From an uncultured Lachnospiraceae bacterium (GTDB taxonomy: Bacteria > Bacillota > Clostridia > Lachnospirales > Lachnospiraceae): 44,401 nucleotides of DNA. Position 1 is the first letter of the stretch. Each line of letters opens with the position of its first letter. Shown piece after piece: positions 1 to 44,401 of the stretch. Under the pieces are notes generated by a model. It had not been told where the DNA came from. It worked only from the letters and a program-made list of their open reading frames with translations, and ran no database searches. The stretch covers positions 1-44,401 of the forward strand of contig CANOCU010000029.1 in assembly GCA_947564645.1 (NCBI GenBank). The letters run 5' to 3'. The position numbers were made by a program, and so were the translations under genes.

Positions 1-450
1 CGAGAGGTGCCCGCACGGTTCGGGAGGGAGCGTCCACGAGGCGCTTACCTCATGATCAGAAACGGCAGGATCTGGAGCTTCTTTTGCATGGCGAGAACAT
101 GGATGATCGTTTTTGTGGCGGATGTGCTGATCAGAAGCACCAGTCTGGCACAGGCAGGCGCGATCTATACAGCCTTTGTGAGACGGTTGCAGATCGGGAG
201 CCTGCTTTCACATGAGATTACATCCTATGGACTCAGTAAATATGATTTTCTGCTGTTGCTTGCGGCGCTTCTCATATGGCTTGCGGTATCCGTGACCGAA
301 GAGCGGGGCTTTGACGTGCGGACCGTGATCGCCAACCGGCCGGTGGCAGTCAGATGGCTTTGTTATTATGGAATTGTACTGCTCCTGTTGGTCACGGGAA
401 TTTATGGCGGCAGTTACGACACGGCGGCGTTTATGTACCAAAGCTTTTAG
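1..450 (+). CDS. MBOAT-family O-acyltransferase, 3' end only
   Basis: This is the last 149 codons of a gene whose start lies outside the window; the frame is open from base 1. Several hydrophobic helices are visible (around VADVLIRSTSLAQ, FLLLLAALLIWLAV and YGIVLLLLVTG). The C-terminal layout, an FR/IR-type motif after a helix, a soluble loop and a last helix ending GGSYDTAAFMYQSF, matches the tail of AlgI/PatA-type membrane acyltransferases. The complete MBOAT protein encoded at 20352-21842 ends in the closely similar FGAYGETYEQTQFIYFQF. Such proteins move acetyl groups across the membrane onto glycans, usually with an SGNH-fold partner. The catalytic histidine is not in the visible part, so the assignment rests on the tail. 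The next gene follows closely. Confidence 0.6.
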   Translation, partial: REVPARFGRERPRGAYLMIRNGRIWSFFCMARTWMIVFVADVLIRSTSLAQAGAIYTAFVRRLQIGSLLSHEITSYGLSKYDFLLLLAALLIWLAVSVTEERGFDVRTVIANRPVAVRWLCYYGIVLLLLVTGIYGGSYDTAAFMYQSF

Positions 451-477
451 GTGGCAGAAGCATGGGGGTTAGCAGGT

Positions 478-1587
478 ATGGCAAGAAAGATCGCATTTCA
501 TCTAAATTGTCTGGAGCAGGGCGGAGCGGAGCGGGTTGTCACCAATCTGGCGAACCAGTTTGCGGCCAATGGTTATGAAGTCCTGATCGCTACAGAGTGG
601 TATGGTGAGAATGAATTTCAGACAGATACGCGGGTGAGGCGTGTGCATGTGGGACTGCGGGAAGGCGATGAGAAGAAACATCGCCTTGTTCAGTTTTATC
701 TGCGGGTGAAATATTTAAGGCAGTTTCTGAAAAAGGAGAAACCGGATATCCTGATCCCCTTTGCCCGAAAGGCGCTCTACAGAGGCCTGATGGCGGCGTA
801 CTTTAGTAAGATTCCGGTCTTGATTTCGATTCGCACCGATCCTGCAGGACATTACGAGGAGAGATCCGATAAGATACAGATTCCGGTTCTGTTTCCCCGG
901 GCGGACGGCTGCGTATTTCAGACGGAAGGGGCCAGAGAATTTTTCGCGCCGAGGCTGCAGGACAATTCCCGGATCATCCTAAATCCCATCCATGAGAAAT
1001 ATATCGGCGTACCGGTTCCAAAGAAGCGAAGCCGGACGGTGGTGCAGTCCGGGCGGCTGGTGGATTTTAAAAACCAGCCCATGCTGATCCGGGCTTTTGT
1101 GAAGGTGCATGAGAAGCATCCGGAGTATGATCTGAAGATCTATGGGGGAGATTCCTTTGACGGGACGAAGGAGATTCTGGAAGGACTGATCGAGGAACTG
1201 CAGGCCGGAGCCTATATTCATCTTATGGGCGCAAGCGACAGTCTGGAGCAGGAGCTGGCGGATGCGGCGGTATTTGCTTTCACCTCGGACTGGGAGGGGC
1301 TTCCCAATGCTTTATTGGAGGCCATGTCCTTAGGGCTGCCGATCGTGGCCACGGACTGTCCCTGCGGCGGGCCGCGGACGGTCATGACAGACGGTGTGAA
1401 TGGCCTGTTGATTCCGATCAGGGATCAAAAAGCACTGGAAGATGGAATCAATCGTCTGATCGAGGATGAGCAGCTGGCAGAGCGGCTTGGGCTGGAAGCC
1501 AGGAAAATAGCGGATCGGGCTAATGGACAGGCGGTTTATGAGCAGTGGAGAGACTACATTGAGCAGCTGTGTGGGAAGGGAGATTAG
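478..1587 (+). CDS. GT4-family glycosyltransferase
   Basis: A predicted 369-residue cytoplasmic GT-B glycosyltransferase. The N-terminus has the acceptor-side GGAER motif (about residues 15-19). The C-terminal half has the donor-binding EGLPNALLE motif (E273-x7-E281), followed by a glycine-rich turn (PCGGP), as in retaining GT4 enzymes using nucleotide sugars. The ATG at 478 is preferred because MARKIAFHLNC begins directly with the first Rossmann strand and a GGGGG tract lies 9 bases upstream. An in-frame GTG at 451, directly after the preceding stop, would add nine residues. It is a clear paralogue of the GT4 at 5552-6667 (same N-terminal layout, same GGAER). The exact sugar cannot be read from sequence. 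Confidence 0.87.
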   Translation: MARKIAFHLNCLEQGGAERVVTNLANQFAANGYEVLIATEWYGENEFQTDTRVRRVHVGLREGDEKKHRLVQFYLRVKYLRQFLKKEKPDILIPFARKALYRGLMAAYFSKIPVLISIRTDPAGHYEERSDKIQIPVLFPRADGCVFQTEGAREFFAPRLQDNSRIILNPIHEKYIGVPVPKKRSRTVVQSGRLVDFKNQPMLIRAFVKVHEKHPEYDLKIYGGDSFDGTKEILEGLIEELQAGAYIHLMGASDSLEQELADAAVFAFTSDWEGLPNALLEAMSLGLPIVATDCPCGGPRTVMTDGVNGLLIPIRDQKALEDGINRLIEDEQLAERLGLEARKIADRANGQAVYEQWRDYIEQLCGKGD

Positions 1588-1663
1588 AATGCAGTTAACT
1601 GACATTGATTCATAGGTCGGGAATTTGAAAATAGCAGCGAAAAATACTAGACCATACAGGGGC

Positions 1664-1700
1664 TTGCTGTTACAATCACAATAGAGCTAAAATCTATACT
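1664..1700 (+). promoter_or_regulatory. candidate promoter for the deacetylase-amidotransferase pair
   Basis: The 129-bp gap before the deacetylase gene is AT-rich. It offers TTGCTG (1664-1669) 18 bases from TAAAAT (1688-1693), and also TTACAA (1670-1675) 19 bases from TATACT (1695-1700). Neither pair is close to consensus in both boxes, so this is only a candidate. A GTGAGGA-type ribosome binding site follows before the ATG at 1717. Confidence 0.3.
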
Positions 1701-1716
1701 AAAGTGAGGAAATATT

Positions 1717-2475
1717 ATGTTTTCATTTGACGATTACAGACAGATCATCAGGATCATTCAGTCAACGGGAAGGCACTGCAGCTATGCGGAGGCGCTTCAT
1801 AAAGAGCAGTTTATCATCATGCGTCATGATGTGGAGTACAGTGTGGAGCGGGCCTATCAGATGTCCAAGGTGGAAGAGAGCATGGACTTCGTTTCCACGT
1901 ATTTCTTTCAGTGGACCAACAACACCTATAACATTCTCTCCAGAAGAAATATGGATATGATCAAGGACATGCATGAGAGAGGGCAGCAGATCGGGCTTCA
2001 TTTTGCTTTGAACGGGATGACGGATATGCAGCAGGTGCGTGGGCGGATCAGGATGGAGATCGATATCTTAAGCGAGATGTTTGGATTTGAGATCACAGAG
2101 TTCTCGGTACACAGGCCGTCTAAGGATATTCTGCGGGAGAATATCAAGCTGGACGGTATCCTCAACGCGTATCAGGATGATTTCTTTACTTTTGCAGATA
2201 AAATAACGGACGATACTGAATTGAAGGTCAAATATATGTCGGATGCAAATCATATCTGGCGTTATGGATACCCTGACGAGAAAAATATCACTAGTTATGA
2301 TAAGGTTCAAATCCTGGTACATCCCTTTTCCTGGAGCAAGAAGGGCTATAACAACTTCGAGAACTACAGATCCCTGTTGCAGGAAAAGTATGTGGAATTA
2401 GTGGAATCGGTGGATCGGGAGTGTAAGGATTTCGGAGAATATAAGGAATATTTCCTGGAGAAGGATGTCAGATAG
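1717..2475 (+). CDS. NodB-like polysaccharide deacetylase family protein
   Basis: A 252-residue protein with the plan of a CE4/NodB-type deacetylase. It has MRHDVEYS (H37-D38) in the first metal/catalytic segment, QQIGLHF (H95), a VHRPS segment (H132) and a late ILVHPFSW segment (H202). These histidine-bearing strands are typical of the RHDVD subgroup found in polysaccharide loci, which lacks a signal peptide and so probably acts in the cytoplasm on a nucleotide- or lipid-linked sugar. The start has a GTGAGGA ribosome binding site. It is followed after 11 bases by the amidotransferase gene, so the two are probably co-transcribed. The substrate is unknown; N-deacetylation of an amino sugar is the obvious hypothesis. 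Confidence 0.72.
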   Translation: MFSFDDYRQIIRIIQSTGRHCSYAEALHKEQFIIMRHDVEYSVERAYQMSKVEESMDFVSTYFFQWTNNTYNILSRRNMDMIKDMHERGQQIGLHFALNGMTDMQQVRGRIRMEIDILSEMFGFEITEFSVHRPSKDILRENIKLDGILNAYQDDFFTFADKITDDTELKVKYMSDANHIWRYGYPDEKNITSYDKVQILVHPFSWSKKGYNNFENYRSLLQEKYVELVESVDRECKDFGEYKEYFLEKDVR

Positions 2476-2486
2476 AAAGGGCAGTT

Positions 2487-4382
2487 ATGTGCGGAATATG
2501 CGGATTTATCGGAAAGAGAAACATCAGCCTGGAGCAGCTGAAAGAGATGAATGATACGATGTATCACCGGGGACCGGATGACAGCGGGGAAGAGATCTAT
2601 GAGCTTGGCGGCGGCTGGCAGGCAGGATTCGCGCAGAGAAGGCTGTCGATTCTGGATCTCTCTGCGCTGGGACATCAGCCGATGCATTCACCGGAGGGGC
2701 GGATCAGCGTCGTATATAACGGAGAGATTTATAATTTTCGGGAATTGAGAGAAGAACTGGCGGACTATTCCTTCCGGTCGGATTGCGACACGGAAGTGAT
2801 CATAGCCGCCTATTTAAAATTGGGGATACAGTGCCTGGAGAGATTCAACGGTATGTTCGCTATTGCTTTGTATGACAGGAAGAGCGAAGAACTCTTTCTG
2901 GTGCGGGACCGGATCGGGAAGAAACCGTTGTATTATTGGTATGAGGGCGGTGAGATTGTATTTGCGTCAGAATTAAAGCCGCTTATGAAGTGTCCTGGAT
3001 TTACGGGGAAGATCGACAGCCGTGTACTGTCACGTTATTTGTTTCAGCAGTATATTAATGCACCGGAGAGCATCTATCAGGGAGTCTATAAGGTGGAGCC
3101 GGGCGCAGTCTTGCGTTTTTCTCATGGAAAGATCGATACCTGGAAGTATTGGGAGATAAAGGACGTCTATCATAAGGCGCAGGAAAAGCCTGTCACGGAT
3201 TATGAAGAGGCCAGGCAGCAGTTGAAGGAGCTTTTGAGAAAATCAGTAAAGATGCGCATGATCGCGGATGTACCGCTGGGGTCTTTCTTAAGCGGCGGAT
3301 ATGATTCTTCCCTGGTGACGGCTATCGCGCAGGAATGCTCGGAAAGTCCGGTAAAGACCTTTTCCATAGGATTCCATGAGGAAAAGTATAATGAGGCGAA
3401 ATATGCGAAAGCGGTGGCAGAGTATCTGGGGACAAATCACACGGAACTGTATATCGGTGAGAAGGATATGTTTGAGCTGGTGGACAGTATTGCCAGGTAT
3501 TATGATGAGCCTTTTGCGGACAGTTCCGAGATTGCCACGATGATGGTGTCAAAGCTGGCCAGGGAATATGTGACGGTGGCGTTGTCAGGCGACGGTGGAG
3601 ACGAATTTTTCTGCGGCTATAATATCTATGATAATGTAGGACAGGCGCAAAAGTTGGACAAGCTGGGCGGGATGGTTCATGGATTGTGTGCATTGCCTGT
3701 ATTTAAGCAGCTTCACATGGAGGAGCGGCTGCCATTCAAGGTGCGGGTGATTGCCGGAAATCGGGAGAGAGAGAGTAAGACTCAGTTTGGAGCCGGCAAT
3801 TATCTGATCCGGGCGAAAGCGATGGTAAAGGAGACGGGGGAGAAGGCAGCTACACTGCCGATTCATTACCTGATCGAGAGCCGCTATGGGGTGAAGGACT
3901 GGCAGATCCGCAGAATGCTGCTTGATATGGATACGTATCTTCCGGGAGATATTCTGTGTAAGGTTGACCGTGCTTCCATGAAGTATTCTCTGGAATCCAG
4001 GTGTCCGATCCTGGATAAAGAGGTGATGGAGTATTCTTTCCGGATTCCGCATCAGTATAAATATGCCGGTGGTAAGAAGAAATATATTCTGAAGGATATA
4101 GCGTATGATTATATTCCGCGGGAGCTGTTGGAGCGTCCGAAGGTCGGTTTCGGCGTTCCGCTTGATAAGTGGCTGCGCGGTCCGTTGTTGGAGCAGCTGA
4201 CGGATTACAGCAGCTATGAGTATTTGAAGAGGCAGGATATTTTCGATGCTGCGTATGTATCCAGGATGATAGGAGAGTATATTAGGACAGGGGATGCGGG
4301 ACCGGCGACGGGGGCTAATTATTCTAAGCTGACATGGTCGTTCTTTGTGTTTCAGCAGTGGTATCAGTATTATAAAGTATAA
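2487..4382 (+). CDS. asparagine synthase (glutamine-hydrolysing) family amidotransferase
   Basis: A 631-residue two-domain enzyme. MCGICGF gives the Ntn-hydrolase glutaminase nucleophile Cys2, and YNGEIYNF and SDCDTEV are glutamine-site segments. The C-terminal ATP-pyrophosphatase domain has the PP-loop SGGYDSS (269-275) and SGDGGDE. Family chemistry activates a carboxylate with ATP and converts it to an amide using ammonia from glutamine. In a polysaccharide locus, relatives of this family are implicated in making uronamides rather than free asparagine; that role is inferred here from neighbours. An AAAGGG ribosome binding site precedes the ATG, and the deacetylase gene ends 11 bases upstream. 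A 132-bp hairpin element begins 34 bases after the stop. A second family member lies at 7804-9729. Confidence 0.9.
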   Translation: MCGICGFIGKRNISLEQLKEMNDTMYHRGPDDSGEEIYELGGGWQAGFAQRRLSILDLSALGHQPMHSPEGRISVVYNGEIYNFRELREELADYSFRSDCDTEVIIAAYLKLGIQCLERFNGMFAIALYDRKSEELFLVRDRIGKKPLYYWYEGGEIVFASELKPLMKCPGFTGKIDSRVLSRYLFQQYINAPESIYQGVYKVEPGAVLRFSHGKIDTWKYWEIKDVYHKAQEKPVTDYEEARQQLKELLRKSVKMRMIADVPLGSFLSGGYDSSLVTAIAQECSESPVKTFSIGFHEEKYNEAKYAKAVAEYLGTNHTELYIGEKDMFELVDSIARYYDEPFADSSEIATMMVSKLAREYVTVALSGDGGDEFFCGYNIYDNVGQAQKLDKLGGMVHGLCALPVFKQLHMEERLPFKVRVIAGNRERESKTQFGAGNYLIRAKAMVKETGEKAATLPIHYLIESRYGVKDWQIRRMLLDMDTYLPGDILCKVDRASMKYSLESRCPILDKEVMEYSFRIPHQYKYAGGKKKYILKDIAYDYIPRELLERPKVGFGVPLDKWLRGPLLEQLTDYSSYEYLKRQDIFDAAYVSRMIGEYIRTGDAGPATGANYSKLTWSFFVFQQWYQYYKV

Positions 4383-4416
4383 AAATAAAGATGTGTTGTA
4401 GCCGGACGCGTCTGAC

Positions 4417-4548
4417 ATTGTGTATATCTCCTGAGGACACGCTTGCGCTCGGCTCCAAACGCAGCGGTACCAGGCTCGAAAGTTGCAGGCAACTTTGACC
4501 TCGCCAGGTGCCGGCGTTTTCCAACGGTCCTCAGGAGAAATACACAAT
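4417..4548. repeat. 132-bp hairpin element, copy 1
   Basis: The ends are 22-bp inverted repeats (4417-4438 and 4527-4548) matching at 21 of 22 positions around the core TCTCCTGAGGAC. The interior folds as well: GGTACCAGGC (4467-4476) opposes GCCAGGTGCC (4503-4512), and AAAGTTGC (4479-4486) opposes GCAACTTT (4489-4496) with a two-base loop. The whole unit is therefore one long imperfect palindrome. The left 54 bp recur in inverted orientation at 4881-4934 with 49 of 54 identical, and weaker similarity extends about 16 bp outwards. There is no coding capacity and no T-tract typical of a terminator. Possible identities are a MITE- or REP-like mobile palindrome, or a structured 3' end for the preceding transcript. 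Confidence 0.75.
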
Positions 4549-4862
4549 ACCAGGCGCTGTGTACTGACATTATATTCCGTAGGAATGATGCAATTGTAGG
4601 CATCGGTAAGGTGAGTTGCTATTTATGGTGCGTTATAGTTTACAGGCGGTGGGTTGTGAATTAATGTCATGGTGTTGGGATCATAAGGCAACTAACAGGG
4701 AAGTTGTGTTAATATAAATTGTACCTTGAAATAATGTGCCTTTATAGTAATGCCTGAATTTGATATTTATGCAATTTGGCTATAATTAATATAGTTCCAA
4801 TATGGAGGGACTTTTGACCTTGGCATCATGTCATTTAAGCAAGCCAATTTACAACGGCTGAA

Positions 4863-4934
4863 ATTATATATATCTCCTTAGTACCGTTGCGTTTGGAGTC
4901 GAGCGCAAGCGCGTCCTCAGGAGATATATATAAT
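4863..4934. repeat. 72-bp hairpin element, copy 2 (opposite orientation)
   Basis: Inverted-repeat arms at 4863-4884 and 4913-4934 match at 20 of 22 positions and share the TATATCTCCT...AGGAGATATA core with copy 1. The inner stem is TTGCG (4887-4891) against CGCAA. Read on the minus strand, it matches the left 54 bp of copy 1 with five differences, all transitions. It lacks the roughly 60-bp central stem-loop of copy 1, so it looks like an internally shortened relative. Confidence 0.72.
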
Positions 4935-5058
4935 CTCAGGCGTGTTCGGTCTAATCTAATGGCATTGGCTTTGAACTGTAACGCTTATAGAAAGTAGGTG
5001 TTACGTAATGCAGGGGTGAATTGTATAGTGTGATGGAGAGAATATATAATGATTAGAA

Positions 5059-5184
5059 ATGAACGATTTAACAAATGTGTATTTTGGCATAACGGAAGTT
5101 TTCCTGAGAGAAGTGAAGAAAAATATGGACTGTGATTTCATATGGTTAGAGTACGAATCTACGAGTGAAACATGGAAAGAATAA
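5059..5184 (+). CDS. doubtful 41-residue open frame
   Basis: A short frame from ATG 5059 reads MNDLTNVYFGITEVFLREV, then KKNMDCDFIWLEYE and a TAA at 5182-5184. The composition is protein-like (mixed hydrophobic, acidic and aromatic), unlike the surrounding stop-rich purine tract. However, there is no good ribosome binding site and I recognise no family. It could be a remnant of an eroded gene or chance. Confidence 0.15.
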   Translation: MNDLTNVYFGITEVFLREVKKNMDCDFIWLEYESTSETWKE

Positions 5185-5442
5185 TCGGAGTGTCTGTATG
5201 TCGGAAGTTGGAGAAGAAGATGGATAATGACGAAATATAGATAGGAAAGAAGAAAGATTGGATGGGTAGAGCGATTTATAGGGATGTAAATATGGAATAG
5301 ACAGTTTGTGTAGAATGACAGATGGAGTAACGAAGGGAATGCTATATAATGAAAAAATAGCTTGTGTATTGTAGAATAAAATCGAAAAATAAAGTTAGAT
5401 AACAAAATTAATTGTGTGTGCAATTTAAAATTGGAAAATAAG

Positions 5443-5470
5443 TTTAAATTTAATAAATCTGTTATATACT
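5443..5470 (+). promoter_or_regulatory. weak candidate promoter for the second GT4 module
   Basis: TTTAAA (5443-5448) and TATACT (5465-5470) are 16 bases apart, about 80 bases before the GT4 start. The -10 box is good and the -35 box poor. Surrounding AT-richness raises the chance of a coincidental match. Confidence 0.28.
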
Positions 5471-5551
5471 GCAGAATTTGCAGGAAGAATGAAAGAAAAC
5501 TGCGAAAAAAGTAAATAAAAAAAGGAAAATGAAGGATTTTATGCAAAAGCC

Positions 5552-6667
5552 ATGAAAAAGGTCGGAACAGGAAAACATATATGCTTTTATATAGGGTCCC
5601 TGCACAAGGGAGGGGCTGAACGTGTATTCGTAAATCTGTCTGAATACTTCCATCAAAAAGGATATCGGGTGACAATGGTCACACAGTACCAGTTTCCGCA
5701 GGAGGAAGAATATTTTCTGCCCCCGGGAGTAAGAAGAGTCCTCTCGGATCTGACAGTGGAAGAATTGAGTAACAGTCGTGCTGTTAATTTCTTTCGCCGT
5801 GTCCGTAAGCTGCATGGGATATGGAAACGGGAGGATGCAGATCTGGTGTTATCCTGTATCGGAAAAAATAATTTCATGACAGTTGTTACGACAATGTTCA
5901 CCAGAACAAGAGCGGTCGTCTCTGTGGTGGGAGAGGCCAGAGAAGAGTATCCAAACCGGTTGATGCGTATGCTGGCAAATTTGTTGTTTCCGTTTGCGGA
6001 CGGGATTATTTTACAGACGGAGCGGTCGCGGCATTTCTTCCACAATAAGAAAATACAGCGCAAGGCAGTGATCCTGCCGAACTCTCTGAATCCGGATTTC
6101 ATACGTCCCCGGTATGAAGGGGAGCGGGACAAGCGGATTGTGTCGGTGGGGCGCATGGATGCGAATAAGAACCATGAAATGATGATACGCGCCTTTGCTT
6201 CGCTTTCCGATCGTTATCCGGAGTATACGCTTACCCTATATGGGGATGGGGAACTTCGGCACTATTTGCAGGAGCTTGTAGAGAGGCTGGAGGTGACAGG
6301 GAGGGTGTTTATGCCTGGAGTGATCCCGGATGTGGCAAAGCAGATTGAGCGGGCAGCGCTTTTTCTTCTGACATCTTATTCGGAAGGGGTCTCCAATGCC
6401 CTGATCGAGGCCCTGGCTACGGGACTGCCGGTAATCTCTACGGATGTGCCGAGCGGTGGGACCGTAGAATTGATGGAAGACGGCGTAAACGGTCTGATCA
6501 TTCCGCCGGGAGACGAGAAGGCATTGATTCGGGCCATAGACAGGCTGCTCGGCGATCCGGACTATGCGGACAGGCTTGGCAGGGAGGCAGCGAAGATACA
6601 GGAGCGGCTTTCACCGGAGCGGGTAAACCGGCTGTGGCTTAAGTATTTTGAGCAGATTATGGGATGA
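5552..6667 (+). CDS. GT4-family glycosyltransferase
   Basis: A 371-residue GT-B enzyme with GGAER near the N-terminus (20-24) and the donor-site motif EGVSNALIE (E278-x7-E286), followed by VPSGG. It resembles the GT4 at 478-1587 over its length, so the two are probably paralogues from a module duplication. The start is unusual. The nearest good ribosome binding site, GAAGGA at 5531-5536, is 15 bases from this ATG but 4 bases from an ATG at 5541 that opens a four-codon frame ending in TGA, overlapping this start as ATGA. Translation may therefore depend on re-initiation. The sugar donor is not predictable. Confidence 0.87.
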   Translation: MKKVGTGKHICFYIGSLHKGGAERVFVNLSEYFHQKGYRVTMVTQYQFPQEEEYFLPPGVRRVLSDLTVEELSNSRAVNFFRRVRKLHGIWKREDADLVLSCIGKNNFMTVVTTMFTRTRAVVSVVGEAREEYPNRLMRMLANLLFPFADGIILQTERSRHFFHNKKIQRKAVILPNSLNPDFIRPRYEGERDKRIVSVGRMDANKNHEMMIRAFASLSDRYPEYTLTLYGDGELRHYLQELVERLEVTGRVFMPGVIPDVAKQIERAALFLLTSYSEGVSNALIEALATGLPVISTDVPSGGTVELMEDGVNGLIIPPGDEKALIRAIDRLLGDPDYADRLGREAAKIQERLSPERVNRLWLKYFEQIMG

Positions 6668-6676
6668 GAGGGAAAT

Positions 6677-7771
6677 ATGAAGAGAATCAAGAATGCCATA
6701 CAGATTGTCGCTTTTATCGGTATTTTTCTGTTGCTATTGGTGCCGGTTTCCTATATGGTGAGGACGAACGGCGACGTGAAGGATCGGTTTTCAGGATTTT
6801 ATGCGGAGAAGAAGGATACGCTGGATATTGTAATGATCGGATCCAGTCCTGTTTTTCCTTATTATATAGCGCCTAAATTATGGGGGGAGACCGGAATCGC
6901 GATGTATCCGCTGTCTTCCAATGTACAGAGGCCGGCGGCCATGAAATATCTGGTGGAGGAGGCGGAGAAGACTCAGTCTCCGTCACTGTATATCTTCGAG
7001 ATGCGCATGTTTACCATAGAAGACGAGGGATTGTCCGACAATATGGCATATACACGCGGGGTAACGGATAATATGCGTTATTCGCGTCAGCGGGTGAGGA
7101 CGATACAGGCGCTTGTGCCGGAGGATGATGAGGAAGGACGACTAAGTTACTATCTGGATATTATGAAATATCATACGAACTGGAAGATGTTGGCGCTTCC
7201 ATCCGAGTGGGCCAATATGACTTACCATAAAGCAAATCCTTTGAAGGGATACATGTTTAAGGACGAGGTAGGGCCGCAGCCCATGCCGGATTGCGGCAGG
7301 GCGAAAGGAGAGACGAGAGCGATCCCCCCGGAGCAGGAAGCTTATCTGAGAGACTTACTGGAATTTTTGCGGCAGTCCGGAAAAGAGGCGCTGTTTATCG
7401 TGTCTCCTTACGGAGAATCCCTGGAAGAGCAGCAGATGTTTAATTATATGGATCAGATCGTAGACTCTTATGGGTATGCGTTCTTCAATATGAATGATCA
7501 CTATGAGGAGATCGGTATTATCTTCGAAGAGGATTTTGCGGATTACGGAAGTCACACCAACGCCATTGGGGCAGAGAAGTGTACGGATTATCTGCGGGAC
7601 TATCTGCAGGAACATTATGATTTCGCTGACAGACGCGGCGAAGAGGCGTATCGTTCCTGGGACCGGGCCTATGAATTGTGGAAGACGCAGATGGAGCAGG
7701 CGAGAGAGACGATCCGGGGAAGGATCGAGCGCGGGGAATACGCGGAAATCGTAGAAGAACAGTGGGAGTGA
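6677..7771 (+). CDS. membrane-anchored SGNH-like protein, probably glycan O-acylation partner
   Basis: A 364-residue protein with one N-terminal membrane segment (about residues 8-28) and the rest predicted outside. The line IVMIGSSPVF (51-60) looks like SGNH block I, with Ser57 the likely nucleophile. Near the C-terminus, DYGSHTNAIGAEK gives the histidine and the HxN/G pattern also seen in the SGNH-like protein at 19346-20398 (YHLTNEG). DltD/AlgJ-like proteins of this shape work with MBOAT acyltransferases to O-acetylate polymers outside the membrane. Here the nearest upstream MBOAT is the partial gene at the window start, 6 kb away. The GAGAGGG ribosome binding site is good, and the gene sits 9 bases after the GT4 stop. 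Sequence similarity to classical SGNH families is weak. Confidence 0.6.
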   Translation: MKRIKNAIQIVAFIGIFLLLLVPVSYMVRTNGDVKDRFSGFYAEKKDTLDIVMIGSSPVFPYYIAPKLWGETGIAMYPLSSNVQRPAAMKYLVEEAEKTQSPSLYIFEMRMFTIEDEGLSDNMAYTRGVTDNMRYSRQRVRTIQALVPEDDEEGRLSYYLDIMKYHTNWKMLALPSEWANMTYHKANPLKGYMFKDEVGPQPMPDCGRAKGETRAIPPEQEAYLRDLLEFLRQSGKEALFIVSPYGESLEEQQMFNYMDQIVDSYGYAFFNMNDHYEEIGIIFEEDFADYGSHTNAIGAEKCTDYLRDYLQEHYDFADRRGEEAYRSWDRAYELWKTQMEQARETIRGRIERGEYAEIVEEQWE

Positions 7772-7803
7772 TTCCTGCCGATCATGTGGAAACGGAGTAG
7801 ATT

Positions 7804-9729
7804 ATGTGTGGAATTGCCGGATTATGTAACTGGGGGAAAGACTGGCGGGACAATATCGAGCGGATGAACGAGAAAATGTACCATCGAGGGCCGGACGGTT
7901 CCGGGATCTGGGTTTCGGAGGATAAAACGGTTGTTATGGGGCACAGGCGTCTGGCGATCGTGGATCTGACGCCGTCCGGAGAACAGCCGATGGAATCGCA
8001 TAGCGGTCGTTATGTAATAGCTTATAACGGAGAGATCTATAATCACCGTATGATTCGCTCGAAACTGTTGGATGAGCATAAGGTGGCCGCTTTTCGGGGT
8101 ACATCCGATACGGAGGTTCTTTTGGAGGCAGTAGATGCCTACGGACTTGAAGGAACACTTGTTATGGCAAAGGGAATGTTTGCCCTGGCAGTCTATGACA
8201 AAAAAGAACGCGCGTTATATCTGGCGCGTGACCGGGTAGGGGAGAAACCTTTATACTACGGTTATGTGGGCAGGAACAGATTTGTCTTTGCCTCGGATCT
8301 GAATTCCATTGCTTCCCTGGACGGATTTGACAATCCTGTCAACCGGAAGGTTTTGGGCCAATATTTTCGTTATGGGTATATTCCGGCGCCCTATTCTATT
8401 TACGAAGATATTTATAAGCTGGAAGCAGGAAGGATATTGGAGATAAGATATCCGTTTGACAGCTGCAGGGAAAAGACATATTGGTCGATGACGGATATTG
8501 CGGTCCGTGGACAGCAGCATCCTTTTACCGGGAGCGAAGAAGAAGCGTCAGAAGAACTGGAACGGCTGTTAAGAGAAGCCATTCGAGGGCAGATGTGCGC
8601 GGACGTGCCGGTGGGAGCGTTCCTTTCCGCGGGAATCGACAGCAGTACCGTGGTTTCCCTGATGCAGGATATGAGCGACAGGAAGGTGAGAAGTTTCACC
8701 ATCGGCATGTGGGATCAGAAATACAACGAAGCCGACGTGGCCAGGCAGATCGCCGCGCACTTGGGGACGGAGCATACGGAGTTGTATATTACGGAGGAGG
8801 ACGCCCGCAACGTGATCCCGAAGCTCTCGGGCATGTTTGGAGAGCCTTTTGCGGATTCGTCGCAGATCCCGACTTATCTTGTGAGCAGGATGACGAGAGA
8901 GCATGTGACGGTTTCGTTAAGCGGTGACGGTGGAGATGAATTGTTCTGCGGCTACCAGACGTATACTTCCGTGGGCAGGATCTGGGACCGGATCAGACAG
9001 ATTCCGGGAGGGATCCGTAAACCGGCCGGTGCGCTTCTGGGAGCGATTGGACGCAGCAAGGGCGGCGCCCTGGCGGTGAGGGCTAATCTCCTGGGGGCGG
9101 ACAGCATCGAGGATCTGTATCTGCGCTCCGGGATCGGAGAGGGGATCTGTCTTGTCAGGCAGGATAACAGGATGGACGGATGCAGGACGATCATGGATAC
9201 GTATCCGGCGGGACTGCTTGCGGAGCCGCAGCATAATCTGATGCTGATGGATCTGCTTATGTACCATCCGGATGATATCCTGAATAAGGTGGACAGGACG
9301 GCGATGTCGGTTTCCCTGGAGACAAGGGTGCCGATGCTTGACAGGGATGTGGTGGAATTTGCGTGGACCCTTCCGCTCTCTTATCGGAGAAGAGACGGGA
9401 TGACCAAGAAGGTTCTGCGAAATATTCTGTATCGGTATGTGCCGCGCGAACTGGTGGAGCGGCCCAAGACGGGATTCAGTATTCCGTTGGAGAGGTGGCT
9501 GAAGGAGCCGGGGCTTAAGGAATGGGCGGAGAGCCTGCTCGAGCGGTCAAAGCTTGAGAGACAGGGACTGCTGGATGTGGATGCGGTGCGCAGGATCTGG
9601 AGAGACTATACGGAAAAGGACATCTGGCGGGTACAGATCTGGTATCTGCTGATGTTTCAGGAATGGATGGCAAGGGTTACGATTCATGGGTCAGATCATG
9701 ATTCGGGTCTGACAGGGAGGCAGCTATGA
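7804..9729 (+). CDS. second asparagine synthase family amidotransferase
   Basis: A 641-residue paralogue of the protein at 2487-4382. MCGIAGL supplies Cys2 of the glutaminase domain, with YNGEIYNH and SDTEVLLEA in the expected places. The synthetase domain carries SAGIDSS (275-281) where the canonical PP-loop is SGGxDSS, and SGDGGDE further on. The Gly-to-Ala change in the PP-loop is small and the other motifs are intact, so it is probably active. Beside GT2 and GT4 genes, a carboxyl-sugar amidation role is more plausible than amino-acid synthesis, but that is inference. The stop overlaps the next start as ATGA (9726-9729), implying translational coupling to the GT2. Confidence 0.9.
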   Translation: MCGIAGLCNWGKDWRDNIERMNEKMYHRGPDGSGIWVSEDKTVVMGHRRLAIVDLTPSGEQPMESHSGRYVIAYNGEIYNHRMIRSKLLDEHKVAAFRGTSDTEVLLEAVDAYGLEGTLVMAKGMFALAVYDKKERALYLARDRVGEKPLYYGYVGRNRFVFASDLNSIASLDGFDNPVNRKVLGQYFRYGYIPAPYSIYEDIYKLEAGRILEIRYPFDSCREKTYWSMTDIAVRGQQHPFTGSEEEASEELERLLREAIRGQMCADVPVGAFLSAGIDSSTVVSLMQDMSDRKVRSFTIGMWDQKYNEADVARQIAAHLGTEHTELYITEEDARNVIPKLSGMFGEPFADSSQIPTYLVSRMTREHVTVSLSGDGGDELFCGYQTYTSVGRIWDRIRQIPGGIRKPAGALLGAIGRSKGGALAVRANLLGADSIEDLYLRSGIGEGICLVRQDNRMDGCRTIMDTYPAGLLAEPQHNLMLMDLLMYHPDDILNKVDRTAMSVSLETRVPMLDRDVVEFAWTLPLSYRRRDGMTKKVLRNILYRYVPRELVERPKTGFSIPLERWLKEPGLKEWAESLLERSKLERQGLLDVDAVRRIWRDYTEKDIWRVQIWYLLMFQEWMARVTIHGSDHDSGLTGRQL

Positions 9730-10802
9730 GAGTGTTGGAACGGTATCATCCGCGGATCAGGCCGGAGGATCAGAAGGAACTGATCTCTGTTATTGTGACG
9801 GCTTGCAATGTTGCGGACTATATAGAGAAAAGCGTTCGCTCTGTCTGTGCGCAGACATACCGCAACCTGGAGATCCTTGTTGTGGATGACGGATCGACGG
9901 ATGCGACGGGCAGGATCTGTGACGGACTTGCCGGAGAGGATGCGCGGATCCGCGTGATTCATAAGAAGAATGGCGGTGTGGCGGATGCGAGAAATGAGGG
10001 TATGCGGGCTGTCAGGGGCAGCTATATCGGGTTTGTGGACGGGGATGACTGGATCGATCCGGATATGTATGAGCAGATGCTGGGGACGATGAGGGAGCAG
10101 AAGGCAGATGCCGCGATCTGCCGCTACCGCCAGGTACACAGCACCGGGACGTTGGATGAATCGCAGGACAGAGTGATCGTGTTTGAAGGGCAGGAGGCGC
10201 TGCAGCATTACGTGTGGGAAACCAGAGATTTTGTGATCCAGAATGCGACCTGGAACAAGTTGTATAAGAAGGAGATGCTGGAAGGGCTGCTTTTTCCGAC
10301 GGGCAGATTATATGAAGATATCTTGTTTACGACCAAGGCTCTCAGCCGTGTGGAATGCTGTGTTTACCTTGACACAGCATTGTATAACTATATAATAGAC
10401 AGAGAAGGCAGCATCATGAATGCATGGATCAATGAGCGAACTTTTACGGATCATATTCCGGCATACCGTGAGAAGACAGCGTTTCTGCGTTCGATCGGAA
10501 GAGAGGATCTGGCTAAGGTGCATGATTATTTTACCTGTAAAAGGCTGCTGCTTTTTTATCATCAGGTGGAAGGATCCAATCTGCCGGACAGGGACAGGTA
10601 TCTGGCGAAGCTTGTACAGATCCTGCGGGACGGACGGGAAGCTTATACGGCAGCCTGTACATGTCCCCAGGCAGATGCGCGTGACGGTAAGTGGCTGAAG
10701 CTGTTTTTTCAGTCTCCGGCAAGATACAGCCGCCGTGTTCGCATAGAGGAGCGGGTGGTTATTCCCTGTAAGGTGAAGATCAAGCGGCTTTTGCGAAGAT
10801 GA
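9726..10802 (+). CDS. GT2-family glycosyltransferase
   Basis: A 358-residue GT-A enzyme with SVIVTACNVADYIEKSVRS, the nucleotide-binding DDGS (54-57) and the metal-binding DGDDW segment (D105-D108). It is the WcaA/CpsI-like type common in capsule loci, presumably inverting. There is no membrane span, so it should act at the inner face on a lipid-linked acceptor. It overlaps the amidotransferase gene by 4 bases (ATGA). The next 84 bases contain a duplicated copy of the following gene's start region. Confidence 0.88.
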   Translation: MRVLERYHPRIRPEDQKELISVIVTACNVADYIEKSVRSVCAQTYRNLEILVVDDGSTDATGRICDGLAGEDARIRVIHKKNGGVADARNEGMRAVRGSYIGFVDGDDWIDPDMYEQMLGTMREQKADAAICRYRQVHSTGTLDESQDRVIVFEGQEALQHYVWETRDFVIQNATWNKLYKKEMLEGLLFPTGRLYEDILFTTKALSRVECCVYLDTALYNYIIDREGSIMNAWINERTFTDHIPAYREKTAFLRSIGREDLAKVHDYFTCKRLLLFYHQVEGSNLPDRDRYLAKLVQILRDGREAYTAACTCPQADARDGKWLKLFFQSPARYSRRVRIEERVVIPCKVKIKRLLRR

Positions 10803-10806
10803 GGAT

Positions 10807-10903
10807 GGGAGAGGTGCAGTTATGGTGATCATACAGCGGGCTATCGGGACAAAGATCCGGAAGGCAAGGCAGGAAGAGGTGTAGTCATGGTGATCATACA
10901 GCT
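10807..10903 (+). repeat. imperfect tandem duplication of a translation start region
   Basis: Bases 10807-10838 and 10872-10903 are 32-bp direct repeats, 65 bp apart, with three mismatches. Each contains a GAGAGGT/AAGAGGT ribosome binding site, an ATG and codons for MVIIQ. The second copy is the true start of the fucosyltransferase gene. Confidence 0.8.
10822..10884 (+). pseudogene. 20-codon remnant of a GT11 start
   Basis: The upstream copy of the duplicated start region opens MVIIQRAIGTK and ends at a TAG (10882-10884), 2 bases before the true GT11 start. The first five residues equal those of the GT11 protein (MVIIQ), after which the frame diverges. It looks like the stump of a deleted or replaced fucosyltransferase gene. 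It has a ribosome binding site, so it could still be translated as a leader peptide coupled to the gene behind it. Confidence 0.5.
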
Positions 10904-11813
10904 GGCCGGCGGGCTGGGTAATCAGATGTTTCAGTATGCCTTGTATTTGCAGCTTAAGAGTATGGGCAAAGAAGTCAGGATTGACGACATATCGGGGTTT
11001 GCGGAGGATGAGCAGCGTGATCCGGCGCTGATGCCTTTTGGCATAACTTATGAAAGACCGGCGCAAAAGGAACTGCGTAAAATGCTGGATTCCTCTCCTC
11101 ATTTGCACGCCAGGATTCGCAGGAAGCTGTGCGGCAGGAAGAAAAAATCGTATTTTGAAGAGGATAAGCGGTACAGGCCCGAGATTATGGAGTGGGATGA
11201 TATTTATTTGGAAGGGTACTGGCAGACGGAGAAATATTTTCAGGCAGTGTCCGGACAGGTACGGGAAGCCTTCTCTATTGACAGGCTGATCGCATTTATG
11301 ACAGCAGGCCGGAATGCCGCCAGAAGCAGTCAGGACGTAGGAAAAGGGACATTTTCCGATTGGCTGATGCAGATCGGGACGACGGAATCTGTCAGCGTGC
11401 ATATCCGGCGGGGCGACTATCTTTTGCCTCAGAACCAGGAATTGTTTGGCGGGATCTGCACGGAAGCTTATTACCGTACCGCTATGGATCGGATGGTGCG
11501 GGAGCATCCGGGATGCGTCTTCTATCTTTTTACCAATGACAAGGAATGGGCCTGTGGATGGGCCACGGACGTTAGTCCGGTCCGTATCGTGGAATTAAGC
11601 GAAGGGCCGGATGGCGGCAGATACAACGATTATGCGGAATTTGCCCTGATGAGTAAGTGCCGGCACCAGATCCTGGCAAACAGCAGCTTTAGCTGGTGGG
11701 CCTCCTATTTGAATCAGAATCCGCATAAGACGGTGCTTGCGCCGGACAGATGGCTCAATGGCTGGGACTGTGAGGATATCTACCGGGCGGATATGCGCAA
11801 GATCACGCTGTAG
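10887..11813 (+). CDS. GT11-family alpha-1,2-fucosyltransferase-like protein
   Basis: A 308-residue GT-B enzyme with the GT11 hallmarks. GGLGNQMFQYA (8-18) opens the N-terminus, SVHIRRGDYL holds the H172-x-R174-R175-G-D177 GDP-fucose-binding motif, and NSSFSWW (from N265) lies near the C-terminus. Family members transfer L-fucose (sometimes another sugar) from GDP-fucose, usually in alpha-1,2 linkage to galactose. Length is normal for bacterial members. The AAGAGGT ribosome binding site supports the start at 10887, and the same start region is duplicated just upstream. Two further GT11-like genes lie at 13629 and 38029; this one resembles the latter more. Confidence 0.88.
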   Translation: MVIIQLAGGLGNQMFQYALYLQLKSMGKEVRIDDISGFAEDEQRDPALMPFGITYERPAQKELRKMLDSSPHLHARIRRKLCGRKKKSYFEEDKRYRPEIMEWDDIYLEGYWQTEKYFQAVSGQVREAFSIDRLIAFMTAGRNAARSSQDVGKGTFSDWLMQIGTTESVSVHIRRGDYLLPQNQELFGGICTEAYYRTAMDRMVREHPGCVFYLFTNDKEWACGWATDVSPVRIVELSEGPDGGRYNDYAEFALMSKCRHQILANSSFSWWASYLNQNPHKTVLAPDRWLNGWDCEDIYRADMRKITL

Positions 11814-11844
11814 GAGAGTTGATATTGGAAGGGAACAATGTTTC

Positions 11845-13635
11845 ATGAACAGACAAGCAACAGAAGAAAAGAAAGTCAGTATGCTGCATAAGGTAAGTTA
11901 TCTTTTTGACAGGAAGCAGAAGAAACAGATCCTGGGACTGGCAGTGCTGATCCTGATCGGCGGCCTGTTGGAGACGATGGGTGTGTCCATGCTCCTGCCG
12001 GTGGTGCAGGCGATCATGGAGCCGGAAGTGATCATGGAGAATGAACTGGTCGGCAGACTGGTGGATGCCCTGGGAATCCGAAACAGCAGGCAGCTGATCA
12101 TCCTGATGCTGGGGTCTTTGATCGCTCTGTATGTGATCAAGAATGCTTATCTGCTCTTCCAGACTTATGTGCAGAACACCTTTGTCACAAGAAACAGGAA
12201 CCGTATGATCAGCCGTGTCATGCGGGAGTTTTTGAACAGGCCTTATGAGGAATATCTGGGGGCGGATATTCCTACCGTCTTCCGACTGACAGACAGCGAT
12301 ATTCCGAATGCTTTTCAGCTGATCCTGGTGTTGATCCAGATGGTGACAGAGATCGTAGTGGCAGGTTCTCTGTGTATCGTACTGGTGGTGGTGAGTCCGA
12401 CGATGTCTCTCTTTATTCTCTGTATTTTCCTTGGCATGACGCTTATGATCACGAAGATCCTCAAGCCGAGGTTAAATGCCATCGGACACAAAAACCAGCA
12501 GATCCAGTCAAGGATCGCCAAGTGGCGGATTCAGTCGATCTACGGGTTAAAGGATGTCAAGGTGCTGCACAGGGAAGAATTTTTTGTGCGCAATTACTAT
12601 GAGAGCGGTGCACTGGGAGCCGATGTGGCCCGCAACTATGCGGTGTTCAATAATCTGCCCCGCCTTTTGATCGAGACGATCTTCATGGCGGCGATGCTTC
12701 TTTTTATCATGTTATATATGCTTAAAGGCGGTAATATCACGGTGCTGATCCCGCAGCTGTCGGCGTTTGCGGTGGCGGCGATCCGCGTAATGCCGGGCAC
12801 GAACCGGATCAATACGTATCTGTCAGAAATTGCCTATGCGCAGCCCTGCCTGGATTATCTGTATGAGAATCTGACGGCAAATATGAAGATGGATGTCAAC
12901 GGCAGCGTGACCGGCCTGACAAAGGATACGCGGGGACAGGCAGCGAGAACAACGCTGCAGGATAAGATCGTACTCGATCACATCACTTACGCCTATCCGA
13001 ATACGGATAAAAATATCTTCACTGATGCCCACATGGAAGTGAAGAAGGGGCAGTCGGTGGGGATCATGGGACCGTCCGGCGCCGGGAAGTCCACGATCGT
13101 GGATATTCTTCTGGGACTCTTAAGAGTGCAGTCGGGAACGATCACCTGTGACGGCGTGGATATCTTTGATAACTATGCGGACTGGCTGGGCAAGATCGGC
13201 TATATTCCCCAGTCCATCTATCTGATCGATGAGTCCATCCGTGACAATATCGCATTCGGTATCGATGCGGACCGGATTGACGATAAACGGATCTGGGAAG
13301 TGCTCGAGGAAGCGCAGCTGAAGGATTTCGTGAAGGAACTGCCAGAAGGGCTTGATACGACCATAGGTGACAGAGGTGTCAGAATATCCGGCGGACAAAG
13401 ACAGCGCCTGGGGATCGCCAGGGCTCTCTATCACAATCCGGAGATTCTGGTATTCGACGAGGCGACATCGGCCCTTGACAGTGATACGGAGAAGGCTGTC
13501 ATGGATGCTATCAACAGCTTCCACGGCAGAAAGACCATGGTGATCATAGCCCACCGGCTCAATACGATCGCCAAATGCGATGTGATCTACAAGGTGGAAG
13601 GGGAAAAGATTACGGAGACGACATTATCATGTTAG
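11845..13635 (+). CDS. ABC transporter, fused permease and ATPase, lipid-linked glycan flippase type
   Basis: A 596-residue half-transporter: an N-terminal six-helix domain (about 30-340) and a C-terminal ATPase. Walker A is GPSGAGKST (409-417), the signature ISGGQRQRLGIARA (S515 region), Walker B ILVFDEATSALD (D538-E539) and the H-loop IIAHRL (H570). It works as a dimer. The MsbA/PglK-like architecture and its place among glycosyltransferases suggest flipping of an undecaprenyl-linked oligosaccharide. The ATG at 11845 is chosen because GGAAGGG lies about 11 bases upstream; a longer frame would start inside the fucosyltransferase gene. Its end overlaps the next gene by 7 bases. Confidence 0.86.
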   Translation: MNRQATEEKKVSMLHKVSYLFDRKQKKQILGLAVLILIGGLLETMGVSMLLPVVQAIMEPEVIMENELVGRLVDALGIRNSRQLIILMLGSLIALYVIKNAYLLFQTYVQNTFVTRNRNRMISRVMREFLNRPYEEYLGADIPTVFRLTDSDIPNAFQLILVLIQMVTEIVVAGSLCIVLVVVSPTMSLFILCIFLGMTLMITKILKPRLNAIGHKNQQIQSRIAKWRIQSIYGLKDVKVLHREEFFVRNYYESGALGADVARNYAVFNNLPRLLIETIFMAAMLLFIMLYMLKGGNITVLIPQLSAFAVAAIRVMPGTNRINTYLSEIAYAQPCLDYLYENLTANMKMDVNGSVTGLTKDTRGQAARTTLQDKIVLDHITYAYPNTDKNIFTDAHMEVKKGQSVGIMGPSGAGKSTIVDILLGLLRVQSGTITCDGVDIFDNYADWLGKIGYIPQSIYLIDESIRDNIAFGIDADRIDDKRIWEVLEEAQLKDFVKELPEGLDTTIGDRGVRISGGQRQRLGIARALYHNPEILVFDEATSALDSDTEKAVMDAINSFHGRKTMVIIAHRLNTIAKCDVIYKVEGEKITETTLSC

Positions 13636-14657
13636 GAATTGAGGTACAGGAAGGTTTTGGTCTGGGAAACCAGTTGTTTTTCTATATTACGACCAGATGT
13701 ATTGCACAGGATAAAGGTTATGAGTACAGCGTATTGGATCCGGAACATTTTGCCAATAATATGCACAGTGACTGCGGACTGTATTTCATGGATCTGGATA
13801 TGGGCAGGCGTTCTAAGAAAGAGGATTATCAGAAGATCTTTCAGGAAAAGGAAACGAGGCTGTATGCAGGTAACTCCAGACACGATCTGACCCATGGCGT
13901 GTATGTTACAGACACGGACAGGGCATTGTTCGAAGTGGAGGACGGCACGCTGTTATATGGGAACCTGCAGTCAGAGGACTATTTCATCTCTCATAAGGAG
14001 GAGATCAGGAAATGGCTCGCGGTGAAGCCCGAGTATGACTGTCATGAGTACAGTCGGGATAATCTGTGTGTGCTGCATCTTCGCTGCAGCGATTACATGG
14101 GATCGCCGGAACTTTTCCTGCGCAAGAAATACTGGATCATGGGTATGAAACAGATGCGGAAGATCAATCCGGCGATGGAATTCATGATCATTACCAATGA
14201 CGTGAAAGAGGCAGGGAAACTGCTGCCGGGTATTCCTGCTTATAACTTCGATCTGGCGAAGGACTACAGTGTGCTGAAAAATGCCAGGTATTTGCTTTTG
14301 GCCAATTCGTCCTTTGCTTATTTTCCGGCTTTTACCAGCGATACCGTGGGGTATGTGCTGGCGCCGAAATACTGGGCGCGTCATAATGTGTCTGACGGCT
14401 ATTGGGCGTCGGAGCAGAATATCTATGAGGGCTGGCATTATATGGACAGAAAAGGCAGGGTCTTTACGGCAAAGCAGTGCCGGGAGGAACTGGCCGAATA
14501 TAAGAAGACTTCGGCCAAATATGCGGCTGTCAATGTGAGACCGACAGGCTTGCGGCTGCGGCTGATGCAGCTTAAGGGCCAATATATCTATAAGAAAGCA
14601 TACCTTGCTAAGATCGCCCGCGGCGTGAAGCGTCGTATCGATAAGCTGTGCCGGTAA
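13629..14657 (+). CDS. divergent GT11-like glycosyltransferase
   Basis: A 342-residue protein with a recognisable but altered GT11 pattern. GFGLGNQLFFY (9-19) replaces GGLGNQMFQYA. VLHLRCSDY (H150-x-R152, D155) replaces HIRRGDY, so the second arginine and the glycine are changed to Cys and Ser. LANSSFAYF (N226) matches the C-terminal NSSFSWW block. It may use GDP-fucose with altered specificity or another donor. The ATG at 13629 lies inside the last codons of the ABC transporter gene (7-base overlap), which implies coupling. A longer frame reading back into the transporter is not supported. Confidence 0.7.
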   Translation: MLGIEVQEGFGLGNQLFFYITTRCIAQDKGYEYSVLDPEHFANNMHSDCGLYFMDLDMGRRSKKEDYQKIFQEKETRLYAGNSRHDLTHGVYVTDTDRALFEVEDGTLLYGNLQSEDYFISHKEEIRKWLAVKPEYDCHEYSRDNLCVLHLRCSDYMGSPELFLRKKYWIMGMKQMRKINPAMEFMIITNDVKEAGKLLPGIPAYNFDLAKDYSVLKNARYLLLANSSFAYFPAFTSDTVGYVLAPKYWARHNVSDGYWASEQNIYEGWHYMDRKGRVFTAKQCREELAEYKKTSAKYAAVNVRPTGLRLRLMQLKGQYIYKKAYLAKIARGVKRRIDKLCR

Positions 14658-14692
14658 AGCGTATATCGATAAGATAAGGAGACCTATGATCT

Positions 14693-16279
14693 ATGGATAA
14701 AGCAATGCGGAAGGTGAAGCAATTAGAAGGATGGCTGGGGGAGCGTGTGGACAGACTTCCCATGAAAAGGCTTACGCTGTATGCGGGGCTGCTTTTACTG
14801 GTGTCCCTGGTTCCGCTGTTATGGCTGGGCAGATATAATGTGATGTGCATCGATGATTATAATTACGGCGTGTCCGTGCATGATGCATGGATGGCTACAG
14901 GCTCCGTCACAGAAGCATTAAAGGCGGCCTGGGCGCAGAACATGGATAATTATCAGAACTGGCAGGGAACTTATATTTCCTGCTTTCTGATGTCCTTATG
15001 CCCTATGAACTTCCGGTATGACGTGGCCTGGATCGTGCCGTTTATCATGATCGGTATGTTCGCATCCTCCACTTTTGTATTGGGAAAGCATATCCTGCAT
15101 AAGTGGCTGGGGGCAGACCAGGTGAGCAGCGCTTTTGTCATGCTTGTACTATTATTTTTGTTTTATCAGGTGTTGGAGGCTCCTTTTGAAGGGATCTACT
15201 GGTATAACGGGGCTACGCACTACGTACTGATGCAGTCTGTCTGGTTCTTCGGACTGGCGGCGGTTTCGGCGGCGCTCTGGGCACAGAAGAGATCCAGAGA
15301 GGCGTTTCTTTGCGGTATTGCAGTGGTTCTGTCAGTTATTGTAGGCGGAGGCAATCTGGTGACGGCGCTGCAGGCGGAGATCATGATGGCGCTTTTAGTG
15401 TTCTATGCGGCCGTAGTCAACCGAAAGAAACTTGCGGTGACGGTCATTCCTTTTATCACGGGCAGCATCGGCTTCCTGTTCAATACGTTGGCGCCGGGGA
15501 ATGCGCAGAGGGGCAGCCTGGATATGGATGAGGGATATTCTGCGGTGACGGCGATCCTGTTGTCTTTCTACAACGCGGCAGTGTTTATCATCCGCTGGAC
15601 CACGCCTTTCGTAATCCTGGTCTGGGTGCTGCTGCTGCCGGTACTGTGGAGGATCGTCAAGAGATCGGACCGGAAGTTCAGGCATCCCGTATGGGTGACG
15701 GCGGGGACGATCTGCCTTTTGTCGGCCATGTTTACGCCTACGCTGTATGCCATCGGCATGGTGGGACTGTCGAGAGTGGACAATATCATCCAGATGGTAT
15801 ATTATTTGGGCCTGTTCCTGGTGACGGCTTACTGGCTGGGGTATTTTGCACATAAAAGGGATGAGGAGGAAGCCTTCGCGGCAGAAAACGGTTCCCAGGG
15901 CCGGGCAGCAGATGCCGGACGGCTGTCTGCAGGAGAGATTTTCGGGTTATTTCTGGAAAAGACGGGCAACAGGCTGACGGCGGTCTGCTTCCTGTTCCTT
16001 ATGGTGATGTGGGTGTGTACCGCGGATAAGAATACGTATACCAGTGTGTCTGCCCTGCGGTCGCTTGTCAACGGAGAAGCCGGGACTTTCTATCAGGAAG
16101 CTATGGAGCGGCATGAGATCTATATTGATGAAACGATCGTGGACGTGGAGATTAAGCCTTATTCGGCCCGCCCGGCGCTTTTTGATTTCGATGATCTTAC
16201 GGAGGAGGCCGGAAACTGGCTGAATCTGGCGGTATCACAGTATTATCATAAGGCGTATGTGAGGATTGTGGAAGAATGA
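14693..16279 (+). CDS. polytopic membrane protein, possible GT-C-type transferase (DUF6056-like)
   Basis: A 528-residue protein with about ten or more hydrophobic helices, the first at residues 27-45. Immediately after it comes the outer-loop motif MCIDDYNYGVSVHDAW. An acidic pair plus Tyr in the first external loop is the position of the catalytic acid in GT-C enzymes. I associate this pattern with the DUF6056-type proteins of polysaccharide loci; the identification is by eye. A soluble tail of roughly 80 residues follows the last helix. The ribosome binding site AAGGAG (14676-14681) is 11 bases from this ATG but 4 bases from an ATG at 14686 that opens a four-codon frame ending inside this start. 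Function unproven. Confidence 0.6.
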   Translation: MDKAMRKVKQLEGWLGERVDRLPMKRLTLYAGLLLLVSLVPLLWLGRYNVMCIDDYNYGVSVHDAWMATGSVTEALKAAWAQNMDNYQNWQGTYISCFLMSLCPMNFRYDVAWIVPFIMIGMFASSTFVLGKHILHKWLGADQVSSAFVMLVLLFLFYQVLEAPFEGIYWYNGATHYVLMQSVWFFGLAAVSAALWAQKRSREAFLCGIAVVLSVIVGGGNLVTALQAEIMMALLVFYAAVVNRKKLAVTVIPFITGSIGFLFNTLAPGNAQRGSLDMDEGYSAVTAILLSFYNAAVFIIRWTTPFVILVWVLLLPVLWRIVKRSDRKFRHPVWVTAGTICLLSAMFTPTLYAIGMVGLSRVDNIIQMVYYLGLFLVTAYWLGYFAHKRDEEEAFAAENGSQGRAADAGRLSAGEIFGLFLEKTGNRLTAVCFLFLMVMWVCTADKNTYTSVSALRSLVNGEAGTFYQEAMERHEIYIDETIVDVEIKPYSARPALFDFDDLTEEAGNWLNLAVSQYYHKAYVRIVEE

Positions 16280-16362
16280 TCCATGATTTTGCAGAGTAGA
16301 ACTTCAAGTATGGAGTACTGGTATGTACAAGGCTGTATGATTGCTCCGGGAGGGGAAAAGAG

Positions 16363-17112
16363 ATGAGAGACAGACTGCGGCTGCCGAATGTAACGCTGGC
16401 GGCAATGACAAGCGTAAATATCTATGAGACGATCAAGGCGATGGAGTACAGCATGAGGCAGATCGACTTCGGCGACGTGGTGCTCATCACTCATCGAAAG
16501 CCGTGGATGCTTCCGAATAGCATACGTTATTCCCATACTTCGAAACTGGATGATATCGATCAGTTTAACTATAAGGTGGTATATGAGCTGGGGGAACATA
16601 TTCACACGGACTATATTCTTCTGGTTCATGCGGATGGGTTTGTGGTCCATCCGGAGAGCTGGCGGGATGAATTTCTGGACTATGACTACATCGGATCTCC
16701 GTGGCCGCTGCCGGAAAACGATCATTCCTATCGGGATGCGAAAGGACAGATCTGCCGCGTGGGCAACAGTGTTTCCATCCGCAGTAAGCGGCTGCTCGAT
16801 TTTCCGAAGAGGGCAGGTCTTAAGTGGGAGAAAAATGTCGATGGAGACTATAACGAGGACACGTTTCTCTGCTGCCAGTATAAAAATGTGATCGAGGATG
16901 CGGGGATGAAGTTCGCCCCGATCGAGGTGGCAAAGTATTTCGGGCATGAGCATATGATACCGGAGATCATGGATGTGGAGGCGCCGTTTCTGTTCCATAA
17001 ATGGAGGGGCAGGAATGCACAGTACCCGAAGTTTGTAAATCCGTGGAAAGTCAGATGGCAGAAGGTAAAGGATCTGATCCGGCCAATGCTGTTCTGGAGG
17101 AGATTCAGATAA
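16363..17112 (+). CDS. DUF5672-type glycosyltransferase-like protein
   Basis: A 249-residue soluble protein. The block YILLVHADGFVVHPESWRDEFLDYDYIGSPWP (from residue 84), with an ADG/DxD-like site at 90-92, and the later DGDYNEDTF are characteristic of the DUF5672 group. These are GT-A-like proteins found next to glycosyltransferases, and function is not established for most members. A GGGAGGGG ribosome binding site precedes the ATG. The GT17-type gene starts 23 bases after the stop, and the pair is likely translated from one message. Confidence 0.7.
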   Translation: MRDRLRLPNVTLAAMTSVNIYETIKAMEYSMRQIDFGDVVLITHRKPWMLPNSIRYSHTSKLDDIDQFNYKVVYELGEHIHTDYILLVHADGFVVHPESWRDEFLDYDYIGSPWPLPENDHSYRDAKGQICRVGNSVSIRSKRLLDFPKRAGLKWEKNVDGDYNEDTFLCCQYKNVIEDAGMKFAPIEVAKYFGHEHMIPEIMDVEAPFLFHKWRGRNAQYPKFVNPWKVRWQKVKDLIRPMLFWRRFR

Positions 17113-17135
17113 CAGGAAGTGACAGGAACGAAGAG

Positions 17136-18086
17136 ATGATTTATGATTGTATCCCCTTTTTTAACGAACTTGATATTTTAAAGCTCAGAATGCAGATCCT
17201 GGCGCCTTATGTGGACAAATTCGTGCTGGAGGAGTCCACGGTGACCTTTTCCGGCGAGCCGAAAGAGATGATCTTCGCGGATAACCGGGAGATGTTCCGG
17301 GAATTCGAGGATAAGATCGTCTATATCGCGGTGGATAATTCGCCCTTAAGCGGGGTGACAACCCATGAGCGGGACAAATTCCAGAAGAACCAGCTTATTC
17401 GGGGCATGACAGGCTGTAAGGCGGATGACATCGTTATCTTCAGCGACGTGGATGAGATTCCGCGTCCGGAGACGCTGCAGAAGGTTCTGGCGCAGTTTGA
17501 CAAGACGAAGATCTACCATCTGGCGCAGAGAATGTTTTACTGCTTCCTGAATATGGAGGAGATCTCAGGCAATCTTTTGTCTATTACCGGAGAATTCCCG
17601 GGAATAGCGCATAAACAGTGGCTTGGTACGAAAATGTGCAGCTTCGACAGCCTGCCGGAGGAAGGAATCGTGTATCTGCGGGAAGTATCGCCTAAGGATC
17701 CGCGCAGCGTCCGGGTGGCAGACGGCGGCTGGCATTTCGGCTATATGGGCGGTGACCGGGATGTGGCAAAGCGTATCGGCGTTAAGGTACAGGCGGCGGC
17801 CCATCAGGAATATAACAAATCCCGCTATCTGAATGAGGCGGTGGACAGGCTGCTGTGCGGCGAGGATATTTTCGGCAGGAATGCGCGGTTTGTGCGGGTT
17901 CCCATCGATGAGAGCTATCCGGCGTATCTGCGGGAGCACCAGGACGAGTATGCCTTCCTGATTGCACCGAAGATCGGCAAGGCCAGGATCCTGTGGAAGA
18001 AAATGAAGCTGGCAGGAATGCGTGTTCTGCGCAGGGTGCATGGTGTGTTGGTACGCCTGAAGGGAAAGTCCCGGGAGACTGCATAA
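17136..18086 (+). CDS. GT17-family-like N-acetylglucosaminyltransferase
   Basis: A 316-residue protein beginning MIYDCIPFFNELDIL, with FSDVDEIPRP (D104-x-D106, E107). That pair of blocks typifies GT17, the family of the eukaryotic beta-1,4-mannosyl-glycoprotein GlcNAc-transferase and its bacterial relatives in polysaccharide loci. It should transfer a sugar, perhaps GlcNAc, from a nucleotide donor using the DVDE metal site. The ATG at 17136 matches the family N-terminus; the frame is open further upstream inside the DUF5672 gene, but that extension has no family support. An AGGAA sequence about 8 bases upstream could serve as ribosome binding site. Confidence 0.78.
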   Translation: MIYDCIPFFNELDILKLRMQILAPYVDKFVLEESTVTFSGEPKEMIFADNREMFREFEDKIVYIAVDNSPLSGVTTHERDKFQKNQLIRGMTGCKADDIVIFSDVDEIPRPETLQKVLAQFDKTKIYHLAQRMFYCFLNMEEISGNLLSITGEFPGIAHKQWLGTKMCSFDSLPEEGIVYLREVSPKDPRSVRVADGGWHFGYMGGDRDVAKRIGVKVQAAAHQEYNKSRYLNEAVDRLLCGEDIFGRNARFVRVPIDESYPAYLREHQDEYAFLIAPKIGKARILWKKMKLAGMRVLRRVHGVLVRLKGKSRETA

Positions 18087-18171
18087 GAAGGGAAGGAGCT
18101 ACTTTTCACGGGCAAGTGTGCGCACTGGCTGGGCATTCCGTGAGAACATGATTCAGGAAAGGATGGATACG

Positions 18172-19407
18172 ATGGTGGAATTTTATCGCGGTCTTAAGAA
18201 AAGCAGACTGCCGTGGTATCTTTTTTATATCGGACTGACGATGGAACTTCTGATCGTCGTGGTTGATAAGAGCAATTTGACCAACCCGGTGGAAGGCAGG
18301 CTGTTTCAGATCACTTTCGCCCTTTTTTTCCTGAAACTGCTGCTGACGGACCATACGGTGAAGGAGTGGTGTGTGATCCTGCTGCTGGAACTGGTTGCGG
18401 TGGTCTCTTACGGGGTGACGGGAGCCAATGATCTGATCCGTATCGTCACCTTCGTAGCGGCATGTAAGGATATTCCGCTCAGACAGATGATGAAATATAC
18501 GTTCTATGTTACGCTGGCGGGGTGTATGGTCATTGTCCTGTTGGCGGTGACCGGAGTTTACGGGGAGATCAGCCTGACACAGGCCTATGGGCGGGAGGAT
18601 GCGGAGACAACCCTGTATGTGGGCGTGGAGGCGGCTAAGGAAACCAGATATACGCTTGGTATGGGCCATCCCAATGCGCTGTCCTGTATGTTTTTAATGT
18701 TGGTGATCATGGGCGTGTATGTGTATTTTGCACAGATGAAGTGGTATCTGTATCTGTTCCTGATGCTGTTAAATGTGGGCGTTTATAAGCTTGCGGGATC
18801 CAGGACCAGTATGCTGATCACGACGGCCTTTCTTGCCGGAGCCTGTGTGATGACCTATGTAAAATTTCTGCGTAGGAATTGGCTGTCGTATCTGTGCGGC
18901 GGGCTGGTCTTCTTATTGTGCATCGGGTTTTCTGTCGATGCGGCGGTGTGTGCCCAGAGAGTCAGGGATGCGAAGTGGAATGCGTTCTTCTATGAAGATC
19001 CGCGGGATAACGGGCATATTGTGGCGCTTACGAAGATTGACCGTTATATCAGCGGCAGGATCGTATCTTTGACGGATACGGAAGAAAACGACGGGATGAT
19101 CCATACTTGGTCTGCTTTTTCCTGCCCCGGCAATATGGACCACTATTTTGATATGGGATGGGTCAAATTATTCTATCGCTATGGGATCGTGCCGGGAATC
19201 TTATACCTGGCGGCGCAGCTTGTATTTCTTCGGAAGCTTTATAGGTGCCGGGATGCCTGCGGACTGGTGGTATTTACGGTGCTGGCGGTCTATACCGTGG
19301 TGGAAGCCCATCTGATCTCTGTCTATATCGGAAGGAACTTCCTGCTTATGATGATGGGGAGCTGTGAGGCTGCAGCGTTTCCAGATAAGAGCGCAGATCA
19401 AGGATAA
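18172..19407 (+). CDS. Wzy-like polysaccharide polymerase / O-antigen ligase-type membrane protein
   Basis: A 411-residue integral membrane protein with about ten predicted helices. There is a large extracytoplasmic loop (about 270-330) and a conserved-looking LGMGHPNALSCMF segment, which parallels the GFSHPNILH segment of the polymerase at 38992-40575. Such proteins join repeat units on the lipid carrier outside the membrane. I chose the ATG at 18172 because GAAAGGA (18156-18162) is 9 bases upstream; in-frame ATGs at 18148 and 18163 are alternatives. The last 62 bases overlap the end of the convergent SGNH-like gene. Confidence 0.75.
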   Translation: MVEFYRGLKKSRLPWYLFYIGLTMELLIVVVDKSNLTNPVEGRLFQITFALFFLKLLLTDHTVKEWCVILLLELVAVVSYGVTGANDLIRIVTFVAACKDIPLRQMMKYTFYVTLAGCMVIVLLAVTGVYGEISLTQAYGREDAETTLYVGVEAAKETRYTLGMGHPNALSCMFLMLVIMGVYVYFAQMKWYLYLFLMLLNVGVYKLAGSRTSMLITTAFLAGACVMTYVKFLRRNWLSYLCGGLVFLLCIGFSVDAAVCAQRVRDAKWNAFFYEDPRDNGHIVALTKIDRYISGRIVSLTDTEENDGMIHTWSAFSCPGNMDHYFDMGWVKLFYRYGIVPGILYLAAQLVFLRKLYRCRDACGLVVFTVLAVYTVVEAHLISVYIGRNFLLMMMGSCEAAAFPDKSADQG

Positions 19408-20398
19408 GCTGATTGGTGCGAAGCAAACATCCCTCATTGGTCAGATGATAGGGCGTATCATAGAAGCAGTCAAAATCCAGAAAATAGTCCGTAAAATCAG
19501 AGATCACAGGACAATCCAGGCTGGATGACAGCTTCTTTTGAAATGCCACATACTCTTCGGCAGGCGGCGTATGTTCGGAAGACACGACCGGATAGGCAGC
19601 AATCAGCATAATACCGCCATGCTCAGTGATATACTGGTTAAGTCTATTCAGGCGATTTGTACAGGTTTCGCCGACAGAAGGAACTTTGATCGTGAACATC
19701 TCAAAAAACTCATCTTGATCATAGCGGCCGCCTGGACGGTCGAAGCTCACGTCTCCGTATTCATTAAAGGACATCCGGCTGTAAGCATCTCCGTAATTTG
19801 CTTCATTTCCTTTCCGGGATGTCCAGAGGGTAAGGCACCTTTTGGCATAATCAGGATAGGAGAAATACAAAGAGGGAATATCCTTTGCCCGCACCAGTTT
19901 CCACAGCGCAGGATGATTTTCCAGGGTAAGCCATGCGATTACGGGATCGGTGATCAAATCGTCGTCATCATATTCTGTGTGTGCGACGATGATAATATCC
20001 CCCTCGTTTACATGAAGCTTTGCCATTTCTTCGTGAAAGGCGTTGCCTAGACTGCCGTGAAGCCCCATGTTGACGACCGGCATGTGAAACGCTTCTTCCA
20101 ACAGGTCAGAGCGGATTCCGAAAGCGAGATTGGAGTTGCCGATCAGCACGATCTTAGGGCCGGAAAGGGTGGCCAGATGTTCCATCTTGTCCAACAGGGA
20201 AGCGTTGTAACTGTATAGATACTGGGGCATGATCACTTTTCCGAATAAAAGGATAAGGAACAGAGCAAGACAGGACAACTTCGTCAGGAAGAGAATTGTT
20301 CCGACGGCTCTTCTATTATTCTTATCTCTATCTTTCTTATTTGTGTCTTTCTTAGAATTGGAAGTAAATAAATTGTGTCTGTTCATAGGTTTCACCAT
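19346..20398 (-). CDS. membrane-anchored SGNH-like acetylation partner
   Basis: A 350-residue protein with a lysine/arginine-rich cytoplasmic start, one membrane helix (about 32-55) and an external domain. The line KIVLIGNSNLAFGI (82-95) is SGNH block I, with Ser89 the probable nucleophile; near the end FYDTPYHLTNEG gives the Asp/His segment. It lies directly downstream of an MBOAT gene and overlaps it by 47 bases, the classic arrangement in which the MBOAT passes acetyl groups out and the SGNH protein places them on the glycan. Residue 5 (ATG at 20386) is an alternative start. The 3' end runs 62 bp into the convergent polymerase gene, so the last dozen residues may be a junction-generated extension. 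Confidence 0.76.
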   Translation of the reverse strand: MVKPMNRHNLFTSNSKKDTNKKDRDKNNRRAVGTILFLTKLSCLALFLILLFGKVIMPQYLYSYNASLLDKMEHLATLSGPKIVLIGNSNLAFGIRSDLLEEAFHMPVVNMGLHGSLGNAFHEEMAKLHVNEGDIIIVAHTEYDDDDLITDPVIAWLTLENHPALWKLVRAKDIPSLYFSYPDYAKRCLTLWTSRKGNEANYGDAYSRMSFNEYGDVSFDRPGGRYDQDEFFEMFTIKVPSVGETCTNRLNRLNQYITEHGGIMLIAAYPVVSSEHTPPAEEYVAFQKKLSSSLDCPVISDFTDYFLDFDCFYDTPYHLTNEGCLLRTNQLILDLRSYLETLQPHSSPSS

Positions 20399-21842
20399 AC
20401 GCTCCGAAGAAAATGATCATACATAAGATAACAATGCCAAACAGCCAGCGGAAAGAAGAACTTTGTTGAAAGAAAAGCGCACAAAAGGACAGTTTCTTTT
20501 CATAAAGGACCGTATCGATCCGCAGCAGGAGAGAAAGAGCCGCCATGATCAGGGCAAAGCTTGCAATATCGGGAAAAATGTTCAAAAATCCGAGGTTAAA
20601 CAGTTCTCTTATTCCCGGCTGTCTGACAGCATGCGCAATTATGGCAAAAGAAGATCTCACATCCGGCATACGGAAAAAGAGCCATGCAAAATCTACCAGA
20701 AGAAAAATACAGATCCTGCGGCGGAGGGTTTGAACGGGAGACATCCTGTCATCGCACGCACCTGTATCCGAATGAAAATGCGTGTGAAAACGTCGGTACA
20801 GATTGCCGGACACGATATAGAGTCCGTTAAGTCCGCCCCATATGACAAAGGACCATTCTGCACCATGCCATAATCCGCTCAGCAGGAAGACGATCATCAT
20901 ATTCAGGCAGGTACGCATAAGACCCTTGCGGCTGCCGCCAAGAGGAATGTAAAGATAATCCCTGAGCCAGTTATTCAATGTGATATGCCATCTGCGCCAG
21001 AATTCGGCAACACTCCTGGCATGATAAGGGGATTTAAAATTATCGGATAACTGAAAGCCGAGCGCTTTGGCGCTTCCGACCGCTATATAGGAGTAGCCGC
21101 CGAAATCGCCATAAATCTGAAAGGCAAACAGAATGACGGCGAGTGCGATCTGCAGGCCGGAGTAATTCATATAGGAAGTGAAAACCGGATTGATGAGTGC
21201 GGCAATATTATCGGAAAGCACCAGTTTATAAAACAGCCCCAGGAGGATTAAAGATAGTCCCTCCTTAAGACACTGCAGAGAAAAGCGGGTTCCGTTATGA
21301 ATCTGCGGCAGAATATCTCCTGCGCGTTCGATCGGCCCGGAGATCAGTTTGGGAAAGAATGCCAGGTACAGACCACATTTCAGAATATTTCTTTCGGCGG
21401 CAATGTTGCCGCGGTATACGTCCACAATATAGCTGACAGACTGAAAGAGGATAAAGGAGATTCCAAGAGTAAGCAGACCGTCAACAGAAGCAAAATGATG
21501 TTCCATATGCAGAAGAGCCGTAAGGCGGTTCAGATTTTCCAACAGGAAATTCGTATATTTGAAAAACCCAAGAATACCGAGATTGCAGGAAACCGCGAGA
21601 ATCAGGATCGTTCTGGATAAAGCGACATTTCGACCTAGGCGGATCCGTTCCAGTATCCTGCCGGCAGTATAGGCAACCAAAATGACGCCGCCAAGAAAGA
21701 AAGCGTAGCGTAGATCGGCGCAGGCATAGAAAAAGAAACTGGCCGCCAGAAGCCATACGTAACGGATCCGGCAGGGCAGCAGGAAATAGATCAGGTATAC
21801 GATTGGAAAAAATAACAGGTATGCAAAAGAGTGAAAAATCAT
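20352..21842 (-). CDS. MBOAT-family O-acyltransferase
   Basis: A 496-residue polytopic membrane enzyme of the AlgI/DltB/PatA type. It starts MIFHSFAYLLFFPIVYLIYFLLP, the usual N-terminus of this group, which is why I prefer the ATG at 21842 to a TTG four codons earlier. FWRRWHITLNNWLRDYLYIPLGGSR (H286) and LLSGLWHGAEWSFVIWG (H326, the invariant catalytic histidine) are clear. It should acetylate or otherwise acylate a surface glycan together with the overlapping downstream SGNH-like protein. The two-gene minus-strand operon is probably driven by the promoter at 21918-21945. Confidence 0.9.
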   Translation of the reverse strand: MIFHSFAYLLFFPIVYLIYFLLPCRIRYVWLLAASFFFYACADLRYAFFLGGVILVAYTAGRILERIRLGRNVALSRTILILAVSCNLGILGFFKYTNFLLENLNRLTALLHMEHHFASVDGLLTLGISFILFQSVSYIVDVYRGNIAAERNILKCGLYLAFFPKLISGPIERAGDILPQIHNGTRFSLQCLKEGLSLILLGLFYKLVLSDNIAALINPVFTSYMNYSGLQIALAVILFAFQIYGDFGGYSYIAVGSAKALGFQLSDNFKSPYHARSVAEFWRRWHITLNNWLRDYLYIPLGGSRKGLMRTCLNMMIVFLLSGLWHGAEWSFVIWGGLNGLYIVSGNLYRRFHTHFHSDTGACDDRMSPVQTLRRRICIFLLVDFAWLFFRMPDVRSSFAIIAHAVRQPGIRELFNLGFLNIFPDIASFALIMAALSLLLRIDTVLYEKKLSFCALFFQQSSSFRWLFGIVILCMIIFFGAYGETYEQTQFIYFQF

Positions 21843-21917
21843 ACAGGTACCCAATGTGCAGAATGCACGCTTTCATAGTATCTTTGTCGGTCAGGTGGTC
21901 TGCAAAGCTCTATTGAA

Positions 21918-21945
21918 ATTTTAACAGGATTTAGAAATATTGCAA
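21918..21945 (-). promoter_or_regulatory. candidate sigma-A promoter for the MBOAT-SGNH operon
   Basis: On the minus strand, TTGCAA (21945-21940) is followed after 16 bases by TAAAAT (21923-21918), preceded by a TGn extension. The expected start is near 21911, leaving an untranslated leader of about 70 bases before the ATG at 21842. Confidence 0.5.
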
Positions 21946-22013
21946 GGCCAACCTTAGGTAAAAGACTTGTAATCATGATGTGGATATTGCTACAATATAC
22001 TGATGAAATCGCA

Positions 22014-22041
22014 TTGAAAATAATAAAGTATAGTATATAAA
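22014..22041 (+). promoter_or_regulatory. candidate sigma-A promoter for the ATPase remnant
   Basis: TTGAAA (22014-22019) and TATAAA (22036-22041) are 16 bases apart, upstream of a strong TGGAGG ribosome binding site and the ATG at 22076. A second pair, TTGTAA (21967-21972) and TACAAT (21991-21996), is 18 apart. Confidence 0.4.
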
Positions 22042-22075
22042 CCGTTAAGAAATAATGATATTATGGAGGCAAAAT

Positions 22076-22333
22076 ATGTCTATTGTAAGCGATGAGCAAG
22101 TGAGGATAAGTGCCGGATACATTCTGCATGTGTCTTTTGACAATTCGACCATCAAACTTATGGATGTGGAAAGGATTTTATCTATTTATGAAGCTATGTA
22201 TCCTATCGTGGGAACCAGGTATGTTTTTCTGGATAAGATTCAATATACAGAGAACTGGAAACTGTGGATGAAGGTTATTTATGACGGCAGGAAGGATATT
22301 CGCCTTGTCGCCACGGGAGAAAATTTTGTGTGA
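22076..22333 (+). pseudogene. fragment of an AAA_14/DUF4143-type ATPase
   Basis: The 85-residue frame carries one recognisable stretch, from HVSFDNSTIKLMDVERILSIYEAMYP through YVFLDKIQYTENWKLWMKVIYDGRKDIRLVATG. That matches the Walker B-to-sensor part of AAA_14 ATPases (usually FLDEIQ...W...IKIVATGS). The Walker A region that should precede it is absent, the frame stops where the family would continue with SGVGR, and the Walker B glutamate is a lysine (LDKIQ). It is therefore a decayed internal fragment. A strong GGAGG ribosome binding site and a candidate promoter still precede it, so a short product might be made. Confidence 0.72.
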
Positions 22334-22751
22334 GGTCAAATGCTGCAACAACTCCCATATCCCATAGACGGATGCGATTGTGGAACTTTGCAGGGACGAA
22401 TCTTCTGGAGTTATCTGTGCTTTTCTGATTACAAAACATTTTGATGATTTTGGCGCTATGGCGCATGATACGAAAGTGCCAATTATGAAGATACCGGTTA
22501 TTGCTTTTTTATATTTACTTGGTAAGGTGGAGGCTGAGGGACAGAACGGGAAAATATAGACTATAATATTTATTGCAAAGTAGATGCATTTTCGTCTAAA
22601 AGATCAATTAACGTAACAATGAAGCTGAAGGGTGAATTGTTACCAATTAACCTGACTATGTGGAAAGTTGAATTGACATCAATATTGATACAAGCTATAA
22701 TTATTCGAAAGTAATTTTGGTTTTTAATAGGTGACGGGGGTATTAATTAAT
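22334..22751. other. 418-bp gap: decayed sequence, then the island promoter
   Basis: The first 230 bases have coding-like composition without an intact gene: an open stretch 22369-22560 has no usable start and no family I know. It may be eroded sequence downstream of the ATPase fragment. The last 100 bases are AT-rich and hold the consensus promoter at 22673-22701. Confidence 0.55.
22673..22701 (+). promoter_or_regulatory. consensus sigma-A promoter with a palindrome in its spacer
   Basis: TTGACA (22673-22678) and TATAAT (22696-22701) match both consensus boxes exactly with the ideal 17-base spacing. A perfect 12-bp palindrome ATCAATATTGAT (22678-22689) lies between them and could be an operator. 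It should start transcription near 22708, about 44 bases before the methyltransferase ATG, and serve the five-gene AT-rich island. Confidence 0.85.
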
Positions 22752-23633
22752 ATGCGATGTAAATTGTGTGGAAATGATATGCGATGTATTATGAAGCATG
22801 GACATGATTATTTTGTAGGGGAAGATAAAGAAACAGTATTTTCGATTTATTATTGTAATAACTGTAAAATAGGATACACATATCCACCAATGGATGATGA
22901 GACTTTGAGCCGATATTATCCTCCGGGGTTTGAAGCTTATGTTTCTAAGCACGGATTGTTAAATACACTGCAGATTTATAAATATAGATCGGATATGCGG
23001 ATCATTCAGAAGTATATGCGAAAAATACCGGCAAAAGTATATGAAATAGGGGCGGGGCGGGGGCAGTTTATAGCGACACTAAAGTCATATTGGAAGAATG
23101 TAGAATTTCTACAGGGAAGTGAACAATCAGAAGCGGGGGTTGAAAACGCACGAAAAGAGCATGGTATTGACCTGGAGTGTAAAAGGGCCGATGATATAGT
23201 TTTTTCACAGAGATATAATCTTATAGTTTTGCGGCATGTTTTAGAACATCTGAATAATTTTGATGCAGTTATCAGGAATATCTATGAGAATGGATTGGAA
23301 GATGGAGGAGTATTGTTCCTTAAAGTTCCTAAGCTGAATAGCTATGAGACTAAGAAATTTGGGAAGTTTTCTCATGATCTTGACCTGCCAAGGCATAGGG
23401 TACACTTTACAGATGTAGGTATGAGAAGGATCTTGGAATCAAGTGGTTTTAAGAATATCAAAATATATAATGAAATAGTTCCGGCATCCTATGATAGAAG
23501 TATGCAATACAAAAAAATGGGCAGAGAGTATTTGCCAAACAAAGGGAAAATTTTTCGGTATATATGGATTGAAGCAGCTTTGCTCAGACATAGAAAGAAT
23601 GCAGGAAGAATGATTGTTATTGCGGAGAAATAG
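22752..23633 (+). CDS. class I SAM-dependent methyltransferase with N-terminal zinc ribbon
   Basis: A 293-residue protein. The N-terminus has two Cys pairs (C3-x2-C6 and C35-x2-C38), a zinc ribbon found in sugar C- and O-methyltransferases. The Rossmann domain has the glycine-rich SAM motif YEIGAGRGQF (97-106), LIVLRHVLEHL and a later GGVLFLKVPK strand. The target is presumably a sugar or nucleotide sugar of the neighbouring glycan. The ATG at 22752 starts the first Cys pair; a GTG at 22731 would add seven residues but lacks a ribosome binding site. It is the first gene of the AT-rich island behind the consensus promoter. Confidence 0.85.
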   Translation: MRCKLCGNDMRCIMKHGHDYFVGEDKETVFSIYYCNNCKIGYTYPPMDDETLSRYYPPGFEAYVSKHGLLNTLQIYKYRSDMRIIQKYMRKIPAKVYEIGAGRGQFIATLKSYWKNVEFLQGSEQSEAGVENARKEHGIDLECKRADDIVFSQRYNLIVLRHVLEHLNNFDAVIRNIYENGLEDGGVLFLKVPKLNSYETKKFGKFSHDLDLPRHRVHFTDVGMRRILESSGFKNIKIYNEIVPASYDRSMQYKKMGREYLPNKGKIFRYIWIEAALLRHRKNAGRMIVIAEK

Positions 23634-23658
23634 TTTGTGGAATGGGAGAATGTATATT

Positions 23659-25168
23659 ATGTATGGAAAGACAGATGTGTCGGATAGTAAGTGCTTTAAG
23701 AAGGTTAGCTTTATTCTGATCGGTGTTTATGCCTTGTTTTCATTGAGTTTTGTAATCCGTTTCGGGGGGGGGGTATTTTGCCCATGATGAGTTGTATCAT
23801 ATTTCTGCCGTAGACGAGCAGTTCTTTGCAGCGTCCCGTTATGAGCGTGCGCCTTATCTAAACTGGTTAATCAGATTTTCAACATCTATTTTCGGAAGAA
23901 ATTATTACATCTATAAATTAATCCCCTGTGTTTTTGGTTTCATAAGTGTTTCCATTTATTTATATTTAATATACCATTTAGCAGAACATGTATATAGTTT
24001 GATCTGCTTTACTTTTTTGATGTGCGCACATAGCCTGTTGATCGTTAATCACATGTATATTCGGATGTATGTGTGTGATGAAGTGGTCATTGCTGTCCTT
24101 GCATTGATTTTATATAAATTGGCGCATATTTCTTCGATAGTCATTCGTGTATTCTTACATTTCATTTATTTTACGATTGCTTTAATGCTGTACTTATTTC
24201 AGCCCACGGAGCAATCTTCGCTTGCTGTGTTAGGAACCGGTATTTTAGCATGGATGTTGAATTATCTTAGTATCAGGCTGATCCCTTATTTAAAAAAGAG
24301 AAAATTCCTTATCCCAGGATTAGTCTTGTGTAGCATTTGCCTGGTCAGCATTACAATATGCTTTATCTTAATTCGCGCAGGTATAGCTCCCTGCCCTCAT
24401 TTTTTATCAAAATTGATTATTAATAAACACGGAACAGGTTTACTGCAGCCTGTGTTTATAGGGTATTTTTTGACAAAAGGAATTTTTCTTACAATTGGTA
24501 TGATCGGTTTTGGGTATTTGCTGCTTACAAGGGAAATATCAGATAATTTGCCTGGAATTTATTTGTTGGGCTTTGTACCTTTTCTTGCGTATCTTATGCT
24601 TTATTTTGATCAGCGACTTTTCCGTTCTTTTACTGCCTTTTTGCCAATTATGATATTTTCCATGATATTGTGGCTTGATCATTTTTCTGTTTCAGGCAGG
24701 TCTATAGGGTGGATGATAATGATCACTGTGTTGACTGCACTTTTTTCTTATCCCAGAATTACTATGCACATTAAAGAATTTTATACTTTGCCATATGTTG
24801 TTGGAGAGGTTTTCTTTGATGACTATGGAGGCTTGATAGCGCAAGCTTCACAGGAAATTAGCAATGGCAGAAAGTGTTTCTGTATATGGGTCAACGAACA
24901 CGCCAAAGCAGCGTTTGGAGAGCTGAATTGGGATAGAGCTATGTGCTTGGAAGATGATATCAATAATAGTTATGGGTATACCGAGCAGGAATTTTTTGAG
25001 CTCCTGGACTATTTTGAAACTATTAATGATCCATATATTCTTGTTGTTGGGGCAGATTGTGCGAGAAAAATAGATTCTTGGATCACGCCTGAATTTATGG
25101 ATACTCTTCGAAACGATTACCTGTACATAGAATATCAGCAAGACGCATACTTGTTTTACATTAATTAG
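23659..25168 (+). pseudogene. GT-C (PMT/ArnT-like) glycosyltransferase, out of frame at a G10 run
   Basis: From ATG 23659 (GGGAGAA ribosome binding site 8 bases upstream) the frame encodes a start and a first membrane helix (FILIGVYALFSLSFVI). It then reaches ten consecutive G (23764-23773) and stops at a TGA (23785-23787) after 42 residues. With nine G the same start would run to 25168, giving a 502-residue protein. The first external loop would then contain FAHDELYH, the acidic catalytic motif expected for GT-C enzymes, followed by about ten helices and a soluble tail. The intact downstream frame with conserved motifs suggests an ON/OFF repeat switch rather than old decay. A sequencing error in the homopolymer is the other explanation. 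It is paired with the GtrB-like gene behind it. Confidence 0.75.
23764..23773 (+). repeat. ten-base poly-G tract inside a glycosyltransferase gene
   Basis: Ten G in a row within an AT-rich gene, exactly between the first membrane helix and the catalytic loop. The count of ten puts the gene out of frame; nine or twelve would put it in frame. Confidence 0.95.
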
Positions 25169-25224
25169 AAATAAAACTAAAGATATAAAGAATTGATCAA
25201 CGGAATGAAAGGTGACGAAAGAAT

Positions 25225-26214
25225 ATGACAAACGAAGTGAAAAAGAGTGATAAAAAACAGATAGGGGTTTCCGTGGTAGTTCCTGTATATAATGAAGAAG
25301 GGAATGTAGAGAAACTTCACAGAGAAATTAAAGAGGTCTGTGAAAAGGCAAAATATGATTATGAGATTATTTTTATAAATGACGGTTCTTCTGATAAAAC
25401 AGATGAAATCTGCAGGACATTGTCTCCTCTTAAATACATACAGTTTCGTAAAAATTTTGGACAGACTGCTGCTATGGATGCCGGGATTAAAAACAGTACA
25501 AAGGAATTTATTGTGACATTGGATGGTGATGGACAAAACGATCCGGCTGATATTCCAAAGATGTTGGACTATCTATTCAGCAATCGATTGGATGTTGTTT
25601 CTGGTTGGCGCAAAAACAGGAAAGATACCTTTATGAAGCGTTTTATCTCCAGAGGGGCAAATGCTCTGAGACATCTTCTGGTTCATGATGGAATTCATGA
25701 TAGCGGATGTTCTCTAAAGATATATTATCGACAGTGTTTTCAGGGAATTAATCTGTATGGCGAACAGCATCGCTTTATTCCGGCGATTCTTAAAATGAAG
25801 GGGTATAAAGTTGGTGAAATTGTAGTTAATCATAGAGAAAGGACTTCCGGGCGAACAAAGTATAATTGGCACAGAACGATTAAAGGGTTTGTAGATATGA
25901 TATCGGTCTGGTTTTGGAATAAGTATGCAGCAAGACCACTCCATGTGATGGGCGGCATTGGAATAATGTTCCTGGGATTAGGTGGAATATGCGGAGTCTG
26001 GTCTATAGCATTGTGGGTGATGGGAAGAAAGATGTCCAATAATTTTTTCCCACCACTCATGACTGTTTTTTTTGTGGTGATCGGTTTGTTGCTTTTTGTA
26101 TTTGGATTAATGAGTGAGATATTGATAAAGACGTATTATGGTGTGCATGTAGACAGTCCCTACAGTATTAAGGAGATATGTGTTCAGAATGCAGATGAGA
26201 ACGCTATTCTATAG
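25225..26214 (+). CDS. GtrB/DPMS-type polyprenyl-phosphate glycosyltransferase
   Basis: A 329-residue protein with a GT2 catalytic domain (VSVVVPVYNEEGN, INDGSSDKT with D53, TLDGDGQNDP at 99-107) and two C-terminal membrane helices. This is the shape of GtrB/ArnC/YkcC enzymes that charge undecaprenyl phosphate with a single sugar from a nucleotide donor. The product is the donor for GT-C enzymes on the outer face, so the broken-or-switched GT-C gene just upstream is its natural partner. A GAAAGGTGAC ribosome binding site precedes the ATG. Confidence 0.88.
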   Translation: MTNEVKKSDKKQIGVSVVVPVYNEEGNVEKLHREIKEVCEKAKYDYEIIFINDGSSDKTDEICRTLSPLKYIQFRKNFGQTAAMDAGIKNSTKEFIVTLDGDGQNDPADIPKMLDYLFSNRLDVVSGWRKNRKDTFMKRFISRGANALRHLLVHDGIHDSGCSLKIYYRQCFQGINLYGEQHRFIPAILKMKGYKVGEIVVNHRERTSGRTKYNWHRTIKGFVDMISVWFWNKYAARPLHVMGGIGIMFLGLGGICGVWSIALWVMGRKMSNNFFPPLMTVFFVVIGLLLFVFGLMSEILIKTYYGVHVDSPYSIKEICVQNADENAIL

Positions 26215-26275
26215 GAGTCTGGAGATGCCGGACTTATCATATTAAGAAGTATTTTAATGGAAGGACAGTCACATA

Positions 26276-27451
26276 ATGAAAATAATTATGATAGCTCCCA
26301 CACCTTTTTTTGCAGACCGTGGATGTCATACAAGAATTTATGGACAAATAAGCGCATTACAAAGACGGGGTTATAAAATAAAACTGGTTACCTATGGCAT
26401 TGGACGTGAGATAGAACAAATTGAAACGATTCGTTGCTTTAATTTTCCATGGTATAAGAAATTGTCTGCTGGTCCCTCTGTTTGGAAAATATTCCTTCTT
26501 CCGTTTATTGCGCTTAAAGCATGGAAAACAATTAAACTTAATAATCCGGATATTGTATATGCTTATTTGCATGAAGGCGCTTGCGTTGCAAAGTTCTGCA
26601 GTTTTTTTTATAAAGATCCTTTGTATGTGTTTGATTGTCAGGGTTCATTGAGCGGAGAGCTCATTCAACATAAGTTTGTAAAAGAAGGAGGGATTTTCTA
26701 TAAGATTTTCTTGTGGATCGAAAAAAAGATAGATTGTTGGTTTCCGGTCGTAACACAATCGGAGAATTTGTATACGCAGTTACAGGAGATGGGAGTTCCG
26801 AAAGAGAGAATGATAAATGCGTTAGATGCGGTTGATACAAGATTGTTTTCTCCGAGAAAACCGGATCAGGAGTTGGTCAGGAAATATCAGATTGATTTGT
26901 CAAAACCACGGGTATTGTTTATGGGTTTGTTGGAAACATATCAGGGTGTAGATTTAATGTTTAAGTCCTTTCAATACGTTCATCAAAAGATACCAAGAGT
27001 TCAATTTATTATAATCGGTTATCCAAATATAGAAAAGTATAAGGAGCTGGCAAAGAAATTTGGCATATCAGAAAATACTATTTTCATGGGAAAGATTAAA
27101 TTTGAAGAAACGCCACGCTATCTGTCACTGGCGTCTATTGCAGTCGCTCCCAAAATAGCAACAGCTGAGGGGGATGGCAAGGTCTATAATTACATGGCAA
27201 TGAAAATGGGAGTTATTTGCTTTGATAGGGAAATTTCTCGGGAGATTCTGGGGGATACAGGTTTATTTGCCAAATTCAAGAATGCCGAGGACATGGCAGA
27301 TAAGATCATCATGCTCATAAATGATCATAATTTGACAAAACATCTGGGGAGCAAAGCAAGAATGAGGGCGAAGCAAGTATTATCAACGGATTTAAATGCT
27401 GAGAAAATTGATGGATTTTTTAAAACTCTTGCACCAGAAAAGTATAGGTAA
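26276..27451 (+). CDS. GT4-family glycosyltransferase
   Basis: A 391-residue GT-B enzyme: MKIIMIAPTPFFADRGCHTRIYGQ at the N-terminus, and a C-terminal donor domain with VLFMGLLETYQGVDLM and AEGDGKVYNYMAMKMGVICFD in the region where GT4 enzymes bind the nucleotide sugar. Codon choice and base composition are AT-rich like its island neighbours and unlike the GT4 genes of the flanks. An AAGGA sequence lies about 12 bases before the ATG. The next gene follows after a 4-base gap via a two-codon relay frame. Confidence 0.85.
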   Translation: MKIIMIAPTPFFADRGCHTRIYGQISALQRRGYKIKLVTYGIGREIEQIETIRCFNFPWYKKLSAGPSVWKIFLLPFIALKAWKTIKLNNPDIVYAYLHEGACVAKFCSFFYKDPLYVFDCQGSLSGELIQHKFVKEGGIFYKIFLWIEKKIDCWFPVVTQSENLYTQLQEMGVPKERMINALDAVDTRLFSPRKPDQELVRKYQIDLSKPRVLFMGLLETYQGVDLMFKSFQYVHQKIPRVQFIIIGYPNIEKYKELAKKFGISENTIFMGKIKFEETPRYLSLASIAVAPKIATAEGDGKVYNYMAMKMGVICFDREISREILGDTGLFAKFKNAEDMADKIIMLINDHNLTKHLGSKARMRAKQVLSTDLNAEKIDGFFKTLAPEKYR

Positions 27452-27455
27452 TGAA

Positions 27456-28751
27456 ATGATAAGAAAATGGGTCATACAAAGTAATTCATTGAAAAATGTA
27501 TCGTGGACCTTTATGGCCAAAATTGTTGCAATGTTATTTGCTGTTATGTTGGATATTTTACTGGCAAGACTATTGGGTATCGAAGCCTATGCGGAATGGA
27601 CATTTTTTTATACAACTGTAAGTATTATGTTTTATTTGGCATGGTTTGGAATCAATCAGTCGGTCAAAGTATTTGTATCCAAGCAGACAACTATACAAGA
27701 CAGGAATGTTTGTATTTGCTCCGGCTTAATCTTGAGAACAATTGTCAGTTTGATTTTTGCCACTATAATTATAGTATATTCTGAGAAGATTGCTGTGATA
27801 TTTGGATATCCGGAAAAGTATTCTCATCTATTATTTTTGTATAAATTTGCGGGCGCGCTTGTGATTTGTAGTTGCTTTACAGAGTTTTTTAAAGAACTAT
27901 GTATTGGACTTCAGAAGTATAAGAGCTTGTTCGGGATAACATTGACTGAATTTGGGACCAACTTTATTTTTGGATTAGCTGGCGCATACCTGTTGAAGAA
28001 TGTTATAGGAGTAGCGCTCGGGTATCTCATTTCCGGAATTATATTATTGATTGTTGGATTTTCTCAACTAAACAGTGTACAGTACCGGTCAAAAGATATG
28101 AAGAGCAATTTCCATAAAATGATGGGAAAAATATTTAAATATGCACTTCCACTGGCAGTTACTGGTATAAGTGGAATGATCTTGACAGAGATGGATATTT
28201 TTATGTTGGGCATAATTAGCACAAAACAACAGGTATCGATTTATTCTATTGCCAAACAGCTATGTTCTAAGACGGCACATCTTAATTATGCTCTGGCAAC
28301 AGGTACGTTAACTTCGTTTGCAGTCATAAATACTGCCAATAGAGAGAATAAGAAAACTGAACTGAAAAGGTTGAGTAATCTTAATTTGCTTATTACAGGG
28401 ATAGTAGTGATTGCATTTGTTGTAACAGGGCCATTCCTGATCAGGATTTTATACGGAGATGACTATAGGTTTGCAGGAAATGTCGTAATATGGTTAATGC
28501 CGTACTATATTTTGTATAGCATATCAACTTTTTTTTCCATTTTTCTAGATTTTCAGGGAAAAGCAGGTGTCCGCAGTATTTGCTATAGTTCTGTTTTAGT
28601 GATCAACTTTATTTTAAATTGGATATTGATCCCAAAGTATGGTGCTGTCGGAGCCTGCATAGCAACCGGGGTTTCACTAGTACCCTATGTACTGACAGTG
28701 GTATTTATTACTGTAAGGATCATGACAGGGAAAATGCAGGTTAATATTTGA
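27456..28751 (+). CDS. Wzx-type oligosaccharide flippase (MOP/PST family)
   Basis: A 431-residue protein with about 12 predicted helices and no ATPase domain. SLKNVSWTFMAKIVAMLFAVMLDILLARLLGIEAYAEW at the start and the late PFLIRILYGDDYRFAG segment fit the polysaccharide-transport family of the MOP superfamily. It should flip an undecaprenyl-linked unit outwards. I chose the ATG at 27456: an ATG at 27451 overlaps the previous stop and opens only ATG-AAA-TGA, whose stop overlaps this start. It is the last gene of the AT-rich island and the first of two Wzx genes in the window. Confidence 0.84.
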   Translation: MIRKWVIQSNSLKNVSWTFMAKIVAMLFAVMLDILLARLLGIEAYAEWTFFYTTVSIMFYLAWFGINQSVKVFVSKQTTIQDRNVCICSGLILRTIVSLIFATIIIVYSEKIAVIFGYPEKYSHLLFLYKFAGALVICSCFTEFFKELCIGLQKYKSLFGITLTEFGTNFIFGLAGAYLLKNVIGVALGYLISGIILLIVGFSQLNSVQYRSKDMKSNFHKMMGKIFKYALPLAVTGISGMILTEMDIFMLGIISTKQQVSIYSIAKQLCSKTAHLNYALATGTLTSFAVINTANRENKKTELKRLSNLNLLITGIVVIAFVVTGPFLIRILYGDDYRFAGNVVIWLMPYYILYSISTFFSIFLDFQGKAGVRSICYSSVLVINFILNWILIPKYGAVGACIATGVSLVPYVLTVVFITVRIMTGKMQVNI

Positions 28752-28806
28752 ACGGATCATCAGTGCAGACATATTCATGTAACTCGGACAGGGGAACATC
28801 TCAGCC

Positions 28807-28835
28807 TTGAAAATCCATCCAGAAAATGCTATCCT
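28807..28835 (+). promoter_or_regulatory. candidate promoter for the large glycan operon
   Basis: TTGAAA (28807-28812) and TATCCT (28830-28835) are 17 bases apart with a TGn extension before the -10 box. It lies 50 bases before the first gene of the 15-kb cluster, where base composition changes back from AT-rich. Confidence 0.55.
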
Positions 28836-28885
28836 AAAGTGATATATTGTATTATTATGGTTTTTGGAAAGGCGAATAGATACCC

Positions 28886-30298
28886 ATGAACCGAAAGAAG
28901 AAGATCATCGAAAGCTATTGTCTGTTGTTTACAGACTTACTCAGTATTACGCTGGCGTATGGCAGCGCTATTTTGCTGCGCTATCAGAAATTCAGACGGG
29001 TCATGGAGCCGGAATTGCATTTTATGGGGTTTATTTGTTTCCTGCTCTTTTGTACTATTTATAGTTTTATGTTGGACTGGAACAGGGAATTTTTGCTTCG
29101 CGGTATTTTTGTGGAGTTTGTTGCGGTACTGAAATTTAACATATTTATGATCCTTTCTCTGCAGTGTTTTCTGTTTGTCATGCAGCGAAGTTATGATTTT
29201 TCCAGACTGGTCATGGGATATTTTTTTGTTCTGGATCTTATGATTGTCTGGCTGGTCCGGCTTGCGATGAAAAGGCTCTTGCGGGCTTACTTTACCTCTA
29301 AATCCAATGTTGTGAAGATCATGGTCATTGCGAAGGAGGCGGTGCTCGGGAAGACCGTTGCCAGACTGAAGGAGCATATGGATATCGATTACGAGATCGT
29401 GGCGCTTGCCTGCGTGGATGTGGACAGAAAAGGGACGGTCGTCGATGGCATTGAGGTGACGATGAACGGCCGGGACGTACTGGAGGCGGCCAGGCAGATG
29501 CCTTTGGACGAAGTGTTCATCAATCTGCCGGATGAAGACAAGGGATATGTGAAGCATATGATCTATGATCTGGAGTCCATGGGGATTGCCTGTCACTATA
29601 ATATAGATGTGATCGAGGGCCCGCAGAAGGAGATCAGAGTCGGCAGTTTTGCTGGATACACGGTCGTGACGTATTCGATCAATCATATAGACTATCGGAG
29701 AATGGCTGTGAAGCGCTTGATCGATATTGCGGGCGGGATCGTGGGCCTGCTGATCACGGCAGTCATGACGCCTTTCGTTGCGTTGGCGATCCGGATCGAT
29801 TCGCCGGGGCCGATCTTTTTTGCGCAGACCAGGATTGGTAAGAATGGTCGGCGGTTTAAGATCTACAAGTTTCGTTCCATGTATATCGATGCGGAGGCAA
29901 GAAAGAAGGAGTTAGAGGCGCGTAATGAGATGCAGGGACTGATGTTTAAAATGGAGAACGACCCACGGATCACCAGAGTAGGGAAATTTATCCGTAAGAC
30001 GAGTATCGATGAGCTGCCGCAGTTTTATAATATTGTCAAGGGGGACATGAGCCTTGTGGGGACCAGGCCGCCTACGGAGGATGAGTTTGAGCAGTACAGT
30101 TCCCATTACAGGCGGCGGATTAGCATGACGCCGGGGCTTACCGGTCTGTGGCAGATCAGTGGGCGCAGCGAGATCGTTGATTTTGATGAGGTGGTTAAAC
30201 TGGATTTGGAGTATATTGATAACTGGACCATCGGATTGGATATCAAAATCCTTTTTCAGACGATATGGGTAGTGTTGACGGGCCGGGGGTCCAAGTGA
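28886..30298 (+). CDS. undecaprenyl-phosphate sugar-1-phosphate transferase (initiating enzyme, WcaJ/WbaP type)
   Basis: A 470-residue large-type polyprenyl-phosphate hexose-1-phosphate transferase. It has four N-terminal helices (about 12-125), a Rossmann-like CoA-binding-type middle domain (about 143-260) and the catalytic PHPT domain from about 273. The latter holds the re-entrant membrane segment with SPGP (306-309), IYKFRSM, the Asp-Glu dyad in TSIDELPQF (D375-E376) and GTRPPTEDE. It transfers a sugar-1-phosphate, often glucose or galactose, to undecaprenyl phosphate, the committed first step. Its place at the head of the cluster behind a candidate promoter fits that role. GAAAGG about 14 bases upstream is a loosely spaced ribosome binding site. 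Confidence 0.9.
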   Translation: MNRKKKIIESYCLLFTDLLSITLAYGSAILLRYQKFRRVMEPELHFMGFICFLLFCTIYSFMLDWNREFLLRGIFVEFVAVLKFNIFMILSLQCFLFVMQRSYDFSRLVMGYFFVLDLMIVWLVRLAMKRLLRAYFTSKSNVVKIMVIAKEAVLGKTVARLKEHMDIDYEIVALACVDVDRKGTVVDGIEVTMNGRDVLEAARQMPLDEVFINLPDEDKGYVKHMIYDLESMGIACHYNIDVIEGPQKEIRVGSFAGYTVVTYSINHIDYRRMAVKRLIDIAGGIVGLLITAVMTPFVALAIRIDSPGPIFFAQTRIGKNGRRFKIYKFRSMYIDAEARKKELEARNEMQGLMFKMENDPRITRVGKFIRKTSIDELPQFYNIVKGDMSLVGTRPPTEDEFEQYSSHYRRRISMTPGLTGLWQISGRSEIVDFDEVVKLDLEYIDNWTIGLDIKILFQTIWVVLTGRGSK

Positions 30299-30322
30299 TA
30301 CGGAAAGGGAATGGAGACTGGC

Positions 30323-31390
30323 ATGAAAATCTGCATGATAGTGCCTAATCCTGCCGTAAAAGGCGGAATTGCTTCCGTGGTGGCCGGATATAAAGGATCG
30401 TTTTTGGAACAACGTTATCAGATAAAGTATGTAGAATCGTATTGTGACGGGAGTAGATGGCAGAAACTGGAAAAGGCGCTGAAAGGCTATTGGGATTTTG
30501 GCAGGCAGCTTTTTGGCAGCAGACCGGATCTTGTTCATATACATTCCTCTTTTGGCCCCAGTTTTTACAGGAAGCTGCCGTTTATCCTGTTAAGCAAATT
30601 GTGTCATATTCCGGTGGTCAATCATATCCACGGTGCGGAGTTTGATACTTTTTACGAAGAGGCGTTTGCAGGAAAAAAACGACTGATCCGTGCGGTGTAC
30701 AATAGATGTGACCGGGTGTTGGTCCTGTCGGAAGAATGGAGAAGGCGGATAGGCAGGATCGTACCGGAAAATCGCATTACAGTGGTGGAAAATTACTGTG
30801 TGATTCCTGGGAAGCCTTATGACAAGGGACGGGATGACAAGCAGGTGCTTTTTGTCGGAGAACTGGGTAAGAGAAAAGGGTGTTATGATATTCCGGATAT
30901 CTGGGAACGTGTCGTGCGGGAAGTGCCATTAGCGCGGCTTGTTATGGCGGGAGATGGGGAGACGGAACAGGTGAGACAGCGATTTGCACAGAAGAATCTG
31001 CTGTCAAGCGTCTCCTTTCCGGGATGGGTGAGAGGCAAGAAGAAAGCGGGATTATTTGAACGAAGTGCGGTGTTCCTTTTTCCAAGCTATAATGAAGGTA
31101 TGCCGATGGTAGTACTGGAGGCCATGAGTTATGGCATGGGTATTGTGACGACGGCAGTTGGCGGGATCCCTATGTTGATCCGGGATGGAGAAAACGGCTA
31201 TATACGAAAGCCGGGAGAAGTGGAGGCCATCGCGCAGTCAGTGACACAACTCCTTATGGAGCCTGACAGAAGAGCTGCCTGTGGACAGAATGCACGTGCG
31301 GATGCGGTGCAATCTTACAGTCTGGAAAGTCATTTGAAGAAGCTGAGCGAGGTCTATGAGTCTGTAGTGCGCCAGGGATGTAAAGCGTGA
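30323..31390 (+). CDS. GT4-family glycosyltransferase
   Basis: A 355-residue GT-B enzyme with an N-terminal PNPAVKGGIASVV glycine loop, VLFVGELGKRKGCYDI at the start of the donor domain and NEGMPMVVLEAMSYG (E258-x7-E266). The ATG at 30323 is preferred: GGAG at 30313-30316 is 6 bases upstream, whereas the ATG at 30311 overlaps that site. It probably adds an early sugar to the unit begun by the initiating transferase upstream. Specificity not predictable. Confidence 0.86.
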   Translation: MKICMIVPNPAVKGGIASVVAGYKGSFLEQRYQIKYVESYCDGSRWQKLEKALKGYWDFGRQLFGSRPDLVHIHSSFGPSFYRKLPFILLSKLCHIPVVNHIHGAEFDTFYEEAFAGKKRLIRAVYNRCDRVLVLSEEWRRRIGRIVPENRITVVENYCVIPGKPYDKGRDDKQVLFVGELGKRKGCYDIPDIWERVVREVPLARLVMAGDGETEQVRQRFAQKNLLSSVSFPGWVRGKKKAGLFERSAVFLFPSYNEGMPMVVLEAMSYGMGIVTTAVGGIPMLIRDGENGYIRKPGEVEAIAQSVTQLLMEPDRRAACGQNARADAVQSYSLESHLKKLSEVYESVVRQGCKA

Positions 31391-31408
31391 TCATGGAGGT
31401 TGATGCAG

Positions 31409-31945
31409 ATGAGCATATGGGGACGTGTCCTAAAAAGCGCTGTGAAGATAACCGGTTGGAAGTGTCGGTATGGCAGCAGGCTTGACACTTCCTGGATGCA
31501 GGGATTTGACAGACTGCATCTGGAGCTGGCGTCGCGGGCAAAAATACGGTTGGGAGAACGCATTCAGAACAGAGGAGTGCTTTATCTGCTTTGCGGACAA
31601 GCCGGCAGGATGCGGATAGGAGCGCATGTTTTTTTTAATACAAACTGTTGTGTCTCCTGTATGGAGGAGATTATCATCGGAGATTACTGTAAGATCGGAA
31701 ACAATACGGTGATCGTGGATCATGATCATAACTATAGGGATGGGGAGAGTGAATATCTGACAGGCAGGATCACGATCGGAGACAGGGTGTGGGTAGGCGC
31801 CAACTGTACGATCCTGCGGGGTGCAGAGATCGGAGACGATTGTGTTATTGCGGCCGGAAGCGTTGTCAAGTCACATGTGCCATCCGGATCTGTTTTATAC
31901 CAGAAGCGGAAATCGACTGTTATCGCGAAGGGTGTGAGTACATGA
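31409..31945 (+). CDS. left-handed beta-helix (hexapeptide repeat) acyltransferase
   Basis: A 178-residue protein with hexapeptide repeats (IGDYCKIGNNTVI, ITIGDRVWVGANCTIL, IGDDCVIAAGSVV) and a DHDHNY segment in the position of the catalytic histidine of WcaF/Maa-like O-acetyltransferases. It should use acetyl-CoA in the cytoplasm on a sugar hydroxyl. GGAGG (31395-31399) is 9 bases from the chosen ATG; in-frame TTG 31400 and ATG 31403 are too close to it. It is preceded and followed by glycosyltransferase genes. Confidence 0.85.
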   Translation: MSIWGRVLKSAVKITGWKCRYGSRLDTSWMQGFDRLHLELASRAKIRLGERIQNRGVLYLLCGQAGRMRIGAHVFFNTNCCVSCMEEIIIGDYCKIGNNTVIVDHDHNYRDGESEYLTGRITIGDRVWVGANCTILRGAEIGDDCVIAAGSVVKSHVPSGSVLYQKRKSTVIAKGVST

Positions 31946-32035
31946 GCGCACTGCCGGGCTGCATCAATGGGTGAGGAATGTTGTTGCGAGAGCAATGGCT
32001 GACAGGCTAACCTGCGGTGAAGAAGAGGGTATCTT

Positions 32036-33055
32036 ATGAAAGAGAGCTGTAAGATCAGCGTGATCGTGCCGGTCTATAATAAAAAGGAATATCTGGATGA
32101 ATGTATTGGCAGCATTCTTGGGCAGACCTATCAGAATATAGAATTGCTTTTGGTGGATGATGCTTCTACGGACGGGAGCGGAGAGATCTGTGACCGGTAT
32201 GCGCAAAGGGATGCAAGAGTACACGTGATCCATCGGACGAATGGCGGCCCGACAGCGGCTTGCGTGACGGGGATGGAGTGTGCACAGGGCGATTACTATA
32301 TGTTTGTGGACAGTGACGATTATGTGGACCGGTTCATGTTGGAGAAGATGACGGGGCAGTTGGCCGGCAAACCAGGGGAGATCGTGTGCTGTGATCATAT
32401 AGTAGAGAAACGGAAACGGACGCTGTTGGTGACAGCTTTGATCAAACCGGGAATCTATGAGGGAGAGAAACTGGAACGGGAAGTAAAGGAACGCCTGATC
32501 GGAAACGAACAGAGGCTGTTGCCAATGTCCCGTTGCATGAAACTTTGCGAGAGATCGGTCTTTGAGGGAAACGACAAATACTACGATATGTCAATCCGGA
32601 TGGGAGATGATTTTCATCTGATCTATCCGGCGCTTCTCAACAGCAGGCGGATCGTAGTCATGGAGCAGGCAGCTTTCTATCATTACAGATATGTAGAGGA
32701 TTCCATTGTTCATGGTTATGATGCGGGCATGTTTAAAAGTGTGGAGTCATGGCGGCGGGCGATGGAAAATATTGTCAGGGATAAAGAGGTCAGAGACGGT
32801 GAGGAGAGACTGCGAAGAGAGTATTGCTATATGCTGATGCTGGTGATGAAGAATGAACTGCGTAATCCGGACAGGAATTATATCAGGGCGATTCAGGGAA
32901 TCTTCTGTCAGCAGGAAATTCGGGAATATATCATGAGTACGCCGTTGTCGGTGAGGGAGAGATCCAATCAGTTAATGTATCTGGGGATGCAGTATCCGGA
33001 GAAAACATTGCTGCGTCTGCTGAGGATGCTGATGAGATGGCATGACAGGAAGTGA
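32036..33055 (+). CDS. GT2-family glycosyltransferase
   Basis: A 339-residue GT-A enzyme: ISVIVPVYNKKEYLDECIGSIL, VDDASTDGS (D41-D42) and FVDSDDYVDRFM (D92-x-D94-D95). Length and layout match the CpsI/WcaA-like transferases of capsule clusters, and there is no membrane helix. An AGAGGG ribosome binding site precedes the ATG. It lies 90 bases after the acyltransferase gene; the gap shows no structure I can name. Confidence 0.88.
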   Translation: MKESCKISVIVPVYNKKEYLDECIGSILGQTYQNIELLLVDDASTDGSGEICDRYAQRDARVHVIHRTNGGPTAACVTGMECAQGDYYMFVDSDDYVDRFMLEKMTGQLAGKPGEIVCCDHIVEKRKRTLLVTALIKPGIYEGEKLEREVKERLIGNEQRLLPMSRCMKLCERSVFEGNDKYYDMSIRMGDDFHLIYPALLNSRRIVVMEQAAFYHYRYVEDSIVHGYDAGMFKSVESWRRAMENIVRDKEVRDGEERLRREYCYMLMLVMKNELRNPDRNYIRAIQGIFCQQEIREYIMSTPLSVRERSNQLMYLGMQYPEKTLLRLLRMLMRWHDRK

Positions 33056-33104
33056 GACGGGAATAACTGGTTTTGAAAGAACAGGAAGAGACTCGAGGTT
33101 GAGA

Positions 33105-34286
33105 ATGAATAAAAGAATTATTATGTATCTGCATGGCGGGAGTGGAAACCATGGCTGTGAGGCGATCGTCAACAGCACGTGCCATATGTTGGAGGAGATC
33201 CCCAAGCTGCTCGTGACTAACAGTGAGAAAGAAGACAGGACTTATTCCCTGGCTCCCTTATGTGACATTCTGCAGGAGAGGAAGATCGCGGAGCATTTTT
33301 GGGCACATGTCTGGTATTATGCATGGCGGGCGATCTTTCATGATCCGGAATCCTTTATGCGGTATCGGTTCAGAAAAGTTCTGGGAAAGAATAAAGCGCC
33401 GCTCTATCTTTCAGTGGGTGGAGATATGTACTGCTACGAGCTTTCCAAAAGAGAGGCAATCGTGGCAAACAGTACCTTCCATAAAGCAGGGGCAAAGACT
33501 GTCCTGTGGGGGTGTTCCATAGAGCCGGAGCTGCTGCAGGATCCTGAGGTGGTAGAGGATATGAAGCGATATGCGCTGATCACGCCGCGGGAGTCTATTA
33601 CGGAGCAGGCGCTCAGACAGGCGGGTGTGACAGAGAATGTGAAGCGTTTTCCGGATCCGGCCTTTGCTCTTCAGGCAGAGAAGGTGAAACTGCCTGAGAA
33701 TTTTCGTGAAGGGGCAACTATCGGGATCAATATCAGTCCGATGATCATTCGCTATGAGAAGGATGAAGGTATTACGATAGCGAATTATAAGAAACTGATC
33801 GATCATATTCTGCGGACCTCTGACAGCAGTGTAGCGTTGATTCCCCATGTAATGTGGAACAACAATGATGACAGGCTGACTTTGGCGGAATTATACCGCG
33901 GATATGAGTGTGACGCCCGGGTATTTCTTTTTCCGGATATGTCTTGCCAACAGGTAAAATATGTGATCTCAAAATGCAGCGTTTTTATTGGAGCGAGGAC
34001 TCATGCCACGATCGCTGCCTATTCGAGTCTTGTGCCGACACTCGTGATCGGATATTCTGTCAAGGCAAGAGGAATCGCAAGAGATCTGTTTGGCACCGAA
34101 GAGAGATATGTCCTTCCGGTACAGTCTCTGCAGACTTCTGACGCGCTGATCAGGGCATATGAATGGCTGATCAGTGAAAAGGATGCGATCTGTACAAGGC
34201 TGAAGGAAGTGATGCCGCAGTACCGTGAGGATGCGATAAAAGCAGGAGAAGAGATTCGTAGATTATGGAAACAAGTAACAATATAA
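33105..34286 (+). CDS. polysaccharide pyruvyl transferase family protein
   Basis: A 393-residue protein with the family's N-terminal YLHGGSGNHGCEAIV glycine motif (from about residue 8), SVGGDMYCYE in the middle and the C-terminal FIGARTHATIAAYSSLVPTLVIGYSVKARGIARDLF block with the Arg-His pair. Members transfer pyruvate from phosphoenolpyruvate to form a ketal on a sugar, though some act in other glycan steps. The ATG at 33105 has GAGG 6 bases upstream and opens directly on the first strand. The 3' end overlaps the next GT2 gene by 22 bases. Confidence 0.82.
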   Translation: MNKRIIMYLHGGSGNHGCEAIVNSTCHMLEEIPKLLVTNSEKEDRTYSLAPLCDILQERKIAEHFWAHVWYYAWRAIFHDPESFMRYRFRKVLGKNKAPLYLSVGGDMYCYELSKREAIVANSTFHKAGAKTVLWGCSIEPELLQDPEVVEDMKRYALITPRESITEQALRQAGVTENVKRFPDPAFALQAEKVKLPENFREGATIGINISPMIIRYEKDEGITIANYKKLIDHILRTSDSSVALIPHVMWNNNDDRLTLAELYRGYECDARVFLFPDMSCQQVKYVISKCSVFIGARTHATIAAYSSLVPTLVIGYSVKARGIARDLFGTEERYVLPVQSLQTSDALIRAYEWLISEKDAICTRLKEVMPQYREDAIKAGEEIRRLWKQVTI

Positions 34287-35329
34287 GATCTGATCTGATC
34301 AGTATCATTGTTCCCGTGTACAATGGCGAAGCCTATCTGGAACGATGTATCAGAAGTGTCTTGCTGCAGGAATACGAAGCATGGGAACTTATCCTGGTGG
34401 ATGGCGGTTCGGTGGACAGAACACTGGCAATCTGCCGTACATGGCAGAAAAAAGACGACAGAATACATGTGATCCATACACAGGAGAATCATGGCGTATC
34501 GAGGGGACGCAATACGGGCATGGAAAGCGCCAAAGGCGATCATCTGTTTTTTATGGATGCGGATGACTGGATCATGCCGGATTGCCTGAGCAGGCTTTAT
34601 GAGCAGGTCCGGGAACCGGAGGTGGATATTGCAGGTTGTGCGTTCAGACAATGTACAGGAGAAGATTGGGAATTATTATATAAGGAGATCCGTAAGAACG
34701 GGGTGGAGTCGCTGATCCGGGAAGAATGCCCGAGGCATTTGATAGATGGGAGAGACTTTCTTAAGGAGGGGATTCTGAGGCAGGATACCAGATGTTGGAG
34801 TAAATTGTACCGCAGACAGTTAGTGGCGGGACATTTCTTCAGGGAGGATTACACGATCGGTGAGGATATGCTTTTCTTATGGGAAGTTTCTTCAGAGGCA
34901 AGGAAGATCAGCAGCAGCAGCTATGAGGGATATTGCTATTATCGTAATCCTTCCGGTGCAATGCGAAAGCCCTTTAGAGCATCCGATATGGACCAGATCA
35001 GATGCTGGCAGACGGTGCTTGAGAGCCTTCAGGATAACGAGGACATATCCAGGTGCGCTTCGATCCTGCTTGTTTCCTGTATGCTTGTGGCAGGGAAACT
35101 GGCGTTGCTTTCGCGAGAGCAGAGAAAACAGTATATTGAGTTGCGGCGGCAATGCAGCCGGGTAGTGGAAGAAACGATGAGGATACCGGGCGCCTATGAG
35201 GGACTGGAGCGGGGATACCGCCTTAAGGTGAGCGTGTTTCGGGCAGCCCCGGATGGATATCTGTTCCTGTATCACAGCCTGAAAAGCATGTTCAAGAGGA
35301 ATAAGCGGTGCAGGTTTGTCAGAAAGTAA
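34265..35329 (+). CDS. GT2-family glycosyltransferase
   Basis: A 354-residue GT-A enzyme with LISIIVPVYNGEAYLERCIRSVL, LVDGGSVDRT (D46) and FFMDADDWIMPD (D98-x-D100-D101). The nucleotide-binding segment is DGGS rather than the usual DDGS, a mild variation. The gene begins inside the last codons of the pyruvyl-transferase gene, so the two are probably translationally coupled. No membrane segment is visible. Confidence 0.87.
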   Translation: METSNNIRSDLISIIVPVYNGEAYLERCIRSVLLQEYEAWELILVDGGSVDRTLAICRTWQKKDDRIHVIHTQENHGVSRGRNTGMESAKGDHLFFMDADDWIMPDCLSRLYEQVREPEVDIAGCAFRQCTGEDWELLYKEIRKNGVESLIREECPRHLIDGRDFLKEGILRQDTRCWSKLYRRQLVAGHFFREDYTIGEDMLFLWEVSSEARKISSSSYEGYCYYRNPSGAMRKPFRASDMDQIRCWQTVLESLQDNEDISRCASILLVSCMLVAGKLALLSREQRKQYIELRRQCSRVVEETMRIPGAYEGLERGYRLKVSVFRAAPDGYLFLYHSLKSMFKRNKRCRFVRK

Positions 35330-35361
35330 GAAATATATATAAAGAGGTATAAGCGGGTAGT

Positions 35362-36897
35362 ATGGGAAGAGTAAGGCAGGCTGGAAAGAATATTTTCTTT
35401 GGCTATATCAGTAATTTTATAATTCTGGTCATGGGATTCATGCAGAGAACGGTATTCATTCTGGTTCTTGACAGGACTCTTCTGGGCGTCAACAGTCTGT
35501 ATACGGATATTTTAAGTATGCTCTCTTTGGCGGAGTTAGGGATCGGGAGCGCTTTAAATTACAGTCTGTATAAGCCGGTTGCTGTCGGAGATCAGGAAAA
35601 GATCAAGTCCTATATGAGACTTTACCGGAGAGCTTATCTGGCGATCGCAGGTGTGATCGCAGCTATTGGGCTGCTACTGACTCCCTTCCTGCCCTATTTG
35701 ATCAAGGATAGCGGAGGAATATCGGTTAAGGATCTGACAATCTATTATCTGATCTTTCTGTTCAATACCGTCAGCACGTATTTTGTCGCGTATAAATATA
35801 GTTTATCGAATGCGCAGCAGCGCAATTATATACAGACAAATATTGCTACGCTTACGAAGATTGCCACAGTCTTTGCACAGATCGTTATTTTGTTTCTGAC
35901 AGGAAATTTTCTCTTTTATTTACTGACACAGGCTGTAGTAGAGCTCGTGCAGAAGATTTTTGTTGGCATTTATTTTAACAGACTCTATCCTTATTTGCGC
36001 GACAAGGAAGTAAAAAAGTTAGAGAAAGCGGAAACAGATCTGGTTATTACCAAGACAAAGGCGTTGATGTTTCATAAGATAGGGGATGTGGCCAGGCTGT
36101 CAACGGACAGCATCATCATTACTTATTTTATGAATGTGGACTGGGTAGGGATCGTAGGAAATTATACAATGATCATTACTTATGCTGCAAATTTCATCAG
36201 TGTTATTTTCAATTCTGTTATTTCAGGATTTGGCAATCTGGTGGCTACGGAATCTCGGGATAAACAATTTGCCATGTTTAAAGTTTACCGGTTTTTTGCG
36301 TGTTGGCTGTATGGATTTGCGGCAGTGGGATTCTGGCTGCTTTTGACGCCGTTAGTAACGGGAATCTGGTTGAATGAGAGTTGGGAATTGGGACAGGCGG
36401 TGCTCACGTTGATCCTGATCGACCTGTATTTTAAAGGCGGTAGGGTTGTTCTGGTCAATTTCAAGATAGCGGCGGGTGTATTTGAGCAGGACAAATATCT
36501 TTCCCTGCTGCAGGGAATCGTAAATCTTGTGCTTTCGGTTATTGGTATTCAGTATATTGGCCTTGCAGGCGTTTATCTTGGAACGGTAGTGTCCGGTGTG
36601 ATGGCGAATCTGGTACAGCCGGTGATCGTCTATCGGGACTGCTTCGGGAGAAGCGCATGGAGCTATTTTAAGGATGCGGCGAAGTATATCGGCGTTATCG
36701 TTGGGGTTGTACTGGTCATGATCCCGGTGAGAAGTATTCTTCTTGCACAGGTTGACCTGGTGAGATTTGTGGGAATGATGTTGGTCGTTGCAGGGGTTTA
36801 TAATATGACGTTTTTTCTGTTTTTCAGGAAAACGGAGGAATTTGGGTATTTATGGACGCTTTTTCATGGCAGGTTAGGAAAACGGCGTAGAAGTTGA
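35362..36897 (+). CDS. Wzx-type oligosaccharide flippase (MOP/PST family)
   Basis: A 511-residue membrane protein with about 12-14 helices and no ATPase domain. It opens GKNIFFGYISNFIILVMGFMQRTVFILVLDRTLLGVNSLYTDILSMLSLAELGIGSALNYSLY, typical of the polysaccharide flippases in Firmicute capsule loci. It is longer than, and quite different from, the flippase at 27456-28751, so they probably serve different glycans. An AGAGG sequence lies upstream of the ATG. This is the likely exporter of the cluster starting at 28886. Confidence 0.85.
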   Translation: MGRVRQAGKNIFFGYISNFIILVMGFMQRTVFILVLDRTLLGVNSLYTDILSMLSLAELGIGSALNYSLYKPVAVGDQEKIKSYMRLYRRAYLAIAGVIAAIGLLLTPFLPYLIKDSGGISVKDLTIYYLIFLFNTVSTYFVAYKYSLSNAQQRNYIQTNIATLTKIATVFAQIVILFLTGNFLFYLLTQAVVELVQKIFVGIYFNRLYPYLRDKEVKKLEKAETDLVITKTKALMFHKIGDVARLSTDSIIITYFMNVDWVGIVGNYTMIITYAANFISVIFNSVISGFGNLVATESRDKQFAMFKVYRFFACWLYGFAAVGFWLLLTPLVTGIWLNESWELGQAVLTLILIDLYFKGGRVVLVNFKIAAGVFEQDKYLSLLQGIVNLVLSVIGIQYIGLAGVYLGTVVSGVMANLVQPVIVYRDCFGRSAWSYFKDAAKYIGVIVGVVLVMIPVRSILLAQVDLVRFVGMMLVVAGVYNMTFFLFFRKTEEFGYLWTLFHGRLGKRRRS

Positions 36898-36906
36898 GGA
36901 CAGACA

Positions 36907-37989
36907 ATGGATAAGAGTGTATTGATCGGGACGGCATGTCAGGATCTGCTGACGTATGGCATGTGGGATACAAAAGCAAAAGTAAAGTATTGGGTTAAGA
37001 AATATCTGCTTAAGAGGAGCACAGTGCCGGAGGATCCTGTGTTCTGGCCGACGGGGCTTCTGGCGGCCGGACTATGGCAGTGTCGGGAAGAGATTCGGGT
37101 GGACGGGAACGCCGGAATGGATATGGCATCGATCGATCTTGCCCTGGAAGCTTATTTTGACAGATGGTTTCGGAAGGGATGTCCGGTTTTGTGGCTGGAT
37201 GATCTGCTGGCCGGAGAGACGCTTTTGGCGGTCTGCGAGACGAATCAGCGTGATGGGGAGGATAATGCCATTATCTTCACACGACATGCAGAGGAATACA
37301 GACAAATGTTGGAAAAAATAGCCGCGTTCGGATTTGGTTATCCAAAGGATGAGACAGATAGCTTTCTCTACCGGGCCGGAAGAGGAAATGAGGATGTTCT
37401 CGTGGATTCCATCGGTCTGGCATGTCCCTTTCTGTATCATTATGGGGTGGTATATGACAGGAAAGAATTTATGGAGCTTGCCGTAAAGCAGATCGTTAAT
37501 TTCCTGGCGTATGGTATGGATGCGTTTACAGGTCTGCCCTATCACGGATATTCCATAGCAGAGGAATGTAAATATGGAATCATAGGATGGGGACGGGCTG
37601 CAGGGTGGCTGTTAAGAGGTATGTGCGGCTGCATGATAACACAATATGGACGGGAACGGATAGAAGAAGCTTATGTGAAGCTGGCGAATACCGTGTTGCC
37701 CTATCAGAGGAAGGACGGATATTTTTCATGGCAGCTACAGGCAATGGAAGGGCCGGCAGATACTTCCGCGACCGGTATGATCTGTGCAGCGTTGAAAAAG
37801 GGAATCGAGATGGGGATTCTAAGCGGCAAGGGCTATGAACAGTCTTTGCGGGACGGCATGAACGCCGTGGAGAAAGCGATCAGGAACGGCAGGGTCTATC
37901 AGTGTTCGGGGGAATGCGTGGGGCCCGGACAGTATCCGCAGCATTATGGAGCATATCCTTGGGCGCATGGGACAGCGCTTATGTTGTAA
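36907..37989 (+). CDS. GH88/GH105-like (unsaturated uronyl hydrolase-type) protein, cytoplasmic
   Basis: A 360-residue protein without signal peptide or membrane helix. VDSIGLACPFLYHYG, TGLPYHGYSI, GIIGWGRAAGWLLRGM and DTSATGMICAALKKGIEMG line up with the alpha/alpha-barrel blocks of GH88/GH105 enzymes (usually WARGNGW and SATAM). Those enzymes remove unsaturated uronic acids from oligosaccharides left by lyases. A degradative enzyme inside a biosynthetic operon, between a flippase and a fucosyltransferase, is unexpected. It might trim a lipid-linked intermediate or have a new role. The assignment is by motif recognition only. GAGGAC precedes the ATG. Confidence 0.65.
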   Translation: MDKSVLIGTACQDLLTYGMWDTKAKVKYWVKKYLLKRSTVPEDPVFWPTGLLAAGLWQCREEIRVDGNAGMDMASIDLALEAYFDRWFRKGCPVLWLDDLLAGETLLAVCETNQRDGEDNAIIFTRHAEEYRQMLEKIAAFGFGYPKDETDSFLYRAGRGNEDVLVDSIGLACPFLYHYGVVYDRKEFMELAVKQIVNFLAYGMDAFTGLPYHGYSIAEECKYGIIGWGRAAGWLLRGMCGCMITQYGRERIEEAYVKLANTVLPYQRKDGYFSWQLQAMEGPADTSATGMICAALKKGIEMGILSGKGYEQSLRDGMNAVEKAIRNGRVYQCSGECVGPGQYPQHYGAYPWAHGTALML

Positions 37990-38028
37990 GGGGAAGACTG
38001 TTTTTTGAAACAGAAAGAAGGAAACTGT

Positions 38029-38955
38029 ATGATCATTGTCAAGGTTATGGGCGGTCTGGGGAACCAGTTGCAGCAATATGCACTTTATAGAAAACTGGAA
38101 AGTATCGGGCAGACGGCATGTCTCGACCTTTCGTGGTTTGACCGGACACAAGGCCGGGAAGCGGTGGCCGCAAAGAGAGAACTGGAGTTGGACTATTTTG
38201 ACGATCTTCGATATCGCACTGCTTCGCAGGAAGAGATCCGCTCGGTGCTTGGCAGATTGTGGGATGAGCCGGAGACTATGACAGCCAGGATCAGAAGAAA
38301 ACTATTACCGGCATCAAACCCCTGCTTTGCAGAATGGGATATGTACCATGAGCAGGTTTTTCGGTTTACGGATAAATATCTGGTAGGATATTGGGCATGC
38401 GAGAAGTATTATGCAGATATTCTGGATAAGCTGCGAAAAGAGATCATATTTCCGGTCTGTCCGGATAAGGAGACACGAGAGCGAAATGAAAAGGTGATCG
38501 AGGAGATGGAATCCGCCGAATCGGTCAGCGTTCATATTCGCAGAGGAGACTATCTGGATTCGGACAATCGGGCGTTGTTTGGCGGGATCAGCACGGACGC
38601 TTACTACGATGCGGCAATAAAGCTGGTTCGGGCGTCATACCCTACCGCGAAACTTTATATTTTTTCGGATGATACACTTTATGTCAGAGAGCATTATCAG
38701 GGAGAAGACTACACGATCATCGATTGGAACAGGGGCAAAAACAGTTTCTATGATATGATGCTCATGAGCCATTGCAGACATAATATATGCGCGAACAGCA
38801 CATTCAGTTTCTGGGGAGCCAGATTGAATGCTCATAAGAGAAAATGTATGATACGGCCGACGATCCATAAAAACACACAGGTATGTATTCCGGAGCAGAT
38901 GAAGGAATTGTGGCCGGAATGGACTTTGATCACGCCGCAGGGCGAGGTGATTTGA
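38029..38955 (+). CDS. GT11-family alpha-1,2-fucosyltransferase-like protein
   Basis: A 308-residue GT-B enzyme with MGGLGNQLQQYALY (7-20), SVHIRRGDYL (H169-x-R171-R172-G-D174) and ANSTFSFWGA near the end. It closely parallels the 308-residue GT11 at 10887-11813, including the shared GGISTDAYY/GGICTEAYY segment after the RRGDY motif. GDP-fucose is the expected donor. AAGGA about 7 bases before the ATG at 38029 fixes the start; an upstream TTG extension is unlikely. Confidence 0.88.
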   Translation: MIIVKVMGGLGNQLQQYALYRKLESIGQTACLDLSWFDRTQGREAVAAKRELELDYFDDLRYRTASQEEIRSVLGRLWDEPETMTARIRRKLLPASNPCFAEWDMYHEQVFRFTDKYLVGYWACEKYYADILDKLRKEIIFPVCPDKETRERNEKVIEEMESAESVSVHIRRGDYLDSDNRALFGGISTDAYYDAAIKLVRASYPTAKLYIFSDDTLYVREHYQGEDYTIIDWNRGKNSFYDMMLMSHCRHNICANSTFSFWGARLNAHKRKCMIRPTIHKNTQVCIPEQMKELWPEWTLITPQGEVI

Positions 38956-38991
38956 GTAAGAACTCCGGACGGGGAGGTTACAGAGGGAAAG

Positions 38992-40575
38992 ATGAGATAC
39001 ATTACTACGAAGACCGCATCAAAGAACGGTATCATGGTGACATGGGCGGAGGCATGTTATTTTGCCTTCTTTATTCTGCTGTCCGTGACCAAGGGGCTGG
39101 GCTTGTACGAAGGACAGAAACTGTTTGAACTTCTGGTGCTGCCGGCGTTTGCGTTTGGCTTTCTCAAGCTTTTGATCACGCCTTATACGAAGAGACAGTG
39201 GGTTATGGTGACGCTGTTATTTCTCCTGACATGTATTGTGTATTACAATTCCCATGAGAGAGGGATCCTTTTTCTCGCATTTACGGTATTAGGTATGAAA
39301 AATATCTCCGTGAAGAAGGTTTTTCATCTGGGACTGTGGGTCTGGTCAGTCTGTGCGCTCTTTCTGAGTATTTTCTCTTTCTTCCGCATTGAGCATACGG
39401 TGTACCGGGTGCATGCCAAGCTGGGGCTGGGGCATATTTTCCGCTGGAGCCTGGGATTTAGTCATCCTAATATTCTGCACATTACCTATCTGGCGCTTTG
39501 CGCTTTTATTCTCTATGCATTGGGGAACCGCTATCGGTTCAGACATTTTTGCCTTCTGATGGCAGGAAATCTGCTCGTCTTTTTCTATTCCGTCAGTTAT
39601 ACCGGGTTCGGGATCGTGGCGGTGCTGCTGGCAGGCGGATTGTATGTGCGGATTCGGCCGAGATTCTGCCTGTTGGAAAAGGCGGCCGTGAATCTGATCC
39701 TGCCGGTCTGCCTGATCTTGTCCTTTGTTCTGCCGTTCTATCTCTATGACAATAAATATGCTTATTATGTACAGAAATTAAACGCCATGCTGAATACTAG
39801 GATCTGGCTTGCGGAGCAGTTTCTGCGGTCGGAGTACCGCAGCCTTCTGGGCGCGGATATCTCGCAGGTGGTGCGTTCCTCCATGACGATGGATAACTCC
39901 TATGTATGGGGGTATATCAATTACGGGCTGGTTTTCTTCGGGATCCTTATGCTGGGGTATTTTGCACTGCTGTTCTATGATACGAAGAAGCAGCGGACAC
40001 TGGAACTGGTGATCCTGGTCTGCTTTCTGGGAGCGGGATGGACGGAGCCGCTTCTGTTTAACACTTCTTTTAAGAACGTGACACTGCTCTTTCTGGGCGG
40101 GCTGCTCTTTTTGCAAAAAGAGGGGGAGAAGGAATACTGCCTGTTTTCCCGGGGGCAAAGGAATGTGTGTATTTTGCTTGCGGGGCTGCCGGATCAGTTG
40201 TATAGGGCAGCAGGGGTGGTCTGGAAGGATCGCAGAAGGCAGATTCTTTGTATGGTTGCGGCAGGCATGGTCGTGGGAGCCGTGCTGTGCGGCATCTTCT
40301 ATAAGGTACCGGAAGGGTATGTGGTACAGCGCTTCTATACGGACGGACAGGAGGAGACTTCCGTTTATCTGGAGAGCCCGGAGGATCCGGATTACGAGGG
40401 ATGGAAGGTCATGAATTACAGAGATGCGCAGACGCCGATGCAGCTTGTGCAGGGGAAGGCGGTCAGGCTGGAGACGGCCAGATATTATGTGGGAAGCGTC
40501 CTGATCGGAGCCCTTGCCGGATTTTGTGCGGGCATCCTGTTTCAGAGCGCACCGCGGGCAACGAGACGCAACTAA
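38992..40575 (+). CDS. Wzy-like polysaccharide polymerase with a C-terminal two-helix extension
   Basis: A 527-residue membrane protein. The first roughly 380 residues have about ten helices, GFSHPNILHITYL in a cytoplasmic or inner loop and an external loop with LNTRIWLAEQFL, the plan of Wzy/EPS polymerases. After a short soluble stretch there are two more helices (about 418-440 and 500-518) enclosing an acidic external segment of about 60 residues. This resembles a very small chain-length-regulator (Wzz-type) hairpin fused on; I do not recognise the segment itself. A GAGGGAAAG ribosome binding site precedes the ATG. The stop overlaps the TAAGGAGG ribosome binding site of the next gene. Confidence 0.75.
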   Translation: MRYITTKTASKNGIMVTWAEACYFAFFILLSVTKGLGLYEGQKLFELLVLPAFAFGFLKLLITPYTKRQWVMVTLLFLLTCIVYYNSHERGILFLAFTVLGMKNISVKKVFHLGLWVWSVCALFLSIFSFFRIEHTVYRVHAKLGLGHIFRWSLGFSHPNILHITYLALCAFILYALGNRYRFRHFCLLMAGNLLVFFYSVSYTGFGIVAVLLAGGLYVRIRPRFCLLEKAAVNLILPVCLILSFVLPFYLYDNKYAYYVQKLNAMLNTRIWLAEQFLRSEYRSLLGADISQVVRSSMTMDNSYVWGYINYGLVFFGILMLGYFALLFYDTKKQRTLELVILVCFLGAGWTEPLLFNTSFKNVTLLFLGGLLFLQKEGEKEYCLFSRGQRNVCILLAGLPDQLYRAAGVVWKDRRRQILCMVAAGMVVGAVLCGIFYKVPEGYVVQRFYTDGQEETSVYLESPEDPDYEGWKVMNYRDAQTPMQLVQGKAVRLETARYYVGSVLIGALAGFCAGILFQSAPRATRRN

Positions 40576-40592
40576 GGAGGCAGGGCAGAGAG

Positions 40593-42584
40593 ATGGGCAG
40601 AGAAGAACTGCAGTATTGTAAGATCCTGAAGACAAATATCAACGTGACGGATATGGATCAGACGATTTCCTATATCACACGCAATCTGGAGGCACTGAAG
40701 GGAAACTATATCTGTGTATCCAATGTGCATACAACCGTGATGGCATTCAGAGACAAGGCATACCGTCTGGTACAGAACAGTGCGGCCATGGCGCTGCCGG
40801 ACGGGCAGCCCCTCTCGATCGTCAGCCGCAGAAGGGGGTATAAGCAGGCCGGGCGGGTTCCGGGGCCGGATCTGATGCCGGCGATTCTGGAACTGTCCCA
40901 GGAGAAGGGGTATCGGCATTATTTCTATGGCAGTACGGACCATACTCTGGAACAGCTTAAAAAGGTATTGATTGCCAGATATCCGAAGCTTAAGATCGCC
41001 GGCATGTATGCGCCGCCTTTCCGGAAACCGACGCCGGAGGAGGATGAGGAGGATATCCGGCGGATCAATGACAGCGGGGCGGATTTCGTCTGGGTGGCTC
41101 TGGGGGCGCCTAAGCAGGAGATCTGGATGTATGAGCACCGAAAGAAAGTAAACGGCCTGATGATCGGTGTGGGGGCGGCATTTGACTTTATCGCAGGTAC
41201 CGTAAAACGTGCGCCCATGTGGATGCAGAGTCTGTGTCTGGAATGGATTTTCCGCATCATGCAAAATCCCGGCAGGCTTCTGCCGCGTTATCTGAATACG
41301 AATTTTGCTTTTCTGTATAATGTGTGCAGGGAATCCCGACGGCTGCAGAAGGAGCGGGGAAGGGCAGAGAGCATGGCAGCCTTGGGAACAGGCCGGAAGG
41401 CCGGCAGGAGAAGTCGTGGGAGCCTGCGTATTGCCATGATCGGCCACAAACGGATTCCTTCCAGAGAGGGCGGCATCGAGATCGTGGTGGAGGAACTGGC
41501 CGTGCGCCTTGCGGCGCTGGGACATCGTGTGGACGCTTATAACCGGTATGGACATCATGTATCGGGCAAAAAATACGATGAGGAATACGGCTGGAAGGGC
41601 AGGAAGTTCTATAAGGGTGTGAGGGTCTATATCATTCCGACTTTTCACAGAAGCAGCTTAAATGCGATCGTATACAGTTTCCTGGCTACGCTCAGGGCGC
41701 TGTTTGGCAGATATGATGTGCTGCATTACCATGCGGAGGGGCCCTGTGCCATGCTGTGGATCCCGCGGCTTTTTCACAGGAAGATCGTAGTGACGGTCCA
41801 TGGACTGGACTGGCAGCGTGCCAAATGGGGAAACCTGGCGTCCTTTGTCATTAAATTCGGGGAAAAGATGGCTGCGAAGTACGCCGACGAGATCATCGTG
41901 CTTTCCCGAAACGTGCAGCAGTACTTTATGGATATTTATGGTCGCCAGACCGTTTATATTCCCAACGGAATTACCAGGCCCGAGCGAAGAGAAGCGCAGC
42001 TGATCGGGGAAAAGTACGGGCTGAAGAAGGACGGCTACTTCCTGTCCCTGGGACGGATCGTGCCGGAGAAGGGAGTACACTATCTGATCGAAGCTTTTTC
42101 CGGACTGGATACGGATAAGAAACTGGTGATCGCCGGTGGCAACAGCCAGGCAGTAGAGTATATGGAACGGGTCCACCGGATGGCGGCGCAGGATGAGCGG
42201 ATTATTATGACGGACTTCGTACAGGGACAGATACTGGAGGAGCTGTACTCCAATGCCTATGCGTTCCTGCTGCCCAGCGACGTGGAGGGTATGGCGCTGA
42301 CGCTGCTTGAGGCGATGAGTTACGGGGACTGCTGTCTTGTCAGCGACATCTGTGAGAACACGGAAGTGGTGGAAGACAAGGCTTTCATCTTTAAGCATGG
42401 GGATGTGAAGGATCTGCAGGATAAGCTTACGGATCTGTTGGAACATCCGGAAGTCGTGCAGGCGTATGCGGACGGGAGCGCAGACTTTATCTGCGGAAAA
42501 TATAACTGGGATGAGGTCGTAGAGGAAACGGTGAGAGTGTATCGGGAGTGTTGCAGGCGTTATGAAGATATTGATGGTAAATAA
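40593..42584 (+). CDS. fusion of a WecG/TagA/CpsF (GT26) domain with a GT4 glycosyltransferase
   Basis: A 663-residue two-domain protein. Residues 1 to about 245 are GT26: INVTDMDQTISYI, ICVSNVHTTVMAF, ALPDGQPL, GRVPGPDLMP, VWVALGAPKQEIWM and GVGAAFDFIAGTVKRAP. After a basic linker (about 246-277), GT4 starts at LRIAMIGHKRIPSREGGIE (278) and includes VTVHGLDWQRAKWG and the donor motif EGMALTLLE (E565-x7-E573). GT26 enzymes typically add ManNAcA, ManNAc or glucose to a lipid-linked primer; the GT4 half would add the next sugar. The ATG at 40593 matches the GT26 start, 12 bases after AAGGAGG. The 3' end overlaps the next gene by 23 bases. Confidence 0.88.
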   Translation: MGREELQYCKILKTNINVTDMDQTISYITRNLEALKGNYICVSNVHTTVMAFRDKAYRLVQNSAAMALPDGQPLSIVSRRRGYKQAGRVPGPDLMPAILELSQEKGYRHYFYGSTDHTLEQLKKVLIARYPKLKIAGMYAPPFRKPTPEEDEEDIRRINDSGADFVWVALGAPKQEIWMYEHRKKVNGLMIGVGAAFDFIAGTVKRAPMWMQSLCLEWIFRIMQNPGRLLPRYLNTNFAFLYNVCRESRRLQKERGRAESMAALGTGRKAGRRSRGSLRIAMIGHKRIPSREGGIEIVVEELAVRLAALGHRVDAYNRYGHHVSGKKYDEEYGWKGRKFYKGVRVYIIPTFHRSSLNAIVYSFLATLRALFGRYDVLHYHAEGPCAMLWIPRLFHRKIVVTVHGLDWQRAKWGNLASFVIKFGEKMAAKYADEIIVLSRNVQQYFMDIYGRQTVYIPNGITRPERREAQLIGEKYGLKKDGYFLSLGRIVPEKGVHYLIEAFSGLDTDKKLVIAGGNSQAVEYMERVHRMAAQDERIIMTDFVQGQILEELYSNAYAFLLPSDVEGMALTLLEAMSYGDCCLVSDICENTEVVEDKAFIFKHGDVKDLQDKLTDLLEHPEVVQAYADGSADFICGKYNWDEVVEETVRVYRECCRRYEDIDGK

Positions 42585-43860
42585 ATTCCTTCATCCGAAT
42601 GGCGGTTCGGAGACTTATATATTCAAATTGGGGGAACAATTAGGGAAGAGGGGCCATGAGGTACAGTATTTTGGCATGGAGCATGAAGGCAGGATCGTAG
42701 GGAACCGTCTGGAATGCTATACATCCGACATGGATTTCCATGCCGACGGAATCGGGAAACTGCTGTATCCTTTCCGCATTATTTATTCCGGCGAGGCCAG
42801 GAAGAAGATGCGCCGGGTTCTGGAAGATTTCAGGCCGGATGTAGTTCACCTGAATAATATTAATTTTCAGCTGACCCCTTCCGTGATCTATGCCGTGCGC
42901 GCTTTCGAGAGGAAGTGTGGAAAGCGTGTCAGGATTGTGTATACGGCGCATGACTATCAATGGGTGTGTCCGAATCATATGATGAGGATCCCGGCTACCG
43001 GCACGATCTGCTTCGCCTGCCGGGGCGGCGATTTTGGGCAGTGCAGTAAGAACCGGTGTATTCATGATTCCCGGATAAAAAGCATACTGGGGACGGTGGA
43101 GGCGAAGTTCTATGCCCTGCGCAAAACCTACGGGATGGTGGATGTGATCATCTGTCCCAGTGAGTTTATGAAGAGACAGCTGGATACGGATCCGTTGCTT
43201 GCCGATAAAACCGTGATGATGCATAATTTTATCGATGCGGCCCGGGAAAGGCAGGATAGACGCGGTAAGCATTCCAAGCGTGGAAACAAGGGTGCCGGTG
43301 GACAGAATATCTCTGCAGACAGCGGTAAGGCAGCGCAGGAGGACGGGGCAGGACAGGCGGACTATGTGTTGTACTTTGGCCGTTATGCGCAGGAAAAGGG
43401 CACTAAGACGCTGCTTAAGGCCTGCCAGGAGCTGCCGGACATTCCCTTTATCTTCGCCGGAAGCGGACCTTTGGAAGAAGAGGTGGATCAGGTCGGCAAC
43501 GTGGAAAACCGCGGATTTGTGACGGGAGAGGCGCTGCAGAAGCTGATCATGGGGGCCAGATTCAGCGTTTATCCTTCCGAATGGTATGAGAACTGCCCCT
43601 TCTCCGTGATGGAGTCGCAGATGTATGGCACGCCGGTACTGGCTTCCGATCTGGGCGGCGCGCCGGAACTGGTAGTGCCCGGCAGGACGGGAGACTTGTT
43701 CCGGGGAGGCGACTTACAGGATCTGACGGAGCATATCAGGGCGATGTGGGAGGATGAGGAGCTGTGCAGGGAATACAGCAAGAACTGCAGAAATATAAAT
43801 TTTGACACAGTCGGGGAATATTGTGCTAAAATAGTAAAGAATGTATATCAGGGTCGTTAA
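42562..43860 (+). CDS. GT4-family glycosyltransferase with a low-complexity insert
   Basis: A 432-residue GT-B enzyme: FLHPNGGSETYIF near the start, VYTAHDYQWVCPNHMM, then a cysteine-bearing stretch (TICFACRGGDFGQCSKNRC). A hydrophilic Gly/Lys/Gln-rich insert of about 35 residues (about 230-265) separates the two Rossmann domains, and the donor motif is ENCPFSVME. The cysteine cluster is common in a subgroup of GT4 capsule enzymes. The insert looks like a flexible interdomain linker. The start lies within the end of the fusion gene, which suggests coupled synthesis. Confidence 0.87.
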   Translation: MKILMVNKFLHPNGGSETYIFKLGEQLGKRGHEVQYFGMEHEGRIVGNRLECYTSDMDFHADGIGKLLYPFRIIYSGEARKKMRRVLEDFRPDVVHLNNINFQLTPSVIYAVRAFERKCGKRVRIVYTAHDYQWVCPNHMMRIPATGTICFACRGGDFGQCSKNRCIHDSRIKSILGTVEAKFYALRKTYGMVDVIICPSEFMKRQLDTDPLLADKTVMMHNFIDAARERQDRRGKHSKRGNKGAGGQNISADSGKAAQEDGAGQADYVLYFGRYAQEKGTKTLLKACQELPDIPFIFAGSGPLEEEVDQVGNVENRGFVTGEALQKLIMGARFSVYPSEWYENCPFSVMESQMYGTPVLASDLGGAPELVVPGRTGDLFRGGDLQDLTEHIRAMWEDEELCREYSKNCRNINFDTVGEYCAKIVKNVYQGR

Positions 43861-43893
43861 GCGATCACGATTAAGATAGACGGGAGAGATACC

Positions 43894-44401
43894 ATGGCGA
43901 GAAGAACTTTATACGGTACGGTCATTGTAACGTATCGATGCAATGCCCGCTGCAATATGTGCGACTGCTTTAAGGATCCTACCAGACCGGAGGAAGAGAT
44001 TACCCTGGAGGATATGAAGAAGCTGCCGGAGATGGCATTTACCAATATTACCGGCGGAGAACCCTTTATCAGGCAGGATATGCCGGAGATCGTCAGGGAG
44101 TTGTACAAGAAATCTGACAGGATCGTCATATCTACCAACGGTTATTTCACCGACAGGATTATCTCCCTGTGCAAGGAGTTTCCGAAGGTGGGCATCCGTA
44201 TCAGCATCGAAGGGCTGCAGGCCACCAACGATGCGATCAGAGGCATTCCGGACGGGTTCAACAGAGGCTATAAGACGCTGCAGACACTGGTGGAGATGAA
44301 GCATCCGGACGTGGGATTCGGTATGACGGTTCAGGATATGAACTGCGAGGATCTGGTGCCGCTCTACAATATCGCCAACGATATGGGGATGGAGTTTGCC
44401 A
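43894..44401 (+). CDS. radical SAM protein, 5' part only
   Basis: The first 169 codons of a gene running off the window. TYRCNARCNMCDCF supplies the CxxxCxxC cluster motif that binds the [4Fe-4S] cluster. NITGGEPFIR is the SAM-binding GGE motif, and ISTNGYF and IRISIEGLQATNDAIRG are later barrel strands, as in SPASM/MoaA-like radical SAM enzymes. GGGAGAG precedes the ATG. It follows the last glycosyltransferase gene by 33 bases, so it may belong to the operon, but the visible half does not show whether it acts on a sugar, a peptide or another enzyme. Confidence 0.85.
   Translation, partial: MARRTLYGTVIVTYRCNARCNMCDCFKDPTRPEEEITLEDMKKLPEMAFTNITGGEPFIRQDMPEIVRELYKKSDRIVISTNGYFTDRIISLCKEFPKVGIRISIEGLQATNDAIRGIPDGFNRGYKTLQTLVEMKHPDVGFGMTVQDMNCEDLVPLYNIANDMGMEFA

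Follow-up and report, generated by a model that had tools for sequence, protein, structure and literature searches.

A poly-G tract in a GT-C-like glycosyltransferase gene as a candidate phase-variation switch in a Lachnospiraceae genus rich in long G runs

Analysis of a 44,401-nucleotide stretch of DNA from an uncultured Lachnospiraceae bacterium (referred to here as the window; it is the whole of contig C29 in a 4.15-Mb assembly of 140 contigs, genome G000) revealed ten consecutive Gs interrupting a gene for a putative GT-C-like glycosyltransferase. The nucleotide sequences are best explained if this G10 is a homopolymeric contingency locus subject to slipped-strand phase variation, a reading to which we give a probability of roughly 85%. 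The genome contains 22 runs of at least nine Gs, this tract included, and similar runs are abundant in most genomes of the genus. The features of the window locus are as follows.

22731..23633, + strand: methyltransferase gene directly 5' of the GT-C-like gene (Pfam PF13489).
23659..23787, + strand: 5' part of the GT-C-like gene as assembled, with start codon, first hydrophobic segment, tract and stop, 42 residues (ORF and hydropathy).
23764..23773, + strand: G10 tract, the proposed switch (direct reading; one of 22 runs of at least nine Gs in the genome).
23774..25168, + strand: remainder of the GT-C-like gene in another frame, 464 residues, starting YFAHDELYH (42% identity to an uninterrupted ORF of genome G019).
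25225..26214, + strand: GT2 partner related to polyprenyl-phosphate sugar synthases, GtrB/ArnC-like (Pfam PF00535; ArnC and PgfS models below cut-off).

The ORF with the ATG at 23659, which is preceded by GGGAG as a possible ribosome-binding site, comprises 35 codons before the tract and terminates at the TGA at 23785-23787, while the second frame starts directly 3' of the G10 and remains free of stops up to the stop codon at 25166-25168. The arithmetic of the original prediction, 42 residues with ten Gs and 502 with nine, is correct, and so is its view of the downstream part as intact rather than anciently decayed, the 464 codons being open and the sole interruption lying in the tract. The upstream piece carries a single strong hydrophobic segment (residues 15-33) followed by the tract, and the D of DELYH is the fifth residue past it, which agrees with the predicted position between the first membrane helix and the DELYH motif. 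Computation of the frames indicated that this position, inside the ORF and ahead of the acidic motif, is where a change of length would switch expression. The gene was likewise described correctly as AT-rich, since its G+C content without the tract is 36.0% as compared with 47.5% for the window. Base composition predicts 0.00013 runs of at least ten Gs in the gene and, counting both strands, 0.14 in the window, and the G10 is the sole run of G or C longer than six within the window.

Two other roles for this region were considered and rejected. As a promoter element the tract has a best -35 candidate matching at 4/6 positions, one of three control offsets also reaching 4, and the stretch preceding it encodes a hydrophobic segment where the homologue predicts one. 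An internal start at the TTG at 23792 would bypass the tract, but on inspection it would lose the first segment as well as the D and E, both of which the homologue shares.

The GT-C label is an assignment by architecture, suggested by hydropathy, the DE motif and the neighbouring GT2. One hydrophobic segment precedes the tract and eight follow it at the threshold used, and the acidic DE, invariant with the homologue, stands right behind the first segment. The downstream piece gave zero matches to Pfam or NCBIfam models, a profile search of solved structures (PDB) returned spurious short matches only, and the predicted structure had a pLDDT of 45. The original identification of a GT-C glycosyltransferase therefore holds for the architecture and the adjoining GT2, but no Pfam or NCBIfam model confirms it. 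Its GtrB-like partner gene was recovered next to the tract gene, with a match to PF00535 and matches below the cut-offs to the ArnC and PgfS models.

The surrounding window is a large polysaccharide locus with many GT1 and GT2 glycosyltransferases, a Wzx-like flippase at 27396-28751 and a second, weak one at 35362-36897. It also codes for a bacterial sugar transferase, a WecG/TagA-type transferase, a pyruvyl transferase, an MBOAT acyltransferase and asparagine-synthase-like genes. A 528-residue protein at 14693-16279 of the same locus belongs to Pfam DUF6056, a family of unknown function. In gtrABC modules for O-antigen modification, which confer phase-variable decoration, a GtrB-like donor synthase lies beside a large membrane glycosyltransferase, and the window resembles them in that a GtrB-like polyprenyl-phosphate sugar synthase adjoins the transferase. 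The accessible part of a review describes Salmonella glycosyltransferase operons as switched by Dam/OxyR, unlike the tract-based arrangement proposed here. Because GtrA was not found among the Pfam matches of the window proteins scanned, the cluster was not filed as a gtr module.

The only close homologue found in the genus is an uninterrupted ORF of 532 residues in genome G019, with 42% identity. At the matching place it reads NGLYDFDEMYH without a long G run, and its C-terminal tail AYLFYIN is the same as that of the window gene. A GT2 adjoins it in the opposite orientation, and the GT2 that follows the window gene is 77% identical to this neighbour. Matches to the window gene were obtained in three of 77 genus genomes (G000, G019 and G014, the last weak and partial), and a sample of 397 family genomes, in which G019 was apparently not included, gave G000 and one weak match, G087. 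A scan of a collection of genome contigs yielded no further homologues.

Analysis of both strands of the G000 genome showed 22 runs of at least nine Gs (15 of nine, five of ten and two of eleven) among 31 runs of at least seven, only nine having lengths of seven or eight. Extrapolation from an order-5 model, with five bases of context, predicts 0.01 runs of at least nine. Simpler composition models expect 5.4 (order 3) or 34 (order 1), so that the excess depends on taking local context into account and on how few runs have lengths of six to eight. In 20 background stretches totalling 397 kb we counted 300 G/C runs of at least five, nine of at least six and one of at least seven; these stretches were picked away from known tracts and hence contain no runs of nine or more by design. 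With six to eight scarce and nine or more abundant, the distribution of lengths has two humps, as would be expected of contingency tracts.

The dinucleotide TA directly follows the tract in 17 of the 22 G000 runs (L001 and L004-L024), coding tracts included, and it follows 6% and 4% of background G4 and G5 runs, respectively. This preference is not accounted for by slippage alone. Interpretation of the TA as part of a -10 box was dropped, since coding tracts show it too; a full TTGACA at a plausible distance was found for L010 only. Loss of mismatch repair was rejected as the cause of the long tracts: in a search confined to mutS1, the gene scored above cut-off in 139 of 145 genomes, G000 among them, so that the tracts exist beside a mismatch-repair gene.

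ORF analysis combined with Pfam assigned 15 of the 22 G000 tracts to coding frames, either inside them or at their end (the coding strand has G in ten and C in five), and the other seven to sites outside such frames. Genes for AraC-type regulators, response regulators or histidine kinases host or adjoin L004, L005, L006, L015, L017, L018, L019, L021 and L023; L005 was assigned to the AraC gene, the opposite ORF at that site having no family above cut-off. The other hosts or direct neighbours include an ArsR/MarR-like regulator (L014), a Cro/C1-like regulator (L011), a solute-binding lipoprotein (L009), an ABC ATPase (L024) and a methyltransferase (L020), and L010 is a promoter tract ahead of a 4-alpha-glucanotransferase gene. 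Regulator families thus occupy nine of 22 tract loci as compared with at most six of 100 random ORFs (Fisher p approximately 0.0001), where six per hundred is an upper bound for the background and the nine were sorted after the fact. The tract lies within the last few codons in L005, L006, L018 and L019. A gap of 3 to 10 bases separates it from the following start codon in L004, L011, L013, L014 and L024, a position from which it can affect ribosome binding. At L007 an ORF is split and is closed by the tract, and L016 is situated near a contig end. L008 (1812-2886 of G000 C4), with a G10 in a permease-like start, was withdrawn as a clean closed locus because that start is fused to a part resembling a solute-binding protein, either as a fusion remnant or as an assembly join.

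In the 77 genomes of the genus, including G000, runs of at least nine Gs totalled 1490 and runs of exactly seven 516, while the corresponding totals for 68 other genomes of the family and order were 382 and 1660. Runs of at least nine outnumbered those of exactly seven in 60 of the 77 genus genomes versus seven of the 68 others. Ten or more runs of at least nine were present in 50 genus genomes and in nine of the others; four genus genomes had none and the maximum was 87. Outside the genus, G106, from another family of the order, has 95 runs of at least nine, exceeding its runs of exactly seven, and G093, G115, G127 and G137, from one further family, have 19 to 45, fewer than of exactly seven. 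The G runs listed for G019 and G066 are one-stranded within many contigs, which perhaps tracks gene or replication direction. Four tandem paralogous units about 526 bases apart in G005 C1 (L029, L035, L041 and L047) each carry an equal-length G9TATCATCG.

Tracts in promoter spacers were sought with the pattern TTGACA, 4-12 bases, eight Gs, 0-5 bases and TANNNT. The 145 genomes gave 94 rows as compared with three for the reversed control; the 94 rows correspond to 83 distinct places, 11 being overlapping variants, and the pattern was present in 34 of 77 genus genomes versus eight of 68 others. For scoring of the boxes 72 of the 83 places were taken, of which 69 were fitted and three skipped; in most of the 11 unscored places additional bases separate the run from the box, another is a duplicate, and one, in G065 C36, fits. 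The fourth and fifth letters of the -10 box, both left free in the pattern, were A in 57 and 55 of the 69 scored places, respectively, and spacers ranged from 12 to 20 bases, the commonest being 19 (33 of 69). In an even sample of the phylum the pattern occurred in ten of 398 genomes, including G000, and the control in none. A stricter form gave at least 119 stretches in a collection of species genomes, in a scan run without a control pattern; among the matches listed are many gut and rumen Clostridia and Bacilli, and also Helicobacter, Streptobacillus, Treponema, Saccharibacteria, Streptococcus, Chloroflexi and others. The window tract itself falls outside this class.

Comparison of orthologous promoter sites revealed differences of length between species in two of the four groups compared, none of which is the window locus. 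One site has nine Gs in G057 and ten in G027 (flanks 91% and 90% identical), and another has eleven in G022 and ten in G018 (flanks 93% and 95% identical). The other two groups, G043/G045/G073 and G066/G012, were equal in length.

A situation similar to that of the window gene was observed in the sister species G060, where 33 tracts were looked at. One of them (L250, enlarged as L254) carries a G11 at codon 13 of an ORF starting MKNRRKTIEIFV.

L254 6632-8127 (G060 C95): GT-C-like gene of G060 with the G11 tract (ORF reading).

A WADE motif follows about 20 residues past the G11, and the 494-residue frame after the tract joins the start only if the tract consists of whole codons, so that in the assembly this gene is closed. 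No significant similarity links it to the window gene, and Pfam gave nothing beyond a match below threshold to an O-mannosyltransferase-like family. Its neighbours are a methyltransferase upstream and Hsp33 downstream, with no GT2 there. Two unrelated membrane glycosyltransferase-like genes therefore carry a closed tract between start and acidic motif, which points to selection for switchability. Five other G060 tracts (L025, L031, L049, L238 and L248) show TTGAC(A/G), a spacer of 18-19 containing the G run, and TAGAAT or TAGACT. By eye, L025, L031, L043 and L049 precede genes with secreted-looking N-termini, and the G10 of L249 lies upstream of a flagellin-like ORF.

Three explanations of the G10 other than slipped-strand switching were weighed. 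Homopolymers are error-prone and the assembly is in 140 contigs, so that the tenth G might be a sequencing or assembly error and the gene intact with a tract of another fixed length, as the 464 open codons, incompatible with a decayed gene, would also allow. The original prediction had named this alternative, and the part of it that stands is that the exact count of ten may be wrong; the tract itself is left unexplained, for a miscount cannot create a long G run in a gene of 36% G+C, a real run of at least nine would be prone to slip all the same, and the excess at promoter and start-codon sites across the genome and the genus would go without a cause. We regard an error as improbable. Still less probable is a dying gene that lost its function through a fixed frameshift mutation, of which the G run is the scar. 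The gene is indeed closed as assembled and rare in the genus, and another tract locus of G000, L008, is a fused remnant, but the window gene has a single interruption, located in the tract and followed by a long open frame, its coding score equals that of its upstream neighbour, and its tail is identical to that of the homologue.

Homopolymer runs can also be slippery for RNA polymerase and ribosomes, and full-length protein might be made from the closed gene by programmed slippage during transcription, or by ribosomal frameshifting, at the G run. Such a process could coexist with slippage of the DNA; as a replacement for it we consider it very unlikely, since it gives no account of the promoter-spacer tracts or of the differences in promoter tract length between species.

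The slipped-strand on/off switch of the original prediction is supported by the 22 long runs with few of seven or eight in G000, by the enrichment in most of the genus, by placement at sites relevant to switching, by the length differences in two of four promoter groups, by the uninterrupted G019 homologue with its related GT2 and by the parallel in G060. Points against it are the rarity of the gene, whose homologue carries no tract, the equal lengths in the other two promoter groups, the higher run counts expected by simpler models, and the TA preference. Under this explanation DNA polymerase would slip on the G run, adding or removing one G; one tract-length class in three would join the first membrane segment to the remainder of the GT-C-like enzyme, and the other two would end translation shortly past the tract. 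The enzyme would then add a sugar, supplied via the neighbouring GT2, to a surface polysaccharide, and a clonal population would be a mix of cells with and without that sugar. Switching within the population, the activity of the enzyme, and its sugar and acceptor are what we infer.

The window gene would be one of about twenty such loci in G000, and switches of this type may be widespread in the genus, within coding frames as well as in promoter spacers and shortly before start codons. It appears reasonably probable that the genus has a multi-locus poly-G phasome, with often at least ten and up to 87 hypermutable runs per genome that are set apart from the depleted lengths six to eight. These would switch surface-glycan enzymes, secreted proteins and, unusually, AraC and two-component regulators together with sugar-use transport genes, by four routes: the coding frame, the C-terminal tail, the pre-start region and the promoter spacer.

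Poly-G and poly-C contingency loci are well known in Campylobacter, Helicobacter and Neisseria, with tens of tracts of about nine or more per genome, located in surface-glycan genes and promoters and including C-terminal switching (named in the title of PMC2823697). The tracts described here are alike in number per genome, in length and in their occurrence in surface-glycan genes and promoters. They differ in belonging to another phylum and a gut-commensal family, in the presence of mutS1, and in lying at many AraC/two-component regulators and sugar-use genes. Nearer in habitat are the sortase-dependent pili of Bifidobacterium breve UCC2003, for which a poly-G slippage switch was demonstrated by Maximum Depth Sequencing, according to the portion of the report available (PMC9187656). 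By analogy with those pilus tracts, replication slippage would be the simplest mechanism here. Both cases concern an intragenic G tract in a Gram-positive gut commensal, and in B. breve its length decides a surface structure. As far as that portion goes, B. breve, one of the Actinobacteria, has one or two pilus clusters per genome, whereas about twenty loci per genome occur in this Lachnospiraceae bacterium. Promoter-spacer and start-codon tracts and a glycosyltransferase target likewise set the present case apart, and slippage is here predicted from the sequence.

A search of the literature, mostly outside subscription sources, found no report of phase variation by poly-G or homopolymer slippage in Lachnospiraceae; the sole match combining family name and mechanism (PMC6437147) deals, in its accessible part, with Campylobacter and AB5 toxins. 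This kind of switch is already known, best from pathogens. Since 50 of 77 species genomes of one gut-commensal genus carry at least ten G runs of length nine and above, public reads and cultured strains offer a way to test whether such switching takes place. If the proposal is true, single consensus genomes of these bacteria would misreport which glycan and regulatory genes are active.
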